The position numbers and the translations under genes are program-made. The notes under the pieces are model-generated. The model saw nothing but the letters and a program-made list of their open reading frames with translations. It did not search any database and was not told where the DNA came from. Positions 1 through 64,000 of a stretch of 64,000 nt of DNA are shown piece after piece. This DNA is from Clostridiaceae bacterium (GTDB lineage: Bacteria > Bacillota > Clostridia > Acetivibrionales > DUMB01), in contig DUMB01000040.1 of NCBI GenBank assembly GCA_012840085.1, forward strand, positions 124,001 through 188,000, written 5' to 3'. The first letter of the stretch is position 1. Each line of letters opens with the position of its first letter.

Positions 1-90
1 AATCCGGAGTATGCTTCGAAAGTATCTGAGGAACTTTCAAAGCTTTACATTGCGGCGAAAGAAGAAAATGAAACGGCAGATTCGGAGTAA
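1..90 (+). CDS. C-terminal end of an upstream flagellar-operon protein (partial)
   Basis: An open frame enters from the left edge and ends with TAA at 88-90. Only the last 29 residues are visible, a charged, helix-prone tail rich in Glu, Lys and Ala. It lies 57 bases upstream of fliK in the same direction, so it is almost certainly part of the fla/che operon. In related operons the slot before fliK is often taken by FliJ or a MotE/YlxF-like protein, but too little is visible to choose. Confidence 0.6.
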   Translation, partial: NPEYASKVSEELSKLYIAAKEENETADSE

Positions 91-147
91 AATTATCTGC
101 TCCGTTTATGCAAATAAACCTATAGATCATTGAGAGGAGGTGAAAAA

Positions 148-1752
148 GTGATAGCACAGAATTACGTAATGAGCCTGTTCAATATGGTCTCTGACAGCAA
201 TGCTACCGCAGGTGAATCAGCAAAAACAAGAAATAGCTCTAACAACAGCAATAGTGAATTTGCGCAGATAATGAATATGTTCAGTCATCAAAACAGTAAC
301 CGCCCTTATGGTGTTTTGGAGAGGAAAAACTCCGTAAGAGCAATAAACAACGACACACGCAAAAGATTTGATACTCCACAATCTGAGGCTGCGCAAAAAG
401 AAAGCTTTGTTAGAAATGAAAAAGAGAGGGGTATTTTAAACAGGCCTGAAAATGACTGTGCTGTAGATGACAAAGCCGGGATGGCGGTATCAAACGACGG
501 CAAAAAAGCACCTGAAGCCAAAAGAGCTGGTGCGGCAGACAAAAATAAAGAAATCAGTGCTGAGAAAAATATTGAAGATATTGCTGCAATTGTTGGACTT
601 GATTCAGCACAATTGAAAATGATACTAAATGCCGCAGGGATAAATATAAATGATTTAAGCGACGGTGCGAATGTCTCTATGATATCAGAGAAACTTGCAG
701 CTTTTTTAGGCCTTGATAACCAATTGAAACAAGAGTTGCAGCAAATAATTGCAGCTATAATCGAACGCAATGCCGGCATTGGCGAATTTCAAAGCATGCT
801 GGGAATGTCAGTAGAAGAGGTAAAAAAAGGCTTGAATATTCAGGGCAGCCTGGAAGTTGAAAGAATTTCGGGAAAAGTTACGGATAAATTAGCTGAAGCG
901 ATCAGGGAAAAACTCTCTGAAATATCCTCTTCTTCAGAAGAAAGCCAAGGAGAAGTTAAAGCAGACGAAAATGGAGAAACGCTTATAAAAAAAGCTGAAA
1001 GCGATTTGGCTGATAACAATTACATGGAACTTCAAAAGGACATTAATGCTTATTCGCCTGAAAACAATGCCAATGATGAGTATTCTCAAGCTCAGGAGGA
1101 AAGTTCAGAACTATATATCGGGGCAGAAGTTGAAAATGCTGAATCAATTGAGGTAAATGCACTTTCAGACAGAGATGAGCAATTGATTACAGTATCAGAG
1201 ACCGGAGATAATAATGCTGGTGTAAATATTCAGCCTGATGCTGCCTTCTATAACAGCAATGCTGAAAAGGCAGTGAACGAAACGCTTAAGCCCTCTGTAG
1301 AAAACGTCAAATCAGGTAACGAAATAATCAGGCAGGTTGTTGATAAGGCAAAGGTTATTCTTGACGGTGATAAGTCGGAGATGATTCTAAGCCTCAAGCC
1401 TGAAAGTCTTGGCAAACTTTCACTAAAGGTTGTTACAGAAAATGGTATAGTAATTGCGAAATTTGTCGCAGAAAATGATCAAGTAAAGCAGATATTGGAA
1501 GCAAATATGCATTTGCTAAAAGAAAATCTGGAAAGCCAAGGGTTAAATGTGCAAAGTTTCAGCGTTTCTGTTCGTCAGGATTCCGGAAATGAGAAAGGGT
1601 ATTATTCTGATGAAAAGGAAGGAAGACGGAATTTGAATGTGAAGATTCAGAACATTCCTGTTGCTGCGGCAAATCCGTCTGGATTTATTCAGACAGAGAC
1701 CGGCAGTGCTTATTTGAATTGGGGTACCAGCACTATTAATCTGACGGCGTAA
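148..1752 (+). CDS. fliK: Flagellar hook-length control protein FliK
   Basis: 534 residues. FliK is secreted through the flagellar export apparatus and switches export from hook to filament substrates by acting on FlhB. The first ~380 residues are low-complexity and rich in Asn, Ser, Glu and Ala, as is usual for FliK. The conserved Flg_hook domain is the C-terminal ~110 residues, with a MILSLKPESLGKLSLKV block and a following helix. I start it at GTG 148, which has an AGGAGGTG ribosome site at 135-142. An in-frame TTG at 130 lies upstream of that site and is unlikely. It ends 22 bases before flgD. The linker evolves fast, so the name rests on the C-terminal domain and on operon position. Confidence 0.9.
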   Translation: MIAQNYVMSLFNMVSDSNATAGESAKTRNSSNNSNSEFAQIMNMFSHQNSNRPYGVLERKNSVRAINNDTRKRFDTPQSEAAQKESFVRNEKERGILNRPENDCAVDDKAGMAVSNDGKKAPEAKRAGAADKNKEISAEKNIEDIAAIVGLDSAQLKMILNAAGININDLSDGANVSMISEKLAAFLGLDNQLKQELQQIIAAIIERNAGIGEFQSMLGMSVEEVKKGLNIQGSLEVERISGKVTDKLAEAIREKLSEISSSSEESQGEVKADENGETLIKKAESDLADNNYMELQKDINAYSPENNANDEYSQAQEESSELYIGAEVENAESIEVNALSDRDEQLITVSETGDNNAGVNIQPDAAFYNSNAEKAVNETLKPSVENVKSGNEIIRQVVDKAKVILDGDKSEMILSLKPESLGKLSLKVVTENGIVIAKFVAENDQVKQILEANMHLLKENLESQGLNVQSFSVSVRQDSGNEKGYYSDEKEGRRNLNVKIQNIPVAAANPSGFIQTETGSAYLNWGTSTINLTA

Positions 1753-1774
1753 TTTGTTTGTAGGAGGTGAAAGA

Positions 1775-2617
1775 GTGAGTACAAGTGCAGTAGACAATCA
1801 GAATATAATGCAGGGAATCATAAACGGCAGTGCAGGAACTGCTGCTGCAAGAAATACCGGTGAATTGGGGAAAACTGAGTTTTTGAACCTTCTTATTACC
1901 CAGCTCAGATATCAGGACCCATTGAATCCTGTAGATGATAAGGAGTTCATTGCACAGCTTGCGCAGTTTAGCTCACTGGAACAGATGCAGAATATGAACA
2001 GCACTATTTCTAAAACCCAGGCTTATGCCCTTCTCGGGAAAAAAGTAGAGGCAAGCGTTACAGATGAAAGCACAAAGGTGTCAACTGCTGTTCAGGGCTA
2101 TGTATCTTCAGTGAAGACCAGAAATGGGAAAATATACGTTGTTGTCAACGACAGAGATATTCCAATTGAAAATGTAACCAATGTTATTGACAGCAGCTAT
2201 CAAAACTCAAATATTTCAGCTCACACCGGCCTTATTGGCACTAATATAAAAGGGTGCGTATATGATCCTTCAAACGGCAATGTTATTCTGGTCAGTGGCA
2301 TAGTTCAGGCAATCCAGAAGGGTATATATGAGGATTATGCTGTAGTTGACGGGGTAAATTGTGAAATGTCCGGCATTGTTAATAATAATGCCAGCAACTT
2401 GGATGACATCGAGGCATATTTACAGGATAATCTGGGCAAGGAAGTTTCTGTTTACCTCATTGACAGAAAATCAAACGTAAAAGTGCCTGTAAAGGCTACC
2501 CTCAAGGATTATACGGTTTCAGACGATGGAATCGTAAATGTAACTCTTAATGATGTCCTTGTACCTATTGAAAGTGTATACAACATCACAAAACCGCAGC
2601 AGACGGATAACGATTAA
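1775..2617 (+). CDS. flgD: Flagellar hook-cap (hook assembly) protein FlgD
   Basis: 280 residues. FlgD caps the growing hook and guides FlgE polymerisation. The N-terminal ~75 residues carry the FlgD signature (FLNLLITQLRYQDPLNP, then a Gln-rich helix with FSSLEQMQNMN). The rest is unusual: instead of an obvious single Ig/Tudor pair, three related beta-rich modules follow, opening with ALLGKKVEASV, LIGTNIKGCVYD and NLGKEVSVYLID; the first and third end in similar I-P-I-E-N-V and V-P-I-E-S-V strands. The GTG start at 1775 has TAGGAGGTG at 1761-1769; the TTG at 1754 is upstream of that site and rejected. It follows fliK directly and precedes the TIGR02530 gene. Confidence 0.92.
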   Translation: MSTSAVDNQNIMQGIINGSAGTAAARNTGELGKTEFLNLLITQLRYQDPLNPVDDKEFIAQLAQFSSLEQMQNMNSTISKTQAYALLGKKVEASVTDESTKVSTAVQGYVSSVKTRNGKIYVVVNDRDIPIENVTNVIDSSYQNSNISAHTGLIGTNIKGCVYDPSNGNVILVSGIVQAIQKGIYEDYAVVDGVNCEMSGIVNNNASNLDDIEAYLQDNLGKEVSVYLIDRKSNVKVPVKATLKDYTVSDDGIVNVTLNDVLVPIESVYNITKPQQTDND

Positions 2618-2680
2618 ATATAGTTAAAGGAAAAAAATAAATTAACACTGGTACCTGAGAACCGGAAAGAAGGTGGTTTA

Positions 2681-3067
2681 ATGGTAGTAAACAACAGTTT
2701 CACAGGAAATATAAAAAGAATACAATTAAATGATTTTCAGCGCACACAAAGACAGGTTCTGCAAGGAAACGGTGAATTTGAAAGACTGCTGCAGGAAAAC
2801 ATTATAAAGCAATCTGGAGTGAAGTTTTCAAAACATGCAGAGTTAAGACTCCAGATGAGAAATATTAATCTTTCAAATGAGCAGAGACAAAGAATAGATA
2901 TGGGTGTGAGAAAAGCTCAGGACAAGGGAGTCAAAGATTCTCTCATACTGATGGACAACCTGGCCTTTGTAGTTAACGTAAAAAGCAAGACAGTAATAAC
3001 TGCAGTAAGCAATAGTGAACTAAAGGAAAATGTTTTTACCAATATTGATGGTGCAGTAATTGTTTAG
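2681..3067 (+). CDS. TIGR02530-type flagellar operon protein
   Basis: 128 residues. It matches the small conserved protein found between flgD and flgE in clostridial and some Bacillus-type fla operons (TIGR02530). The core runs from about residue 50: KHAELRLQMRNI, a helix with QRQRIDMGVRKAQDKGVKDS, then LILMDNLAFVVNVKSKTVIT. No membrane segment or signal is visible. Its molecular role is not established; the setting suggests hook assembly or its control. The start ATG 2681 follows GAAGGTGG at about 2669-2676. A structured 90-base gap separates it from flgE. Confidence 0.8.
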   Translation: MVVNNSFTGNIKRIQLNDFQRTQRQVLQGNGEFERLLQENIIKQSGVKFSKHAELRLQMRNINLSNEQRQRIDMGVRKAQDKGVKDSLILMDNLAFVVNVKSKTVITAVSNSELKENVFTNIDGAVIV

Positions 3068-3078
3068 AATTAAAAATA

Positions 3079-3128
3079 CAGCCGGACCCTTTCGGGAGGC
3101 TGCCTATTCCGGAACGACGGATGGAATA
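3079..3128 (+). promoter_or_regulatory. Two consecutive stem-loops in the flgE leader
   Basis: CAGCC (3079-3083) pairs with GGCTG (3098-3102), with an inner CCC/GGG pair (3087-3089 with 3094-3096). Directly after it TATTCC (3105-3110) pairs with GGAATA (3123-3128). They end about 10 bases before the AAGGAGGTC ribosome site of flgE. No U-run follows, so termination is unlikely; mRNA processing, stability or translation control is more plausible. I do not recognise a known riboswitch class. Confidence 0.45.
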
Positions 3129-3156
3129 GATAGTTGAAGGAGGTCAAAATATCACT

Positions 3157-4524
3157 ATGATGAGATCAATGTTTTCAGGTGTATCAGGTTTAAAGGTACA
3201 CCAGACTCGAATGGATGTTATAGGTAATAACGTAGCAAATGTAAATACTGTTGGTTTTAAATCAGGAAGGGTTACTTTTCAGGAAGTTTTTAACCAGACG
3301 ATAAGAGGTGCAAGTGCACCGGATTCAAGTACTGGAAGAGGCGGAATAAACCCAATGCAAATAGGCCTTGGTCTGGGACTTGCATCTATTGATACAATAA
3401 TGACCAGAGGTAATCCTGAGAGGACAGACAATCCGACAGACCTTTCTATAGAAGGTGACGGTTTCTTTATAGTAAGAAGCTCGATTTACGATGCACCTAA
3501 ATTTACAAGGGCAGGAAATTTCACAATAGACAAGCTTGGATTCCTTACCCTAAATGGTATGAATGTACAGGGTTGGATGGATTACGACGTAAATACCGGC
3601 GAGTTTAATACGGAAGCTGAACTGGTATCAATAAATTTATATGAAGGCGGTCCGATACAGAACAAGAGAATTATACCTCCAAAAGTAACGGACAAGGCTG
3701 TTTTTTCAGGCAATCTTAATTCCAGAGCACTGAGCGTAACTGATTATAACGCATCAGTACCAGCTGAACAGCAAATTACATTAGATACTCTGGATAATGC
3801 AAAAAAAGCAATGGAAGTTCTTGAAAAGCAGCAGAGCGGTAGTACCCACAGAGCACCTGTAACTGTATACGACAAGTTAGGAAATGCTCATGAGCTGAAG
3901 CTAAACTTCTTAAAACAGGAAGTTGTAGATGACGGTACTACAGTAAGAACTACATGGTTTGTATTTTTTGACGGACCGGACTTTACGCACGGTACAATAA
4001 CATTTGACGCTAATGGAAATCTGATTGAAGCTGTAGGATTGGACAAGGTTATAGTTACTCCACAGGGCTCAGGAACCGACAGTTTTGAGGTAACATTGAA
4101 TTTTGCCGGTCTGACAGGATTTGCAAATGAAAACTCTGTTAAACCTACAGATGTAAATGGATATCCTACTGGAACCCTTGTTAATTTTTCAATAGGCTCC
4201 GACGGAGTTATCACTGGTGTATATAGTAATGGCGAAAAGATGCCTTTGGCTATGATAGCTCTTGCAAGGTTTGATAACCCAGCAGGTCTGCAGAAATTGG
4301 GAGAGAATTTGTTCCTGGATACACCTAACTCAGGCACTTATGTAGCGAAAAAACCGGGATCAGAAGTAGGCCTTTTGAATCCGGGTACTCTTGAAATGTC
4401 AAATGTGGATCTTTCTAGGGAATTTACAGATATGATAATTACCCAGAGAGGATTCCAGGCAAACAGCCGTATTATTACTACATCAGATGAGATGCTTCAG
4501 GAGCTTGTAAATCTCAAGAGATAA
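3157..4524 (+). CDS. flgE: Flagellar hook protein FlgE
   Basis: 455 residues, slightly above the usual length. FlgE polymerises into the flagellar hook outside the cell. The N-terminal rod-type helix (MFSGVSGLKVHQTRMDVIGN, then NVANVNTVGFKSGR) and the C-terminal helix (LSREFTDMIITQRGFQANS) form the D0/D1 coiled coil. The conserved GDGFFIV and FTRAGNF motifs lie near residues 105-130. The middle is the variable D2 region. The start ATG 3157 is preceded by AAGGAGGTC at 3138-3146; a second ATG at 3160 is equally usable. It is the last gene before a strong hairpin (4546-4574) and a 330-base gap. Confidence 0.95.
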   Translation: MMRSMFSGVSGLKVHQTRMDVIGNNVANVNTVGFKSGRVTFQEVFNQTIRGASAPDSSTGRGGINPMQIGLGLGLASIDTIMTRGNPERTDNPTDLSIEGDGFFIVRSSIYDAPKFTRAGNFTIDKLGFLTLNGMNVQGWMDYDVNTGEFNTEAELVSINLYEGGPIQNKRIIPPKVTDKAVFSGNLNSRALSVTDYNASVPAEQQITLDTLDNAKKAMEVLEKQQSGSTHRAPVTVYDKLGNAHELKLNFLKQEVVDDGTTVRTTWFVFFDGPDFTHGTITFDANGNLIEAVGLDKVIVTPQGSGTDSFEVTLNFAGLTGFANENSVKPTDVNGYPTGTLVNFSIGSDGVITGVYSNGEKMPLAMIALARFDNPAGLQKLGENLFLDTPNSGTYVAKKPGSEVGLLNPGTLEMSNVDLSREFTDMIITQRGFQANSRIITTSDEMLQELVNLKR

Positions 4525-4856
4525 TGATTCTGCAACCTTAATTATAGCAGGCTGCTGGCTAAAAGCAGCCTGCTGAATGTTAACTGATGTTGCCACATTG
4601 TAGATTTTGGAGAATAGAATCCATAAAGCTGCAAGGTAAGAATAAATGATAAAAAACTGAAGAATTATTGACAATAAGATGATAGCGATTAATGTACTAC
4701 ATAGTGGATTCCTGTAACGAATCGTAATGCCCAACGGAAAAACTAATGAAAATATGGCAATGCAGTTAATGATGAAGGATAAAATTTATGAGATAAATAA
4801 GAGCAATTTGTCAAAATTGTTTAAAAAAATTGTTGAGTTTTTGGAGTAAAACTATT
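4525..4856 (+). other. 332-base gap between flgE and flbD, with a hairpin near its start
   Basis: No credible gene is present. The notable element is a perfect 11-bp stem, AGCAGGCTGCT (4546-4556) with AGCAGCCTGCT (4564-4574) and a 7-base loop, 22 bases after the flgE stop. It lacks a U-tract, so it may be a processing or 3'-end stabilising hairpin, or a partial terminator that lowers expression of the downstream part of the operon. A TTGACA at 4668-4673 has only a poor -10 candidate behind it. Confidence 0.6.
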
Positions 4857-5054
4857 ATGATTAGAGTAACAAGATTAAATGGTTCCAGTTATGTATTAAA
4901 TTGTGAATTAATAGAAACTGTAGAGTCTACACCTGATACAGTAATTACTACAACTAACGGTAAGAAATTTGTGGTAGCTGAGGATGTGGATGAAATAATA
5001 GATAAAGTAATAAAATACAAGGCTAAAATACAATTAATAAACAGAATTGATTAA
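4857..5054 (+). CDS. flbD: FlbD family flagellar protein
   Basis: 65 residues. It belongs to the small FlbD (YlzI-like) family found next to flgE/motA/fliL in Firmicutes and spirochaetes. The family signature is visible: MIRVTRLNGSSYVLN at the start, IETVESTPDTVIT in the middle and VVAEDVDEIIDKVI near the end. The exact function is unknown. I start it at ATG 4857, about 10 bases after GGAG (4843-4846); an upstream in-frame TTG at 4830 lacks a ribosome site. It stands 123 bases ahead of fliL. Confidence 0.88.
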   Translation: MIRVTRLNGSSYVLNCELIETVESTPDTVITTTNGKKFVVAEDVDEIIDKVIKYKAKIQLINRID

Positions 5055-5177
5055 AAAACCTTGCCGTTTAATTAACTTATTATTATATTGATAGGTAGCT
5101 AATAATATAAAATTAATTATTTATGACATAATTACTTAATTTTGACTTATATTCAAAAGATAAAGGGGGCAAATGTT

Positions 5178-5681
5178 TTGGAATCAAGAAGTAGTCATGT
5201 AATTCTTTTGGTTATAATTGCATTTCTTACACTAACCCTGGCCGTTTTGGTTGGATATATATTTCTTGTCTCCGATTCGGGATCAAGCAGTAATATTTCA
5301 GAAGTAAACAGCGAAGAACAGAAGATTAAAGATCAAGATCTTTCCGTAATAAATCTCTTCGATGGTGATAACTTCTTTAATCTTAAAAGTGAAAATAAAT
5401 TAAGTATTATACAGATAAGTGCCCAGCTCAAATACAAAAAATCAGTAAAAGGCATAAAGAACGTTGATGAAAAAATAAATTTCAACCTGGGCAAGATCAG
5501 AGAATTATTTGGTACATACTTCCAAAATCTTACTATAGAAGATGTTAAAAGCCCTGATGCCAAAGAAAAGGCAAATAAGGAACTTGTCAGTATAATTAAC
5601 GAACATCTTTTAGCAAATGAGAAATATAAGGAAGACATAGTTTATGAAATAATATTTGACAAATGGTTTTATCAGCCGTAA
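5178..5681 (+). CDS. fliL: Flagellar basal body-associated protein FliL
   Basis: 167 residues. FliL is an inner-membrane protein that surrounds the stator and supports torque. A single N-terminal membrane helix (about residues 7-31, VILLVIIAFLTLTLAVLVGY) is followed by a periplasmic-type region with the FliL pattern, including an amphipathic helix and a stretch ending IVYEIIFDKWFYQP. The TTG start at 5178 lies 8 bases after AAAGGGGG; the upstream TTG at 5142 has no ribosome site. The C-terminus sits 13 bases before fliM, whose ribosome site overlaps the fliL stop. Confidence 0.85.
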   Translation: MESRSSHVILLVIIAFLTLTLAVLVGYIFLVSDSGSSSNISEVNSEEQKIKDQDLSVINLFDGDNFFNLKSENKLSIIQISAQLKYKKSVKGIKNVDEKINFNLGKIRELFGTYFQNLTIEDVKSPDAKEKANKELVSIINEHLLANEKYKEDIVYEIIFDKWFYQP

Positions 5682-5694
5682 GGAGGTGGCATAA

Positions 5695-6681
5695 TTGGGC
5701 GATATTCTTTCGCAAAATGAAATTGATGAACTATTAAAGGCTTTGAATGCAGGTGAACTAAATGTTCATGAGATAAAGAATACTACCCAGGAAAAGAAAA
5801 TAACCAGCCATAATTTCCGAAGGCCGAGCAAGTTTGCAAAAGAGCATTTAAAAACATTGAATATTATGCATGATAACTATGCAAGGCTTGTTACGAATTT
5901 CCTTACGGGATATCTGAGAACACTCGTTCAGGTTGATGTTATTTCTGTAGAGACGCTGGCTTATAACGAATTTACCAACTCGATTGGGAATCCTGTTGTT
6001 CTTGCAGTTGTTGATTTTTCACCTCTTTCGGGATCAATAATATTTGAAATGGATCCTCATATAGCTTTTGCCCTCGTAGACAGAATATTAGGCGGAAAAG
6101 GTGAGCAGGTGGAAAAAGTAAGGGACTTTACTGAAATTGAGCTGGCAATTATTGAAAGAGTCGTAATACAAATTCTTAATTTGCTGAGAGAGCCATGGGA
6201 AAATGTAGCACCCATAAGACCCAGACTTGAAAGAATTGAAACAAATGTCCAGTTTGCTCAGATTGTTTCTCCTAATGAAATGATAGCTCTTATTACGCTC
6301 AATGCACATATTGGCGATGCCGAGGGTATGATAAATATTTGCATTCCTCATATGGTAGTTGAACCTATAGTACCCAAACTTAGTACAAAGTTTTGGTTTT
6401 CTATGGTTGAAAAGGAAAATACCGAGGAACAGAGAGCTTCCATCAAGAAACGTGTTGAAAACACAGAAGTTCCTGTAAAAGCCATACTTGGAGAGGCATC
6501 GATATTGGTAATGGATTTTTTGGAACTGCAGGTTGGTGATGTAATTCCACTTGATACCAATGTAAATGAAGACCTGGAGATCAAGGTGGGAGATATTACA
6601 AAATTTTATGCAAAACCAGGTGTCAGAAAAAATAAGCTGGCGCTTAAAATTACCAGTGTTGTAAAAAAGGAGGATGATTAG
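5695..6681 (+). CDS. fliM: Flagellar motor switch protein FliM
   Basis: 328 residues. FliM forms the C-ring and binds phospho-CheY. The N-terminal CheY-binding peptide LSQNEIDELLKAL is at residues 4-16. It is followed by the CheC-like middle domain and a C-terminal SpoA/FliN-like domain (LQVGDVIPLDTN near residue 285). The start is TTG 5695, with AAGGAGGTGG at 5680-5689. FliY begins one base after the FliM stop, so the two are probably translationally coupled. Confidence 0.95.
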   Translation: MGDILSQNEIDELLKALNAGELNVHEIKNTTQEKKITSHNFRRPSKFAKEHLKTLNIMHDNYARLVTNFLTGYLRTLVQVDVISVETLAYNEFTNSIGNPVVLAVVDFSPLSGSIIFEMDPHIAFALVDRILGGKGEQVEKVRDFTEIELAIIERVVIQILNLLREPWENVAPIRPRLERIETNVQFAQIVSPNEMIALITLNAHIGDAEGMINICIPHMVVEPIVPKLSTKFWFSMVEKENTEEQRASIKKRVENTEVPVKAILGEASILVMDFLELQVGDVIPLDTNVNEDLEIKVGDITKFYAKPGVRKNKLALKITSVVKKEDD

Positions 6682-6682
6682 T

Positions 6683-7879
6683 ATGGGTGATATGCTTTCA
6701 CAGGCTGAAATAGATGCATTGTTAAGAGGAACATCGTTGGATGATTATGAGGATGAAGTTCAAACTCAGGAATCAGATCTTACACCTCAGGAGATAGACG
6801 CAATTGGTGAGATTGGAAATATATGTATAGGTACATCAGCTACCACATTGTTTACACTCCTTGGTCAAAAGGTTACAATTACTACTCCGAAAGTCAGTGT
6901 TACAACATGGGAGCAGCTTGCCAAGGATTATCCGATTCCTTATGTTGGAGTAAGAATTAAATATACAGAAGGACTAATCGGAACCAATATGCTTATATTA
7001 AAGGAAAACGATGTAAAAGTTATCACTGATCTGATGATGGGCGGAGATGGAACAAATGTTGACGGTGATCTAACTGAATTGCACTTTAGTGCAATTAGTG
7101 AAGCTATGAACCAGATGATAGGTTCGTCAGCAACATCCATGTCATCACTGTTTGATAAAAGAATTGATATATCACCTCCAGTAGCTTTCCTGATGACTTT
7201 TGCTGACAGTGGCAGTTATGGAGATGATTTTGAAAAGCGTGAGAAGGTTGTAAAAGTTGCTTTCAAAATGGTTATTGGAGATATTATTGACAGTGAGATA
7301 ATGCAGCTCATTCCACTGAGTTTTGCGAAGGTATTGGTTGAGAATCTGCTAAATATTGACATTGGAGAAGGTAATGTCGATATTTCTACTGCAATAAACA
7401 ATAATAACAATAAAAGCGCACCAAAGCCAAATTTTGGAGCAGAAAAACCCATGCAGCCACAGCAACCAAATATGTATCAGCAGCCCCAGACGGCAATGCA
7501 TGAAAGTAATTATGATATGGGGTATACGAACCAGATGTATTCACAGAATACGTCTTCAAGACCAAGGAATCCTGTGAATGTTCAACCGGTTCAATTTCAG
7601 AATTTTGATGATAGCACTATTACCGTTGAAAAGAAAAACATAAGTCTGATAATGGACGTCCCTTTGCAGGTAACTGTAGAACTTGGCAGGACACACAAGC
7701 TTATAAAGGATATACTGGAATTTGGACCAGGATCGATTATTGAACTGGACAAGCTTGCCGGTGAGCCTGTTGATATTCTTGTAAACGGGAAATACATTGC
7801 AAAAGGAGAAGTTGTTGTAATAGACGAAAGCTTTGGAGTAAGAGTTACCGACATAATACATCCGTCAAAGCGCTTGTAA
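6683..7879 (+). CDS. fliY: Flagellar motor switch phosphatase FliY (FliN-type)
   Basis: 398 residues. FliY is the Gram-positive switch protein that joins the C-ring and dephosphorylates CheY-P. An N-terminal MLSQAEIDALLRG repeats the FliM-type CheY-binding motif. Two CheC-like helices follow, with IGEIGNICIGTSATT near residue 40 and ISEAMNQMIGSSATS near residue 138. A Pro/Gln/Asn-rich linker spans about residues 235-300, and a FliN/SpoA domain ends the protein. ATG 6683 is chosen because AAGGAGG (6667-6673) is directly adjacent to the earlier ATG 6674, leaving no spacing for it. Confidence 0.93.
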   Translation: MGDMLSQAEIDALLRGTSLDDYEDEVQTQESDLTPQEIDAIGEIGNICIGTSATTLFTLLGQKVTITTPKVSVTTWEQLAKDYPIPYVGVRIKYTEGLIGTNMLILKENDVKVITDLMMGGDGTNVDGDLTELHFSAISEAMNQMIGSSATSMSSLFDKRIDISPPVAFLMTFADSGSYGDDFEKREKVVKVAFKMVIGDIIDSEIMQLIPLSFAKVLVENLLNIDIGEGNVDISTAINNNNNKSAPKPNFGAEKPMQPQQPNMYQQPQTAMHESNYDMGYTNQMYSQNTSSRPRNPVNVQPVQFQNFDDSTITVEKKNISLIMDVPLQVTVELGRTHKLIKDILEFGPGSIIELDKLAGEPVDILVNGKYIAKGEVVVIDESFGVRVTDIIHPSKRL

Positions 7880-7950
7880 TTCTCTGAAAGTCTATAATAA
7901 ATAAACACATTTGTATATAACAACATAAGTTATAAGGAGAGGAATATTTT

Positions 7951-8313
7951 ATGGCTAACAAAATACTTATTGTGGATGATGCAGCTTTTATGAGAATGAT
8001 GATAAAGGATATTCTTACTAAAAACGGTTATGAAGTAATAGGAGAAGCCGAAAACGGGCTGCGTGCCGTAGAAAAATATAAGGAACTTATTCCCGACCTG
8101 GTAATTATGGATATTACAATGCCAGAAGTTGACGGTATCCAGGCAGTTAGGGAGATCAAAAAAATAAATAGCGATGCAAAAATTATTATGTGTTCGGCAA
8201 TGGGCCAGCAGGCAATGGTTATAGAATCAATCCAGGCTGGCGCCAGAGATTTTATTGTTAAACCTTTCCAGGCTGAAAGAGTTGTCGAAGCAGTTAAGAA
8301 GGTTATAGGATAA
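7951..8313 (+). CDS. cheY: Chemotaxis response regulator CheY
   Basis: 120 residues, a stand-alone receiver domain. The acidic pair D9-D10, the phosphoacceptor D54 (in VIMDITMPE), S82 and K104 (in VKPF) are all in place. CheA phosphorylates it and it binds FliM and FliY to change rotation. The ribosome site AAGGAGAGG at 7933-7941 precedes ATG 7951. Position directly after fliY is the standard Bacillus-type order. Confidence 0.95.
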   Translation: MANKILIVDDAAFMRMMIKDILTKNGYEVIGEAENGLRAVEKYKELIPDLVIMDITMPEVDGIQAVREIKKINSDAKIIMCSAMGQQAMVIESIQAGARDFIVKPFQAERVVEAVKKVIG

Positions 8314-8322
8314 AGAGAGACA

Positions 8323-8826
8323 ATGAATAATGGTGGCAGTGTTTTAATTGAAGGTTTGTTATTCATACTGGCTTTTGGAGCAATTCTTTTTCTTGCGTAT
8401 ATTACAACAAGACTGGTAGCAGGAAAGGCAACCAGAGCTATGAAAGGACAGTATATAGAAATAGTTGAGACAGTCAACCTTGGAATGGATAAAAAAATAC
8501 ATCTTGTCAAGGTTGACAAGCAATTCATTTTGATTGCGACCAGTGGGAAAAATATTGAATTTCTTACAAATGTTACATTGGAAAACTATGAGGACCCAGA
8601 AAAGCATGAAAAGAAAAATAATACTTTTGACTTTAAAGCTTTTTTGGACAAATATATACAGTTCAACAAAAATAATTATACCGGGGAAAAGAATGAAAGC
8701 GAGGTAGGAAGAAATAACACTCAAAACACAATTAAACAAAGTTTATTCGGGCATATGGATTTAAAAGGAAGGTTTAGCGGAGAAAAACGGAAAAGTGAGG
8801 ATGAAAATACAAATGAAAAAAATTAA
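8323..8826 (+). CDS. fliO: Flagellar biosynthesis protein FliO (FliZ)
   Basis: 167 residues. FliO is a membrane accessory factor that helps assemble the FliPQR export gate. One membrane helix spans about residues 8-27, followed by a short cytoplasmic FliO domain (GQYIEIVETVNLGMDKKIHL and a KQFILIATS strand). The last ~60 residues are polar and Asn/Lys/Glu-rich. The ribosome site is weak. Its 3' end overlaps the fliP start. The family is poorly conserved, so position between cheY and fliP adds weight. Confidence 0.85.
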   Translation: MNNGGSVLIEGLLFILAFGAILFLAYITTRLVAGKATRAMKGQYIEIVETVNLGMDKKIHLVKVDKQFILIATSGKNIEFLTNVTLENYEDPEKHEKKNNTFDFKAFLDKYIQFNKNNYTGEKNESEVGRNNTQNTIKQSLFGHMDLKGRFSGEKRKSEDENTNEKN

Positions 8827-9601
8827 CAAAAAGTATATGCTAATATTTGTTATTATCTCCTTTATATTCTGTTATTCATTAAGTGTTTATGCTGAGCCTA
8901 CCTTGCCGTTTAGATTCGGGTTCAACATTGAGCCTGCCGAAAGCCCTCAGGATACAGCAGATTCAATACAGTTGCTCTTGCTGTTGACGGTGCTGTCCCT
9001 TGCCCCTTCAATTATAATAATGATGACTTCCTTTACAAGGATAGCCATTGTTTTGTCTTTTCTGAGGAATGCACTCGGAACACAGCAAATGCCGCCAAAC
9101 CAGGTACTGATTGGGCTGGCTTTGTTCCTTACTTTTTTTATAATGGCACCTGTTGGAAAGGAAATGAATGATACAGCTCTGCAACCTTTTATTAATGAAG
9201 AGATATCGCAGGAAGAGGCTTTTGAGAGAGCTTCCGATACAATAAAGGAGTTTATGCTAAAGCAGATATTCAATAACGACAGCAATGGAAAAGACCTGGA
9301 ATTTTTTACGTCTATGGCAAAAATAGATGTAGAAGGAGGAGTCAATCCAAAAGAACTACCTCTAAATGTAGTTATACCGGCATTTATTATAAGTGAACTT
9401 ACGGTGGCATTTAAAATGGGATTCATTATATATTTACCGTTCCTGGTTATTGATATGGTTGTCGCAAGCACTCTGATGTCAATGGGAATGATGATGTTGC
9501 CACCTATTATGATTTCTCTGCCGTTTAAAATACTTCTATTTGTAATGGTAGATGGCTGGGGACTTGTAGTAAGAACAATTATAGGCAGCTTTGCCACTTA
9601 G
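8813..9601 (+). CDS. fliP: Flagellar export gate protein FliP
   Basis: 262 residues. FliP is the main subunit of the FliPQR core of the flagellar type III export gate. It has a cleavable signal sequence (MKKINKKY, hydrophobic core, SVYAEP) and then the conserved blocks MMTSFTRIAIVLSFLRNALG, GLALFLTFFIMAP and the C-terminal MSMGMMMLPP. I start at ATG 8813; in-frame GTG 8795 and ATG 8801 are possible but place the ribosome site badly. It overlaps fliO by 14 bases. Confidence 0.94.
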   Translation: MKKINKKYMLIFVIISFIFCYSLSVYAEPTLPFRFGFNIEPAESPQDTADSIQLLLLLTVLSLAPSIIIMMTSFTRIAIVLSFLRNALGTQQMPPNQVLIGLALFLTFFIMAPVGKEMNDTALQPFINEEISQEEAFERASDTIKEFMLKQIFNNDSNGKDLEFFTSMAKIDVEGGVNPKELPLNVVIPAFIISELTVAFKMGFIIYLPFLVIDMVVASTLMSMGMMMLPPIMISLPFKILLFVMVDGWGLVVRTIIGSFAT

Positions 9602-9615
9602 AGGAGGTAGTTGGC

Positions 9616-9885
9616 ATGGAACAGGAAATTGTAATTGAAATAGCGCAAAGAACCTTATTGGTTATATTATATGTTTCGGCTCCTGTACTTGGTTTAAGCC
9701 TGATAATCGGGCTGGCAATCAGTATATTTCAAGCCGCAACACAGATTCATGAGCAGACTTTGACTTTTATACCCAAAATTCTTTCTGTTATTGCTGCCAT
9801 TGCGGTGTTTGGTTCATGGATGCTGAGGGTGATTATTGAATATACCCAGGAGCTCTATTCAAATATTCTACATTACATAAGATAA
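9616..9885 (+). CDS. fliQ: Flagellar export gate protein FliQ
   Basis: 89 residues, the normal length. There are two membrane helices with the family pattern: the first near residues 14-36 (VILYVSAPVLGLSLIIGLAI), then QAATQIHEQTLTFIPKI, then the second helix. It is the export gate subunit that packs around FliP and FliR. GAGGAGGT at 9601-9608 precedes ATG 9616, and fliR follows 28 bases later. Confidence 0.95.
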   Translation: MEQEIVIEIAQRTLLVILYVSAPVLGLSLIIGLAISIFQAATQIHEQTLTFIPKILSVIAAIAVFGSWMLRVIIEYTQELYSNILHYIR

Positions 9886-9913
9886 AGGAACTTGACTCTG
9901 CGGAGGCGATTTA

Positions 9914-10711
9914 TTGGAGTTTTTACCTGAGGTTTTAATCAGCGGGGCAGCCGCTTTTGCTTTAATACTTGTCAGAATGACTGGATTATTTATAATATCA
10001 CCTGTATTCGGACGCAGGAACATACCGGTATATTTAAAAATCGGTTTTTCAGTTATAATGTCTTTGATATTGATAAATACGATACAGGATGATGGTTTAA
10101 GCAGTATTGGCAATATTAGCAATGTTTATCAGTACATGCTTGTGGTATTAAAGGAATTCATCACAGGCCTTATGATAGGGTTTGTTTCATATATATTTTT
10201 TTCGGTTATATATTTAGCAGGCCAGTTAATAGATGTACAGACAGGCTTTGCAATGGTAAATGTGCTGGATCCTGCAAGCAATATACAAATGCCGATAACA
10301 TCAAACTTATATTATATAATAAGCATGATTGTCTTTCTTGGAATAAGAGGGCATCACATGCTTATAAAAGCTGTTTTTGACAGTTACAAGTTTGTGCCCA
10401 TTGGAGGCGCTGTATTTGATGACAAGATAGTTGAAGACTTTATCAGAATATTTGGAGAGATACTTGCAACAGGTGTAAAAATAGCAGCTCCGGTGACTGC
10501 AGCGATAATTTTGACTGATGTTGCATTGGGAATATTATCAAAAACCATTCCACAGATGAATATTTTCATCGTTGGAATGCCACTTAAAATAGTTATGGGT
10601 ATTGTCATAATAATGTTGAGTCTGCCACTGTTTATTATGTTGCTTGGTGACCTTTTTAGCAGGATGAATGAAGAGATTATTAATTTTATTAATTCTATAA
10701 GAACCGGGTAA
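9914..10711 (+). CDS. fliR: Flagellar export gate protein FliR
   Basis: 265 residues, with six to seven predicted membrane segments. FliR completes the FliPQR gate and contacts FlhB. Motifs include RMTGLFIISPVFGRRNIP near residue 20 and GQLIDVQTGFAMVNVLDP near residue 105. The start is TTG 9914, with GGAGGCG at 9902-9908. It ends 7 bases before flhB. Confidence 0.94.
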   Translation: MEFLPEVLISGAAAFALILVRMTGLFIISPVFGRRNIPVYLKIGFSVIMSLILINTIQDDGLSSIGNISNVYQYMLVVLKEFITGLMIGFVSYIFFSVIYLAGQLIDVQTGFAMVNVLDPASNIQMPITSNLYYIISMIVFLGIRGHHMLIKAVFDSYKFVPIGGAVFDDKIVEDFIRIFGEILATGVKIAAPVTAAIILTDVALGILSKTIPQMNIFIVGMPLKIVMGIVIIMLSLPLFIMLLGDLFSRMNEEIINFINSIRTG

Positions 10712-10718
10712 GAAGTGC

Positions 10719-11834
10719 ATGATAAAGGAAAACAGTTTAATCAGAATAAACCTTCAGCTTTTTGCTGGAGACAGCGGTGACAAGACAGAAAAGGCAACTC
10801 CCAAAAAAAGACGGGATGCAAGGCGAAGAGGACAAATATTAAAAAGCCAGGAAATTACTTCAGCAGTAATATTATTGCTGGTTTTTGTTGTTATCAGGAT
10901 TTCAGGAGGCTATATATATCGTAAACTAGCAGCATATACGGAAGAAGTTATAGTTGAATACTCAAAAATTGATGACCTTTTTGTGATTGATACGATTTCA
11001 AAGTATTTTGCCAAAACTATTGTGCAGACCTTTATGATTCTGGCACCAATACTTGCAGCAGCCTTTGCAGGAGCTGTAGTTATGGAATATGCACAGGTTG
11101 GTTTTCTGCTTACCTCGAAAACCCTGGGGTTCAAATTTAGCAGACTGAACCCGATAAACGGCATCAAGCGGGTATTTTCGCTAAGAGGTGTTGTTGAGCT
11201 GGTTAAAGCACTTCTTAAAATTTGTATAGTCGGGTATGTGGCATACTCATTTATCAGAGGTGAAGCCACTAACATAATTAATGTAATGAGTATGGACCTG
11301 AAAGGGGTAGTGCAGTATCTGGCAGTAACAAGCTTAAACCTGGCAATAAGATTGTGCGTTATGCTGGTCATACTTGGTTTGTTTGATTATGGCTATCAGT
11401 GGTGGCAATATGAAAGAGAAATGAAGATGACCAAGCAGGAAGTCAAAGAAGAATATAAGATGATGGAAGGAAATCCGGAAATTAAGTCGAAAATAAAGCA
11501 AAAACAACGGCAGATTTCAATGAGGAGAATGCTGCAGGAAGTACCAAAAGCGGATGTAATTATTACAAACCCTACACATTACGCTGTTGCACTAAAATAC
11601 GACCCTAAAGAATCCAATGCTCCGGTGGTTGTTGCAAAAGGTGTAGATTTTATTGCCGCCAGAATAAAAGAAGTTGCAAAAGAGAATAGCATTGAGATAG
11701 TCGAAAACAAGGTTCTGGCAAGAACACTTTATGAAAAAGTGGACATAGGTGAGACAATACCACAGGAGTTGTATCAGGCAGTTGCGGAGGTTTTGGCTTT
11801 TGTTTACAGCTTAAAAAATAAAACAGTTACTTAA
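10719..11834 (+). CDS. flhB: Flagellar export switch protein FlhB
   Basis: 371 residues. FlhB switches export specificity after self-cleavage between Asn and Pro of NPTH, here N284-P285-T286-H287. The N-terminus is typical (KTEKATPKKRRDARRRGQI near residue 22), then four membrane helices, a charged linker helix and the cleavable cytoplasmic domain. The leading INLQLFAGD is common in Firmicute FlhB. It starts at ATG 10719 with a modest AAGAAG site. The 3' end is followed by a 76-base gap before flhA. Confidence 0.95.
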   Translation: MIKENSLIRINLQLFAGDSGDKTEKATPKKRRDARRRGQILKSQEITSAVILLLVFVVIRISGGYIYRKLAAYTEEVIVEYSKIDDLFVIDTISKYFAKTIVQTFMILAPILAAAFAGAVVMEYAQVGFLLTSKTLGFKFSRLNPINGIKRVFSLRGVVELVKALLKICIVGYVAYSFIRGEATNIINVMSMDLKGVVQYLAVTSLNLAIRLCVMLVILGLFDYGYQWWQYEREMKMTKQEVKEEYKMMEGNPEIKSKIKQKQRQISMRRMLQEVPKADVIITNPTHYAVALKYDPKESNAPVVVAKGVDFIAARIKEVAKENSIEIVENKVLARTLYEKVDIGETIPQELYQAVAEVLAFVYSLKNKTVT

Positions 11835-11910
11835 CAACTTTTATTACATTGATTTATTATACGGAAATTTTTACTGAAGATAAAATGTGAAGGGAGGATA
11901 ATGGGTATAA

Positions 11911-13935
11911 ATGAAGGCAAGGGATGTTTCGGTACCAATAATGCTTATAGCAATTATACTTACTTTTGTTGTGCCTATACCCGAATATATTCTTGATTTT
12001 TTGTTGGCAATAAATATAGCATTATCAGCTATTATACTGCTAAATACAATTTCAATAACCGAGCCCCTACAGGTTTCAGTCTTTCCTTCATTACTGGTAA
12101 TAACTACGCTGTTCAGACTCTCTCTCAATGTTGCATCCAGCAAACTTATTTTAGGTGAAGGAAAGGCAGGAAAGGTTATTGAGGGATTTGGACGATTTGT
12201 AGGTGGAAATAACCTGGTAGTTGGATTTATCGTTTTCTTTATCATAATGATTGTGAACTTTCTGGTAATAACAAAAGGCGCAGAAAGAGTTGCGGAAGTA
12301 GCTGCCAGGTTTACATTGGATGCCATGCCAGGAAAACAGATGGCAATAGACGCCGATCTTAACACAGGTCTTATCAGCGAGGCAGAGGCGAAAGAAAGAA
12401 GGCTCAGTGTACAGAGAGAAGCCGATTTCTATGGATCCATGGACGGCGCAAGCAAGTTTGTAAGAAACGATGCCATTGCCGGGATCATTATTACCTTCCT
12501 GAACGTAATAGGCGGTTTGATAATAGGAATGGTTATGAGGGGCGAAGACCTTAGTTATGCTCTTGATAACTATGTTGTTCTCACTATCGGAAATGGTCTG
12601 GTCAGCCAGATTCCTGCTCTTATGATATCTTCTGCCACCAGCTTCATTGTTACACGTGCAGCGTCCAGTTCAAATATAAGTCAGGATATGCTAACCCAGC
12701 TGTTTAGAAATCCTAAAGTTTTCTACATGACATCAGTTCTATGTGTTATACTTTCCTTTTTCCTCTCGAGAATACCTTTTTTACTTCTTTCAGCTTTGCT
12801 TGCATTTATTGGATATACAATAACCAATCAGCAGAAAAAGGCTATCATAGAGGAAGAGCAACAGGTTGAAGAAAATGAAGTTGAGGAAATACGCAAACCT
12901 GAAAATGTTGTTTCTCTTTTGCAGGTAGACCCTATAGAGCTTGAATTTGGTTACGGTATAATACCTCTTGCTGATATAAACCAGGGCGGAGATTTGCTGG
13001 ACAGAGTCGTAATGATAAGAAGACAGCTTGCTCTTGAACTTGGTATGATAGTTCCTATAATACGACTGAGGGACAATATCCAGTTAAATCCCAATGAATA
13101 TATCATAAAGATAAAAGGTGTAGAGGTCCAAAAAGGCGAGATAATGCTTGATCATTTCCTCGCAATGAATCCGGGTGTTGTGGAAGAGGAAATTGACGGA
13201 ATAAAAACTACAGAGCCGGCATTCGGACTTCCGGCCATATGGATAACAGAAAGCCAAAGAGACACTGCAGAAATGCTCGGGTATACTGTGGTTGATCCAC
13301 CGTCAATAATTGCGACTCACCTTACAGAAACTATTAAGAAGTTTGCACATGAATTGCTCGGAAGACAGGAAGTACAGACATTGATTGATAATGTAAAGCA
13401 AAATTACCCTGCTATTGTTGAAGAGCTTGTACCAAAGATTATGACTATAGGAGAAATACAAAAGGTGCTTGCTAATCTGCTTAAGGAAGGAGTTTCAATA
13501 AGGGATATGGTTACAATTCTTGAAACACTGGCAGATTATGCAGTTGCAACACATGATACGGATATACTGACGGAATATGTAAGGCAGGCATTGGGAAGAG
13601 CAATTTCAAAGAAGTTTATTGGAGAAAATTCCGCAAAGGTTGTTACCTTAGATCCTAAGCTTGAACAGGTTATAATGGAGTCGGTACAAAGAAACGAAAC
13701 CGGTTCGTATTTAACGCTTGAACCAACTGTTAGCAATACCATATTGAATAATCTGTCCAAACAGATACAAAAACTTATACAGCTTGGGCAGCAGCCTATA
13801 GTTTTGGCGTCTCCAATAGTAAGGTTGTATTTTAAAAGACTGGCTGATCAGGTAGCTCCTGGATTGATAGTTTTATCCTATAACGAAATCGATCCTGATA
13901 TGGAAATACAATCGATAGGAATGGTGAGTATCTGA
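11911..13935 (+). CDS. flhA: Flagellar export apparatus protein FlhA
   Basis: 674 residues, close to the usual ~680. FlhA forms the nonameric ring of the export gate. Up to eight N-terminal membrane helices are followed by the FHIPEP-type region (RVAEVAARFTLDAMPGKQMA near residue 130) and a large cytoplasmic domain for chaperone-substrate docking. ATG 11911 lies 13 bases after AGGGAGG (11891-11897). A nearer ATG at 11901 is out of frame and closes after about 30 codons. flhF begins 2 bases after the stop. Confidence 0.95.
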   Translation: MKARDVSVPIMLIAIILTFVVPIPEYILDFLLAINIALSAIILLNTISITEPLQVSVFPSLLVITTLFRLSLNVASSKLILGEGKAGKVIEGFGRFVGGNNLVVGFIVFFIIMIVNFLVITKGAERVAEVAARFTLDAMPGKQMAIDADLNTGLISEAEAKERRLSVQREADFYGSMDGASKFVRNDAIAGIIITFLNVIGGLIIGMVMRGEDLSYALDNYVVLTIGNGLVSQIPALMISSATSFIVTRAASSSNISQDMLTQLFRNPKVFYMTSVLCVILSFFLSRIPFLLLSALLAFIGYTITNQQKKAIIEEEQQVEENEVEEIRKPENVVSLLQVDPIELEFGYGIIPLADINQGGDLLDRVVMIRRQLALELGMIVPIIRLRDNIQLNPNEYIIKIKGVEVQKGEIMLDHFLAMNPGVVEEEIDGIKTTEPAFGLPAIWITESQRDTAEMLGYTVVDPPSIIATHLTETIKKFAHELLGRQEVQTLIDNVKQNYPAIVEELVPKIMTIGEIQKVLANLLKEGVSIRDMVTILETLADYAVATHDTDILTEYVRQALGRAISKKFIGENSAKVVTLDPKLEQVIMESVQRNETGSYLTLEPTVSNTILNNLSKQIQKLIQLGQQPIVLASPIVRLYFKRLADQVAPGLIVLSYNEIDPDMEIQSIGMVSI

Positions 13936-13937
13936 GT

Positions 13938-15107
13938 ATGAAAATTAGGCGATATGTGGCTAATAATGCACAGGAAGCGATGCTAAAAGTCAAGACTGAT
14001 CTAGGCAATGAGGCAGTTATACTTAATACCAGAAAAGTTAAGAAAAAAGGTATATCGGGTATTTTTTCAAAACCTATGGTGGAAGTATTGGCAGCAATTG
14101 ATGAGTATAGTTCAGCAAAAGAAAGTTCAAAACCGGTGAAAAGCTTTGACGGCTATTCAGTTGAAAAAGCTGACGGAACTCGTTTCCAGGAAAAAATAAA
14201 TGCTCTTGAGAACAAGATGGAAAAAATGGAACTGTTATTGCAAAAGGTATATAGGAAAATTGAGCCAATTGATAATCTTTATGAAGTTACAGAGACGAAT
14301 TCCAACCTGGCGGGCAATCTTACGGGAATACTACAGATTCTATACAGCAAACTTATAAAAAATGATGTTGATACGGAACTTGCAGAACAGATAATTAACG
14401 ATATCATAGGAGAGGTCGGAAAAAATCCAGGTGTAAATGATGCTGTTTCAGCATTATATAATGTTATTTCAAGAATAACAGGCAATCCTCAGTCACTGAA
14501 ATTGAAAAACAAGGGAAGGCCTACAGTAGCAATTTTTGTCGGGTCTACAGGTGTCGGAAAAACCACCACAATAGCTAAAATTGCCGCCCAATACCTTTTG
14601 AATGACAAAAAAAGCATTGCTTTTATTACCGCAGATACGTACAGAATCGCAGCTGTGGAACAGTTGAAAACATATGCCGAAATACTTGGAATACCGGTTA
14701 GCGTAATATATTCTCCCAATGAAATGGAAGATGCAATCAACGGATATTCGGATAAAGATCTGGTTCTTATTGATACAGCAGGAAGAAGTCATAGAAATAA
14801 ACAGCAGATGAAGGAACTGGAAACATTGATTGAAGTGTCTAAAGCTGATGAGGTATACCTTGTCATTAGTGCAGCCACAAGCCGCAAAAATTGCGTTGAT
14901 ATTTTGAATAATTACAGTTTCTTAAATGACTATAAGCTTATTTTTACCAAGTTTGACGAAGCACCTTCGGCAGGTATAATTCTGAATGCCAGTAAGATGA
15001 GCGGTAAAAGCCTCTCTTATATAACAACGGGACAGAATGTACCTGATGATATTGAGTTGATGAACATAGAAAAAATTGCAAAATCTATATTGGGGAGTAT
15101 TAACTAA
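13938..15107 (+). CDS. flhF: Flagellar SRP-type GTPase FlhF
   Basis: 389 residues. FlhF is an SRP-family GTPase that sets flagellum number and position, with FlhG as its activator. The N-terminal basic region (MKIRRYVANNAQEAMLKVK) is followed by a coiled-coil-like linker, the NG domain with P-loop GSTGVGKTTT near residue 200, TADTYRIAAVEQL, the G3-type DTAGRSHRN and the TKFDEA specificity motif. It is flanked by flhA (2-base gap) and flhG (no gap). Confidence 0.95.
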   Translation: MKIRRYVANNAQEAMLKVKTDLGNEAVILNTRKVKKKGISGIFSKPMVEVLAAIDEYSSAKESSKPVKSFDGYSVEKADGTRFQEKINALENKMEKMELLLQKVYRKIEPIDNLYEVTETNSNLAGNLTGILQILYSKLIKNDVDTELAEQIINDIIGEVGKNPGVNDAVSALYNVISRITGNPQSLKLKNKGRPTVAIFVGSTGVGKTTTIAKIAAQYLLNDKKSIAFITADTYRIAAVEQLKTYAEILGIPVSVIYSPNEMEDAINGYSDKDLVLIDTAGRSHRNKQQMKELETLIEVSKADEVYLVISAATSRKNCVDILNNYSFLNDYKLIFTKFDEAPSAGIILNASKMSGKSLSYITTGQNVPDDIELMNIEKIAKSILGSIN

Positions 15108-16025
15108 ATGGTTGATCAGGCACATAAATTAAGACAGGCAATAAGCAGTATCAGAACAAAAGAATCTTCAAATCCGTCAGAAAATCAAAGTGAAAGCAGC
15201 AATAAAGCTGCCAGGGTAATTACTGTCACAAGTGGAAAGGGTGGTGTTGGAAAAACCAATATAACCGTTAACCTTGCAGTGGCTTTAAGTAAAATGGGTT
15301 TGAAGGTTATAGTGATTGATGCTGATTTTGGCCTTGCAAATATTGATGTTCTGCTTGGAATAATCCCGGAGTTTACTCTCCTTGATGTAATAAAAGGAGA
15401 AAAAAGCATTCTTGAAGTTTTATGCGACGGGCCACAGAATATAAAATTTATTTCCGGCGGCTCCGGTGTGGAAGAGCTTGTAAGGCTGGATAAAAATCAG
15501 CTTGAAAAATTTGTTGAAAACATAGGGTTGCTGGACAAATTGGTAGATATTATACTTATAGATACAGGAGCAGGATTATCGGAAAGTGTAATGAGTTTTG
15601 TAATGGCTGCAGATGAGATACTTCTTGTTACAACACCGGAACCAACATCAATAATGGATGCATATGCATTAATAAAAATGGTAGCAAACAGGGATAAAAG
15701 CAAAAATATAAGAATTATAGCAAACAGAGTGGAAACTCCCGGTGAAGCAGAAGATATCATAAATAAGTTATGCATTGTTTCTTATAATTTTTTATCTATT
15801 AAGCTTAACTCCCTGGGATACGTTTTACGGGATGATATGGTGATAAGAGCAGTTAAAATGCAGCAGCCATTTTTGCTGAAATATCCAAGATGTCAAGCTG
15901 CAAAACAAATTGAGGATATATCAAAAAAAATTGCCGGCATTGCAGAATACAAAACCCAAAAAGAAGATTTCGGCATAAAAGGCTTTATTAACAGGCTTAT
16001 AAAGTTCAAAACACATAGTAGTTGA
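15108..16025 (+). CDS. flhG: MinD-like ATPase FlhG (YlxH)
   Basis: 305 residues. FlhG is a ParA/MinD-type ATPase that stimulates FlhF and limits flagellum number. The deviant Walker A TSGKGGVGKTN lies near residue 43, VIDADFGLANIDVLLG near residue 70 and the switch II region DTGAGLSESV near residue 150. An N-terminal DQAHKLRQAI helix matches the FlhF-activating peptide seen in this family. The start directly abuts the flhF stop (TAA then ATG). Confidence 0.94.
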   Translation: MVDQAHKLRQAISSIRTKESSNPSENQSESSNKAARVITVTSGKGGVGKTNITVNLAVALSKMGLKVIVIDADFGLANIDVLLGIIPEFTLLDVIKGEKSILEVLCDGPQNIKFISGGSGVEELVRLDKNQLEKFVENIGLLDKLVDIILIDTGAGLSESVMSFVMAADEILLVTTPEPTSIMDAYALIKMVANRDKSKNIRIIANRVETPGEAEDIINKLCIVSYNFLSIKLNSLGYVLRDDMVIRAVKMQQPFLLKYPRCQAAKQIEDISKKIAGIAEYKTQKEDFGIKGFINRLIKFKTHSS

Positions 16026-16080
16026 TTTGCATGACATGCATAGGGGTTATTAAAAGTATTACAAGTGAGGGATTGTTTGT

Positions 16081-16773
16081 ATGAAAATCACTGATTTGGT
16101 TATTGGTATAAAGTTTGAGATTGAAATTTATAATAGAGACGGTGAAAAAGCTATTCCTCCTTTTTCAAGCAAGCTCGAAACTATTCTTGATGAAAACAAT
16201 ATAGTAGTTAATGCACCCATTTTTAAAGGAGAGATTTTTCCTGTACATATTGGATGGAGAGCAAATGTATATTTTACTCACAAGAAAAGTTTATATTTTT
16301 TCCCGGCAAAAATAACCGGAAGAAGCAAAAAAGACGAAATGCCGTTAATGAATCTTGAAATAACTGATAATATTACAAGAATACAGAGACGTCATTTTTT
16401 CAGATTGAATTTGAGCCTGCCTGTCAGTTACCGAGAATATAATCCGTTGTCAAAAGAAGATGATGATAAAGAGAAGGAATTTAAAGAATCAACTACAATA
16501 GATGTCAGCGGCGGAGGAATAAGTTTTATAACCGACGAACTGCTGGAATTCGATATGGATGTTGAAGGTAAACTGATGCTGCCTAATAATAAAGAAATAG
16601 CCTTTATAGGAAAAATTGTAAGATCGGAAAACTTATACGAGGTGAATCCTGATAAATATAAAACTGCACTTAAATTCAGTACTATAGAAAACAAGAATAA
16701 AGAAATTTTAATCCAGTATTTGCATAAAGAACAGATTAAATTAATAAGAAAAGGTTTACTAACAAATGACTAG
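16081..16773 (+). CDS. PilZ-domain cyclic-di-GMP-binding protein, YcgR-like
   Basis: 230 residues. A YcgR-type N-terminal beta domain (residues 1-95) is followed by a PilZ domain with both ligand motifs: R104-x-x-x-R108 in RRHFFR, and D140-x-S142-x-x-G145 in DVSGGG. Proteins of this type bind c-di-GMP and slow or stop the flagellar motor (YcgR, DgrA). Its place between flhG and cheB fits a motility brake made with the switch and chemotaxis proteins. The start ATG 16081 follows a GTGAGGGA site. Its last 8 bases overlap cheB. An unusual acidic insertion (KEDDDKEKEFKE) lies between the two motifs. Confidence 0.9.
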   Translation: MKITDLVIGIKFEIEIYNRDGEKAIPPFSSKLETILDENNIVVNAPIFKGEIFPVHIGWRANVYFTHKKSLYFFPAKITGRSKKDEMPLMNLEITDNITRIQRRHFFRLNLSLPVSYREYNPLSKEDDDKEKEFKESTTIDVSGGGISFITDELLEFDMDVEGKLMLPNNKEIAFIGKIVRSENLYEVNPDKYKTALKFSTIENKNKEILIQYLHKEQIKLIRKGLLTND

Positions 16774-17548
16774 AGAAAATGGAAAAGGATTGGTACAAAT
16801 AATGACAGCAATAGATAAAAAAATCAATAAAGTACTTGAAAACGCAAGAATGACAAAAAACATCCTTCTTCATACAAAAAATACTAAATTTCAAATGCAA
16901 AATTTGCAAAAAAGTGATATATTAAATATAGAAAAAAATATAGAAAAAGATATAGAAAAAGATATGAATTTAAGAAAAATTGTTGCTATTGGTGCATCAA
17001 CAGGTGGGCCTAAATCTTTGCAGGAGATTATATCTAAAATACCAGGGGATATCCCTGCGGCGTTCCTTATTGTACAGCACATGCCGTCAGGTTTCACTAA
17101 ATCTCTGGCAGAGAGATTGAACAGTATGAGTGAACTTACGGTAAAGGAAGCTGAAGATGGGGATATTGTTAATTCCGGGCATGTATATATTGCTCCGGGG
17201 AATTTTCATATGCTCGTTGAAATAACTGATGTTGATCTGAGAATCAGACTTTCAGATAAACCTCCGGTAAGAGGACACAGGCCATCTATTGATGTAATGT
17301 TGAATTCATTATCTGATACAGGCATTAACAATATTATTGCAATTATTTTAACTGGTATGGGTGCCGACGGAAGTGAAGGCATAGTAAATATAAAAAAGAA
17401 AAATAATGGTTTTATTATCGCACAAGATGAAAAAACCAGTGTAGTTTATGGAATGCCAAAAGCTGCATTAGAAACCGGAGTTGTTGATTTTGTTGTACCA
17501 TTACATGAAATAGCCAGCCAAATCACAAAAATTGTGGGGGTGTTTTAA
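16766..17548 (+). CDS. cheB: Chemotaxis methylesterase CheB lacking the receiver domain
   Basis: 260 residues against about 350 for the usual CheB. The methylesterase/glutamine deamidase domain is complete (residues 70-260) with catalytic S78 (IGASTGG), H105 (VQHMPSGF) and D201 (LTGMGADG). The normal N-terminal receiver domain is absent. In its place are ~68 residues of basic, Asn/Lys-rich sequence that ends in a short repeat (NIEK, NIEK, DIEK, D) coded by three 12-base units at 16925-16960. CheA therefore cannot regulate it by phosphorylation in the normal way. It overlaps the PilZ gene by 8 bases and is followed 2 bases later by cheA. Confidence 0.92.
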   Translation: MTRENGKGLVQIMTAIDKKINKVLENARMTKNILLHTKNTKFQMQNLQKSDILNIEKNIEKDIEKDMNLRKIVAIGASTGGPKSLQEIISKIPGDIPAAFLIVQHMPSGFTKSLAERLNSMSELTVKEAEDGDIVNSGHVYIAPGNFHMLVEITDVDLRIRLSDKPPVRGHRPSIDVMLNSLSDTGINNIIAIILTGMGADGSEGIVNIKKKNNGFIIAQDEKTSVVYGMPKAALETGVVDFVVPLHEIASQITKIVGVF

Positions 17549-17550
17549 TA

Positions 17551-19596
17551 ATGGATGTGAATCAATACCTAGATATTTTTATTGAGGAATCAAAGGAGCA
17601 TGTTCAATGTTTAAATGAATCCTTGCTTGAACTGGAAAAGAATCCTGAAGATCTGGACGTAATAAATGAAATATTCAGAGTAGCACACACTTTAAAAGGT
17701 ATGTCTGCTACAATGGGATTCAATAAAATGTCTACACTTACACATGATATGGAAAATGTTCTTCAATCACTCAGAAATAAAGAATTTACTGTGAATTCTG
17801 AATTAATGGATATACTTTTTAATTGCCTTGACGCCTTGGAGAGTTATGTTAACAGTATTGCAGATACCGGGAACGAAGGAAACAACGATTATAGTCATTT
17901 AATAGATTTACTTGGTGAAATAAATAATAAAATGCGTAATAATGCTGGTAGACATGAAGAAACATCTTCTGAAGGCGGACAAGCAGAGGAGATTGTTTCA
18001 CCAACCATAGAACTCAATCAATATGATAGAAACGCAATTAATAAAGCTTATGAGATGGGATTAAATGTATATCAAATCACTGTCGTTCTTGACAGCGGAT
18101 GTGTACTTAAGTCTGCAAGAGCATTTATTATATTCCAGTTATTAGAAAGATATGGAGATATAATAAAATCTGTTCCCAAAGTTGAAGATATAGAGGATGA
18201 GAATTTTGATTTTAATTTTACCGTTGTTGTTGTGAGCAAAGAAGACAAACAGTTATTCATTAATGAGATTAATTCTATTTCTGAGGTAAGGAATGTTATC
18301 ATAAAGGAAATGGAATCTACACCCCTGCATGTAAGATCAGATAATACTGTTGGTTTGTCTTCCCAGCAAAACACTGATACTGCCAGTGAATTTGAAAGCG
18401 AAATTGCAAATGTTTCTGATGAGCATGCCATAACAAACAAGAAAGCAAAAACAGGGAAGACAGTCAGAGTTGACATAAACAGACTTGATGTATTGCTTAA
18501 TCTGGTTAGCGAACTGATTATCCAAAAAACAAGACTTGAAGGGTTAGCTGTAGGGGAAAAATCACAGGCTTTTACTGAAACCATAGAGTATCTTGAAAGA
18601 ATTACAACCAGCCTTCACGATGCTGTGATGAAGGTAAGAATGGTACCTATTGAAACGGTATTTAACAGATTCCCCAGAATGGTAAGGGACATATCAAAAG
18701 AGCTGGGGAAAGAAGTAAACCTTGTTATGTCAGGAGAAGAAACGGAGCTGGACAGAACAGTCATTGATGAAATAGGTGAGCCCTTGATACACCTGTTGAG
18801 AAATTCAATTGATCATGGCATTGAACCGGTTGAGGAAAGACGAAGACTGGGCAAGCCCGATGCAGGACAAATATTCCTGCGTGCTTATCAGGATGGCAGT
18901 GACGTTGTTATTGAATGTGATGATGACGGTCAAGGTATAAATATTAATAAAGTTAAGAGCAAGATTATTGAAAAAGGCCTTGTTAGCAAGGAACTTGTAG
19001 GCAATCTTTCGAAAAAAGATGTTATTGATTATCTTTTCAGACCAAGCTTCAGTACTGCTGACAAAATTACTGATATATCCGGCAGGGGAGTCGGGCTTGA
19101 TGTTGTAAAGCATAAAATAGAATCTTTGGGCGGCATTGTGGACGTAGAAACAGAAGAGGGCAAAGGAAGCAAGTTCATTATCAGACTTCCTCTTACCCTT
19201 GCCATAATACAAGCATTGCTTGTTGTGGTGGGAGAAGAGAAATATGCAATACAGCTCAGTTCGATTAATCAGATTATTAAAATTTCTCCTGATGAAATCA
19301 AAAAGGTTCAAAATCAGGAAGTGATATTATTAAGAAATAACGTTATACCAATCATAAGGCTGGATAAGGTACTGGATGTACCGAAGGAAGAAAAGGTTGA
19401 AAAGAAGCTTACAATTGTTATAGTGAAGAAAGGCGATAAGCTGTCAGGACTTTTGGTTGACGGAATTATCGGACAGCAGGAGATCGTTCAAAAGCCACTT
19501 GGAAAACTTCTTTCAGGTATCAAGATTATTACCAGTGCAACTATACTTGGAGATGGAAATGTTGCATTAATACTTGATGTTAATTCCATTGTTTAG
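17551..19596 (+). CDS. cheA: Chemotaxis histidine kinase CheA
   Basis: 681 residues. The domains are in standard order: HPt with phospho-accepting H46 (VAHTLKGM), a P2-like CheY-docking region about residues 165-255, the dimerisation helices (VRVDINRLDVLLNLVSELI), the HATPase with NSIDHGIE, DDGQGI and GRGVGLDVVK, and a C-terminal CheW-like domain. It passes phosphate to CheY. The ribosome site is GGGGGTG in the cheB tail; the gap to cheB is 2 bases. Confidence 0.96.
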   Translation: MDVNQYLDIFIEESKEHVQCLNESLLELEKNPEDLDVINEIFRVAHTLKGMSATMGFNKMSTLTHDMENVLQSLRNKEFTVNSELMDILFNCLDALESYVNSIADTGNEGNNDYSHLIDLLGEINNKMRNNAGRHEETSSEGGQAEEIVSPTIELNQYDRNAINKAYEMGLNVYQITVVLDSGCVLKSARAFIIFQLLERYGDIIKSVPKVEDIEDENFDFNFTVVVVSKEDKQLFINEINSISEVRNVIIKEMESTPLHVRSDNTVGLSSQQNTDTASEFESEIANVSDEHAITNKKAKTGKTVRVDINRLDVLLNLVSELIIQKTRLEGLAVGEKSQAFTETIEYLERITTSLHDAVMKVRMVPIETVFNRFPRMVRDISKELGKEVNLVMSGEETELDRTVIDEIGEPLIHLLRNSIDHGIEPVEERRRLGKPDAGQIFLRAYQDGSDVVIECDDDGQGININKVKSKIIEKGLVSKELVGNLSKKDVIDYLFRPSFSTADKITDISGRGVGLDVVKHKIESLGGIVDVETEEGKGSKFIIRLPLTLAIIQALLVVVGEEKYAIQLSSINQIIKISPDEIKKVQNQEVILLRNNVIPIIRLDKVLDVPKEEKVEKKLTIVIVKKGDKLSGLLVDGIIGQQEIVQKPLGKLLSGIKIITSATILGDGNVALILDVNSIV

Positions 19597-19613
19597 AAGG
19601 GAGGATAGAAGAT

Positions 19614-20066
19614 ATGGCTGCAGAAAAAAGTACGGATGTAAGACAATTTTTGGTTTTCAAAATTGGTGATCAGGAATATGGTGTTGATATACAAAGGGTA
19701 GTTACAATTATTGAGAAGAATATGAACATAGCAAGGATACCCAAGACTCCTGATTTCATCAAAGGCGTGATAAATTTAAGGGGCGAAATTATTCCCGTAA
19801 TGAATATAAGAAAAAGATTCAGGCTTCCGGAGATTGAAGATACTGAAGAAACAAGAATAATAGTTTTAAAAACAGATGAAATAGTTATTGGAATTATTGT
19901 CGATGCAGTCGCAGAAGTTGTAAGACTTACCAACGATGCTATAGAAAATATTACAAACTATACCAATGACGTTATGATGGACTACATATACGGTGTAGGA
20001 AAAATGAACGACAAAATAGTTACAATTCTTAACATTGAAAAATTAATTGATATTAATGTAGCGTAG
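19614..20066 (+). CDS. cheW: Chemotaxis coupling protein CheW
   Basis: 150 residues, a single CheW domain that couples receptors to CheA. Visible signatures are FLVFKIGDQEYGVDIQRV near the start, RIPKTPDFIKGVINLRGEII near residue 45 and ILNIEKLI at the end. GAAGGGAGGA at 19596-19605 precedes ATG 19614. It lies 17 bases after cheA and 17 before cheC. Confidence 0.95.
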   Translation: MAAEKSTDVRQFLVFKIGDQEYGVDIQRVVTIIEKNMNIARIPKTPDFIKGVINLRGEIIPVMNIRKRFRLPEIEDTEETRIIVLKTDEIVIGIIVDAVAEVVRLTNDAIENITNYTNDVMMDYIYGVGKMNDKIVTILNIEKLIDINVA

Positions 20067-20083
20067 GAATTAGGAGCATAGAT

Positions 20084-20704
20084 ATGTTTTTTGATATTAA
20101 TGATTTAAATAATATGCACATTGACGTGCTTAAGGAAATCGGAAATATAGGTGCGGGAAATGCGGCAACGGCATTGGCGAAAATGTTGGGCAGAAAAGTT
20201 GATATGGAAGTTCCCAAAGTAAGAATTGTTGAATTCAAGGATGTAAGTGATATTCTTGGTGGAGCAGAAATGATTGTTGTCGGAATTCTATTAAAGGTTT
20301 ATGGCAATATTAAGGGGAACATACTCTTCATTCTACAAATTGATGCTGCCCATATTCTGGTTAATATGCTCCTTGGAAAGCCGTTGGAGAGTAAGGATGA
20401 TTTTAACGAAATAGAGATATCTGCTTTAAAAGAAATCGGTAATATACTTACAGGATCATACATATCCGCATTATCTGGATTAACAGGACTTGATATTAAA
20501 CCTTCTGTACCTAATTTGGCAATTGATATGGCAGGGGCAATTATAAGCGTACCTGCTATTGAATTTGGAAAGATTGGAGATAATGTGCTTTATATTGAAA
20601 CTGAATTTAAAGAAGGTTCTAACAGGGTTATAGGAGATTTTTTTCTCATTCCGGATATCGAGTCCTATGAAATTATGTTAAGAGCATTAGGGGTACTGGG
20701 TTAA
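20084..20704 (+). CDS. cheC: CheY-P phosphatase CheC
   Basis: 206 residues. CheC removes phosphate from CheY-P and works with CheD. It has the two-copy phosphatase motif: LKEIGNIGAGNAATALAKML near residue 14 and LKEIGNILTGSYISALS near residue 116, each with the E-x-x-N pattern. The stop codon shares a base with the cheD start (TAATG), as expected for two interacting partners. Confidence 0.95.
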   Translation: MFFDINDLNNMHIDVLKEIGNIGAGNAATALAKMLGRKVDMEVPKVRIVEFKDVSDILGGAEMIVVGILLKVYGNIKGNILFILQIDAAHILVNMLLGKPLESKDDFNEIEISALKEIGNILTGSYISALSGLTGLDIKPSVPNLAIDMAGAIISVPAIEFGKIGDNVLYIETEFKEGSNRVIGDFFLIPDIESYEIMLRALGVLG

Positions 20705-21189
20705 TGGACAATATAATTCGAGTTGGTATGGCAGATTTGAGAAGCTCCAGACATCCGTGCATACTGACAACTCTAGGATTGGGTTCGTGTGTCGGAATAG
20801 CACTTTATGATACATATAGCAAGGTAGTTGGGTTAGCGCATATTATGCTTCCATCAAGTGCTCAATCAAGGAATAAATCAAATGTTGCAAAGTTTGCGGA
20901 TACAGCAATAGAAAAATTGGTAGAGGATATGGTAGCGCTGGGAGCAAACAGAAGACATTTGATTGCGAAAATCGCCGGAGGAGCTCAGATGTTTTCATTT
21001 GAAGATTCATCTGAAATGATGAGGATAGGTACAAGAAATGTAATTTCTACAAAAGAAAAGCTGGAAGAACTAAAGATACCTATTATTGCTGAGGATACCG
21101 GCGGCAATTATGGAAGAACTATAGAACTTTACTCCAGTGATGGAAGTCTGCTTGTAAAGACGATTGGCCATGGAGTAAAAATAATATAG
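20704..21189 (+). CDS. cheD: Chemoreceptor glutamine deamidase CheD
   Basis: 161 residues. CheD deamidates receptor glutamines and stimulates CheC. The catalytic set is visible: T23, C29 (LGSCVGIALYD) and H46 (LAHIMLP). It overlaps the cheC stop by one base and is translationally coupled to it. It ends 14 bases before the next small membrane gene. Confidence 0.95.
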   Translation: MDNIIRVGMADLRSSRHPCILTTLGLGSCVGIALYDTYSKVVGLAHIMLPSSAQSRNKSNVAKFADTAIEKLVEDMVALGANRRHLIAKIAGGAQMFSFEDSSEMMRIGTRNVISTKEKLEELKIPIIAEDTGGNYGRTIELYSSDGSLLVKTIGHGVKII

Positions 21190-21203
21190 CTTAGAGGTGC
21201 ATT

Positions 21204-21587
21204 ATGGGTTACATCCAGAGGTTACCGTTTATTTTAACTTCTTCTGTTACAATTATAATAGGACTGGTTTGTTATGTCTCAGGTGCAAGTACCAGGGACA
21301 CATTTATAAAAATGATAATAAGTTTGACGGTTTTTTATATAATAGGACTAATTGTAAGAAATTTAATTCTTGAAATTAAAAAGCAAGTTGATGAGAAAAT
21401 AGAACAAGAAAAATTGGAAAGCCAAAAGAAAGCTGAAGAAGAATTAGGAAAAAGTGAAAGCACTACAGATAATGAGACAGATAAGTTGACAGATTCTAAG
21501 TTCAATAAAAAGGCGAATGATGCTGACGAATTTACGCCTCTTAATGCGAGTAAGGTTATCAAAAATGCATATTTAAAAACTGAGTAA
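21204..21587 (+). CDS. Small membrane protein of the che-sigD interval, function unknown
   Basis: 127 residues. There are two N-terminal membrane helices (about residues 9-27 and 34-52), then a charged helix likely to form a coiled coil (residues 55-85, EIKKQVDEKIEQEKLESQKK), then a Ser/Thr/Asp-rich tail. I do not recognise a named family; proteins of this layout occur between cheD and sigD in clostridial fla/che operons. The start ATG 21204 follows TTAGAGGTG. Followed by a 130-base repeat-rich spacer. Confidence 0.75.
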   Translation: MGYIQRLPFILTSSVTIIIGLVCYVSGASTRDTFIKMIISLTVFYIIGLIVRNLILEIKKQVDEKIEQEKLESQKKAEEELGKSESTTDNETDKLTDSKFNKKANDADEFTPLNASKVIKNAYLKTE

Positions 21588-21662
21588 TAAGTATAAAAAG
21601 TATAAGAGTAAAAAGTATATTAGCAGAAGTATAAAAGTAAGGTAAGAATATAAAAGTTAAAA
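21588..21662 (+). repeat. Degenerate AAGTATAA-type direct repeats
   Basis: The spacer between the small membrane gene and sigD contains at least six imperfect copies of an AAGTATAAAA-like unit (for example at 21589, 21600, 21616 and 21630). It is AT-rich, has no ORF and looks like the product of replication slippage. No promoter stands out within it. Confidence 0.5.
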
Positions 21663-21717
21663 TAATTGGAAAATCATATTAGTAACATAAGATAAATTTA
21701 GATGATGGGGGATGCAA

Positions 21718-22485
21718 ATGTCATCTAATGATAAGCAGAGGGATATTTGGAAGCAATATAGTGAAACAAAAAATCCTGCTTTAAGAGAAAAATTGATACT
21801 ACAATATGTTCATCTGGTTAAGTATGTTGCAGGGAGACTTAATATATATTTCGGAACTAATGTTGAGTATGATGATTTAGTTGGATTTGGCGTGTTCGGA
21901 CTTATTGATGCAATTGACAAATTTGATATAAGAAAAGGCGTAAAATTTGAAACTTATGCTTCTCTCAGGATAAGGGGAGCTATTATAGATAGCATAAGAG
22001 AAATGGATTGGATTCCAAGGTCATTAAGGCAAAAGCACAAGGAACTTGAGAAGGTATATAATGAACTTGAGAATGAATTGGGCCGGTCGGCAAATGATGA
22101 TGAAGTAGCCGAAAGACTTGGGATTTCTATAAGGGAATTTCACAAACTTCTTAATGATGTAAGTATTGGTTCCATGACATCCCTTGAAGAAATTTTTGAG
22201 CAAAATAATGAAACCGGCATCACTGTAACAAACGGAAGCAAAGATGACGATCCTGAAATGCACATTGAAGTGGAAGAGATAAAAGAAATACTTGCTGACG
22301 CAATTGATAAACTTCCTGAGAAAGAAAAAATGGTTATTTCTTTATACTATTTTAATGAGTTAACACTGAAAGAAATAAGTGCAATAATGTCAGTATCTGA
22401 ATCAAGGATTTCTCAGCTTCATACAAAAGCCATACTTCGCTTAAGGGGAAAACTGGCTCGTCACAAAACACTTTTGTCAGATTGA
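21718..22485 (+). CDS. sigD: Motility RNA polymerase sigma factor SigD (FliA/WhiG family)
   Basis: 255 residues, matching B. subtilis SigD length. It directs transcription of late flagellar and chemotaxis genes. Region 2 (LVGFGVFGLIDAIDKFD, then FETYASLRIRGAIIDSIREM near residue 85), region 3 and region 4 (LTLKEISAIMSVSESRISQLHTKA) are all present. I choose ATG 21718, about 6 bases after GGGGG; ATG 21712 is the in-frame alternative. The stop codon lies inside the first copy of a 22-bp direct repeat. An anti-sigma factor FlgM is not in the window. Confidence 0.95.
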   Translation: MSSNDKQRDIWKQYSETKNPALREKLILQYVHLVKYVAGRLNIYFGTNVEYDDLVGFGVFGLIDAIDKFDIRKGVKFETYASLRIRGAIIDSIREMDWIPRSLRQKHKELEKVYNELENELGRSANDDEVAERLGISIREFHKLLNDVSIGSMTSLEEIFEQNNETGITVTNGSKDDDPEMHIEVEEIKEILADAIDKLPEKEKMVISLYYFNELTLKEISAIMSVSESRISQLHTKAILRLRGKLARHKTLLSD

Positions 22486-22523
22486 TACTATGCTGGGATT
22501 ATCAGATTGATATTATGCTGGGA
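22477..22523 (+). repeat. 22-bp direct repeat spanning the sigD stop
   Basis: TCAGATTGATACTATGCTGG (22477 on) recurs 25 bases later (22502 on) with one T for C change. The first copy contains the TGA stop of sigD, the second leads into the fapA ribosome site. It is a recent short tandem duplication, probably without function. Confidence 0.8.
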
Positions 22524-22535
22524 AAGGAGGTCAAA

Positions 22536-24161
22536 ATGTTTACTGGTGGCATAAGAGGCGAAAGAAATGTTAACGATGGCTTTTTCGAGATCAGATTTTT
22601 TGATGATGGTGTTTATTTGACAGTTTATCCTCCTGAAGGGAAAGGTAAAGCTGTAGATGTTGATGAAGTTTTAAACAAGCTGCAAAGGAAAAAAGTAAAA
22701 AACTACGATAGAAAAATTGTAAACGAATGTGTTGCCAAGGCAAACAAAGTACCTGCCAAGATAGCAGAACCTCAGCAGGAAGAGATATTAGATGCTCAGG
22801 CCTCGGTCTTTATAGCACCTGATAGAATGAAGGCATTTCTGGCACTGCTACCTCCTGAAGGCGGTAGAATGCTTACCAAGGATGAGCTATTAAATATTCT
22901 GAAAGAAAACGGAGTAATATTTGGTATAAACGATTTAGTACTCGAAAGTATTGTGATTAATCCAGTATATGGAAAGATGATATGTGTTGCTGAAGGTGTG
23001 CCTCCTGTAGATGGAAAAAACGGAAGTGTAGAGTTTTACTTTAATATAAAGAAGGAAGCTAAACCTAGAATTCTTGCGGATGGAAGTGTCGATTTCAGAG
23101 AGTTAAATATTGTTGAGAATGTAAGAAAAGGACAGAAACTCTGCACACTTATCCCGCCTGAGAACGGAACACCCGGAAAAACGGTTTTGGGAACTGATAT
23201 ACCTGCTAAGCCAGGCAAACCGGCTTCTTTGCCAAGAGGTAAAAATGTGGAACCTGATGAAGACGGGCAATCACTTATTGCTTCAATAGATGGACAAGTT
23301 GAATATAGCGATGAAAAAGTTAATGTATATGCAACATACGAAGTTCATGCTGATGTTGACAATTCAACCGGTAACATAACTTTTATCGGAAATATAATTA
23401 TCAAAGGGAATGTGCTTTCAGGTTTTACTGTAGAAGCCGGCGGTAATGTTGAAGTGTGGGGTGTTGTAGAAGGTGCTGTAATAAAAGCCGGTGGCGATAT
23501 AGTTTTGAGAAGAGGTATGCAGGGACTTGGAAAAGGTATACTCGTATGCGGCGGCGATATAATTGCAAGATACATTGAAAACAGTAATATTGAAGCTGGG
23601 AATGATATTAAAGCTGAAGCTATTATGCACAGCAATGTAAAATGTGGAAATAAACTGGAGCTGTCAGGAAGAAAGGGTCTTTTGGTCGGGGGTACCTGCA
23701 AGGTTGGCAAGGAAATTGAGGCAAAGGTTATAGGTTCTTATATGGCTACCAGCACTGATATTGAAGTGGGTGTAGATCCAAGACTGCGTGAAAAATACAA
23801 GCAAGTTAAAGATGAAATTTCAGCTGTTGAGAATGATTTAAAAAAATCCGACCAGGCAATAAACCTGTTGAAAAAGCTCCAAATTGCCGGTATGCTGACA
23901 GAAGATAAAGAAAATATGTTGAACAAAGCACTAAGAACGAAAATATTTCTCACCAATAAGCTGGTAGATTTAAAGGAAGAGTTATCTGAAATTGAAGTTG
24001 CTTTACAGCAGGATTCCTTTGGGAAAATTAAAGTGTACAATTACATTTATCCGGGTGTTAAAGTTACAATCGGCACAAGTTCAATGCGTATCAGAGAAAA
24101 TCTCCAATATTGTACACTTTATAGAGACGGAGCAGATATCAGAGTAGGCCCTATAGATTAA
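22536..24161 (+). CDS. FapA family polymerisation protein (DUF342)
   Basis: 541 residues. DUF342/FapA proteins have an N-terminal mixed domain, a right-handed beta-helix core and a C-terminal coiled coil. Here the beta-helix is seen as Gly-rich repeats (GNIIIKGNVLSGF, AGGNVEVWGVVEGAVIKAGG, CGGDIIARYIENSNIEAG) at about residues 270-400, then a coiled coil at about 415-500. The protein is cytoplasmic; the role is uncertain, though the gene is regularly found near sigD. ATG 22536 follows AAAGGAGG (22523-22530); an in-frame ATG at 22482 has no ribosome site. Confidence 0.88.
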   Translation: MFTGGIRGERNVNDGFFEIRFFDDGVYLTVYPPEGKGKAVDVDEVLNKLQRKKVKNYDRKIVNECVAKANKVPAKIAEPQQEEILDAQASVFIAPDRMKAFLALLPPEGGRMLTKDELLNILKENGVIFGINDLVLESIVINPVYGKMICVAEGVPPVDGKNGSVEFYFNIKKEAKPRILADGSVDFRELNIVENVRKGQKLCTLIPPENGTPGKTVLGTDIPAKPGKPASLPRGKNVEPDEDGQSLIASIDGQVEYSDEKVNVYATYEVHADVDNSTGNITFIGNIIIKGNVLSGFTVEAGGNVEVWGVVEGAVIKAGGDIVLRRGMQGLGKGILVCGGDIIARYIENSNIEAGNDIKAEAIMHSNVKCGNKLELSGRKGLLVGGTCKVGKEIEAKVIGSYMATSTDIEVGVDPRLREKYKQVKDEISAVENDLKKSDQAINLLKKLQIAGMLTEDKENMLNKALRTKIFLTNKLVDLKEELSEIEVALQQDSFGKIKVYNYIYPGVKVTIGTSSMRIRENLQYCTLYRDGADIRVGPID

Positions 24162-24205
24162 TTGCAGTGGTAGAGGGAATATTCCTTAGAGAGGTAGTGA
24201 TATAC

Positions 24206-24541
24206 ATGTCAATAAAACCTATTGACTTTCAAATTTCTGTTCCTAGAACTTTGGAAATATCAAAAACTTCTTCAGCCGAAATGCAAAAGAATGCAGCAAT
24301 ACAGCAGCAGCAAACGATTCAGACACAGCATAATACCGAGAAAGTATTAAAGCAGGTATATGCCAGAGATAAGGCAGAAAATATAGCGATAAGAGAAAAA
24401 CAATCAGACGGTAAAAGACGGGATGATGGACGTCAAAAAGGTGAAAAAAGCAAAAAAGAAAACAATGAAAACGATAATGGACAATATATGAGAAGAAGTT
24501 TGCAAAGCAGCCAAATATCAACTATTGATATTAAGCTGTAG
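24206..24541 (+). CDS. Small hydrophilic hypothetical protein
   Basis: 111 residues. The N-terminus (MSIKPIDFQISVPRTLEISK) looks ordered, followed by a Gln-rich stretch (IQQQQTIQTQ) and a very basic, likely disordered tail rich in Lys, Arg, Asn and Asp. No membrane helix. I do not recognise the family. Its slot between fapA and the SwrB-like gene suggests a motility role but nothing in the sequence proves it. I use ATG 24206, with AGAGAGGTAG upstream; ATG 24167 lacks a site. Confidence 0.7.
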   Translation: MSIKPIDFQISVPRTLEISKTSSAEMQKNAAIQQQQTIQTQHNTEKVLKQVYARDKAENIAIREKQSDGKRRDDGRQKGEKSKKENNENDNGQYMRRSLQSSQISTIDIKL

Positions 24542-24555
24542 AGAGGGTGAAAACA

Positions 24556-25659
24556 TTGAGCCAGTTTTTTTTGAGCATCATTTTTATTGGGCTGTCACTT
24601 ATTATTATTTCGTTAATATGGATATTGTATGACAAGAGAAGATCAGAAAACTACATGAACAAAATGGAAGAAAAAAATGTAGAATTGAAGAACACAATTG
24701 AAGAAGCTGAAGAAATGATATTGGAAATGAATAGATTTTCTGATTACTTAGTTAATCAGATTAATTCTAATAATAAGTATATAAAAAGTAAACTGAGTGA
24801 GGTTAACAAGGACACAAGCACTAAAAATATAAACAATAATGCCGAAGAAAATATTGCAGAGAATAAAATAACAAATAGAGAAGAAAAAGCCGGTGAAAAT
24901 ACAGAATATAAGGCAAAAATTAGAGTAGAGGATGAATCGGAAAGCGTAAGAGAAATTAAAACTGGTGTAAATGAAGAATTAGGATATATACAAGAAATCA
25001 AACTTGGTGTAAGAGATGAATTAGGAAATATAAAAGAAATTAAGCCGGGTGTAAGAGATGAATTAGAAAATAAAAAAGAAACCAAACCCGGTGTAAAAGA
25101 AGAAAAAAAAGTAGTTGCTAAAGCAGAGCATTATGTAGATTATAAAGCCGAAGATAAAACGATCAATAGCAAAGATAAAAAAAAATATGAATTAGTAAAT
25201 AGAGCAGGTATGACGTATAAAGAATTAATAAACAACGCAGGTATGACGTATAAAACTAAAGACAATGCAAAATTTGAGGAGATAAAAAAGAACGAAAACG
25301 ATGAAAGCAGTTTTGATGCTGTCTGGTTAGATTTAAATAATAAAAACTATCAGGACAAAAATAATAAGGAAAAAAATATTTATACGATCAGGGATATAAT
25401 AAAGAATTCAAAAAAGCATACAGCACAAAGTGCAACAGAGAATGCGGCACTAAATGAGGCACAAAATGCAGCACAAAATGCAGCACAAAATGCGGTACCA
25501 AATGTAGCACAAAATGCTGAACAAAGTGCTAGGCCTTTAAGCTTCAAGCACAGAGAGGTTTTGAGGCTTGCCACTGAAGGTTTGAGCGATACTGAAATAG
25601 CAAAGAGAATGAATATTGGTAAAGGCGAAGTCCAACTTATACTGGGATTGAACAGGTAG
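24556..25659 (+). CDS. SwrB-like single-pass membrane protein with helix-turn-helix-type C-terminus (DUF6115-like)
   Basis: 367 residues. One N-terminal membrane helix (about residues 4-25) and a coiled coil (35-65) are followed by ~230 residues of low-complexity linker, then a compact C-terminal motif HREVLRLATEGLSDTEIAKR with IGKGEVQLILGL. In B. subtilis the gene after sigD is swrB, a short bitopic protein that promotes flagellar assembly, and its C-terminus has the same DUF6115-like pattern. The linker contains at least four EIKxGVRDELGNIK-type repeats (about 24950-25110), two AGMTYK repeats and a run of AQNA repeats. I use TTG 24556; GTG 24547 abuts the ribosome site. The function is inferred from position and architecture. 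Confidence 0.7.
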   Translation: MSQFFLSIIFIGLSLIIISLIWILYDKRRSENYMNKMEEKNVELKNTIEEAEEMILEMNRFSDYLVNQINSNNKYIKSKLSEVNKDTSTKNINNNAEENIAENKITNREEKAGENTEYKAKIRVEDESESVREIKTGVNEELGYIQEIKLGVRDELGNIKEIKPGVRDELENKKETKPGVKEEKKVVAKAEHYVDYKAEDKTINSKDKKKYELVNRAGMTYKELINNAGMTYKTKDNAKFEEIKKNENDESSFDAVWLDLNNKNYQDKNNKEKNIYTIRDIIKNSKKHTAQSATENAALNEAQNAAQNAAQNAVPNVAQNAEQSARPLSFKHREVLRLATEGLSDTEIAKRMNIGKGEVQLILGLNR

Positions 25660-25665
25660 GTGCAT

Positions 25666-26448
25666 ATGAGAAATTTTCATATAAAAAGTATTATTTTGGG
25701 AATTGGAATAGGTATTGTAATTACATCACTTGCAGGCATAATATTTACTATGGGTTTTAACCCTTTGGACAAGCTTGATGATAAGGACATTGACAAGCTT
25801 TGTTCAACGTATGATCTTGTCAGGAAATCAGACGTTATTGAGGAAAAAAATAACGGTATATTTAACTTAGAAGAAAATAATAAAGATGAGACTGGTAAAA
25901 GTAGCAATGTTGCTGAAAATGTCAATGATGATATGGATAATGGCAGCAAAGATGCTGAAGTTACAGAGACTGACAGCAGCAATGTGGATAAAGAAAATGA
26001 AGATTCCGGCGGAAATCTTTCCAGTGATGATCTTAACGTAGAAGACGGAAAAGATCAGAATAATGTTGATGAAAGCTACGCAGAAAAAAGCGGCGGTAAT
26101 GCGGTAACCGGCAATGAAAGCAACGGAAATGAAAGCAGAAACAGTGAAAATAATTCTGGTGTGAAAGGCAATACTGAAAGGAACAGTAATGTGGAGAATA
26201 CCAATAATGAGACAAGGCCTGCTGTGTTGGAGCCCGGTACGAAAGTTGTAATAACGATAAATCGAGGCGATGTGGCGAAAGAAATAGGGAGAAAGTTGTA
26301 TAATAAAGGGCTTATAGATGATGTAGAACAGTTCAATATGAAGATACGAGAATTAAGTCTTACCAGGAACATTATCGCGGACACATATACAATAAAGGCC
26401 GGAACATCCGTCGACGACATAATTAAAATGATTACGACGAACAAATAA
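25666..26448 (+). CDS. Membrane-anchored protein with an MltG-like C-terminal subdomain
   Basis: 260 residues. A membrane helix (about residues 9-31) is followed by a short helix, a long Asn/Asp/Ser/Glu-rich linker (about 60-185) and a ~70-residue C-terminal module: VVITINRGDVAKEIGRKLYN, then a second helix and a ADTYTIKAGTSVDDIIKM end. This module resembles the LysM-like N-terminal part of the MltG/YceG endolytic transglycosylase; the catalytic part with its Glu is missing. It could bind peptidoglycan or a divisome/motor partner. ATG 25666 follows AGGTAGG. It is the last gene of the fla/che block. Confidence 0.7.
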   Translation: MRNFHIKSIILGIGIGIVITSLAGIIFTMGFNPLDKLDDKDIDKLCSTYDLVRKSDVIEEKNNGIFNLEENNKDETGKSSNVAENVNDDMDNGSKDAEVTETDSSNVDKENEDSGGNLSSDDLNVEDGKDQNNVDESYAEKSGGNAVTGNESNGNESRNSENNSGVKGNTERNSNVENTNNETRPAVLEPGTKVVITINRGDVAKEIGRKLYNKGLIDDVEQFNMKIRELSLTRNIIADTYTIKAGTSVDDIIKMITTNK

Positions 26449-26496
26449 TGGATTGGCAAATACACTATAAGTTTTAATAGAATTAAAAAAATAGTC

Positions 26497-26525
26497 TTGA
26501 TTTGTAAAAGCATTTATGTTAATAT
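26497..26525 (+). promoter_or_regulatory. SigA-type promoter of the tRNA-Leu gene
   Basis: TTGATT (26497-26502) and TAATAT (26520-26525) are separated by 17 bases, 33 bases ahead of the mature tRNA 5' end. Confidence 0.8.
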
Positions 26526-26558
26526 ATTAAAGCGGTTGTTGAAAAGCAAATAACACTT

Positions 26559-26645
26559 GCCGAAGTGGTGAAATTGGCAGACGCACTGGACTCAAAATCC
26601 AGCGGTAGCAATACCATGTCGGTTCGAATCCGACCTTCGGCACCA
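26559..26645 (+). tRNA. tRNA-Leu (anticodon CAA)
   Basis: An 87-base class II tRNA. The acceptor stem GCCGAAG (26559-26565) pairs with CTTCGGC (ends 26641), followed by discriminator A and an encoded CCA. The anticodon stem CTGGA/TCCAG encloses CTCAAAA, giving anticodon CAA, which reads UUG. A long variable arm (GCGGTAGCAATACCATGT region) and the T-loop GGTTCGAATCC are present. It has its own promoter and terminator, so it is a single-gene unit. Confidence 0.97.
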
Positions 26646-26646
26646 A

Positions 26647-26680
26647 GGCTTCCGGGAATTTCTCGGAAGTCTTTTATTTT
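26647..26680 (+). terminator. Intrinsic terminator after tRNA-Leu
   Basis: CTTCCG (26649-26654) pairs with CGGAAG (26664-26669) around a 9-base loop, followed by CTTTTATTTT. Confidence 0.85.
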
Positions 26681-27057
26681 GCTTTGACAAAGGAGGTGAC
26701 AAAGGAGGGACACTTCTCTCCTTTACTCCTTTTTAACTTTTGCGTAATAGGGACATTTCTTTCGTTAAAGTAAATTTCTTATTCAAAAAAACATGAAGTG
26801 TATTTGAGTTGAAACAAGAAATAGTGCCAAGAATACTCCTTTATCGTTTATTTAAGTAACAATAAAATAATCTAATTATAAATTCAATAAATGTCAGCAG
26901 AATCAGTGAAGTTAAGGAACTTATTATAAATTAATTCGTCAAAACATTTTAATAGTACATATAATTGTGTAGTAAATATAAAATATGACTAACTCTTTTA
27001 TTTGAAGTATGGCTTGTAATGTAAAATTATTATTTTATTTTAAGGAGTGTTAAGACC
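26681..27057 (+). repeat. 377-base gap with two REP-like elements
   Basis: Two copies of the GGGACAyTTCTy element occur here. The first is a hairpin: AAAGGAG (26701-26707), loop GGACACTTCT, CTCCTTT (26718-26724). The second is GGGACATTTCTTTCG at 26750-26764. The remainder (26765-27040) is AT-rich with no ORF and no promoter I would defend; the gene at 27058 has a TAAGGAGTG ribosome site. Confidence 0.7.
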
Positions 27058-28164
27058 ATGATAAAAAGTGTTATTGTCGGAACCCTTGTTCTATTTATTT
27101 TATCTACATACGGATTAAACTATGACAACACAATTAATCGTCCGGGAATTGAAATAGACGGCAAAAAGATTCGAGCATATGCCAGTATTGAAGGAGATAG
27201 CATCTACCTGCCCCTGGAAGATGTTTGCAAAGCTCTTGGTTATAATGTCGATAAGTCCCAAAATGATGAAGTGGTTTCTGTTACCAAGCCAGGCAAAAGT
27301 ATTTTGATTGATTTGAAAAATTATAAAATAACAGTTAATGATCACGAATATTACATTACTGAAGAGTATGCAGATATTGTATTTGATGAAAGTGAAGATA
27401 TTGAAAACAGCACATATATGAAGGACGATTTCTTTTCCGACAATCTAGGTCTTAAAATTTCATTAGATAAAAAGAGTGCAAAAGTCATTGTTAAAAGCAT
27501 AAAAGAGAATCCAATTTTTATTAGGACAGTTAAGGAAACAAATGAAACAGATAGAATAAAAATTACATTGAAGTTTCCGCAAATTGAGGGGTTAAGCGAC
27601 AAGAGTGCTGAGGACAGAATAAACTCAATCTTAAGAGGCGCTGCTGAGGCTGCCAGAGATGAGGGCCAAAAGAATGCCGAATATTTTGAAGAAGGTACAG
27701 ATTTATCTGCCACAAGCCCAAATAAACATGAAGTGTATTTTGATTACAGGATGAAATATAATCAAAATGGGTTGCTGAGCGTGGTTTTATTTAATTATCA
27801 GTACACAGGAGGCGCACATGGAATAACTGTACAAAGTTCATATACATTTGATTTGAAAACAGGCGAGGAATATAAGTTTAAGGATTTGATGAAAGCTGAT
27901 GCAGATTATGTTACATTTATCAGTAATGTTGTTAAACAAAAAATCGATGAAAGAATAAAAATTGGATTGCTACCGAATTATTTGCTTACGCCATTTACTG
28001 CTATTAGAGATGATCAGGATTTTTACTTGTCCAATAATGGAGTGGTAGTATATTTCCAGCAATACGAATATTTCCCCTATGCTGCCGGTATTCAGGAGTT
28101 TGTAGTTGACTATACTGAATTTAGTAATATGTTGAAACCTGAATTCAGCTTTCTTTATAAATAA
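27058..28164 (+). CDS. Exported stalk-domain protein with RsiV-like C-terminus (DUF4163/DUF3298)
   Basis: 368 residues. A signal peptide or anchor covers residues 1-20. Residues 30-90 resemble the copper-amine-oxidase N-terminal (stalk) domain: ASIEGDSIYLPLEDVCKALG, then VSVTKPGKSILIDL. The C-terminal half matches the extracellular DUF4163/DUF3298 pair of RsiV: RIKITLKFPQIEGL, YTGGAHGITVQSSYTFDLKT and a closing YFPYAAGIQEFVVDY strand. In RsiV this part binds lysozyme, but here no cytoplasmic anti-sigma segment and no neighbouring sigma gene is present. It is therefore a surface protein of unknown ligand. Confidence 0.8.
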   Translation: MIKSVIVGTLVLFILSTYGLNYDNTINRPGIEIDGKKIRAYASIEGDSIYLPLEDVCKALGYNVDKSQNDEVVSVTKPGKSILIDLKNYKITVNDHEYYITEEYADIVFDESEDIENSTYMKDDFFSDNLGLKISLDKKSAKVIVKSIKENPIFIRTVKETNETDRIKITLKFPQIEGLSDKSAEDRINSILRGAAEAARDEGQKNAEYFEEGTDLSATSPNKHEVYFDYRMKYNQNGLLSVVLFNYQYTGGAHGITVQSSYTFDLKTGEEYKFKDLMKADADYVTFISNVVKQKIDERIKIGLLPNYLLTPFTAIRDDQDFYLSNNGVVVYFQQYEYFPYAAGIQEFVVDYTEFSNMLKPEFSFLYK

Positions 28165-28189
28165 TCTTAATTACAGAAATTCTCAATAA

Positions 28190-28263
28190 AAAGGAGGGGG
28201 CACCAAAGGGATACTGGAGGGACGCTTCTCTCCTTAAAGACCAGCAGAGGGACACTTCTCACC
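28190..28263 (+). repeat. REP-like elements upstream of the transposase gene
   Basis: Two clear copies, GGAGGGACGCTTCTCTCC (28216-28233) and GAGGGACACTTCTCACC (28247-28263), each followed by TTAAA. A partial third copy, GGAGGGGGCACC, begins at 28193. All read in the forward orientation, opposite to the copies downstream of the transposase gene. Confidence 0.75.
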
Positions 28264-28284
28264 TTAAAACATAAAAATATTTAT

Positions 28285-28314
28285 TTGACAAACACATGTT
28301 CTATATGGTATATT
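28285..28314 (+). promoter_or_regulatory. Promoter of the RAYT transposase gene
   Basis: TTGACA (28285-28290) and TATATT (28309-28314) with 18-base spacing, about 20 bases before the start codon, so the 5' leader is very short. Confidence 0.65.
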
Positions 28315-28333
28315 TATACTGAGGTGAGAAAAA

Positions 28334-29257
28334 ATGCCAAGGACAGCAAGAGTGAAATCATCAGAATGCATATACCATATAATGTCAAGAAGTATAAGTG
28401 AAATAAACTTGTTTCAATGTGACGAAGATAAAAACTATTATTTGGCTCTATTGAAGAGATATAAAGAAAAGTATAAATGTAGCATATATGCTTATTGCAT
28501 AATGGATAATCATATGCATTTGTTTATAAACCCGAATGGCTTTGATATTTCCACGTTTATGCATTGCTTGAACAGCGCTTATGTTTCATATTTTAACAGG
28601 AAATATAATCGCCACGGCCATTTGTTCCAGGGACGATTTGCAAGCACTATAGTAGATAGCAACGCTTATGCTATTTCACTAAGCGCATATATACATAACA
28701 ACAGCAAAGATATAGACGGATATAATGGCATGGAGCATTTATATGCATATTCGTCATATGGAATTTACCTTGGCATACAAAATGACAGATACGACCTTAT
28801 TGATAAAAAATTTATACTTGATCAATTCTCAAAAGTGCCTGAAAAAGCTGTAAAACTGTACCAACGATTTGTAACTGACATGAAAGAATCAGGAATAAGC
28901 AATGTTATAGATGAAGACATAGTTACTTCGTATATTGCAAATGAATACAGAAGTGAGAAAAAAATAATCACAAGAGACGTAGATCCTGATACACTTGTTA
29001 AAAAAGTATTGAGAATTATGGGTATTCAGTCTCCTGCAGTATTAAAAAATAAATACAGCAGAAAAGATAGCCATATCAGGGCGTTTATTGTGTATGCAAT
29101 GCGAATTCTTTGCGGATATAAATTTCGCGAAATTTGTGAATATATCGGAAACATAACAATGTCGGGAGTTACCAAGCTATCAATGAAAGGCTTTTATTTG
29201 ACTGTTCATGATGAGCGTTGTCAAAAAGCAATGAAATCACTTCTGCAGCTAGTTTAA
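28334..29257 (+). CDS. REP-associated tyrosine transposase (Y1/IS200-like, RAYT)
   Basis: 307 residues. The Y1 nuclease fold covers residues 1-170: the N-terminal RTARVKSSECIYHIMSRS, the metal-binding HUH motif H60-x-H62 (IMDNHMHLFI), RHGHLFQGRF and a candidate catalytic Y119 in SAYIHNN. The C-terminal ~110 residues resemble a DnaA-type helix-turn-helix (HIRAFIVYAMRILCGYKFRE, then MSGVTKLS), an extension seen in some members. RAYTs act on REP palindromes rather than moving as a normal IS. Fittingly, REP-like copies flank this gene in opposite orientation and no IS ends are seen. GAGGTGAG at 28321-28328 precedes ATG 28334. All key residues are present, so it may be active. Confidence 0.9.
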   Translation: MPRTARVKSSECIYHIMSRSISEINLFQCDEDKNYYLALLKRYKEKYKCSIYAYCIMDNHMHLFINPNGFDISTFMHCLNSAYVSYFNRKYNRHGHLFQGRFASTIVDSNAYAISLSAYIHNNSKDIDGYNGMEHLYAYSSYGIYLGIQNDRYDLIDKKFILDQFSKVPEKAVKLYQRFVTDMKESGISNVIDEDIVTSYIANEYRSEKKIITRDVDPDTLVKKVLRIMGIQSPAVLKNKYSRKDSHIRAFIVYAMRILCGYKFREICEYIGNITMSGVTKLSMKGFYLTVHDERCQKAMKSLLQLV

Positions 29258-29309
29258 TAACAGATGAAGAATATAATTAATGTTGTGTGTACTATGAATA
29301 TTAGTATGG

Positions 29310-29341
29310 TTTGAGTGAGGCCTCAAAGCCTTTTTATTTTT
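29310..29341 (+). terminator. Intrinsic terminator after the transposase gene
   Basis: TTTGAG (29310-29315) pairs with CTCAAA (29322-29327) around TGAGGC, followed by GCC and a TTTTTATTTTT run. The surrounding 375-base gap (29258-29632) otherwise holds the REP-like cluster and the next promoter. Confidence 0.65.
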
Positions 29342-29482
29342 GCTGAAAAGATTCTTTTTTCACTAAAAATATAGCCTAACTGATAAGATTCTGTTAGTTT
29401 TAATATTTATCTGTATTGCATTCTATATTTCGTAATTTTATAACTGACAAATATAATCTTAAAGATATTGTTATTATCGATT

Positions 29483-29578
29483 GGAAAGAAATGTCCCCTT
29501 CAACTTGAAAGAAATGTCTCTTTCGATATTTTTATTGATTTAAGAGAAATGTCCCCTTTGACCTCCCCTTTGACCCTT
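29483..29578 (-). repeat. REP-like element cluster, inverted relative to the upstream set
   Basis: Three copies read as the reverse complement of those upstream of the transposase gene: GAAAGAAATGTCCCC (29484-29498), TTGAAAGAAATGTCTCTTTC (29505-29524) and AAGAGAAATGTCCCC (29542-29556). A tail of CCTCCCCTTTGACCC closes the cluster and runs into the -35 of the GNAT gene. Confidence 0.75.
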
Positions 29579-29598
29579 AGAATATGATAAAATATTAT
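29570..29598 (+). promoter_or_regulatory. Promoter of the GNAT gene
   Basis: TTGACC (29570-29575) and TATTAT (29593-29598) with 17-base spacing, 35 bases before the ATG. The -35 box is formed by the last repeat-cluster sequence. Confidence 0.65.
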
Positions 29599-29632
29599 TA
29601 ATCTCTGAAAACTTGTAAAGGTGGGTTAATTA

Positions 29633-30208
29633 ATGTTAGATAAATCAATCCAATTCTACCGTGTCTTGATGAAAAGGGATAAAGGAACTCCTCTAGTAGA
29701 AAGCAGATTACCAGACAGTTTTGCATTTAGCTTATTTAAGTCAGGTGATGAAAAGGATTGGGCAGAAATAGAAACTTCTGTTGGAGAGTTTGATAGAGCA
29801 GTGGATGCCCTGGTTTATTTTCAAAAAAACTATTTGCCCTATTTAAGTGAATTAGAACGCAGGTGTATTTTTATAGAAGATGATAAAGGAAAGAAAATAG
29901 GAACACTAACTATTTGGTGGAACTATACCGGAGTAAGGAGAGATCCGTGGATACATTGGGTAGCGGTTCGGCCTGAGTATCAAGGGTTAGGATTGGGAAA
30001 AGCTCTAGTATTTGAAGGGTTGAGAAGGCTTATTGAGATTGAAGGAGATAGAGATGTGTATTTAGCCACGCAAACATGGAGCTATAAAGCAATTAATATT
30101 TACATAAAATCAGGTTTTAAGATTACGGACGAAAGAGGGCTGGCTGGTTTTGAGAATAATGAATACGACAAAGCAATAGAACTGCTTAAAAATTATATAA
30201 AGCTATAG
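29633..30208 (+). CDS. GNAT family N-acetyltransferase
   Basis: 191 residues. The GNAT fold is clear in the C-terminal two thirds: RRCIFIEDDKGKKIGTLTIW (beta strands 2-3), IHWVAVRPEYQGLGLGKAL (motif A with the acetyl-CoA loop QGLGLGKA) and YLATQTWSYKAINIYIKSGF (motif B). The N-terminal 60 residues are not conserved to my eye. The substrate cannot be read from the sequence. It is a single-gene unit with its own promoter and an AAAGGTGGG ribosome site. Confidence 0.88.
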   Translation: MLDKSIQFYRVLMKRDKGTPLVESRLPDSFAFSLFKSGDEKDWAEIETSVGEFDRAVDALVYFQKNYLPYLSELERRCIFIEDDKGKKIGTLTIWWNYTGVRRDPWIHWVAVRPEYQGLGLGKALVFEGLRRLIEIEGDRDVYLATQTWSYKAINIYIKSGFKITDERGLAGFENNEYDKAIELLKNYIKL

Positions 30209-30245
30209 AAATTTCTGAACATTGAAAGCTGGGTATTTGTTATTA

Positions 30246-30554
30246 TCAGCAAATAAGCAGCTCTACTAAAAAAACAACGAGGCATGCTGACAAGGACACT
30301 TTAAACAAACTCTTGCCCCGGTATGCGAGGACAATTGCTATAATAAAACCTCCTAATGCGGACCATATACTTGATGTTGCATAAAGAATTGCCGGAAAAG
30401 TCATAACTGCCAGGGTGACATAAGGCACGTAATATAAGAAAGAGCGTATAGTATTATTCTTAATTTCCTTTCTTATCAGGGTTAGGGGAAGTAATCTGAT
30501 TAAATAAGTTACTACTGCCATAACTAAAATATAAATATAAACATTATTTTTCAT
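30246..30554 (-). CDS. azlD: Branched-chain amino acid export subunit AzlD
   Basis: 102 residues with three to four membrane helices. AzlD is the small partner of AzlC; AzlCD exports branched-chain amino acids or their analogues such as 4-azaleucine. Signature TYLIRLLPLTLIRKEI near residue 16 and PAILYATSSIWSA near residue 54. It overlaps azlC by 11 bases and has an AAAGGAGG site inside the azlC 3' end, so the two are coupled. Confidence 0.9.
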   Translation of the reverse strand: MKNNVYIYILVMAVVTYLIRLLPLTLIRKEIKNNTIRSFLYYVPYVTLAVMTFPAILYATSSIWSALGGFIIAIVLAYRGKSLFKVSLSACLVVFLVELLIC

Positions 30555-31260
30555 TGGTATCCTCCTTTATCGGAAAAAGTACTGCAGCAGCTCCTGCAAT
30601 TACAACTGTAAGAATAATTATCCTAAATCCCGATGATATTTGTTCAAGTAAGGGAAACTTCGCAAACGCCAGGCTTAAAAGCATAGAAAGCATAATTATC
30701 CCGGCAATTATTTTATTTTGCTTTGCAGGAGGAACAATTATAGCGATAAACATACCATAAAGTGCTACGCTTAAGGCACTGAGCACTCTTTCAGGTAATA
30801 TATTTCCTGATACTACACCCAGGAACGTTCCAAGCACCCAGCCCGGTACAGCAATGCTAATTACGCCATAGGAATAAAACGGATTTAACTTCCCTTCAGT
30901 ACTTACTGAAACTCCAAATATTTCATCAGTAACACCTGATGCAATAAAAATACGATGTATAAATGATGTATCATTACTTATTTTTTGCGACAGAGAACAG
31001 GACATAAGGCAATACCTTAGATTGATGATTAATTGAGTGAATGCTACCTCAAGATAGCTGGCAGATGCCGCGATCAATCCCAGACCTGCAAATTGTCCTG
31101 CCGATGTTACGTTGACTGCGGACATTAACACAGCTTGAAATACACTAAGCCCCGCATTTTTTGCTACAATACCAAAAGTAAATGAAACTGCAATATATCC
31201 AAGAGCAATCGGAATTCCGTCCCGAAAACCTTTTTTCCAATAGCTTATGTTATTTCTCAT
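30544..31260 (-). CDS. azlC: Branched-chain amino acid export subunit AzlC
   Basis: 238 residues, five to six membrane helices. The AzlC pattern is visible: an N-terminal FRDGIPIALGYIAVSFTFGI, then MSAVNVTSAGQFAGLGLIA and LIINLRYCLMSCSLSQ near residues 75-95. It is first in a two-gene minus-strand operon with azlD and is divergent from the beta-glucosidase gene. The ribosome site AAAGGA precedes ATG at 31260. No Lrp/AzlB regulator is adjacent. Confidence 0.92.
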   Translation of the reverse strand: MRNNISYWKKGFRDGIPIALGYIAVSFTFGIVAKNAGLSVFQAVLMSAVNVTSAGQFAGLGLIAASASYLEVAFTQLIINLRYCLMSCSLSQKISNDTSFIHRIFIASGVTDEIFGVSVSTEGKLNPFYSYGVISIAVPGWVLGTFLGVVSGNILPERVLSALSVALYGMFIAIIVPPAKQNKIIAGIIMLSMLLSLAFAKFPLLEQISSGFRIIILTVVIAGAAAVLFPIKEDTNEK

Positions 31261-31297
31261 TTTCAGAATCCTTTCTTTATTTGATGAACCAATACCA

Positions 31298-31326
31298 ATT
31301 TTACCATTTACTTAGTTACGAGTAAA
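31298..31326 (-). promoter_or_regulatory. Promoter of azlCD
   Basis: On the minus strand TTTACT (31326-31321) and TAAAAT (31303-31298) are 17 bases apart, 38 bases before the azlC start. Confidence 0.55.
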
Positions 31327-31380
31327 ACCAAATATTTACATTAGATGATTTGTACATAGCTTTTTTGAGTGAGGTAGATA

Positions 31381-31409
31381 TTGCCAGCCTTATAATAAAA
31401 GGGTATAAT
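31381..31409 (+). promoter_or_regulatory. Promoter of the GH3 beta-glucosidase gene
   Basis: TTGCCA (31381-31386) and a perfect TATAAT (31404-31409) with 17-base spacing. This leaves a leader of about 85 bases before the start codon. No operator palindrome was recognised. Confidence 0.7.
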
Positions 31410-31500
31410 ATGATTCAGATATAAAATAAGTTCCTGTCAATTATAAGAGAAAACTCAATGTATTCGCGAATTTTAAATATAAATCTTAAAGGTGTCAGTT

Positions 31501-33888
31501 ATGAAATACGAGAAATTAATAAGAAAGATGTCTTTAGCTGAAAAAGTTGCTCTTTGTTCTGGGGCTGATTTTTGGAATACAAAATCCTTTGAAAAGTACG
31601 GCATTCCTTCAATCACAATGAGCGATGGGCCACACGGCTTAAGAAAGCAGGACAAAGATTGTGACCATATGGGTATACATAAAAGCAAGAAGGCTACATG
31701 TTTTCCATGTGCTTGTGCTACCGGAAGCTCGTGGGACAGGGAACTATTAAAGGAAATAGGTAAAGCAATTGCTGAGGAAGCTTTGCGCGAAGGGATTTCT
31801 ATTGTTTTAGGTCCTGGTATAAACATTAAAAGAAACCCTCTGTGCGGCAGGAATTTTGAGTACTTTTCTGAAGACCCTTATGCAGCAGGAGAATTAGGTA
31901 CTGCTTTTATACAGGGGGTTGAGGAACAGGGAGTAGGCACTTCACTAAAACACTTTGCTGCAAATAACCAGGAAAACAGGCGTTTTTCTTCCGACAGCAT
32001 AGTGGATGAAAGGACCCTTCGAGAGATTTACCTGACAGGTTTTGAAATGGCTGTAAAAAAGGGAAAACCTTCAACTGTTATGTGTGCATATAACAAAATA
32101 AACGGTGTTTATTGCAGTGACAATAAATATCTGATTCGAGAAATATTACGTAACGAGTGGGGATTTGACGGTGTAGTAATCACTGATTGGGGAGCAATGA
32201 ATGACAGAATAGATGCTTTTGAAGCAGGAACTGATCTGGAAATGCCAGGCAGTGCCGGTTATTTTGATAAGGAGATTATTGAAGCCGTTAAATCCGGAAA
32301 GTTGTCGGAAGAAAGAATTAATGAGTCGGTTGATCGGCTGCTGTCGCTTATATTTAAGTTCGCAAGCGTGAAGGATAAAAAATGCTCATACAACCCGGAT
32401 GAACATCACCAGATAGCAAGAAAAGCAGCATCAAATTCTGCAGTTTTATTAAAAAATGAAGGTGAAATTTTACCGCTGAACTATTCACAAAAGCTAGCTG
32501 TCATTGGCCACATGGCGAAAAAGATACGTTATCAGGGTGCCGGCAGTTCACTAATAAATCCTACGAAAATAACAAATGTACTTGAAGCATTTGATAACAG
32601 AAAAGTTAAATATTCTTTTTATGAAGGTTGCAAACCAGATGGCACGACTACAGATAAATTAATCGCAGAGGCTGTACAGGGTGCGAAGAATAGTGATGTG
32701 GCTGTTGTTTTTGCTGGCCTGACAGAAATATATGAATCTGAAGGCTTTGACAGGGAAACGTTAGACATGCCTGAAGGCCATAACCGTATGATTAAAGAAG
32801 TAGCAAAGGCTAATCCAAATACAGTGGTTGTGCTGTTTGCAGGTTCTGTCGTCCTTATGCCATGGCTTAACGATGTCAAGGCAGTATTACATATGCATTT
32901 ACCGGGACAGGCAGGCGGAGAGGCTGCTGCTGATCTGTTGTTCGGAGATGTTAACCCCAGTGGGAAATTACAGGAAACATATCCTCTGAAATATGAAGAC
33001 GTTCCAAGTTCGGGAATATATGAAAATGGCGGTGATCAGGCACAGTACAGAGAAGGCATTTATGTCGGTTACAGATACTTTGATAAATCTGATAAAGATG
33101 TTTGTTTCCCCTTTGGATTTGGCTTAAGCTACACTACTTTTGAGTATTATGATCTTCAAGTAGAGAAAAAGAATGAAAATATAGTAGTCAATGTGTCAAT
33201 AAAAAACACAGGCAAGATGGCAGGTGCCGAAGTTGTACAGCTATATGTCAGCTGTATGCAGAAAGGAGTTCATCGACCTGTAAAAGAACTGAAAGGTTTT
33301 GAAAAGGTATTTCTTGACAGTGGAGAAAGCAAAAGGATTAGCTTTGTCTTAGATAAACGTGCATTTGCATATTACGATGTAAAATCAAAGGACTGGCAGG
33401 TTCAAAAGGGCAAGTATAATGTTCAAATTGGAGCATCCAGCAGGGATATCAGGCTGAATCAGGTCGTTGAACTGGAAGGGACAATATCACCAGGTACACA
33501 GAAAGATATAAAAGATACATGGTATGAGCACCCTAAAGGCAAGCCAAGTAAGTCGGATTTCGAAAAGATTTTAAGCCGGATAATTGAGCCACACAAGCCA
33601 AAAAAAAGAAAAGAATATACCATGAATGATTGTATAATTGATATGCAGGACTCCTTTGTCATGCGTATTATGTATAAAGTTATTGAGAGAAAGTACGCAA
33701 AAATGTATGGTGGCGTTGATTATACAAATCCTGCATTTAAGATGGTCATGAAATGCTCAACAGAAGTACCAATAAAGAATTTGTGCACAATGAGCGGCGG
33801 AGATATGAAACGGTACACAATAGAAGGTCTGGTTCACATGGCAAACGGACACTTTATAAAAGGTCTAAAAGTAATGTTGAAAAAATAA
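31501..33888 (+). CDS. Glycoside hydrolase family 3 beta-glucosidase
   Basis: 795 residues without a signal peptide, so probably cytoplasmic. It hydrolyses terminal beta-glucosides such as cellobiose; the exact specificity is not readable. The TIM-barrel-like domain has SDGPHGLR near residue 41, GPGINIKRNPLCGRNFEYFS near 104, KHFAANNQE near 150 and nucleophile D229 in VVITDWGAMNDR. The alpha/beta sandwich has LPGQAGGEAAADLLFG. A fibronectin III-like domain follows (GAEVVQLYVS near 578). The last ~120 residues, after LEGTISPG, form an extra tail not needed for catalysis but known in some clostridial GH3 enzymes. ATG 31501 is preceded by AAAGGTG; GTG 31492 is less likely. It ends in a REP-like hairpin. 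Confidence 0.92.
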   Translation: MKYEKLIRKMSLAEKVALCSGADFWNTKSFEKYGIPSITMSDGPHGLRKQDKDCDHMGIHKSKKATCFPCACATGSSWDRELLKEIGKAIAEEALREGISIVLGPGINIKRNPLCGRNFEYFSEDPYAAGELGTAFIQGVEEQGVGTSLKHFAANNQENRRFSSDSIVDERTLREIYLTGFEMAVKKGKPSTVMCAYNKINGVYCSDNKYLIREILRNEWGFDGVVITDWGAMNDRIDAFEAGTDLEMPGSAGYFDKEIIEAVKSGKLSEERINESVDRLLSLIFKFASVKDKKCSYNPDEHHQIARKAASNSAVLLKNEGEILPLNYSQKLAVIGHMAKKIRYQGAGSSLINPTKITNVLEAFDNRKVKYSFYEGCKPDGTTTDKLIAEAVQGAKNSDVAVVFAGLTEIYESEGFDRETLDMPEGHNRMIKEVAKANPNTVVVLFAGSVVLMPWLNDVKAVLHMHLPGQAGGEAAADLLFGDVNPSGKLQETYPLKYEDVPSSGIYENGGDQAQYREGIYVGYRYFDKSDKDVCFPFGFGLSYTTFEYYDLQVEKKNENIVVNVSIKNTGKMAGAEVVQLYVSCMQKGVHRPVKELKGFEKVFLDSGESKRISFVLDKRAFAYYDVKSKDWQVQKGKYNVQIGASSRDIRLNQVVELEGTISPGTQKDIKDTWYEHPKGKPSKSDFEKILSRIIEPHKPKKRKEYTMNDCIIDMQDSFVMRIMYKVIERKYAKMYGGVDYTNPAFKMVMKCSTEVPIKNLCTMSGGDMKRYTIEGLVHMANGHFIKGLKVMLKK

Positions 33889-33920
33889 AAGGAGGGACAT
33901 TTCTCTCCTTTTTCTCTTTT
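33887..33920 (+). terminator. REP-like hairpin acting as a terminator after the GH3 gene
   Basis: AAAAGGAG (33887-33894) pairs with CTCCTTTT (33905-33912) around GGACATTTCT, followed by TTCTCTTTT. It begins at the stop codon itself. The loop and arms are the same element as at 26701-26724, so a dispersed repeat seems to have been taken over as a terminator. Confidence 0.75.
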
Positions 33921-34389
33921 TACATTCTCGCAGAAAATGGATAAATATTTCTTTAAATTTATTTTGCGAACACATAGTACCTTTTTTTGTTCCTTTACTT
34001 CACACGCCATAAATTAATTTCATTAAATAATAAATTATGACTACAAATTTTCAGAATTAATACCCTAAATTTTTCAGAGCAAATTATAAAACTTGACATA
34101 ATTACAGATAAGCGGTATATTCAAACGTTGAAACAGTTAAGTGTTGTAATAACCATTTTAGCGTTGAAAATTAGCCAAATTCAAATATAGAATAACAACA
34201 ATGAAAAAAATGCATTATTAACATAAAAATTTATATTCCACGTAAAGAGCTTATCAGCACTTAAGCGCGGAACCTATGCTAACGAAATGCAGGCACAACA
34301 AGTTAAACCAATGCATAGATAAAACTGATGAGAGCTGTTTCAATTTCATAAATGGCAGCATGTGAAGCAATATTTGTGAGGAGATATTA
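33921..34389 (+). other. 469-base gap before the MATE gene
   Basis: It contains the MATE promoter (34093-34121) and then a leader of about 260 bases. Inside the leader, 34277-34305 is 25/29 identical to a hairpin-forming segment at 51378-51406, and CTATGC (34274-34279) and GCATAG (34313-34318) bracket it as an inverted pair. No ORF with a ribosome site is seen. The rest is AT-rich and unremarkable. Confidence 0.55.
34093..34132 (+). promoter_or_regulatory. Promoter with palindromic operator, upstream of the MATE gene
   Basis: TTGACA (34093-34098) and TATATT (34116-34121) are 17 bases apart. An inverted repeat TTCAA-ACG-TTGAA (34120-34132) overlaps the -10 edge and start site, a typical repressor position. 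No regulator gene is adjacent. Confidence 0.7.
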
Positions 34390-35757
34390 ATGATAGTTAA
34401 AAATGATTTCTCAAAGGGCAGTGTTGTAAAAAATATTATGAATATGGCTATTCCAATGATATTAGCCCAATTGGTCAATGTGCTTTACAGCGTTGTAGAC
34501 CGCATATATATCGGAAAAATACCAGAAAATTCATTTCAGGCACTGACAGGCATAGGAGTTTGTTTGCCCATTATTTCAATGGTAACGGCATTTGCCAACT
34601 TGTTTGGTATGGGTGGGGCTCCACTGTGCTCAATTGAGCGGGGCCGCGGAAACAATGAAGAAGCAGAAAACATTATGGGCAATTCTTTTATTATGCTTGT
34701 AACAAGCGGTGTTCTGTTAACTATTCTGGGGTTAATAATAAGAAAGCCCATGCTATATTTATTTGGCGCCAGTGATGCGACATTTGTTTTTGCAAATCAG
34801 TATATTACCATTTACTTACTTGGCAATGTTTTTGTTATGATTAGCTTGGGGATGAACCAATTTATTAATGCCCAGGGGTTTGGGCGTATCGCGATGAGTA
34901 CGGTAGTTTTAGGTGCAGCAGCAAATATAATCCTTGATCCAATCTTTATTTTTATATTTAATATGGGAGTACGGGGAGCAGCCCTGGCAACAATCATTTC
35001 TCAGTTTCTTTCTTCACTATGGGTTGTAAAATTTTTGATAAGTAAAGAAGCTATTTTAAAATTAAATAAGAATAGTTTCATATTAAAGAAAGACAGAGCA
35101 ATAAGAATTATTATGTTAGGGACCTCTGGATTTGCTATGCAGTTTACCAATTCTTTGGTTCAAATTTTATGTAATTCCACCCTTCAAGTATTTGGGGGAG
35201 ACTTGTATGTTGGCATTATGACTGTAATAAATTCAATTCGTGAAATCCTTTCATTGCCTGTTTCAGGGCTGAGCAACGGAGCGCAACCTGTTATTGGATT
35301 CAATTACGGGGCACGAAAATATAAAAGAGTAATAAGCAGTATTAAGTTTATTACAATTGCATCAGTTACTTTTAACACTGTTATGTGGGTGCTGCTTCAA
35401 AGTTTTCCGGGATTCTTTATTCGTGTTTTCAACAGTGATCCTGATGTATTAAGAGCAGGTATTCCTGTAACACGTATTTTTTATTCATGTTTCTTTATTA
35501 TGGCCTTGCAATATGCCGGGCAAACAACATTTATAGCATTGGGCAAATCAAAAAATGCTGTGTTTTTCTCAATGTTCAGAAAAGTCATTCTTGTCATACC
35601 ACTTGTGATTTTACTGCCAAGATTTTTAGGACTGGGAAGCAATGGTGTATTCTTATCTGAGCCAATTTCCGAATTTATTGGCGGCATTGCCTGTTATACA
35701 ACTATGATTATGACTGTGCGGAAAGAATTAAAGGAAGAGAATCAACAAGATAAATAG
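34390..35757 (+). CDS. MATE family multidrug/cation antiporter
   Basis: 455 residues with twelve predicted membrane helices in two six-helix halves. The N-terminus (FSKGSVVKNIMNMAIPMILA, then QLVNVLYSVVDRIYIG) is typical of the DinF/NorM-type clostridial MATE proteins that export drugs or metabolites using Na+ or H+. A matching second-half repeat begins near residue 240 (LGTSGFAMQFTNSLVQILCN). GAGGAGAT precedes ATG 34390. Its promoter is 270 bases upstream and carries a possible operator. The stop overlaps a REP-like element. Confidence 0.9.
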   Translation: MIVKNDFSKGSVVKNIMNMAIPMILAQLVNVLYSVVDRIYIGKIPENSFQALTGIGVCLPIISMVTAFANLFGMGGAPLCSIERGRGNNEEAENIMGNSFIMLVTSGVLLTILGLIIRKPMLYLFGASDATFVFANQYITIYLLGNVFVMISLGMNQFINAQGFGRIAMSTVVLGAAANIILDPIFIFIFNMGVRGAALATIISQFLSSLWVVKFLISKEAILKLNKNSFILKKDRAIRIIMLGTSGFAMQFTNSLVQILCNSTLQVFGGDLYVGIMTVINSIREILSLPVSGLSNGAQPVIGFNYGARKYKRVISSIKFITIASVTFNTVMWVLLQSFPGFFIRVFNSDPDVLRAGIPVTRIFYSCFFIMALQYAGQTTFIALGKSKNAVFFSMFRKVILVIPLVILLPRFLGLGSNGVFLSEPISEFIGGIACYTTMIMTVRKELKEENQQDK

Positions 35758-35867
35758 GAGAGAAATGTCCCTTAATCAAAAGAAATGTTTCTTAATCTAA
35801 ATAATTATCCGAAAATAAACCAACCCCCGAAAAATGGCATTATTGACAATTGGAGAGAAGTGTCCCC
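35757..35867 (-). repeat. REP-like elements after the MATE gene
   Basis: Three copies in reverse orientation: GGAGAGAAATGTCCC (35757-35771), AAAAGAAATGTTTCTTAAT (35778-35796, degenerate) and GGAGAGAAGTGTCCCC (35852-35867). They occupy the first third of the 300-base gap to the lipoprotein gene; the rest of that gap (35868-36057) is AT-rich and I see no clear promoter in it. Confidence 0.7.
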
Positions 35868-36057
35868 TTAACATTAACATTGGAACTTATTTTTAATTTT
35901 CACATCTAATAAAACAAGGAAAAGGGCATAAGGGGCATTATATTTAGTTTTAGTTTTTGTAAAGAAATATTAACTTAATTCATGTAACATTTGATGCTTC
36001 TCAAACGTCACTATTATAGAAAGCATACACAATGGCAAAAAGTAAAGGAGGACTCAT

Positions 36058-37062
36058 ATGAGCTTAATGTTTAATAAGAAAAACTATATAAGGGCGGCAT
36101 CAGCGGGTGTTTTAATTATTTCAATATTTGCGGCAGGACTGTTGACAGGATGTGAGGCCAATAAAAACCAGGGCAATTCAAATGTAGTAAATGCTCAAAC
36201 ATCTGACAATTCCGAAGAAATAAATAAGTCGGAGAGCGAGAAGACAGTTAATGACCCTGCAGCAAACGATAGCAAGGTTATGGAAGATTTTCAGGCTCTG
36301 TTGGCAAACAATGCTTCTTTGCCTGAACTTATCAGGTTTATAGATAATAATATTTCTGCGGTTTCAAAAGAGAATGCCACATTGATGGTTGACAAGCTTG
36401 AAGAAATGCAGAAAAAATTTCTGCCCGGGATGGATAAGAAATTTTACAAAGATGAAGACTTACAGGGAAAAATGAGTGAAGCATTCATGGAGGACTTTGA
36501 TATCAGTAAGATTTACGATGTTGAAGATACTGAATTGAAACAGCTTTTATCAGAAACAAAAGACAGCGGATATAAGGTGGAGACTGCGGAAGGAATGTTT
36601 TTCCCTGTTATTGACTACGAGTTTTACAAAAAGTACAGTTCATATGTTACTCCGGATATGAAGGAGTATATTGACATTATGGCTGTTGAATCCAATAATG
36701 TACCTGCCAAAGATGCAGCGCTGGTGATTGGCTGGAATGAAGTATTGAAGAGGGCAATTAATCAGGAGAAGCTTATTTCCAAGTATAGCGACTCGATAAA
36801 AATCGCTGATGTAAAAGAATTATATAAGAAATATGTAATATTTACCTTATTCGGGCTGAACAACACTCCACTTTTCAGCTATGAAACAAAAGTCATTGAC
36901 CCGAAAGCGAAAGAGGCATATTTGAGCATATTGGAGAGCGGCGAAGAAAGCGGATATATAAAAATTATCAGTGATTTTGTAGATTTGCTTGAGAAAAACG
37001 ATTATAAGCTGACAGATGAAGTCAGCAAATTTAGGGATGGAATAATTGAGAATATGAATTAA
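36058..37062 (+). CDS. Lipoprotein of unknown function
   Basis: 334 residues. A lipoprotein signal peptide ends in a lipobox LLTGC with Cys near residue 32, followed by a Ser/Asn-rich linker to about residue 70. The mature part is mostly alpha-helical and acidic, with an FQALLANNASLPELIRFIDN start. I recognise no family or catalytic motif. It is probably anchored to the outer face of the membrane. The ribosome site AAAGGAGGA at 36044-36052 supports ATG 36058. It stands alone between two gaps. Confidence 0.8.
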   Translation: MSLMFNKKNYIRAASAGVLIISIFAAGLLTGCEANKNQGNSNVVNAQTSDNSEEINKSESEKTVNDPAANDSKVMEDFQALLANNASLPELIRFIDNNISAVSKENATLMVDKLEEMQKKFLPGMDKKFYKDEDLQGKMSEAFMEDFDISKIYDVEDTELKQLLSETKDSGYKVETAEGMFFPVIDYEFYKKYSSYVTPDMKEYIDIMAVESNNVPAKDAALVIGWNEVLKRAINQEKLISKYSDSIKIADVKELYKKYVIFTLFGLNNTPLFSYETKVIDPKAKEAYLSILESGEESGYIKIISDFVDLLEKNDYKLTDEVSKFRDGIIENMN

Positions 37063-37081
37063 CGGAAGGACAGACCAAACT

Positions 37082-37141
37082 GCAACTATATTAAGCAACA
37101 ACTTTATTAAGCAGCAATATATTAAGCAGCAAATATATTAA
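37082..37141 (+). repeat. Four short tandem repeats after the lipoprotein gene
   Basis: Four units, each starting GCA and ending ATTAA, of 13, 16, 15 and 16 bases (37082, 37095, 37111 and 37126). They are non-coding. Confidence 0.7.
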
Positions 37142-37554
37142 AATAGTTAAAATATTAATTACAAAAATATCATGCAGTAAATATATTTCATCATTTACTG
37201 GATAGAACAAACATTGGGAAAATATGACTGCAAGACACATAAATGTGGCCGGAAATTTACCGACATTTTTGAATTTTGCTTTTTATATGGTATAATTGAA
37301 ACAATTCCAAAAAAGTATGAAAAAGTATTATGAAGAGGTATTATGTTCTGGTAGTGGACAAGGAATAAGAATTGTAATCAATTATTTGTGAAACTTTTTC
37401 CAATTTGTTTCGTCTTAATATAAAGTTACATTGCAAATGAGTTTGAAAGTATATTTACATAATGCCTGGCTGCATAAAGTACAGAATAATATATCAAGGT
37501 TGAAAAATGTTTATAGGAGCCAAGATTGATAAAAAACTTAAAAGAGGTGATTCT
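37142..37554 (+). other. Gap upstream of the envelope locus with a promoter
   Basis: A good sigma-A promoter lies at 37269-37296: TTGAAT, 16 bases, TATAAT. This leaves a leader of about 250 bases with no recognised riboswitch. An ATG at 37507 in frame with the next gene has only a weak AAGG upstream. Confidence 0.6.
37269..37296 (+). promoter_or_regulatory. Promoter of the envelope/ABC locus
   Basis: TTGAAT (37269-37274) and perfect TATAAT (37291-37296), spacing 16 bases. Confidence 0.65.
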
Positions 37555-40371
37555 TTGAAACATAACAAAAAAATACCTAAAATATTTGCTTTCAGAATAC
37601 TTATTCTTGTAATTTCATGTGCATTGATAATTACATACTTTTTGCCTTCAGAAGCATATTCGGCAAAATCAAATGCAGACATTGAGATGGAAGTAAAAGC
37701 AGGTTATGATGGAATTGCCAGGCTGGGTGCTTATGTTCCATACAAAATTCTGCTAATCAATAAAGGCAGAGCTGTTGAAGGTGAAGTGCAAATTGAAGTT
37801 AAGGTTGACAGCGAGAGCAAAGTAGCTTTTTCAAAGCCTGTATCTCTTCCCCAGGGGGCTGTAAAGGAGTTGGAAATCAATGCGCCAGTCTTTACGGCAA
37901 GGCGTGGTGTACAGGTTAAGTTTCTTGAGGGCAAAAAAACAATCAAAGAAATGGAATATACTTTTACAAAACTTATTCCCCCGGATATAAAAACTATTGG
38001 AGTATTAAGTTCAGACAATGCAGCCTATAGTTTTTTAAACGGTGCAAAGCTGCCACAGATGAACGATATCATGTATGAAGAAAAGATAAGAGTAATGCAG
38101 GCAGCCGGGCTTTATCCGACTGCTACCAGAGTTATTACTAAAGAAGTTGGCGCAGATACAATAAAAGTAGAAAGCACACTTATTCCACTGACTGCGGAAG
38201 ACCTGCCCCAAGACATCAAAGCAATGGTTGGTTTTGACATACTGATAATAAGTAATTTTGATACTGGCACGCTGACTACTGAACAGTTGGATACTCTTGA
38301 AAAATGGGTGGAAGACGGAGGCACCCTCGTTATAGGGACAGGTGCAAGCTGGAAGAAAACTTACAGTCCCTTGCCGGATGCATTGAAGAAATTTTCGGTT
38401 TCAGGCATTGATTCCGTGGAGCCGCCAGTTGAGCTGGAAGAATTTTCGGGAACTGAATTTACGGGAAATGTTAACCTGAATACAGTTAATGGAGATATAG
38501 GATTCGAGTATAAAAAAGAAGATGCAGTCCCTTTGGATGATGATACTTTGACAGAAGGCCAGGATACTGAGCAAAATAAAGAGCAGGATACAGAATGGGA
38601 CAAGACGCAGGAATCAAAGTCCGGTGAAATGAAGGAAGAAAAATTCTATTATAGCGCCCATACAGATGAAGTAATAATTGGTGACAACACAAGACCATTT
38701 GCTGTTAAATACATTCATGGTTCCGGACGCATTTTGTTCCTAACCTTTGATCCAGGTGTGGATCCTGTGGCAAACTGGAATGGCAAACAATCATTTTGGG
38801 AAAACCTGCTGTTTCACTGCAGTAATATAAATAGGGTTTATCAGTCCATGCCCGGATATTACCTGTCAAGTTATAACAACAACTATTATTTCGATGATCT
38901 GGCAGGACAGGTACCGGAGGACAAAACCCCGCCATTTATGTTTATGTTTGTAACCATTGCCGTATATATAATAGTTGTAGGCCCTGTCATATACATATTC
39001 TTAAAAAGAAAGGACAGAAGGGATTACAACTGGCTTGTAATTCCTGCGGTAGCTTTTGTATTCCTGTTGGTAATATACCTTGTCGGTTTTAAGACAAGGT
39101 ACAGGACTGCTGTTTTAAACACCGTTTCTCTGATTAACCTGGATATGGGAAATCAAAAAGCTGATATTACAACGGGTATGGGCATTTTTAATAACAAGAG
39201 GGGGGATTTGGTTCTCTCGTATTCTGAAAAAGATAACATAGATTTTAATGTTGCCCAGTCCGGCAGACGAGGTTATGTAGTATATGATGACGGAAAAGAA
39301 CCTGATGGCAGGTTGATAAGCAGGCTGGTACTTTCGGATCCGGTCAACTATGAGCTTTATGATGTATCAATGTGGGAGCCTAAATACCTGACTGCCCAGA
39401 AAAGCGAATCTTTTCAGGAGAAAATTATTAACTCTGTGCAGATAAGTGATGGAAAAATCAAAGCAGTTATAGACAATACAACCAAATATGATTTAATGGA
39501 TGCATTTATAACTATTGGCTCTAACTTTATAAGTGTTGGAGATATTCCGTCAGGCCAGCAAAAAACGGTTGAAGTTGATCTGAATTCCAAAGATATATAT
39601 AAAAGCTATGAAGAATATTTGAATGCAAAATACGGAAGAAGTTATTATCCTCAAAACATGAAACCGCCGGCTAATTTCCGGGAAAACCGCAGAAAGAGGC
39701 TTTTGATTGAAAGACTTTTAATACCTCAGTATGAAAGAATAAGAGGACAGACAAAAATAGGCCTGTATGCCTTAAATTATCAGAACCTCGGTTATGATGT
39801 AAAAATTAATGGTGAACATCCTGCACAATATTTTACCAATGGGATATTCTCATGTATGGATATGAATTTTGAAGCAGGACAGAAATTTGATATTCCAGCA
39901 GGAATTATAATTCCGGAAATATCAGAGCAAGCAATTACAAAGAGTATAGACAGAATTGATGGAGATTATGGCCTCAGTATAAGAGATGTGGGAGATATAG
40001 ATTTTATTTATAACATCCCCGAAAACATGAAAATAACGGAATTTTCGCTGAAATTTGATACTTATGTACCACTTTATATAAAGTATAATATTGAAGACAT
40101 GCAAGCCAGAAACAAGAATTTACAAGCAAGGATACTGCAGAACAAGTACGAGTATTATCTATATAATAAAGCATCAAACAGTTGGGAGAAAATAAATGAC
40201 AATCATATCCAGTCTGAAAATATTGACCGGTATATTGATGAAAATAACAGACTTGTTGTACGTGTCAGTGTTGTTGAAATAGCAAATGCTGACCCAACTG
40301 CAGGAAATGAATATATAGAATTCGAGTATCTGTCATATCCGGGACTTCAATTAAAGGGGGTGGCGCAATAG
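37555..40371 (+). CDS. Large exported membrane protein with glutamine-amidotransferase-like fold, ABC-associated
   Basis: 938 residues. A signal peptide (residues 1-37, ending near FLPSEAYSAKS) is followed by beta-sandwich sequence, then a class I amidotransferase-like alpha/beta segment near residues 170-270 (DILIISNFDTGTLTTEQLD, then WVEDGGTLVIGTGASW). No nucleophilic Cys is visible at the expected elbow, so it is likely non-catalytic. Two adjacent membrane helices lie near residues 460-520 (FMFMFVTIAVYIIVVGPVIY, WLVIPAVAFVFLLVIYLVGF), followed by more extracytoplasmic sequence. Similar auxiliary proteins accompany ABC-2 exporters (GldG-like, DUF4350-like). Its TAG stop overlaps the GTG start of the ABC ATPase. 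I start at TTG 37555 with AAAGAGGTGA; the ATG at 37507 would add 16 residues. The substrate is unknown. Confidence 0.75.
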   Translation: MKHNKKIPKIFAFRILILVISCALIITYFLPSEAYSAKSNADIEMEVKAGYDGIARLGAYVPYKILLINKGRAVEGEVQIEVKVDSESKVAFSKPVSLPQGAVKELEINAPVFTARRGVQVKFLEGKKTIKEMEYTFTKLIPPDIKTIGVLSSDNAAYSFLNGAKLPQMNDIMYEEKIRVMQAAGLYPTATRVITKEVGADTIKVESTLIPLTAEDLPQDIKAMVGFDILIISNFDTGTLTTEQLDTLEKWVEDGGTLVIGTGASWKKTYSPLPDALKKFSVSGIDSVEPPVELEEFSGTEFTGNVNLNTVNGDIGFEYKKEDAVPLDDDTLTEGQDTEQNKEQDTEWDKTQESKSGEMKEEKFYYSAHTDEVIIGDNTRPFAVKYIHGSGRILFLTFDPGVDPVANWNGKQSFWENLLFHCSNINRVYQSMPGYYLSSYNNNYYFDDLAGQVPEDKTPPFMFMFVTIAVYIIVVGPVIYIFLKRKDRRDYNWLVIPAVAFVFLLVIYLVGFKTRYRTAVLNTVSLINLDMGNQKADITTGMGIFNNKRGDLVLSYSEKDNIDFNVAQSGRRGYVVYDDGKEPDGRLISRLVLSDPVNYELYDVSMWEPKYLTAQKSESFQEKIINSVQISDGKIKAVIDNTTKYDLMDAFITIGSNFISVGDIPSGQQKTVEVDLNSKDIYKSYEEYLNAKYGRSYYPQNMKPPANFRENRRKRLLIERLLIPQYERIRGQTKIGLYALNYQNLGYDVKINGEHPAQYFTNGIFSCMDMNFEAGQKFDIPAGIIIPEISEQAITKSIDRIDGDYGLSIRDVGDIDFIYNIPENMKITEFSLKFDTYVPLYIKYNIEDMQARNKNLQARILQNKYEYYLYNKASNSWEKINDNHIQSENIDRYIDENNRLVVRVSVVEIANADPTAGNEYIEFEYLSYPGLQLKGVAQ

Positions 40372-41306
40372 TGCTTAAGATTACAAATCTGGTAAAAAGG
40401 TACGGAAAGTTTACAGCGGTTGATAATTTGTGTATGGAAATTGATGAAGGTCATATCTTTGGATTTGTCGGCGCAAACGGAGCTGGAAAAACAACAACAA
40501 TGAAAATAGTTGCCGGTTTGCTGCAGCCTACTTCCGGTGAAGTTCTGGTTGGTGGTATAGATATATTATCCGAGCCCAGGACCGTAAAAAGAAAAATCGG
40601 ATATATGCCGGACTTTTTCGGGGTATATGATGATTTAAAAGTAGATGAATACATGGATTTTTATGCGGGAATTTACGGAATACCTTACAGAGAGAGAAGG
40701 GCAATAACCGATCAGCTTCTTGAATTGGTGGATCTGAGCCATAAGAGGGATTTTTACGTAGACAGTCTCAGCCGCGGTATGAAGCAAAGGTTATGCCTTG
40801 CCAGAAGCCTTATACATAACCCCAGCCTGCTTATACTGGATGAACCGGCTTCAGGACTGGATCCCAGGGCAAGGGTTGAAATGAAATGCATACTAAAAGA
40901 ACTGAGAAATATGAAGAAGACTATTTTGATAAGCTCACACATTCTCTCAGAATTGTCAGAGATGTGTACGTCCATCGGCATCATAAGCCAGGGCAAAATG
41001 GTAGCTTGTGGAACAGTAGACGAAATTATGGACAAACTATCCCATTCCAGCAGAATAAAAATAAAGGTCAGAGACAGGATGGAGGACGCGATTAGGCTAT
41101 TACAGGAACAGCCTTCCATAGGTAAAATAGACATTGCAGATAGTGCTATTGAAGCAAGCTTTAAAGGGGATGATCAAGTACTTGCTGAAATTCTCAAAAG
41201 GCTTGTGACGCAGGGAATTCCTGTAGTATCGTTTACAGAAACAGGAGAAAGTCTTGAATCTGTCTTTATGCATCTTACTGAAGGGAGTGAGGAGTATGAT
41301 GATTAA
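40371..41306 (+). CDS. ABC transporter ATP-binding protein (ABC-2 exporter type)
   Basis: 311 residues. It has Walker A GANGAGKT (residues 34-41), signature LSRGMKQRLC near residue 128, Walker B LLILDEPASGLDP and the switch His in ISSHILSE. The C-terminal ~90 residues are the accessory domain typical of exporter-type CcmA/NatA ATPases. The GTG start shares a base with the preceding stop (TAGTG), and the 3' end overlaps the permease by 11 bases, so the three genes form one complex-encoding unit. Confidence 0.92.
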   Translation: MLKITNLVKRYGKFTAVDNLCMEIDEGHIFGFVGANGAGKTTTMKIVAGLLQPTSGEVLVGGIDILSEPRTVKRKIGYMPDFFGVYDDLKVDEYMDFYAGIYGIPYRERRAITDQLLELVDLSHKRDFYVDSLSRGMKQRLCLARSLIHNPSLLILDEPASGLDPRARVEMKCILKELRNMKKTILISSHILSELSEMCTSIGIISQGKMVACGTVDEIMDKLSHSSRIKIKVRDRMEDAIRLLQEQPSIGKIDIADSAIEASFKGDDQVLAEILKRLVTQGIPVVSFTETGESLESVFMHLTEGSEEYDD

Positions 41307-42183
41307 TCCCATTCTTGAAAAGGATTTAAAAACTAAAATGAGAGGGTGGCGTACACCTGTTTTGCTGAGTATATACCTATTGTTTCTCGGTGGCGTGCTT
41401 TTTCTGTTTTTCCTGGCCAACAACCAGATATTTGTCTATTACACTGATACTGCTTTTAATCCCAGAGTAGCTGTCAGTGCATATAATGTAATTGCTATGT
41501 TTCAATTTGTATTGCTTATGCTGATTGTACCTGCTATTACAGCTACGGCTATAAGCGGTGAGAGGGAAAGGCAGACGCTTGATTTAATGCTCTGCTCGGA
41601 TATTTCCACCTGGTCAATAATCATTGGAAAACTGATAGTATCGATAGCTCATATAATGCTTCTTGTTGTAGCATCTCTTCCTGTTATGGGAACAGTTTTC
41701 CTGTTTGGAGGTATTACTTTTGGAGAAATAATACTCATGTTTTTGTTTTATGTAATAACTGCTTTGATGGTGGCAAGTTTGGGTATTTTTCTCTCTACAC
41801 TTTTTCGCAAAAATGTAACTGCGATTATTGCAACATATATATGCCTGGGTATTTTGGCATTAGGCCCTGTTATTGCCTTTTTTATCTGGGGAGTATTTTT
41901 TCAAAGAAGTTATAACGTTGAAATTACTTACAGTTTATTAACGGCATTTTTATTTCCTTCCCCAGGTTATGGGTTTGCTTCATTTTTTGCAGGTACACAA
42001 AGCAACTTATTCGGAACCATATTTAACGAAATTCAGCATTTAGCTGAAAAAGAAACCAATTTTCTGCGCTATCTTAAGCCATGGATGATCAATGGATTGT
42101 TTAATATAATTTTTTCAGGCATACTTATATCCTTAAGCGCATGGAAGCTGCAACCCGTAAAGAAAAGAAAAAGAAAGGCATAA
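41296..42183 (+). CDS. ABC-2 family permease
   Basis: 295 residues with six membrane helices. It is an ABC2_membrane-type permease: after NPILEKDLKTKMRGWRTPVL comes TM1, then TAISGERERQTLDLMLCSDI, the coupling-helix signature of this group. ATG 41296 (or ATG 41299) follows GTGAGGAG; an in-frame start at 41254 lies within the ATPase gene and lacks a site. It ends with a basic KKRKRKA tail. The role is likely export of an envelope component together with the ATPase and the large exported partner. Confidence 0.9.
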   Translation: MMINPILEKDLKTKMRGWRTPVLLSIYLLFLGGVLFLFFLANNQIFVYYTDTAFNPRVAVSAYNVIAMFQFVLLMLIVPAITATAISGERERQTLDLMLCSDISTWSIIIGKLIVSIAHIMLLVVASLPVMGTVFLFGGITFGEIILMFLFYVITALMVASLGIFLSTLFRKNVTAIIATYICLGILALGPVIAFFIWGVFFQRSYNVEITYSLLTAFLFPSPGYGFASFFAGTQSNLFGTIFNEIQHLAEKETNFLRYLKPWMINGLFNIIFSGILISLSAWKLQPVKKRKRKA

Positions 42184-42240
42184 GCTTGATAGCTTATTTG
42201 AAATTATTGGGAAAGGGCAGCGAAAGAATTTGTTTGAAAA

Positions 42241-42397
42241 GTTAAAGTTAATGTAAAGGCTTAGGTTAGTGCGAAGGGCATAATTAACATGAAGAGTTAA
42301 GCTAACGAAAGAGTTAAGTTTGCAGAGTTAAGTTAGCGTAAATAGTTAAGTTAACGTAAAAAGTTAAATTAGCGAGAAGAGTTATGCTAACTTGAAG
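42241..42397 (+). repeat. Iteron-like array of nine ~18-bp direct repeats
   Basis: Nine imperfect tandem units with consensus GTTAAGTTAACGTAAAGA start at 42241, 42259, 42278, 42296, 42313, 42327, 42345, 42363 and 42381. Units 6-8 are the closest to each other; unit 5 is shortened to 14 bases. Many units contain a small palindrome GTTAAC or a variant. The array fills most of the 270-base gap between the ABC permease and the next gene. No stop-free frame crosses it. Confidence 0.8.
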
Positions 42398-42452
42398 CAC
42401 CACTATGCAATTAAATTAGCAATGTGAAAAAGAACTAACAAGGTGGTTAAGT

Positions 42453-44231
42453 TTGAACATTAATAATATTAAAGATATTTTGAGGCTGTTAAAGCCCCTT
42501 AGAAACAGAATGCATCTTAATACAGGTTTATTTCTCTTCTTTGCATGCCTTACTGCTGCAGGAGCGGTTGCTACAGTGTTGGCGTTTGCTTCATTATGGA
42601 TTCCTGTTCCGCACCTTGTACGCTTAATTCTTTATGTGTATGCTGCTTTTGCGGTTGCAGGAATTCTAATCTCAGCATTTGCTGTCCCGAGAACAAAAGA
42701 CCTCATTAAGACAGCAGATGCTCTTGGGCTTAAGGAAAGACTTACAACTGCGTGGCAGCTTCAAGATGATAATTCCATAATTGCACAGCTTCAGAGAATG
42801 GATACGTTTAAAACAGTCTCAGAAACTAATTTCAAAAGCCTTTATCCTATAAGGTTTCCAATAAAGCTGGTTGCAGCACTCGTAGCTTTCATGATACTTA
42901 CTTCAGTTTCGTTTATTATACCAGGCCATGCAAGAGAAATCGCAAGACAGACAGAACAGCTGCAGAATGTAGTAAACGAACAGCTTAAGAAGATCGAGAA
43001 GATTGAGAAAGAACTCGTAAAAAATGAGGAACTGGACGAAGCAGAACTGGAAAAAATCCTGGAAGAAACAAGACGGCTGGCTAAGGAATTAAAAGATGCA
43101 AGGACAGAAGAGGAAGCGCTGAAGGCGGTATCGCGCACTGAGAATGAGCTTAAAAAACTGGATATGAAGAAACAGCTTAATGAAATAAGTGAAGCCTTTA
43201 GTATGAACGACATGACAAGAGGTCTTGGAGAAGCCTTGAAAAATGACAGTGTTACTGATATGAAGCAAGCACTGGAGCAGTTAATGCAGCAGTTTGATCA
43301 GGGAGAAGCATCCCCTGAAGAACTTGCTGAAATGCTTAAGCAAGTTTCTGAGCAGATATCAGGCAATGAAGCAGCTGAACAATTGCAGCAAATTGCTGAA
43401 AACTTAACTTCCGACAATAAAGATTCTCAGTCAGTTGCCCTGAATGATCTGGCTAATATGCTGGAACAAATGATGCAGTCCCAGGGAAGTGCCGGGTTGG
43501 AGCAGGCTTTGGAGCAACTTGCCCAGGCAATGCAGCAGGCGAAAAGCAGCATATCTCAGGTGGACAGCAGTTTATCTGCCGGAAATCAGCACAATACAGG
43601 TGGGTCGGCACAAAATTCGTCTGATGGATCAGGACAGAAGGCGGCACTGGGAAACGGGCAGGCAAACAGTAACTCCGCCCAGTCCGGTAAGGCCGGAGGA
43701 AAAAGTCAGTCTGCCGGTTCCGGGCAGAATGGCGGATCAGGCCAGACATCAGAAAGTGGCAATGGATCCGGTTCTAATCAGCCGCAAGGATCGGATGAGA
43801 CATCAGGATCAGGCCAGGGAAATTCAGGTCAGACACCTGGATCAGGCCAGGGAGGATCTGGTCAATCTCAAGGCGGTGGCAGCGGTGCAGGAGAAGGATC
43901 CACTAATGAGGATGCAGGCTATACCGGTAGTGAAGGCCCAGGAGGTGTACGCAAACCGGGAAAGGGGTATGAAGAAAAATATGAGCAGCTTTATGACCCT
44001 GACCATCTGGGTGGGGACGCCAATCCCAGCTATGTCAGCGGACAAAAGCAGGATGGAGGTAACAGCAGCTATTCCCAGGCAGATCACATTTCTGTGCAAA
44101 AAGGAGCAATGCTGCCTTACAATGAAGTACTGACCCGTTATAGTGATCAAGCTGTTTCATACATGGAGGAAACAAACATACCTCCGGCAATGAAAGAGAT
44201 TGTAAGAGAGTACTTTAAATCTCTGGAGTGA
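42453..44231 (+). CDS. Membrane protein with coiled coil and Gly/Ser/Gln-rich linker (DUF4175-like)
   Basis: 592 residues. Three membrane helices (about residues 24-50, 54-78 and 132-152) precede a coiled coil (about 165-260) full of Glu, Lys and Gln. Helical Gln-rich segments follow, then a low-complexity linker of about 130 residues (about 370-500) built of GSGQ-like repeats. A conserved-looking C-terminal module closes the protein (LPYNEVLTRYSDQAVSYMEE, then MKEIVREYFKSLE). This layout fits the DUF4175-like proteins found beside MoxR/VWA genes. The start is TTG 42453 with AAGGTGG at 42440-42446. The function is unknown; a scaffold in the envelope is a reasonable guess. Confidence 0.75.
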   Translation: MNINNIKDILRLLKPLRNRMHLNTGLFLFFACLTAAGAVATVLAFASLWIPVPHLVRLILYVYAAFAVAGILISAFAVPRTKDLIKTADALGLKERLTTAWQLQDDNSIIAQLQRMDTFKTVSETNFKSLYPIRFPIKLVAALVAFMILTSVSFIIPGHAREIARQTEQLQNVVNEQLKKIEKIEKELVKNEELDEAELEKILEETRRLAKELKDARTEEEALKAVSRTENELKKLDMKKQLNEISEAFSMNDMTRGLGEALKNDSVTDMKQALEQLMQQFDQGEASPEELAEMLKQVSEQISGNEAAEQLQQIAENLTSDNKDSQSVALNDLANMLEQMMQSQGSAGLEQALEQLAQAMQQAKSSISQVDSSLSAGNQHNTGGSAQNSSDGSGQKAALGNGQANSNSAQSGKAGGKSQSAGSGQNGGSGQTSESGNGSGSNQPQGSDETSGSGQGNSGQTPGSGQGGSGQSQGGGSGAGEGSTNEDAGYTGSEGPGGVRKPGKGYEEKYEQLYDPDHLGGDANPSYVSGQKQDGGNSSYSQADHISVQKGAMLPYNEVLTRYSDQAVSYMEETNIPPAMKEIVREYFKSLE

Positions 44232-44562
44232 AACTTGATATAGAGGATCTATCTTAGACAGAAAGGATATTAAGAAAAGGATATTCAGAATCAACTTTGG
44301 TATGAAGAATTAAAGAATCCAATTTAAGTTATAAAGAATTGAAGACTTAAACTTAATTTGAAGGGATTTAAAGAAACCTTTTTGACAGGAAGAATATTAT
44401 AAAATATATCTAAAAAAGGAAAAATGGGGACACCTTTTCTTTGAAACAGTACATTTCTTCTTGATACAAAATACAAAAGAAATGCTGCTTATCCCCAGAA
44501 TTTAAAGAAAGATTATTCAAGAAAAAAGATGTAACCCTTGCATAAAAAAGGAGTGGCTTGGT
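44232..44562 (+). other. 331-base gap with a promoter and a degenerate REP-like copy
   Basis: The first half carries AAGGATATT and AAAGAATT-type imperfect repeats. A promoter at 44382-44410 follows. A degenerate REP-like element, GGGGACACCTTTTCTTTGA (44426-44444), sits between the promoter and the moxR ribosome site (AAAGGAGTGG, 44547-44556). No ORF. Confidence 0.6.
44382..44410 (+). promoter_or_regulatory. Promoter of the moxR-DUF58-VWA operon
   Basis: TTGACA (44382-44387) and TATATC (44405-44410) with 17-base spacing. This makes moxR and the three genes after it a separate transcription unit from the ABC part. Confidence 0.65.
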
Positions 44563-45552
44563 TTGAATGCAAATGAAAAGGATATACAACGTGTAACAGA
44601 GACAGTGCGAAAAATAGAGCAGGAAGTAGAAAAGCACATGGTCGGGCAGAAGGAAATAATCCGGCAGGTTCTGATTTGCATGCTTGCCGGGGGAAATGTT
44701 CTTTTGGAGGGCGTACCCGGTCTTGGCAAGACGCGGCTGGTGAATACCCTTGGACAGGTTATGGGACTACAGTTCTCGAGGATTCAATTTACACCGGATC
44801 TTATGCCGGCTGATGTAGTCGGAACCAATATTGTTGTCAAAGACCAGTCGGACGCTGGAATGTTCAAATTTCAGAAAGGGCCTGTGTTCAGCAATATAGT
44901 GCTTGCAGATGAGATTAACCGTGCCACACCCAAAACCCAGAGCGCTATGCTGCAAGCTATGCAGGAAAAAACAGTTACAGTTGCCAATACAACATATAAA
45001 CTACCGCAGCCCTTTTTTGTGCTTGCCACGCAAAATCCCATAGAAATGGAAGGTACCTATCCATTACCTGAAGCACAGCTGGACAGATTTCTGTTCAAAC
45101 TTGAGGTGCCATTCCCTTCATTGGAAGAACTCGCGGATATTGTTACCTTGACGACAGGCAGAAAGCAGCCGGAATTAAAGCCGGTTACAAGCGGTGAGGA
45201 ACTACTGGAGATGATGGAAATTGTCAAAGAAATACCGGTTGCACAGCCGGTGCTGGAATTTGCGCTAAAACTTGTTCTGGCTAGTCATCCTGATACAAAA
45301 TATGCACCAGACATTACAAAGAAATATATACGTTTTGGGGCAAGCCCACGTGGCGCCCAGGCAATAATATCAACAGCAAAAATAAGAGCTGTGCTGGAAG
45401 GCCGTTACAATGTGGCGTTTGAAGATATCTACTATACAGCTTACCCTGCATTGCGCCACCGTTTGTTTTTAAATTTTGACGGCATGTCCGAAGGCCTCAC
45501 CCCGGACAAGCTTATATCAGAAATAATCAAGGAGATTCAGAATAATGAGTGA
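44563..45552 (+). CDS. MoxR-type AAA+ ATPase
   Basis: 329 residues. Walker A GVPGLGKT (residues 50-57), Walker B with D116-E117 in LADEINRATPKTQ, sensor 1 in LATQNPIEMEGTYPLPEAQL and the MoxR C-terminal lid are all present. MoxR ATPases act as chaperones that activate or assemble partners through VWA-domain proteins, and the next three genes encode such proteins. The TTG start at 44563 is well supported by AAAGGAGTGG. It overlaps the DUF58 gene by 8 bases. Confidence 0.93.
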   Translation: MNANEKDIQRVTETVRKIEQEVEKHMVGQKEIIRQVLICMLAGGNVLLEGVPGLGKTRLVNTLGQVMGLQFSRIQFTPDLMPADVVGTNIVVKDQSDAGMFKFQKGPVFSNIVLADEINRATPKTQSAMLQAMQEKTVTVANTTYKLPQPFFVLATQNPIEMEGTYPLPEAQLDRFLFKLEVPFPSLEELADIVTLTTGRKQPELKPVTSGEELLEMMEIVKEIPVAQPVLEFALKLVLASHPDTKYAPDITKKYIRFGASPRGAQAIISTAKIRAVLEGRYNVAFEDIYYTAYPALRHRLFLNFDGMSEGLTPDKLISEIIKEIQNNE

Positions 45553-46405
45553 ATTGTTTGACAGCAAGTTTCTCCAGACAATACAACAGCTAACGCTTAG
45601 TGCACATTTTTCAATAGACGGGTCAACAGCAGGCAACCGCAAATCTCGAAGCAAGGGAAGCTCTGTGGAGTTTTCTGATTACAGAGAGTATATCCCGGGA
45701 GACGATTTCCGGAGAATAGACTGGAATGCATATGGGCGGTTTGAGAAGCTTTTTGTAAAACTCTTTATGGAGGAAAGAGAAGCGCCTGTAAACATTTTTC
45801 TTGATGTAAGCAAGTCTATGGACTGGGGTGAACCCAATAAGAGCATTGCATCCAGAAGGCTTGCAGCAGCACTGGCATACATCAGCCTGGCTAATTTTGA
45901 CAGGCTTTCTTTGGTGTGTATAGATGATGGAATTCAAAATATGTGCAGAAATGTGAGGGGAAAAAACTTATTCCACAGAATAACAGATATCCTTGAAAGC
46001 GTCCGTTATACAGGAAGAAGCAGTATTCAAAAACCCATAGAAAGCTTTCGTATGCAGATGGATCGCGGGATAACTGTAATAATATCCGATTTCTTTTCTA
46101 AGGAAAATTTAAATGACATAATAAAATACTTGGCATATAATAAGCAGTCAATATACATATGCCACATTCTTAGCCCGCAGGAGATCAGGCCAAACATTAA
46201 TGAATCCGTGAGACTGGTTGACAGTGAAACAATGGAAACAGTGGAAATAACGGTGACACCTTCTCTTCTGAACTCATACAGCAAGGTGCTTGAGAATTTC
46301 AAAAACCAAATTGAACGAACCTGCATGAAATGGGGCGCATATTACTTAAGCTTTTCTTCTGATATGGATGTGGCAGAAATGGTAAAGGAAGTGGCTGAGC
46401 ATTGA
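45545..46405 (+). CDS. DUF58 protein (VWA-like MoxR partner)
   Basis: 286 residues. The DUF58 core GSSVEFSDYREYIPGDDFRR, then IDWNAYGRF, lies near residues 38-65. A VWA-like fold with MIDAS-type D87-x-S89-x-S91 (DVSKSM) follows. The protein has no membrane helix, unlike longer DUF58 proteins. It probably links MoxR to the membrane VWA proteins encoded next. It overlaps both neighbours (8 bases with moxR, 4 with the BatA-like gene). Confidence 0.92.
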   Translation: MSELFDSKFLQTIQQLTLSAHFSIDGSTAGNRKSRSKGSSVEFSDYREYIPGDDFRRIDWNAYGRFEKLFVKLFMEEREAPVNIFLDVSKSMDWGEPNKSIASRRLAAALAYISLANFDRLSLVCIDDGIQNMCRNVRGKNLFHRITDILESVRYTGRSSIQKPIESFRMQMDRGITVIISDFFSKENLNDIIKYLAYNKQSIYICHILSPQEIRPNINESVRLVDSETMETVEITVTPSLLNSYSKVLENFKNQIERTCMKWGAYYLSFSSDMDVAEMVKEVAEH

Positions 46406-48303
46406 TACTGAATTCTCCATGGGGACTGACAGCACTATTGGCTGTCCCTGTGATAATAATACTATATCTCTTGAAGCAAAAACATGAAGATTATATAATT
46501 TCCAGTATTTTTCTGTGGCAAAATGCTTTACAGGATATTGAAGCAAATGCTCCCTGGCAAAAACTTAAGAAAAACATATTGATGTTTCTTCAAATAGTTG
46601 CTGTGGTACTTCTAGCCTTATTATTGGCTGAACCCGCTGTTAAAACTGGTAGTATCAACAGTGATGCGGTCATGCTGGTAATGGACTGCTCACTGAGCAT
46701 GCAGTCAACTGATATTAAGCCAAACAGATTTGAAGCAGCCAGAAGAGATGCTATAAATTTGGTGGAATCATGCAGTTCCAATACAAAATTTATATTGATT
46801 GTTTCCGGAAATACACCTCAAATTGTGTTAAGCCAGACCAATGACAAAGACAGGGTTATACAGGAAATCCAAAACCTTAAGGTAAGTGATACAGCACAGG
46901 ACCTTGAAGGAACTATTGAACTGGTAAATTCGCTGTTGCGTGAAAATTCAGAAATGCAGGTTAACTGGTTCGGAGATGGTGTCAATCCGGTTTCGGACAG
47001 TTCATCCGGCAATGTTTCGAAACAATCATCCGAAAATGTTTCAAATCATTCATCAGGCAATATTTCAAACCAATATATTTCCAGCGACAATATACAGTAT
47101 CATTTATACAACAGAAATGGAGCAAACTATGCAGTAACCTTGCTTTCTCAGCGCAAACTACAAAATAGCCAGGAAATAATGGCGCTTAGCCGTATTGCCA
47201 ATTTTTCACTTGAAGATGCTGAGCTGGATGTCAGCTTATATACAGACGGTGAATTGTTTGATGCACGCAGGGTGAGGGTTGAGGCTGGAAAGAGTGAAAA
47301 CATTTACTGGAAGAAGATACCTGCATCAGCTTCAAGACTTGAGTGCAGGATAGACACTGACGATACACTGGATAAAGATAACAGTGCAGGATTGATGGTA
47401 CATACAAACAAGGTAAGAAAGGTATTGCTTTCATCGGCAGGAAATATTTTTCTGGAAAAGCTCCTGAGCCTTATGCCGGATGTGGAGCTTTACCGCACGG
47501 ATGCAGGAGATATACAGGAGCTGAAGGGTTATGAACTGTACATTTTCGACGGAAATTTGCCAGAACAGCTTCCCGGTGACGGGCATATAATTCTTTTTAA
47601 TCCTCCACAGAACGAATATTTTTCTTTAGCCGGAAAATCTGAATATACCGAAATACGTTGTACAAAGCACAGGATATATAATAACCTGGAGGAGAATATT
47701 TCTTTCGATGCATTGAAAACAGATTTATATCATCTGCCTCAATGGAGCAATCCGCTTATGGAAAATGATGAAGGTATTGTAGCCTTTGAAGGCTATTTGG
47801 ATAAGTTTCGGTTAATGGTTTTTGGTTTTGATTTGCATGAAACAAACTTACCGGTGCAGCCTCTATTTCCCGTTATCATGACAAGATTTGTACAGGAACT
47901 GCTGCCGGGAGGCCTGAATGAGATTTCTGCAGTTAATGCCGGAGATTTAATAAATTTATCTATTGACCCGGAAGCAAGAGAAGTGTTTGTTATTGCACCT
48001 GACGGCAATAAAACACAAATTGCACCTCCCTTTCCGGTGGATGTTTTCGACGGGGCTACACAAATAGGTACGTATATACTTGAACAAAAGCTTGAAAATG
48101 AAAACTTGCAGCAAGCTTTTTTCGTGAATGCGCCCTCGGAGAAAGAATTTGCAATGCTTGAAGGTACAAAATCCCTTCAGCAGGATGTTGAAAAAGTTCA
48201 GGAACATAAGCAATTTGGATTTTGGAATATCAAAATCCCCTTATTATGCCTTTTGTTTGCAATCCTTGCGATAGAATGGTGGGTTTATTCAAATGGTATT
48301 TAA
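46402..48303 (+). CDS. BatA-like membrane protein with VWA domain
   Basis: 633 residues. The BatA N-terminal domain (NSPWGLTALLAVPVIIILYL, then a second helix near residues 60-77) is followed by a VWA domain with an intact MIDAS D95-x-S97-x-S99 (MDCSLSM). An Asn/Ser-rich insertion (about residues 197-225, SSGNVSKQSSENVSNHSSGN) interrupts the fold. Further extracytoplasmic beta domains and an amidotransferase-like segment follow, and a final membrane helix lies near residues 612-630. The start TTG 46402 shares bases with the DUF58 stop. It overlaps the next gene by 11 bases. Confidence 0.87.
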   Translation: MILNSPWGLTALLAVPVIIILYLLKQKHEDYIISSIFLWQNALQDIEANAPWQKLKKNILMFLQIVAVVLLALLLAEPAVKTGSINSDAVMLVMDCSLSMQSTDIKPNRFEAARRDAINLVESCSSNTKFILIVSGNTPQIVLSQTNDKDRVIQEIQNLKVSDTAQDLEGTIELVNSLLRENSEMQVNWFGDGVNPVSDSSSGNVSKQSSENVSNHSSGNISNQYISSDNIQYHLYNRNGANYAVTLLSQRKLQNSQEIMALSRIANFSLEDAELDVSLYTDGELFDARRVRVEAGKSENIYWKKIPASASRLECRIDTDDTLDKDNSAGLMVHTNKVRKVLLSSAGNIFLEKLLSLMPDVELYRTDAGDIQELKGYELYIFDGNLPEQLPGDGHIILFNPPQNEYFSLAGKSEYTEIRCTKHRIYNNLEENISFDALKTDLYHLPQWSNPLMENDEGIVAFEGYLDKFRLMVFGFDLHETNLPVQPLFPVIMTRFVQELLPGGLNEISAVNAGDLINLSIDPEAREVFVIAPDGNKTQIAPPFPVDVFDGATQIGTYILEQKLENENLQQAFFVNAPSEKEFAMLEGTKSLQQDVEKVQEHKQFGFWNIKIPLLCLLFAILAIEWWVYSNGI

Positions 48304-51300
48304 ATTTGAAAATCCGTGGCTGCTGTTGTTGCTTTTGCCTGCAGCGGTATTTATGTATTATACAACAAGAAATATGGTTCGACTGGTGCGCTGGAGACGC
48401 ATTGCTATTGTTCTGCTCCGCAGCCTTGTATTCCTTATTGTCATATTGCTTATTTCGGGCTTTACACTGCAGCAGGTTTCAAACACAACTACTACTTTGT
48501 TTCTGATAGATTCATCTGACAGCATTAGTGATAAAGAGCAGGCTGCAGCCTTTGTCCGGGAAGCAATAAAAAACATGGGCAGAAATGACGAAGCAGGGGT
48601 TATTAATTTTGGAGGAAACTCCAGTATTGAATTGCTGCCGGATAATAATCCAATTTTTGATAAGGTGCAAACAAGAATCAACTCTTCTTTCACCAATGTG
48701 GAAAATGCATTGATAACCGCCCAGTCCATTATGCCGTGGGATCACATGAAAAGAGTGGTAATTTTAACAGATGGACGGGAAAATACCGGCAATGCCCTTG
48801 CTCAGGTCAAGCAAATGAAGACAAAGGGTTATTCGGTAGATGTTTACCCCATAAGCTCCAGCTTAAAAGAAGAAGTCCAGCTTCAGGAGTTAAATATTCC
48901 GAAATCGGTAAACTTGAATGAACAGTTCGAAATTTCGGTTAATATAAGGAGTAACGTTAATACCAGGGCTGTTCTTCAGTTATACAGTGACCGTACGTTG
49001 ACAGCCCAGAAGGAAGTTGAACTGAATAAGGGTGACAACAGATTTGCTTTTTTGGACATTGCCATAAACGGAGGGATGGTTACATACAGAGTTGAGGTAA
49101 TTGCAGATTCTGATACCTTTTCACAGAACAATGCACTTTCCTCTTATACATACGTTCAGGATATACCTGAAATTTTGATGGTTTCTGAATCGGAAGAAGC
49201 CGGTAGAGTACTTGCAGATATTCTTGAAGAAAATATGCATTTAACTGTAGTCAATCCTAAACAGGTACCGGCTGATCTTTCAGAAATGCTTAAATATGAC
49301 GCATTTATCCTGGTTAACGTTTCTGCCGACAGTCTCAGCAATGCATTTCTTGAAAATCTGAAAACGTCGGTAAGCCACCAGGGCAAAGGGCTCCTTGTTA
49401 CAGGGGGTGACAATAGTTATGGTCCGGGAGGATATTATCAAACTGCTCTGGAGGAAATTCTGCCTGTAAATATGGATATTAAGCCAAAAGAAGAAGAACC
49501 AAACCTTGCGCTTATGCTGGTAATTGACAAATCCGGAAGTATGTCCGAAGGGGATTTTGGAATATCAAAAATGGAACTGGCAAAGGAAGCAGCAATACGG
49601 GCAACAGAGGTTCTGGATCAGGATGATACAATTGGGGTTATTGCTTTTGACGATGCATATAAGTGGGTTGTTGAACCTCAAAAACTTGACAACTTACAGC
49701 GAATTCAGAATGCAATAGGCACAATTCGTTCGGGTGGCGGAACGCAGATTCTTCCACCTTTGGAAGCAGCCTACGAAGCGATAAAAAATGCTGATGCCGG
49801 ATTAAAGCATATAATTCTATTGACAGACGGTCAGGCGGAAAAGAGCGGTTACGAGCATTTAATAGAAGGATTGAGGGAAAATAAGATTACCCTTTCAACT
49901 GTTGCAGTAGGGCGTGGTGCGGATTTTCTCCTGATGAAGGCACTTGCCTACGGAGGCAATGGCAGATATTACGAAACAGATGAATTTACTGACATACCCA
50001 AGATATTTGCAAAGGAAGTTTTTCTTGCAGGTAAAAAATATCTGACTAACAGGACATTTACCCCGGGGCTTGCAGGTTCATCGGAGATTCTCAAAGGCAT
50101 CAAAGCAGTGCCTCAGCTGGATGGGTATGTAACAACTACTGCGAAAAAAACAGCTAATGTTGTGTTTGTGAGTGATGAAAATGACCCTGTTCTGGCATGC
50201 TGGCAGTACGGACTGGGAAGAACTGTTGCATGGACTCCTGATGTGCAAGGCATATGGACATATGACTGGATGAATTGGGAAGACTCTCCGAAGTTCTGGA
50301 GGAATGTTGTATCATGGATTGTCCAGCAGAATATGAGCAAAGGTTATGCAATAGAAACTGATATTGACGGACAGAATGGCTCCATAACCGTCAAAGCGGA
50401 AGATGATGCCTTTATGACTGCTAGTGACGTAAGGGGGACTCTCATAGCTCCTGATGGAACCAAGCAGGAAATAAAGCTGTTGCCGGGTGCACCGGGAGAA
50501 TACACGGGTACATTTACAGACCTGGAAAGTGGTGTCTATATTGCGGATATTATCCTGTCCGGCAGTGAAGGACAGAGTGAGCACATCAGTACAGGGCTGA
50601 TTATGCCTTATTCACCTGAATATGATTTGTTGTCAAATGAAAAATCAAACGACAATGATGCACTTCTTAAAAAAATAGTGTATGAAGGCGGGGGACGTAT
50701 ACTAAGTAATCCGGCTCAGGTATTTGAAAACGAATTGCCTCCTGTTACGGGAAAGATAGACCCAACGTATGCATTGATTATTGTCGTATTAGTTTTGTTC
50801 ATGCTGGATGTCATTATAAGACGTGTTAATTTTCATCCCGGTACATGGACAAAAAGGCTTGTTTCGATTGCTGATTCAGGTAAAGCTGTGATAGCCGGAA
50901 GTATTAATGGAATCGGAAGAATTACTAAAAGGATTACTAACAGAGATGGTAACGAAACAATAGATAGAGCTGCGGATAGAACTAAAGATGCGACTTTGGA
51001 TATAAACGAAAATAGACCTACAGATAGAATTTCAGATATAACTTCAAATAAAACCGCAGCTGGCACTGCAGATATAACTTCTGACAGAAATTCTATCAGA
51101 ACTTTAGTTAGACCAACGGATGGAACCAAAAAAAGAACTCCGGAAAAGACTTTAGATAGAGCTACAGGCAGAGCTACAGACATAAACCGCCAGACTACAA
51201 ATAAAGCTAAAAGCAGCAATATAAATGGAACTATTAATGCAAATGACAGGACTGAAATCAAAGTTAATAAAGATACTGTAAACACAAAAGATAATGCTGC

Positions 51301-51352
51301 ATCTTCTCACATTTCGCAGTTGCTGGATAAGAAGCGAAAGTGGAAGAGGTAA
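48293..51352 (+). CDS. Membrane protein with two VWA domains and an amidotransferase-like domain
   Basis: 1019 residues. Two N-terminal membrane helices (about 8-24 and 38-58) precede a first VWA domain with MIDAS D73-x-S75-x-S77. A beta domain and an amidotransferase-like segment follow (GKGLLVTGGDNSYGPGGYYQ near residue 365), then a second VWA domain with D412-x-S414-x-S416 (IDKSGSMS). More beta sequence and a membrane helix near residue 825 lead to a cytoplasmic tail of ~180 residues. The tail is unusual: repeats of a D-R-x-T-D-x-T type rich in Thr, Asp, Arg and Asn, ending in LLDKKRKWKR. It is the last gene of the moxR operon and is followed by a strong hairpin. Confidence 0.88.
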   Translation: MVFKFENPWLLLLLLPAAVFMYYTTRNMVRLVRWRRIAIVLLRSLVFLIVILLISGFTLQQVSNTTTTLFLIDSSDSISDKEQAAAFVREAIKNMGRNDEAGVINFGGNSSIELLPDNNPIFDKVQTRINSSFTNVENALITAQSIMPWDHMKRVVILTDGRENTGNALAQVKQMKTKGYSVDVYPISSSLKEEVQLQELNIPKSVNLNEQFEISVNIRSNVNTRAVLQLYSDRTLTAQKEVELNKGDNRFAFLDIAINGGMVTYRVEVIADSDTFSQNNALSSYTYVQDIPEILMVSESEEAGRVLADILEENMHLTVVNPKQVPADLSEMLKYDAFILVNVSADSLSNAFLENLKTSVSHQGKGLLVTGGDNSYGPGGYYQTALEEILPVNMDIKPKEEEPNLALMLVIDKSGSMSEGDFGISKMELAKEAAIRATEVLDQDDTIGVIAFDDAYKWVVEPQKLDNLQRIQNAIGTIRSGGGTQILPPLEAAYEAIKNADAGLKHIILLTDGQAEKSGYEHLIEGLRENKITLSTVAVGRGADFLLMKALAYGGNGRYYETDEFTDIPKIFAKEVFLAGKKYLTNRTFTPGLAGSSEILKGIKAVPQLDGYVTTTAKKTANVVFVSDENDPVLACWQYGLGRTVAWTPDVQGIWTYDWMNWEDSPKFWRNVVSWIVQQNMSKGYAIETDIDGQNGSITVKAEDDAFMTASDVRGTLIAPDGTKQEIKLLPGAPGEYTGTFTDLESGVYIADIILSGSEGQSEHISTGLIMPYSPEYDLLSNEKSNDNDALLKKIVYEGGGRILSNPAQVFENELPPVTGKIDPTYALIIVVLVLFMLDVIIRRVNFHPGTWTKRLVSIADSGKAVIAGSINGIGRITKRITNRDGNETIDRAADRTKDATLDINENRPTDRISDITSNKTAAGTADITSDRNSIRTLVRPTDGTKKRTPEKTLDRATGRATDINRQTTNKAKSSNINGTINANDRTEIKVNKDTVNTKDNAASSHISQLLDKKRKWKR

Positions 51353-51368
51353 TGTAATTAGTTAATAC

Positions 51369-51405
51369 AACTTGTTGTGCTAACGTCTTGCTGGCACAAC
51401 AAGTT
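51369..51405 (+). terminator. Long hairpin after the double-VWA gene
   Basis: AACTTGTTGTGC (51369-51380) pairs perfectly with GCACAACAAGTT (51394-51405) around a 13-base loop, 17 bases after the stop. A competing stem GCTAAC (51379-51384) with GTTAGC (51403-51408) is possible. There is no U-run, so termination is uncertain. Part of it recurs at 34277-34305. Confidence 0.6.
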
Positions 51406-51408
51406 AGC

Positions 51409-51719
51409 TGTATATTGAAAAATTGATTTTATATTTTATATAGCAAACAAGTGATTGGTATTTATGTAATATAACGGTATTATATAAAAAGTATTACTGC
51501 TAATAATTGTATTGATTTAATCGAATTATTTTAGCAGTACTAGCAGAAACATTATGAATTCAAATACTTTAGTTCAAAACAATAAAGCATATGCAGGAAA
51601 TGTCAGAATAAACAATTCTTGAATTTTAGTTTATTAAACGGTAATGTTGATGAAATAAATCGACAATTTTATAGAAACATAGAAACTCTAATTCTATCAG
51701 AACAGATGTTCCTAAAATA
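51409..51719 (+). other. 311-base AT-rich gap
   Basis: I see no gene, repeat or promoter that I can support here; it is AT-rich sequence between the hairpin after the VWA operon and the promoter of the small peptide locus. Confidence 0.6.
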
Positions 51720-51748
51720 TTGTAAACTAATACGATTTGTTATATAAT
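51720..51748 (+). promoter_or_regulatory. Promoter of the small-peptide locus
   Basis: TTGTAA (51720-51725) and a perfect TATAAT (51743-51748) with 17-base spacing. The expected start near 51755 gives a leader of about 125 bases. Confidence 0.7.
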
Positions 51749-51776
51749 GGATAAGTGATAAGTGATCAGGTTTAAT

Positions 51777-51842
51777 ATGAGTAATATGTCTCTGAAGGTT
51801 CCTTCCCAAAGATTCCCACTCATGAGGATGGAGACGTTATAG
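51777..51842 (+). CDS. Possible 21-residue leader ORF
   Basis: ATG 51777 opens a 21-codon frame ending with TAG at 51840-51842; the peptide is basic (MSNMSLKVPSQRFPLMRMET and a final Leu). Its ribosome site is weak (CAGG, 6 bases upstream). The frame runs exactly through the left arms of the leader stem (51801-51817), so a translating ribosome would melt that stem. This is inference from layout only. Confidence 0.4.
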   Translation: MSNMSLKVPSQRFPLMRMETL

Positions 51843-51869
51843 TTGCTGCAGGGAATCTGCAAAGGAAGG
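51801..51869 (+). promoter_or_regulatory. Leader stem that can hide the Shine-Dalgarno of the 57-residue peptide gene
   Basis: CCTTCC (51801-51806) pairs with GGAAGG (51864-51869), and GATTCCC (51811-51817) pairs with GGGAATC (51851-51857). The GGAAGG arm is part of the GGAAGGGGGTGAT ribosome site of the downstream ORF. The two stems are nested and nearly collinear (internal loop of 4 and 6 bases). Confidence 0.6.
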
Positions 51870-51880
51870 GGGTGATCGAT

Positions 51881-52054
51881 ATGAATACCGATTTCTACAC
51901 AAACATCGGCTTAGCTGTTGTGTGGTGCATGGAATCCATATTCATACCAGTTGGGGTAGCGGTTTCTGCAAGAATTATTATTGCGGAAAAGTTACTTCGG
52001 TCACAGCCTAAAAGACAAAGAAAAAAACGATCTAAAAAACCGTTAAAATTATAG
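51881..52054 (+). CDS. 57-residue hydrophobic peptide with basic tail (possible type I toxin or regulated membrane peptide)
   Basis: The peptide has a polar start (MNTDFYTNIG), a membrane-length hydrophobic stretch (about residues 9-38, interrupted by few charges) and a strongly basic tail (RSQPKRQRKKRSKKPLK). ATG 51881 follows a very strong GGAAGGGGGTGAT site; a GTG at 51872 is inside that site. The size, hydrophobic-plus-basic layout, a leader that can hide the ribosome site and a convergent antisense promoter are all features of type I toxin genes such as txpA and bsrG, but I see no sequence match to those toxins. It could also be a small membrane regulator. Confidence 0.6.
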   Translation: MNTDFYTNIGLAVVWCMESIFIPVGVAVSARIIIAEKLLRSQPKRQRKKRSKKPLKL

Positions 52055-52130
52055 CGCTCATTATTAAACCTGACAGCAACAAGCGTTGCCTTCCTTATCT
52101 ATATTATAGCACAATTGAGAGTGAAGTAAA
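52020..52130 (-). ncRNA. Candidate antisense RNA overlapping the 3' end of the small peptide gene
   Basis: On the minus strand an extended promoter is present: TTTACT (52130-52125), 16 bases, TGCTATAAT with TATAAT at 52108-52103. The predicted start is near 52096. The transcript would contain the hairpin GCAAC-GCTT-GTTGC (52089-52076), cross the last ~35 bases of the ORF and could stop at a T-rich stretch near 52030-52018 that follows a weak 4-bp stem. The promoter is strong on paper; the RNA end is a guess. Confidence 0.5.
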
Positions 52131-52214
52131 CCACAAATTTGAGATAAAAAAGCTTTAAAAACAGTATTATAAAATAATTATTATAATATTATAATTTGAA
52201 AGGATATGTTGGTA

Positions 52215-52415
52215 ATGGATAAATGGGAATACAAAACTATTGAATTTAAAACTAAAGGATTTGTAGGAGGGCTGCTTGACATAAGTGCCTTTAACGAAGC
52301 GTTAAATAATTGCGGCAGAGATGGATGGGAGTTAGTTAGCTGTTTTGATACAAATCAATCATATGGCGCAAGCAGAAAAGTTATAGCTGTCTTTAAAAGA
52401 CAGAAGCCGGTTTAA
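52215..52415 (+). CDS. DUF4177 small protein
   Basis: 66 residues. It matches DUF4177: WEYKTIEFKTKGF at the start, LNNCGRDGWELVSCFDTN in the middle and VIAVFKRQ at the end. These are small cytoplasmic beta-rich proteins of unknown function. I choose ATG 52215, about 10 bases after GAAAGGA; ATG 52206 is too close to that site. Confidence 0.85.
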   Translation: MDKWEYKTIEFKTKGFVGGLLDISAFNEALNNCGRDGWELVSCFDTNQSYGASRKVIAVFKRQKPV

Positions 52416-52479
52416 AATTAGAAGCTGGTTTGAAATTTAATTTTCAGCGCCCTATAAAAAGATCCATAACAGGTTCATA

Positions 52480-53397
52480 CTATGCTGTGGTTATTTGCAG
52501 CTTATTTCTTTTAAAATGCTTGGGAGAGACACCGGTATACTTCTTAAATATTTTGCTAAAATAGTATGGGTCTTCAATACCTACCAGGTATCCAATTTCA
52601 GAAAAGTTCATGTCAGTGTTTTCAATAAATTCAATCGCTTTCTTAATCCTTACCATGTTAAGATAATCGCGGATTGTATGACCTGTTAGTTTTCTAAAAA
52701 CTCTGTTTAAATAAGCATAATTCGATTCAAATCTCTGCTGTATGTCGTTACTGTCTATCTTTTTATGATACTCATTATTCAGGTAATCAAGCAAATCTTG
52801 GCATTTCATGAAAGATTTCGGATAAGCAGATACTGACTTTCTAAAGTTTAAATCGGCAAATTCGCTTGATATTCTTATAATCAATTCGGAAAGCTTACAT
52901 GATGTAAGGCAATTATAATATTCATTTTTTCTTGAATATTCATCTGCTGTTTCTTTAAGCATATAAAGAAGATATGTCAATAACTTATTGTTGGATACAC
53001 TATAATGCTTAGGCAAATAACATCTTGTGTTATGAGTCTTGCCGTCTTGCATAAAGCTTTGTGCTAGTGATGAATCTTTACTTTTATTCAATTCCAGTAT
53101 AAGTTCGTTTAATGGTTTATCAATTGTAGTTATATCTGAATGTTTGAAATGAAAATAATAATAGTCGCAACAAGCAGCTTTGAAACCGGAATGTTTAAAT
53201 CCAGGCTGAAGTATAAAAGAATCTCCTTTTTTTAAGACATACCGTTTACCGGCTTCTTCTATATATAATTCGCCGCTTTTTATAAAATAAAGCATATACT
53301 CATCTGTAAGCCTTGGAAAGTGTATCCACGGTTCTTTATAAGATACAAAACCAAAGTGTGTTGTTAATGGCATAATGCTTGAATTATAAAGAAGCAT
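52480..53397 (-). CDS. AraC family transcriptional regulator
   Basis: 305 residues. The N-terminal cupin-like ligand domain (about 20-100, with YFIKSGELYIEEAGKRYVLK and GDSFILQPGFKHSG) is followed by a linker and two helix-turn-helix motifs at about 205-300, ending in GYLVGIEDPYYFSKIFKKYT and GVSPKHFKR. Such regulators usually bind a sugar and activate carbohydrate genes. The start at 53397 has AAGGAGATGA upstream. A partial decayed copy of its 5' end lies next to it at 53593-53720, and a truncated GH13 gene is divergent from it. Confidence 0.92.
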   Translation of the reverse strand: MLLYNSSIMPLTTHFGFVSYKEPWIHFPRLTDEYMLYFIKSGELYIEEAGKRYVLKKGDSFILQPGFKHSGFKAACCDYYYFHFKHSDITTIDKPLNELILELNKSKDSSLAQSFMQDGKTHNTRCYLPKHYSVSNNKLLTYLLYMLKETADEYSRKNEYYNCLTSCKLSELIIRISSEFADLNFRKSVSAYPKSFMKCQDLLDYLNNEYHKKIDSNDIQQRFESNYAYLNRVFRKLTGHTIRDYLNMVRIKKAIEFIENTDMNFSEIGYLVGIEDPYYFSKIFKKYTGVSPKHFKRNKLQITTA

Positions 53398-53441
53398 TTA
53401 TTTTAGTCATCTCCTTATGGATTAAAATGAAATTTTACATC

Positions 53442-53517
53442 ATTATACCACACTACTAAATATATACAAAAGTACTACCCATTTAGGCAGTACTTTTATT
53501 AGCTACACATCTGTGTA
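53442..53517 (-). promoter_or_regulatory. araC-type gene promoter with adjacent palindromes
   Basis: On the minus strand an extended -10, TGGTATAAT, is at 53450-53442. Upstream of it are two inverted repeats: AAAAGTACT (53468-53476) with AGTACTTTT (53489-53497), and CTACACA-TC-TGTGTAG (53502-53517). The first overlaps the -35 area. A plus-strand TATAAT at 53542-53547 with a poor -35 could be an activator-dependent divergent promoter. They are candidate binding sites of the neighbouring AraC regulator. Confidence 0.55.
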
Positions 53518-53559
53518 GTGGAAGTATTATCCAGAGGTTTGTATAATTTTAGTATAAAG

Positions 53560-53870
53560 ATTGCATGAAATAAAACAAATATTTATTTTAAAGCCTTGAA
53601 AAGTGTATTTACAGTTTTTTACAAGATACGTAATAAGATACATAACAAAAGTTGTTTGCTAATGGCATAACAGTGATTTATATAGAAAAATTTATATCTG
53701 GTCATTTTCTTATAGGTAGGTATACGATATCATTATATAATATTTCTAAATATCTGATAATACAACGTATTTAAAAGTACTGCCTGTTTGAGTAGCGTTT
53801 CTATAAGCTACACATTTATGCAGTGGAACTGCTAACCAAGGGCTTGTATAATTTTTTATAGATAAAAAAG
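53560..53870 (-). pseudogene. Decayed tandem copy of the araC-type gene 5' end and its control region
   Basis: From about 53593 (GCCTTGAAAAGTGTATTTAC) to 53852 (TTGTATAATTTT) the sequence follows 53310-53547 with many substitutions and small indels. Recognisable pairs include TAATGGCATAA, the CTTA/TAGG leader, AAAAGTACT, AGCTACACAT and TTGTATAATTTT. The start codon and one arm of each palindrome are lost. It is a remnant of a duplicated regulator gene or promoter block, not a functional gene. It fills most of the 535-base gap 53398-53932. Confidence 0.75.
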
Positions 53871-53879
53871 AAACATAAA

Positions 53880-53893
53880 GTTAAACGTTAAAC
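53880..53893 (+). promoter_or_regulatory. LacI-type operator candidate before the GH13 remnant
   Basis: GTTAAACGTTAAAC matches 13 of 14 positions of the ideal palindrome GTTAAACGTTTAAC. Similar sites precede the lacI-type gene at 57829 and 58041. Confidence 0.5.
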
Positions 53894-53932
53894 CGACATC
53901 CCACAAAATAAAAAAAGAAGCACCCCAATAAA

Positions 53933-54979
53933 TTGATAACTCCTGCAACCTTAGATGGATATGTTTTTGATGAAGACATGTATTCAAATCAACCTGGAAT
54001 ACATGAATTACTAAGGGAAATGAATGAAAAGGTGCTTAGTAAATACGACATAGTATGTATTGGTGAAACCTTGAACGTAAATCCTGAGACTGCCAGGCTA
54101 TATTCTGATGAAGTTAGGAAAGAAATAGATATGGTGTGCAATTCTGAGCTGATGTTTATAGATGCCGGTCCAAAATGGAAATGGGACGTCATACCATGGA
54201 AGCTAACCGACTTTAAAAGAATTATTGAAAAATGGCAGGTTGGACTTTTCGGTAAAGGCTGGAGTTGCCTTTACTTTTCAAACCATGACCAGCCGAGAAT
54301 GGTATCCCGGTTTGGAAATGACACAATATACCGAAAGGAATCAGCGAAGCTGCTGGCTACATTGCTTCTTACCATTCATGGAACACCTTTTATATACCAG
54401 GGTGAAGAAATTGGAATGACAAATGTAAGATTTTCGTCAATCGAAGACTATAGGGATGTGGAAACTCTCAACTTTTTCAAAGAAGCTGTAAATAGTGGCT
54501 GGCCGGTTGAAAAGGTAATGGAGGCAATCTACTGCAAAGGGAGAGATAATGTCCGTACGCCGATGCAATTGAATGATGAAAAAAATGCAGGCTTCACAAA
54601 AGGTGAACCTTGGATTAAGGTCAATCCTAACTATAAAGAAATCAATGTGGCTCAATCATCGACAGACCCTGATTCAGTCCTCAACTACTATAAAAAGCTC
54701 ATACAGATCAGGAAAAACCTACCTGTGCTTATATATGGCGAATTTAATCTGATTCTTGAAGATGATGAACAAATATTCGCATATACCAGAAAACTAGGTA
54801 ATGACAAGGTTCTGGTGATATTGAATTTTTCAAATGAGTATGCATGGTTTAACAGTCCTGAGAGTGTTGATCAAAATAATATAGAACTTCTGATTTCAAA
54901 TTATGAAACAGAAAGAACAGAGCAATTAAACTGCTTAAAACTAAGGCCTTATGAAGCAAGGGTCTATAAATATGATTGA
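53933..54979 (+). pseudogene. 5'-truncated GH13 oligo-alpha-glucosidase
   Basis: 348 residues remain of a family that normally has about 550. The visible part starts just after the barrel strand that carries the catalytic Asp (GFRxD), so the first half of the (beta/alpha)8 barrel and the nucleophile are missing. The acid/base E45 (CIGETLN) and the N117-H118-D119 site (YFSNHDQPRM) are kept, as is the C-terminal beta domain (VLVILNFSNEYAWF). The only in-frame start is a TTG at 53933 with no ribosome site. The reading frame is otherwise intact, so the loss is recent or the fragment is under some constraint. It lies next to the decayed regulator copy. Confidence 0.85.
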
Positions 54980-55119
54980 ATCAACCGTCATTATATGCAA
55001 TGTATTGAGCCGAAAAATCATTATTTTACAAAAAAAGTACAAAATTCACATTCACTGTTAACATGACGTAACTTATAATGCTGATAGAGTTTAACAATGA
55101 AGTGAAGGGATATGTAATT

Positions 55120-55911
55120 ATGAGTGCGTATTTTTATTTAGCCAAAATGAAGTTGCTGGTTTTTCTTTCATATAGATTTGAAGTATTCACTTCGCTTGGA
55201 ACAAATCTCATAGTAGTTTTGGCGAATATATACCTATGGAAAGCCGCATACAAGGGCATCGACAGTGTAGCCGGCGTCAAAGAAACTCAAATGTTAACAT
55301 ACACAATAATGTCAACTTTGCTAGCGTCATTTTTTAGTGTGAATATTGAACACGCGCTGCAAGAACGCATAACACACGGAGATATTGCAATTGACTTTTT
55401 CAGACCAATTAGTATTTTACTGAAGTATCTGGCTGAAGATATCGGTATTGCTATTAGCTCGATATTAAGCAAGCTGATGCCGTTGCTTGTAATTATGACA
55501 GTGTTTGTACAGCCTCCTGTTCCTGACAGCCCTATGGCTTTTGTGTTGTTCCTGCTTAGTGCGGTATTTAGTTTTTTGATATTATGGCTTATAAGTGCGC
55601 TAATCTCATTGTTGTGTTTTTGGGTTTTACAGTTGGGCGAAATGAAAACAGTTAAAGACGGAATTGTACTTTTGCTTTCAGGCAAGATAATACCCTTATG
55701 GCTATTCCCGAAAAAGATTCAAAGAATGATAGAAATTTTACCTTTCCAGTATGTATACCAGACACCTTTAAGTATATATATAGGAAAAGTTCAGCCTGAA
55801 CAGGCTATAGTTCCAATGCTGATACAGTTTGCATGGATACTCCTTTTCACTTCCCTGCTGTGCTTTGGGTGGAGCAGGGCAAGGAAAAGAGTTTTAGTTC
55901 AAGGAGGCTAG
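55120..55911 (+). CDS. ABC-2 type permease, first subunit (COG4587-like)
   Basis: 263 residues with six membrane helices. It belongs to the paired-permease ABC-2 group that comes with a COG4586 ATPase: LAKMKLLVFLSYRFEVFTSL at the start and ILPFQYVYQTPLSIYIGKV near residue 207 are typical. The substrate is not known; members export hydrophobic compounds or drugs. I use ATG 55120 with AAGGGA at 55105-55110; ATG 55078 has no ribosome site. It ends 3 bases before the second permease. Confidence 0.88.
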   Translation: MSAYFYLAKMKLLVFLSYRFEVFTSLGTNLIVVLANIYLWKAAYKGIDSVAGVKETQMLTYTIMSTLLASFFSVNIEHALQERITHGDIAIDFFRPISILLKYLAEDIGIAISSILSKLMPLLVIMTVFVQPPVPDSPMAFVLFLLSAVFSFLILWLISALISLLCFWVLQLGEMKTVKDGIVLLLSGKIIPLWLFPKKIQRMIEILPFQYVYQTPLSIYIGKVQPEQAIVPMLIQFAWILLFTSLLCFGWSRARKRVLVQGG

Positions 55912-55914
55912 CAG

Positions 55915-56730
55915 ATGTTAGAGAATGTTAAGTATTATATTTCGGTTGCTTTATATTACTTCAAGCTTTCTTTACAAAAACAGTTCGAATATCCTGCAAT
56001 GATAATCAGTTGTGTCTTTATGATCCCAATGATGTATGGCACCGGAATTCTTCTTTTGTATTTCATGGTTCACAATTTTCAACCTCTGGGAGGATGGTCA
56101 TTTCCGCAGTTGGCCTTCTTGTTCGGAATAGGTTACCTGAGCCATGGGCTGATGATGGTATTTTCTGTACAAAACTGGTGGATAGAAAGCTATGTTTTAC
56201 GCGGAGAGTTTGACCGCATGCTTTTAAGACCTTTAAGTGTTTTTTTTCAATTCACGGTTACCTACATCAATTTTATAGGCTTGGTTGACGTACTGGTAGG
56301 ATTAACAATTTTCCTTTACAGCTGCAAGTTGATTAATTTTGTATGGTCTCTGCATAATATAATAACGATTGCTTTTGTAATAATCGGAGGAGTACTGATA
56401 AGGTCGTCAATTTTTACGATATTTTGTTCCGTCGCATTTTGGACAAAAAGAAGTGAATCGCTGTTTTTACTGCTTAATGATATGTTGGAGCGAACTACAC
56501 AGTATCCAATGACTATTTATCCTTACTTTGTACAGTTTATGTTGACATTCATAGTTCCTATAGCATTTATAAGCTTTTACCCTGCATGTGAAATTCTCGG
56601 TAAAGACGGCAGGATTGTATTTCCGCTCGAAATGTCTGTGTATACACCAATAATAGGTATAGTAATGTTCATACTTGCTAATATGTTTTTTAATCTTGGA
56701 CTAAAAAAATATGAAAGCGCAGGTTCATGA
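55915..56730 (+). CDS. ABC-2 type permease, second subunit (COG3694-like)
   Basis: 271 residues with six membrane helices. It is the partner of the preceding permease: MILLYFMV-type TM2 region, then WIESYVLRGEFDRMLLRPLS near residue 84, the coupling region shared by this group, and a conserved C-terminal LANMFFNLGLKKYESAGS. AAGGAGGC in the end of the previous gene is its ribosome site. The ATPase gene starts 9 bases later. Confidence 0.88.
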   Translation: MLENVKYYISVALYYFKLSLQKQFEYPAMIISCVFMIPMMYGTGILLLYFMVHNFQPLGGWSFPQLAFLFGIGYLSHGLMMVFSVQNWWIESYVLRGEFDRMLLRPLSVFFQFTVTYINFIGLVDVLVGLTIFLYSCKLINFVWSLHNIITIAFVIIGGVLIRSSIFTIFCSVAFWTKRSESLFLLLNDMLERTTQYPMTIYPYFVQFMLTFIVPIAFISFYPACEILGKDGRIVFPLEMSVYTPIIGIVMFILANMFFNLGLKKYESAGS

Positions 56731-56739
56731 GGTGATTTA

Positions 56740-57726
56740 ATGGCATTCTTAGAAGTAGAAAATCTAGTGAAAGAATTTACTGTAACAAAAAAGAAGGAAG
56801 GTTTAAAGGGAGCTGTTTCAAGCCTGTTCCATCCAGAAAAGTACAAAGTAAGGGCAGTGGATAATATTAGTTTTAATATTGAGCAGGGTGAGATAGTAGG
56901 TTTTATCGGTCCAAATGGCGCTGGCAAAAGCACTGCAGTTAAAATGATGACCGGGATACTTCATCCTACAATGGGGTCCGTCAAAATTAACGGCATTTCG
57001 CCTCACAAAAACCGTAAAGCAGTTGTAGGCAAGCTTGGTGTTGTTTTTGGGCAAAGGACACAATTATATTGGGACTTAAGGCTTGGAGAGACCTTTGAAC
57101 TGCTGAAGAGAATCTATAAAATTGATGATAAAATGTATAAAGATAATATAAAGATGCTGGATGAAGTTTTAAATATAACCGAAATAATTGATACTCCTGT
57201 AAGACAGCTTTCCCTGGGGCAGAGAATGCGCGGTGACCTTGCAGCTGCAATGCTTCACTCACCCACAATGCTTTTTCTTGATGAGCCTACCATAGGGCTT
57301 GATATTGAAGCAAAGCACTCAATAAGGAACTTTATTAAACAGATAAATGAAAGATGCGGCACTACAGTAATCCTCACAACTCACGATCTTGGAGATGTGG
57401 AGGAACTATGCAAGAGACTTATTGTAATAAACCACGGAAAAATTGTAGAGGACGGTCCTTTGAATTCTATTATCGAAAGAATGGCACCTTACAGGTACCT
57501 TGTTGTTGAACTTGCATCCCCACATCACAACCTGTTCCATCCTGCTGCTGAAGTGGTAAAGACGGAGACTCTCCGTGTATGGTTCAAGTTTGATAAGTCG
57601 CGTATTGCTGCGACAGAACTCATTTCAGATCTTTCCAAAACATATCCCATAAGAGATGTAAGTGTTAAAGAACCGGACATTGAGGACATGATAATGGAAA
57701 TATATAAAAAACCTGTTATTTTTTAA
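56740..57726 (+). CDS. ABC transporter ATP-binding protein (COG4586-like)
   Basis: 328 residues. Walker A GPNGAGKST near residue 58, a characteristic FGQRTQLYWDLRLGETFELL Q-loop region, signature LSLGQRMRGD, Walker B MLFLDEPTIGLD and switch His in TTHDLGDVEEL are present. The N-terminal insertion KKKEGLKGAVSSLFHPEKY separates beta strands 1 and 2 and is typical of this exporter subgroup. It energises the two permeases encoded immediately upstream. Confidence 0.93.
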   Translation: MAFLEVENLVKEFTVTKKKEGLKGAVSSLFHPEKYKVRAVDNISFNIEQGEIVGFIGPNGAGKSTAVKMMTGILHPTMGSVKINGISPHKNRKAVVGKLGVVFGQRTQLYWDLRLGETFELLKRIYKIDDKMYKDNIKMLDEVLNITEIIDTPVRQLSLGQRMRGDLAAAMLHSPTMLFLDEPTIGLDIEAKHSIRNFIKQINERCGTTVILTTHDLGDVEELCKRLIVINHGKIVEDGPLNSIIERMAPYRYLVVELASPHHNLFHPAAEVVKTETLRVWFKFDKSRIAATELISDLSKTYPIRDVSVKEPDIEDMIMEIYKKPVIF

Positions 57727-57789
57727 ATTAACTTAAATTATTTTTACAAGTTTAGCGATAGTTGTCGTATAATTTTTTTTAAAAAGTGC

Positions 57790-57842
57790 TTGCATATTTA
57801 AATAATATATGTTATTATCAAATTACAAGTTACACGTTTAAC
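57790..57842 (+). promoter_or_regulatory. Promoter plus LacI-type operator of the regulator gene
   Basis: TTGCAT (57790-57795), 17 bases, TATTAT (57813-57818), followed by GTTACACGTTTAAC (57829-57842), a 14-bp site that matches 13 of 14 positions of GTTAAACGTTTAAC and covers the expected start site. Confidence 0.6.
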
Positions 57843-58040
57843 ATATTAATATTTACAAAAATTGTACAACTTATTTATTTACCGTATGGACTTGAATTGT
57901 GTTTATTTCTGCTTTTTGTCGCTGCATTGATTTCATGTAAGAAAATTGCTATTATTCACAATTTTAAGTTGCAAAAATGAATTACTGAATTAAACAATAA
58001 TTACATTTTATTTACAGCTGTAAGAAAAAATGCGCATAAG

Positions 58041-58054
58041 GTTAAACGAATAAC
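58041..58054 (+). promoter_or_regulatory. Second LacI-type operator candidate
   Basis: GTTAAACGAATAAC, 12 of 14 matches to GTTAAACGTTTAAC, 30 bases upstream of the lacI-type gene start and overlapping no -10 box. It may allow looping with the site at 57829. Confidence 0.45.
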
Positions 58055-58083
58055 CAAAGAGATAAAGAGGTGTTATATATGAT

Positions 58084-59112
58084 ATGAAAAGAGTAACGGT
58101 AAAGGATATTGCAAAGGCTATCGGAGTAAGTCCAGCGGTAGTTTCTTATGTGTTAAACGGAAAGGAGTACAAAGTATCTCAAGAAACTGTTTTAAAAGTG
58201 AAGGCTGCAATTAAGGAATTAAATTATATTCCTAATCTAACAGCAAGAAGTCTGGTCAAGAACAAATCTCAATTAGTTGGTGTAATAATTCCTCAAACAG
58301 AAGAAACATCGCAGCTTTTACTTACGAATCCCTTTTATAGCGAGATTATTGGTGGAATTGAATCAAAACTAAGACAATGCGGTTACCATTTGCTCCTGTC
58401 AGGAGTAGATAAAGGCAAAAGTTACCTTGATACATCAGTTCAGAGAAACCTGGACGGAGCAATCATTATGGGTATTTACCAGGAACAGTTTTATGAAGAA
58501 CTGAAGCAGGCACAAATACCAATTGTATTGATTGACAGTTATATAAGTGACAACTATTTTTATAGGGTAGGAATTGATGATGAATACGGAGGTTATCTTG
58601 CCACAAAATATCTTATTGAACATGGTCACAGGGACATTGCATTAGTTACAGGAAGCATAAAGCGGGATGGAGTTAATGAAAAGAGATTTTTAGGTTATAA
58701 AAGAGCTTTAAGTGAAGCAGGTATTTTCTATAACCCGGATTATGTATTTGATGGTTTGGTAAGCTTTGAATATGGTTATAAAGCTGGAATTGCCATTGCC
58801 CAAAATCACAAAAAAGTTACAGGTGTATTTGCGAGTGCGGATTTGATGGCGTTAGGTGTTATCAAAGGACTGACAGAAAGCCGTTTGAAAATTCCGGAAG
58901 ACATATCTGTAATAGGATTTGACAATATCTCTATTCTGCAATTTACACTTCCATTGACAACAGTAGACCAAAATATCACAGCTAAAGGAATAAAAGCTGC
59001 TGAATTACTTATCGATTTAATCGAAGGAAAAGGAGATAACGAGTCTAAAGAAAAAATACTTCCTCTTCGAATAATAGAAAGAGAGACGGTAAAACGGATT
59101 AAAGATAAATAG
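58084..59112 (+). CDS. LacI family transcriptional regulator
   Basis: 342 residues. The N-terminal helix-turn-helix and hinge helix are typical (VTVKDIAKAIGVSPAVVSYV, then LNYIPNLTARSLVKNKSQLV), followed by a periplasmic-binding-protein-like sugar domain (VGVIIPQTEE onward, with GIDDEYGGYLATKYLIEHGH and a C-terminal VIGFDNISILQFTLPLTTVD). It most likely represses or tunes the sugar ABC genes that follow at 59148, and perhaps itself through the nearby operators. AAAGAGGTG at 58065-58073 supports ATG 58084. Confidence 0.94.
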   Translation: MKRVTVKDIAKAIGVSPAVVSYVLNGKEYKVSQETVLKVKAAIKELNYIPNLTARSLVKNKSQLVGVIIPQTEETSQLLLTNPFYSEIIGGIESKLRQCGYHLLLSGVDKGKSYLDTSVQRNLDGAIIMGIYQEQFYEELKQAQIPIVLIDSYISDNYFYRVGIDDEYGGYLATKYLIEHGHRDIALVTGSIKRDGVNEKRFLGYKRALSEAGIFYNPDYVFDGLVSFEYGYKAGIAIAQNHKKVTGVFASADLMALGVIKGLTESRLKIPEDISVIGFDNISILQFTLPLTTVDQNITAKGIKAAELLIDLIEGKGDNESKEKILPLRIIERETVKRIKDK

Positions 59113-59147
59113 CTAAAGGCAGGCTTTAGACATAAAGGAGTGAGGTT

Positions 59148-60035
59148 ATGGTTGGCGAAAGCAGGCTTAGCAAAGGACTGGTAATTTTGACATTTCTTCT
59201 ACCTAGTCTCATTGGTCTTATACTATTCAATATAATTCCGATAATAAGTTCAGCGTTTATGAGTTTTACAGATTGGGATATGCTCACAAATCCCAAATTC
59301 GTTGGGTTTCAAAACTATTATAACGTTTTTTTTAATGAAAATTCTATAAAAAGCATTGTTAATACTCTTAAATATGTAGTTGGGTTTACCCCTTTGGTTA
59401 TTTGCTTTGGTTTAATGCTTGCCATATTGCTGAATATTAAAATTACAGGTTTAGATGTATATAGAGTAATATTTTTCATGCCTGTAGTTATTTCTTGGGT
59501 AGTAGTATCTCTTATATGGATTTGGCTGTATAGTCCAGACAGCGGTATTATTAACTACTTGTTATCCTTGATCGGTATCAATGGCCCTGCCTGGCTCCAA
59601 AATGAACATACTGCCATGCCGGCAGTGATTATAGCTAGTTTATGGAAGGATGTAGGGTTTGCCGCTGTAATTCTTCTGTCAGGATTGCAGAATATACCTG
59701 ATGAGTATTATGAAAGCGCAGAAATCGACGGTGCCAATAGTATAAAAAAGCTGTTCTATATCACTCTGCCATGTCTGACCCCAATACTTTTCTTCTTGAT
59801 AGTTACTTCACTTATCACATCATTTCAGGTTTTTGACCAAGTATTTATAATGACAAAGGGAGGGCCCTTCGGCAGTACGAGGACTATCGTACAGGAAATA
59901 TATGAAAATGCTTTCCAAATGGGCAAGGTCGGATTTGCATGTGCACAGGCTTGGCTGCTGGTTGTAATAATACTTGTTGTCACGCTTGTTCAGAATATTC
60001 TGCAAAAAAGGTGGGTTCATTATGAGTCAAAATAA
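59148..60035 (+). CDS. Sugar ABC transporter permease, MalF/UgpA type
   Basis: 295 residues with six membrane helices. It has the EAA loop YESAEIDGANSIKKLFYITLP near residue 190 that docks with the ATPase. The import complex takes up sugars or oligosaccharides with the lipoprotein encoded at 60990. Its ribosome site is AAAGGAGTGAGG. It overlaps the second permease by 14 bases. No ATPase gene is present in the cluster, so a shared MsmK/MalK-type ATPase elsewhere probably serves it. Confidence 0.93.
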   Translation: MVGESRLSKGLVILTFLLPSLIGLILFNIIPIISSAFMSFTDWDMLTNPKFVGFQNYYNVFFNENSIKSIVNTLKYVVGFTPLVICFGLMLAILLNIKITGLDVYRVIFFMPVVISWVVVSLIWIWLYSPDSGIINYLLSLIGINGPAWLQNEHTAMPAVIIASLWKDVGFAAVILLSGLQNIPDEYYESAEIDGANSIKKLFYITLPCLTPILFFLIVTSLITSFQVFDQVFIMTKGGPFGSTRTIVQEIYENAFQMGKVGFACAQAWLLVVIILVVTLVQNILQKRWVHYESK

Positions 60036-60855
60036 CAATAAAAGAGCCAAGAGGATCCTGTTGCATATTTTACTCATTTTGTTAAGCGTATTATTCATAT
60101 TTCCGTTTTTATGGATGTTCATGGGAGCTTTTAAAAATGATGTAGAAGTAATAAAAATGCCTCCGACGCTATTGCCTTCAAAATTTAGTTTTGATAATTT
60201 CAGAACAATAAGCAAGCTGTTTCCTGTCGGCAGGTTTTTACTTAACAGTGTATTTGTTGCATTTTCATCAACGATTTTACAGCTATTATTTTGTGCAATG
60301 GCGGCATATGTTTTTGCAAAAATAAAGTTTACCGGAAGAGAAGTTTTATTTACCTTATTTCTGATTACCATGATGGTTCCAAGACAACTCACAATGATTA
60401 CACTTTACAGGATATTTGTTAATTTGCACCTGCAAAACTCATACCTGGGTCTGATTTTGCCAAGTACATACAATGCACTGGGAATATTTCTCATGCGACA
60501 GCACATCAGAACTATTCCGGATTCATTTGCAGAAGCTGCAACAGTTGATGGAGCATCCCATTTTAAGATATTTTTTAAATTAATATTACCATTATGTAAA
60601 CCAGCACTCGCAACAGTGGGTATACTGGGGTTTATGGAATCATGGAACAGTTTCCTTTGGCCATTAATTATCACAAGCAGTACAGAGTTAGCGACATTAC
60701 CACTTGGACTTTCTAAACTGCAAGGGAGATGGACAACTGCATGGAATCTCCTTATGGCAGGCAATGTAATCAGTACTATACCAATACTTATGGTATACCT
60801 GTTTGCTCAAAAGTACTTTATAAAAAGTCTTGCACACAGCGGCATAAAAGGCTAA
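60022..60855 (+). CDS. Sugar ABC transporter permease, MalG/UgpE type
   Basis: 277 residues with six membrane helices, beginning with a Lys/Arg-rich cytoplasmic tail. The EAA motif ATVDGASHFKIFFKLILPLC is near residue 170. The start ATG 60022 follows AAAGGTGGG inside the first permease gene; an earlier in-frame ATG at 59974 is unsupported. It ends 90 bases before a small leader ORF. Confidence 0.93.
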   Translation: MSQNNNKRAKRILLHILLILLSVLFIFPFLWMFMGAFKNDVEVIKMPPTLLPSKFSFDNFRTISKLFPVGRFLLNSVFVAFSSTILQLLFCAMAAYVFAKIKFTGREVLFTLFLITMMVPRQLTMITLYRIFVNLHLQNSYLGLILPSTYNALGIFLMRQHIRTIPDSFAEAATVDGASHFKIFFKLILPLCKPALATVGILGFMESWNSFLWPLIITSSTELATLPLGLSKLQGRWTTAWNLLMAGNVISTIPILMVYLFAQKYFIKSLAHSGIKG

Positions 60856-60898
60856 ACAGGATTTACTCTATGCAAAGGAGGTGACATTAAGACAACGC

Positions 60899-60996
60899 AA
60901 ACTGGCTATTTGCAGTTACAAATTAATAAAGGAGTAATTTTTACTATGAAAAAGAAAATTTATGTATCAAAAAGAGGAGGGCTTTTATTATGGTAA
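60899..60996 (+). promoter_or_regulatory. Stem-loop and 16-residue leader ORF before the binding-protein gene
   Basis: AACTG (60899-60903) pairs with CAGTT (60913-60917). Then AAAGGAG (60929-60935) precedes ATG 60946, which opens MKKKIYVSKRGGLLLW and stops at TAA 60994-60996. The stop lies past the start ATG (60990) of the binding-protein gene, so the two are arranged for translational coupling. Confidence 0.5.
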
Positions 60997-62348
60997 AAAG
61001 AATTTTTGCATTGATACTTGCTTTATTAATGGTGACGGCACTTTTTGTTGGATGTGGGTCTGACAAAAACGAGAAGGCAACAAATGATAGTGAGAAAGTT
61101 GTAGAAGAAAACAAATCTGACACACCTGATACCCAGCCGAAAGAAAAAGAAGCAGAACCTGTTACGATTAAATTTATACAGAACTCAGCAAATGGCGGAC
61201 GTGAAGATGTATTAAAGTCTATGATAGACAATTTCCAGACGAAGTATTCAAACATAACTGTAGATTATGAAATCATACCATGGAACGACTATTACACAAA
61301 GCTTAATACAGTGTTAAGTGCCGGGGCTGAAGCACCCGATGTGTTTGAGGTAGGTTATGAAAATTTTGCACAGTATGCTTCGAAAGGTCTCTTAAAAGAT
61401 ATAACTGATATAGTGGCAAGCGATTCGGAATTCAAAACGGAAAACATGAAAAAGCTTGCATTTGATGCATATAAGTTTGATGGAAAACAGATGGGAATAT
61501 GCACAGATTTTACCGGATGTATAATGTATTACAATAAGGACCTCTTTGACAGTAAAGGATTGGAATACCCAAATGAAAACTGGACTTGGGAAGATGAGCT
61601 CGAGGCAGCTAAGAAGCTTACAGATGAAAGCAAGGGCATATGGGGAACTGTTTCTCCGCTTCAGGTATATGAGTTTTACAAAACTATTGCACAAAACGGA
61701 GGAAGCGTCTGGGGTACTGACGGAAAGACTGTGACTGTCAACAGCAAGGAATGTGTAGAAGCTCTTCAATGGATGATTGATAAATCATATAAATATAAAG
61801 TTCAACCGCCTTTTACAAGCGATATTTATACTCAGCCTGATGCTGACTGGCGTGCATTTGAAGAGGGTAAAATTGCAATGCTCAGAAATGGTACCTGGCA
61901 GTTTGGAGAATTTGAAAAGAATGCTAAATGTAATTGGGATATAGTACTTGAACCTGGAAATACTCAAAAAGCACATCACTTCTTCTCCAACGGGTTAGCT
62001 ATGTATAAAAACAGCGAGAAAGGTAATGCAGCATGGACATTTATGAAATATATGGCCATAGATCCGTTTGTAGTTAACACAAGGATAGAAGAGAACTGGA
62101 ACATTCCTGTACTTAACGATGATAATGTCATGAGTGCATACTATAAGAAGACACCACCGGAATCCAAAAAGGTTGCAACAGATCTTCTCGACTCTCTGGT
62201 ACTGCCTCCACTGGGACCAATACCTGAAAAGTGGGCTGAGTTACAACAAGTATTAGGTGAAGAGCTGGAAAAAGCAAAGTATGGAAAAGTTACTGCACAG
62301 GAAGCGCTTGATGCAGCAAAAGAAAAGATTGAAAAACTGCTCCAATAA
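60990..62348 (+). CDS. Sugar ABC transporter substrate-binding lipoprotein
   Basis: 452 residues. The signal peptide ends in a lipobox LFVGC (Cys near residue 23), followed by a Lys/Glu/Asp-rich tether. The rest is an extracellular solute-binding protein of the MalE/UgpB class (family 1), with TIKFIQNSANGGREDVLKSM, a central YYNKDLFDSKGLEYPNENWT and KMAML-type tail region. The ligand cannot be read off. GAGGAGGG (60974-60981) is the ribosome site. It is the most downstream gene of the transporter set and is followed by a strong hairpin. Confidence 0.94.
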   Translation: MVKRIFALILALLMVTALFVGCGSDKNEKATNDSEKVVEENKSDTPDTQPKEKEAEPVTIKFIQNSANGGREDVLKSMIDNFQTKYSNITVDYEIIPWNDYYTKLNTVLSAGAEAPDVFEVGYENFAQYASKGLLKDITDIVASDSEFKTENMKKLAFDAYKFDGKQMGICTDFTGCIMYYNKDLFDSKGLEYPNENWTWEDELEAAKKLTDESKGIWGTVSPLQVYEFYKTIAQNGGSVWGTDGKTVTVNSKECVEALQWMIDKSYKYKVQPPFTSDIYTQPDADWRAFEEGKIAMLRNGTWQFGEFEKNAKCNWDIVLEPGNTQKAHHFFSNGLAMYKNSEKGNAAWTFMKYMAIDPFVVNTRIEENWNIPVLNDDNVMSAYYKKTPPESKKVATDLLDSLVLPPLGPIPEKWAELQQVLGEELEKAKYGKVTAQEALDAAKEKIEKLLQ

Positions 62349-62439
62349 TTTTTCAATCTGAAAATAAAGAAAACATTTAAAATGATAAAAAACATTAACG
62401 TTTATACTAAATTTATTAAATCGTCTAATGATTAGCTGT

Positions 62440-62478
62440 ATTTATAGATGGTCGTAATAAATACGGCCATCTATAAAT
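62440..62478 (+). terminator. Long hairpin after the binding-protein gene
   Basis: ATTTATAGATGG (62440-62451) pairs perfectly with CCATCTATAAAT (62467-62478), with inner CGTA/TACG pairing and a short loop. No clean U-run follows (TACCATTTATTAATTATT). It may limit read-through into the next gene. The 267-base gap 62349-62615 holds this hairpin and a weak operator-like ATTAACGTTTA near 62394. Confidence 0.65.
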
Positions 62479-62615
62479 TACCATTTATTAATTATTAATA
62501 GTACTTCTACGCGTACTTTTTATTATATTACATTAACTATATATTATCAAGTTATGAAAGTCTATGATAAGGAAAATATATGGATAATTATAAATCTCTT
62601 TAAGGAGTGGAACTA

Positions 62616-64000
62616 ATGACAAAAAGATTTATCCCTACAGGCAATGAAATGATATCAATACCAGAAATTAGAGAATCCGATGCTTCAATTTGCTCTATAA
62701 ATTTTTTACATATGGGATTTAAGGGGCTTATTGAAATTCGTGGAGGGAACAACCACGGAGATGAGTTTATGCGCCCATTTTGCAGAGTAGACGGAAAAGA
62801 CATGCCTATGGAAAATTTAGTATGGGACAATGTACATTACTGGATTCCGAGATTTAAAACAGAATGGGGCAGTATAATATTTTCAGGTTTAATACTTGCA
62901 CCTGTGGGTGAAAGAGGTTTTATTTATAAATTAAGTATAACGAATCATGGAAAAGAAGATGTTGATATTTCAACAGGCCTGAAGGGATGCTGGAAAAACT
63001 GTCTTCATACAATAAATGAAAGTAAAACTATGAACGGAAGCCAATATATATATAAAAGCAACTGGAATAGAAGTTTCATAATGGATTTCCGAAACATGGT
63101 CACTATATTTTCAATTGCTCCGATATTTAATGAAAAAATGGATAATGAAGTTTTTGAACATCACAATGATGGAATTAGATATGAATTGGCCAAGAGTTTT
63201 CATCTATGTCCCGGTGAATCATGTGAACTAACATTTTACTGGGGACTAGGCCTTGAAGAGGTAAGCGCGGCAACCTCTGCACAGGAAATGTTAAGAAAAG
63301 GCTTTGAAAAAGTAATGCATGATACGTGCAACTGGCTGTCAAGCCGTCAAAAAACCTGTCCAAATAAGGAATTAGAAAGCTTATTCAATAGAAACCTGTT
63401 TTTTAATTACTTTTATGCATCAGGTATAACTTTGGATACTGAAGAATTTGTTTTGGTTACATCCAGAAGTCCCAGATATTACGTAAGTGCGGCTTATTGG
63501 GATAGAGACAGTCTTTTATGGAGCTTCCCTTCGATTTTAATTACCGACGTGGACTATGCTAGAAACATGTTAGAATATGTTTTTACAAAGCAGATTAGGA
63601 ATGTAGGAATTCACAGCCGCTTTATTGACGGTACTATGTTGGAGCCGGGTTTTGAATTGGATGAATTATGTGCTCCTGTCATTGCCCTGCATAATTATAT
63701 TAGTTATTCCGGGGACATGACAATTCTTAGTGAAGATTATATTCTAAAAGGTTTAAGGAAAATTTTAAATATTCTTGATTCGAAAAAACACAGAGAGGTT
63801 GATCTTTACGAAACCTTTTTACAACCTACTGATGATATGATTGTCTATCCATATCTTACATATAACAATGTTTTAGTATGGAAGGCACTTATATATCTTG
63901 CTGAAATGCTAAAAGGTATTGAAGGAGTTGAGTTCAGTAACAAATTACTTGAAAAAGCTGCTAAAGTTGAAAAGGCTATTTGGGATCACTGTGTTGTAAA
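62616..64000 (+). CDS. Six-hairpin glycosidase-like protein, N-terminal 461 residues (partial)
   Basis: The frame opens at ATG 62616 after TAAGGAGTGG (62601-62610) and is still open at the window edge. An N-terminal beta-sandwich-like domain (about residues 1-220, with GLIEIRGGNN, CRVDGKDM and LILAPVGERGFIYKLS) leads to an (alpha/alpha)6-barrel region. Visible motifs are SPRYYVSAAYWDRDSLLWSF near residue 285 and LEPGFELDELCAPVIALHN near residue 345. Such enzymes include GH15/GH63/GH125-type and debranching-like hydrolases; I cannot fix the family from this part. It has no signal peptide. It probably acts in the cytoplasm on sugars imported by the adjacent transporter. Confidence 0.75.
   Translation, partial: MTKRFIPTGNEMISIPEIRESDASICSINFLHMGFKGLIEIRGGNNHGDEFMRPFCRVDGKDMPMENLVWDNVHYWIPRFKTEWGSIIFSGLILAPVGERGFIYKLSITNHGKEDVDISTGLKGCWKNCLHTINESKTMNGSQYIYKSNWNRSFIMDFRNMVTIFSIAPIFNEKMDNEVFEHHNDGIRYELAKSFHLCPGESCELTFYWGLGLEEVSAATSAQEMLRKGFEKVMHDTCNWLSSRQKTCPNKELESLFNRNLFFNYFYASGITLDTEEFVLVTSRSPRYYVSAAYWDRDSLLWSFPSILITDVDYARNMLEYVFTKQIRNVGIHSRFIDGTMLEPGFELDELCAPVIALHNYISYSGDMTILSEDYILKGLRKILNILDSKKHREVDLYETFLQPTDDMIVYPYLTYNNVLVWKALIYLAEMLKGIEGVEFSNKLLEKAAKVEKAIWDHCVV

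Follow-up and report, generated by a model that had tools for sequence, protein, structure and literature searches.

A predicted LexA-controlled type I toxin-antitoxin cassette encoding a small hydrophobic-basic peptide in Clostridia

Within the window, a stretch of 64,000 nucleotides from a Clostridiaceae bacterium, a cassette of about 430 bp most likely directs the synthesis of a small membrane-damaging peptide upon DNA damage, restrained by an antisense RNA. We consider it probable, with some room for doubt, that this cassette is a type I toxin-antitoxin module under the control of LexA. Its logic is best read as resembling TisB/IstR and its layout as resembling TxpA/Bsr or the Fst par locus. 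Our reading draws on a LexA box shared by the copies and by lexA and recA, on the conservation of the cassette as a unit at mostly unrelated loci, on purifying selection on the peptide, on an antisense gene with promoter, hairpin and terminator that persists at loci without an intact toxin, on a leader stem together with a complementarity between both mRNA ends, and on Hol_Tox cassettes of relatives that share the layout and this complementarity. An earlier note on this DNA had pointed out hallmarks of type I modules, a claim now supported by joint conservation of the elements, selection on the peptide and the antisense gene. It contained neither the LexA box nor the terminator inside the Lys/Arg tail nor the 5′/3′ complementarity, and all three are added here. 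The predicted LexA operator, overlooked there, is the main regulatory feature of the cassette.

Table 1. Features of the cassette, in window coordinates
Feature	Position	Strand	Basis or remark
Predicted LexA (DinR-type) SOS box GAACAGATGTTC	51700-51711		Centre about –50, span about –55 to –44
Sigma-A type toxin promoter, TTGTAA-17-TATAAT	51720-51748	+	Promoter scan; conserved in homologues
Untranslated toxin mRNA leader, 126 nt	~51755-51880	+	Start approximate, placed from the –10 position
Module B, TCAGGTTTAATATGAG	51766-51781	+	Complementary to 52057-52073; co-varies with B′
Leader stem-loop burying the Shine-Dalgarno	51799-51871	+	RNAalifold, 22 pairs
Outer stem arms TTCCTTCC / GGAAGGGG	51799-51806 / 51864-51871	+	
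Inner stem arms GATTCCC / GGGAATC	51811-51817 / 51851-51857	+	
Apical module A, GGATGG-GACGTTATAGTTGCTG	51821-51852	+	Complementary to A′ (52069-52094)
Shine-Dalgarno GGAAGGGGGTGA	51864-51875	+	Sequence; conserved
Hydrophobic-basic 57-aa peptide, predicted type I toxin	51881-52054 (57 codons 51881-52051 + TAG)	+	
Predicted antisense RNA gene, ~76 nt (5′ hairpin, module B, terminator)	52020-52095	-	Alignment and covariance model
Antisense RNA terminator hairpin	52026-52044; U-run over 52020-52027	-	Stem and U-run conserved, 16 sequences
Module B′, after the stop codon	52057-52073	+	Complementarity to B
Antisense promoter, TTTACT-16-TGcTATAAT	52103-52130	-	TTT.C and TGnTATAAT in 16/16 aligned copies

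A conserved unit and its 57-residue peptide

Twelve other copies from Clostridia align with the cassette across its whole span and similarity is gone beyond it, which marks the ∼430 bp as a real unit. In a DNA alignment of the 13 loci, similarity extends from a palindrome upstream of the promoter to the –35 element of the antisense promoter, and the flanks are mostly unrelated. In the homologues, the promoter is accompanied by both the leader stem and the antisense promoter, a joint conservation that the earlier note had proposed to look for. Peptide homologues were found in 8 of the 30 sampled genera of the host order, in one additional family within the class and in “Clostridiaceae” MAGs. 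A phage or plasmid origin was rejected, with zero matches in phages, plasmids and IMG/VR, and a search of Rfam assigned no RNA family to the cassette. The copies C76 and G001 have matching gene neighborhoods, so that inheritance looks vertical there.

The peptide has the sequence MNTDFYTNIGLAVVWCMESIFIPVGVAVSARIIIAEKLLRSQPKRQRKKRSKKPLKL. Codons 2-38 show a pN/pS of 0.41, with pN below pS in 66 of 66 pairs, compared to 0.98 and 1.05 in the other two frames, and the open reading frame is therefore real and under purifying selection. This bears out the 57-residue membrane-like peptide with a Lys/Arg tail described earlier, which is not part of a longer gene in relatives. A small hydrophobic peptide with a charged C-terminus and coding selection is a feature of type I modules. 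An AlphaFold2 model predicts a single helix for residues 3-39 (mean pLDDT 72). For none of the 13 family members did Pfam, NCBIfam or PHROG give a match that was significant or reached a cut-off, and comparison with PDB profiles gave no significant match for the peptide. The suggestion of an undescribed family thus stands within these three family libraries.

Individual copies and their surroundings deserve mention. The contig that holds the window (C28 of G000, 205650 bp, centre L093) is an inverted duplication whose central 10 kb equal their own reverse complement, with the cassette at exact mirror positions, and is probably an assembly artefact. A second identical genome copy was rejected: since C28 is a perfect palindrome, its two identical cassettes count as one. 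At L020 (G017 C12), an insertion of ∼100 bp separates the LexA promoter from the leader of a full cassette and possibly uncouples it from SOS control. At L014 (G030), an unrelated reading frame replaces the 5′ part with a junction exactly at the toxin ATG, reflecting either a chimera on this short contig or recombination. Repeats of ∼90-175 nt lie near the cassette in three MAGs (L024, 210-297 and 1424-1511; L025, 6-179 and 815-988; L026, 912-1063 and 2893-3044); they have no match in Rfam and may represent a mobile element or one of a cassette array. At window positions 50900-51349, the VWA-domain protein encoded upstream of the cassette has a long hydrophilic C-terminal tail rich in D/R/T/N repeats (RAADRTKD..., RATGRATD...), and a small DUF4177 (PF13783) protein is encoded immediately past the antisense promoter (52206-52415).

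LexA box, leader and antisense gene

A motif GAAC-N4-GTTY or AAAC-N4-GTTC is located 6-9 bp upstream of the –35 element in 16 of the 16 copies that have their 5′ end (G416 was judged by eye). In the genome of the window, the lexA promoter (CGAACATTTGTTTG) and the recA promoter (GAACAAACGTTC) carry the motif as well. Taken together, these occurrences make LexA control of the cassette promoter well supported at the level of sequence. The B. subtilis LexA motif is GAACN4GTTC, and motifs used for searches in C. difficile include GAACnnnnGTTT/C (PMC4234289). Simple repression does not usually involve a box centred near –50, and because the box lies upstream of the –35 element without covering it, repression could be partial.

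Promoter-like sites number 9, compared to 7.8 in shuffled sequences, so the sense and convergent promoters alone do not exceed chance; it is their recurrence at the same position in homologues from many genera that lifts both above it. In this way, the TTGTAA-N17-TATAAT promoter and the convergent promoter on the opposite strand (52130-52103), both proposed earlier, are confirmed.

The leader of ∼125 bases had been credited with arms able to bury the Shine-Dalgarno sequence. These arms are present, and RNAalifold recovered from 13 leaders a two-part stem that buries the Shine-Dalgarno, topped by an apical hairpin. Across the 13 sequences, 94.7% of the cells pair compared to 42-60% when the stem is slid. 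Six cells changed on both sides, a number reached in 5 of 500 shuffles, and at the column pair 18-65 the combinations GC, UA and AU all occur. The covariance check proposed for the stem thus gives a signal that is real but modest, as many columns hardly vary. The leader ORF announced in the title of the earlier note has to be given up, as neither its start codons nor its frame are conserved. We also rejected an N-terminal extension of the toxin in frame through the leader, which meets stops in G015 and G017b and indels in G041a and G009.

The predicted antisense RNA, complementary to the toxin mRNA, is a further type I feature, read here from conserved promoter, hairpin and terminator sequences. 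Sixteen sequences have in common a nine-pair 5′ hairpin, then a module that varies, and finally a terminator stem with a U-run behind it. The G.U pairs of the 5′ hairpin correspond to A.C mismatches on the sense strand, and the terminator hairpin is weaker in the sense direction, where the U-run is weak. This terminator is embedded in the codons of the toxin Lys/Arg tail, in which synonymous divergence drops to 0.25 from 0.58, pointing to a double constraint. An intact antisense gene accompanies each toxin copy that is complete on its contig, and the reverse situation, a toxin lacking it, was never seen. Conversely, six antisense loci have no intact toxin: C76b of this genome, G003, G416, G332, G348 (retaining only the 3′ part of the toxin ORF) and G031. 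A covariance model of the antisense gene finds the known loci as well as the toxin-less G003, G031 and G332. Loss of the toxin before the antitoxin is the pattern that a toxin-antitoxin module predicts. It is a rather remote conjecture that the toxin-less cassettes with LexA promoter and antisense gene (C76b, G003 and G416) form a functional class of their own, as SOS-induced sponges of antitoxin RNA or as stand-alone antitoxins against incoming full cassettes.

The leader is complementary to the 3′ region of the same mRNA through two module pairs. Cognate B/B′ pairing reaches –19.8 kcal/mol compared to –15.7 for non-cognate pairs (0 of 20000 permutations), and A/A′ pairing –44.1 compared to –40.5 kcal/mol (0 of 5000); shared ancestry inflates these permutation counts, but ancestry alone should not create a cognate preference. 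The modules follow the order B-A-ORF-B′-A′, so that both pairings cannot nest, and the antisense RNA carries leader sequence in its A′/B′ region, which makes mimicry or quasipalindrome correction possible. The complementarity might hence have arisen incidentally, through template switching at inverted repeats that match imperfectly, or be a likeness of antisense RNA and leader for a shared partner, instead of end-to-end closure of the mRNA. We regard this as a possible but tentative reading: the crossing of the pairings and the repeated leader sequence fit it, whereas in several copies B/B′ pairing closes the full-length fold, and unrelated cassettes also show strong 5′/3′ complementarity. The latter came up as weak model matches in relatives, four of which proved to be Hol_Tox cassettes (matching PF16935 with E down to 3e-13) of the same layout. 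In the three tested, 5′/3′ complementarity is even stronger (z –6 to –8), an argument that its regulatory role is a general one. Direct pairing between the leader and the antisense hairpin was rejected, as the duplex of leader and antisense RNA shows no cognate preference.

In the Hol_Tox cassettes L080, L082, L084 and L088 (G021, G036, G027, G029), the 5′ part of the antisense RNA resembles the mRNA leader. Their upstream sequence, inspected by eye, revealed no LexA box. A further locus, L081 (G029 C38), encodes an unclassified 48-aa peptide (MSFLPLLELASRIISISAGVLTLYIGIRKFIKAGKSKTKRNASNDVPK; no Pfam match) and has an antisense promoter in convergent orientation as well as a terminator.

Comparison with known systems and competing explanations

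Known type I toxins of the SOS response are tisB, dinQ and symE (PMC6562991, PMC8309996); in the freely accessible reviews covered (PMC6562991, PMC6563280, PMC8309996), the SOS-controlled cases are all from E. coli. TisB/IstR-1, DinQ/AgrB and SymE/SymR have LexA-controlled promoters, and TisB and DinQ are small transmembrane peptides, as predicted for the cassette. The tisB mRNA also combines a translation-blocking leader structure with a constitutive RNA antitoxin (PMC8309996), to which we liken the cassette. Unlike the E. coli modules, the cassette has a Gram-positive GAAC-N4-GTTC operator and an unrelated peptide, and whereas IstR-1 binds a standby site, its predicted antisense RNA runs towards the mRNA and overlaps it at the 3′ end.

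Such an overlap, with a strong or buried ribosome-binding site, is found in TxpA/RatA, BsrG/SR4, BsrE/SR5 and YonT/SR6, and B. subtilis antitoxins acting at the 3′ end involve decay by RNase III (PMC6562991). The Hol_Tox loci of the same order have the same gene layout as the cassette. The cassette differs in its LexA box, not seen in those Hol_Tox loci, and in a peptide with a long Lys/Arg tail, which is not matched by the Hol_Tox/TxpA model PF16935 although control peptides from relatives are. C. difficile modules such as CD2517.1-RCd8 encode toxins of 50-53 aa with a hydrophobic N-terminus, a Lys-rich C-terminus and a convergent antitoxin (PMC6563280). They resemble the cassette in host class, toxin size and charge pattern and antitoxin orientation, a likeness read from their published description; by contrast, neither “LexA” nor “SOS” is mentioned for them in PMC7699646.

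In the par locus, the two RNAs converge on one bidirectional terminator that they share; direct repeats, a stem hiding the Shine-Dalgarno, a Trp signature and a PXXXG motif complete its description (PMC7472228). The cassette shares the convergent RNAs, a terminator in the overlap, the stem and a PxxV motif. P23 and V26 are invariant among the 13 aligned sequences; G27 occurs in only 3 of 13, and the window has A27. The cassette could be a par locus that acquired a LexA operator, an idea that we hold to be doubtful; it concerns ancestry and is compatible with the toxin-antitoxin reading. In its favor, P-x-x-V-[G/A] stands in the same register, more family members touch Fst than any other NCBIfam model, and an HHalign profile comparison with 15 Fst peptides scored above 99 of 100 column shuffles. 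However, the probability in this comparison is 16%, NF033608 (Fst) stayed short of its curated cut-off (best E 0.057; 3 of 13 members) and Pfam gave no Fst match. Moreover, the 13 aligned sequences lack a Trp between helix and charged tail, the cassette has inverted repeats where par has direct DRa/DRb repeats through which mRNA and antisense RNA pair at the start site, and leader and antisense RNA pair without cognate preference. Kinship to Fst thus appears faint, and we do not file the peptide as Fst. The earlier statement that it does not resemble TxpA, BsrG or Fst partly fails for Fst, given the weak PxxV[G/A] resemblance.

The LexA box, the single helix with a basic tail and the chromosomal location would also suit an SOS-induced small membrane regulator, for example a division inhibitor like SosA/YneA or SidA, whose level the antisense RNA only tunes, with no role in addiction or dormancy. 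This is unlikely: such inhibitors are not known to come with an antisense antitoxin and a buried ribosome site, and patchy presence and decay of the toxin with the antisense gene kept are toxin-antitoxin-like. Multiple copies at mostly unrelated loci and internally deleted derivatives retaining both ends might also suggest a MITE-like mobile element with promoters at its ends by chance. This is highly improbable, as the promoters contain the inverted repeats, purifying selection acts on the ORF and the C76 and G001 copies appear vertically inherited. Against the toxin-antitoxin reading itself we count the position of the LexA box, the strongly buried ribosome site, which makes translation of the toxin hard to explain, the lack of a match to any toxin model, and five genomes (G003, G332, G416, G348 and G031) with the antisense gene alone and no full cassette detected.

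Proposed regulation and significance

For the toxin-antitoxin module, we propose that in undamaged cells LexA bound at its box would limit transcription of the toxin. Any leaked mRNA would be paired at its 3′ part by an antisense RNA of ∼76 nt, made constitutively, and so become exposed to RNase III. At the same time, the leader stem would hide the Shine-Dalgarno and the 5′ end of the mRNA would fold back onto its 3′ end. Upon DNA damage, LexA would be cleaved, mRNA would exceed antisense RNA, and the peptide would be made, presumably after opening of the ribosome site. It may then insert into the membrane, where a single helix would span the bilayer and carry a basic tail, causing membrane depolarisation or growth arrest.

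In E. coli, the textbook way in which DNA damage leads to dormancy is the triggering of a type I toxin by the SOS response, as with TisB, and damage-triggered pairs of toxin and antisense RNA have so far been known mainly from this organism. What we rate as new is the combination of a new peptide family, a predicted Gram-positive LexA operator and a putative convergent antisense RNA. If our reading is true, the wiring of the SOS response to a type I toxin would have arisen independently in Firmicutes, where the clostridial module combines a convergent antisense RNA with a peptide unrelated to the E. coli toxins. The family supplies natural toxin-less derivatives as well as a natural co-variation experiment on 5′/3′ mRNA pairing.
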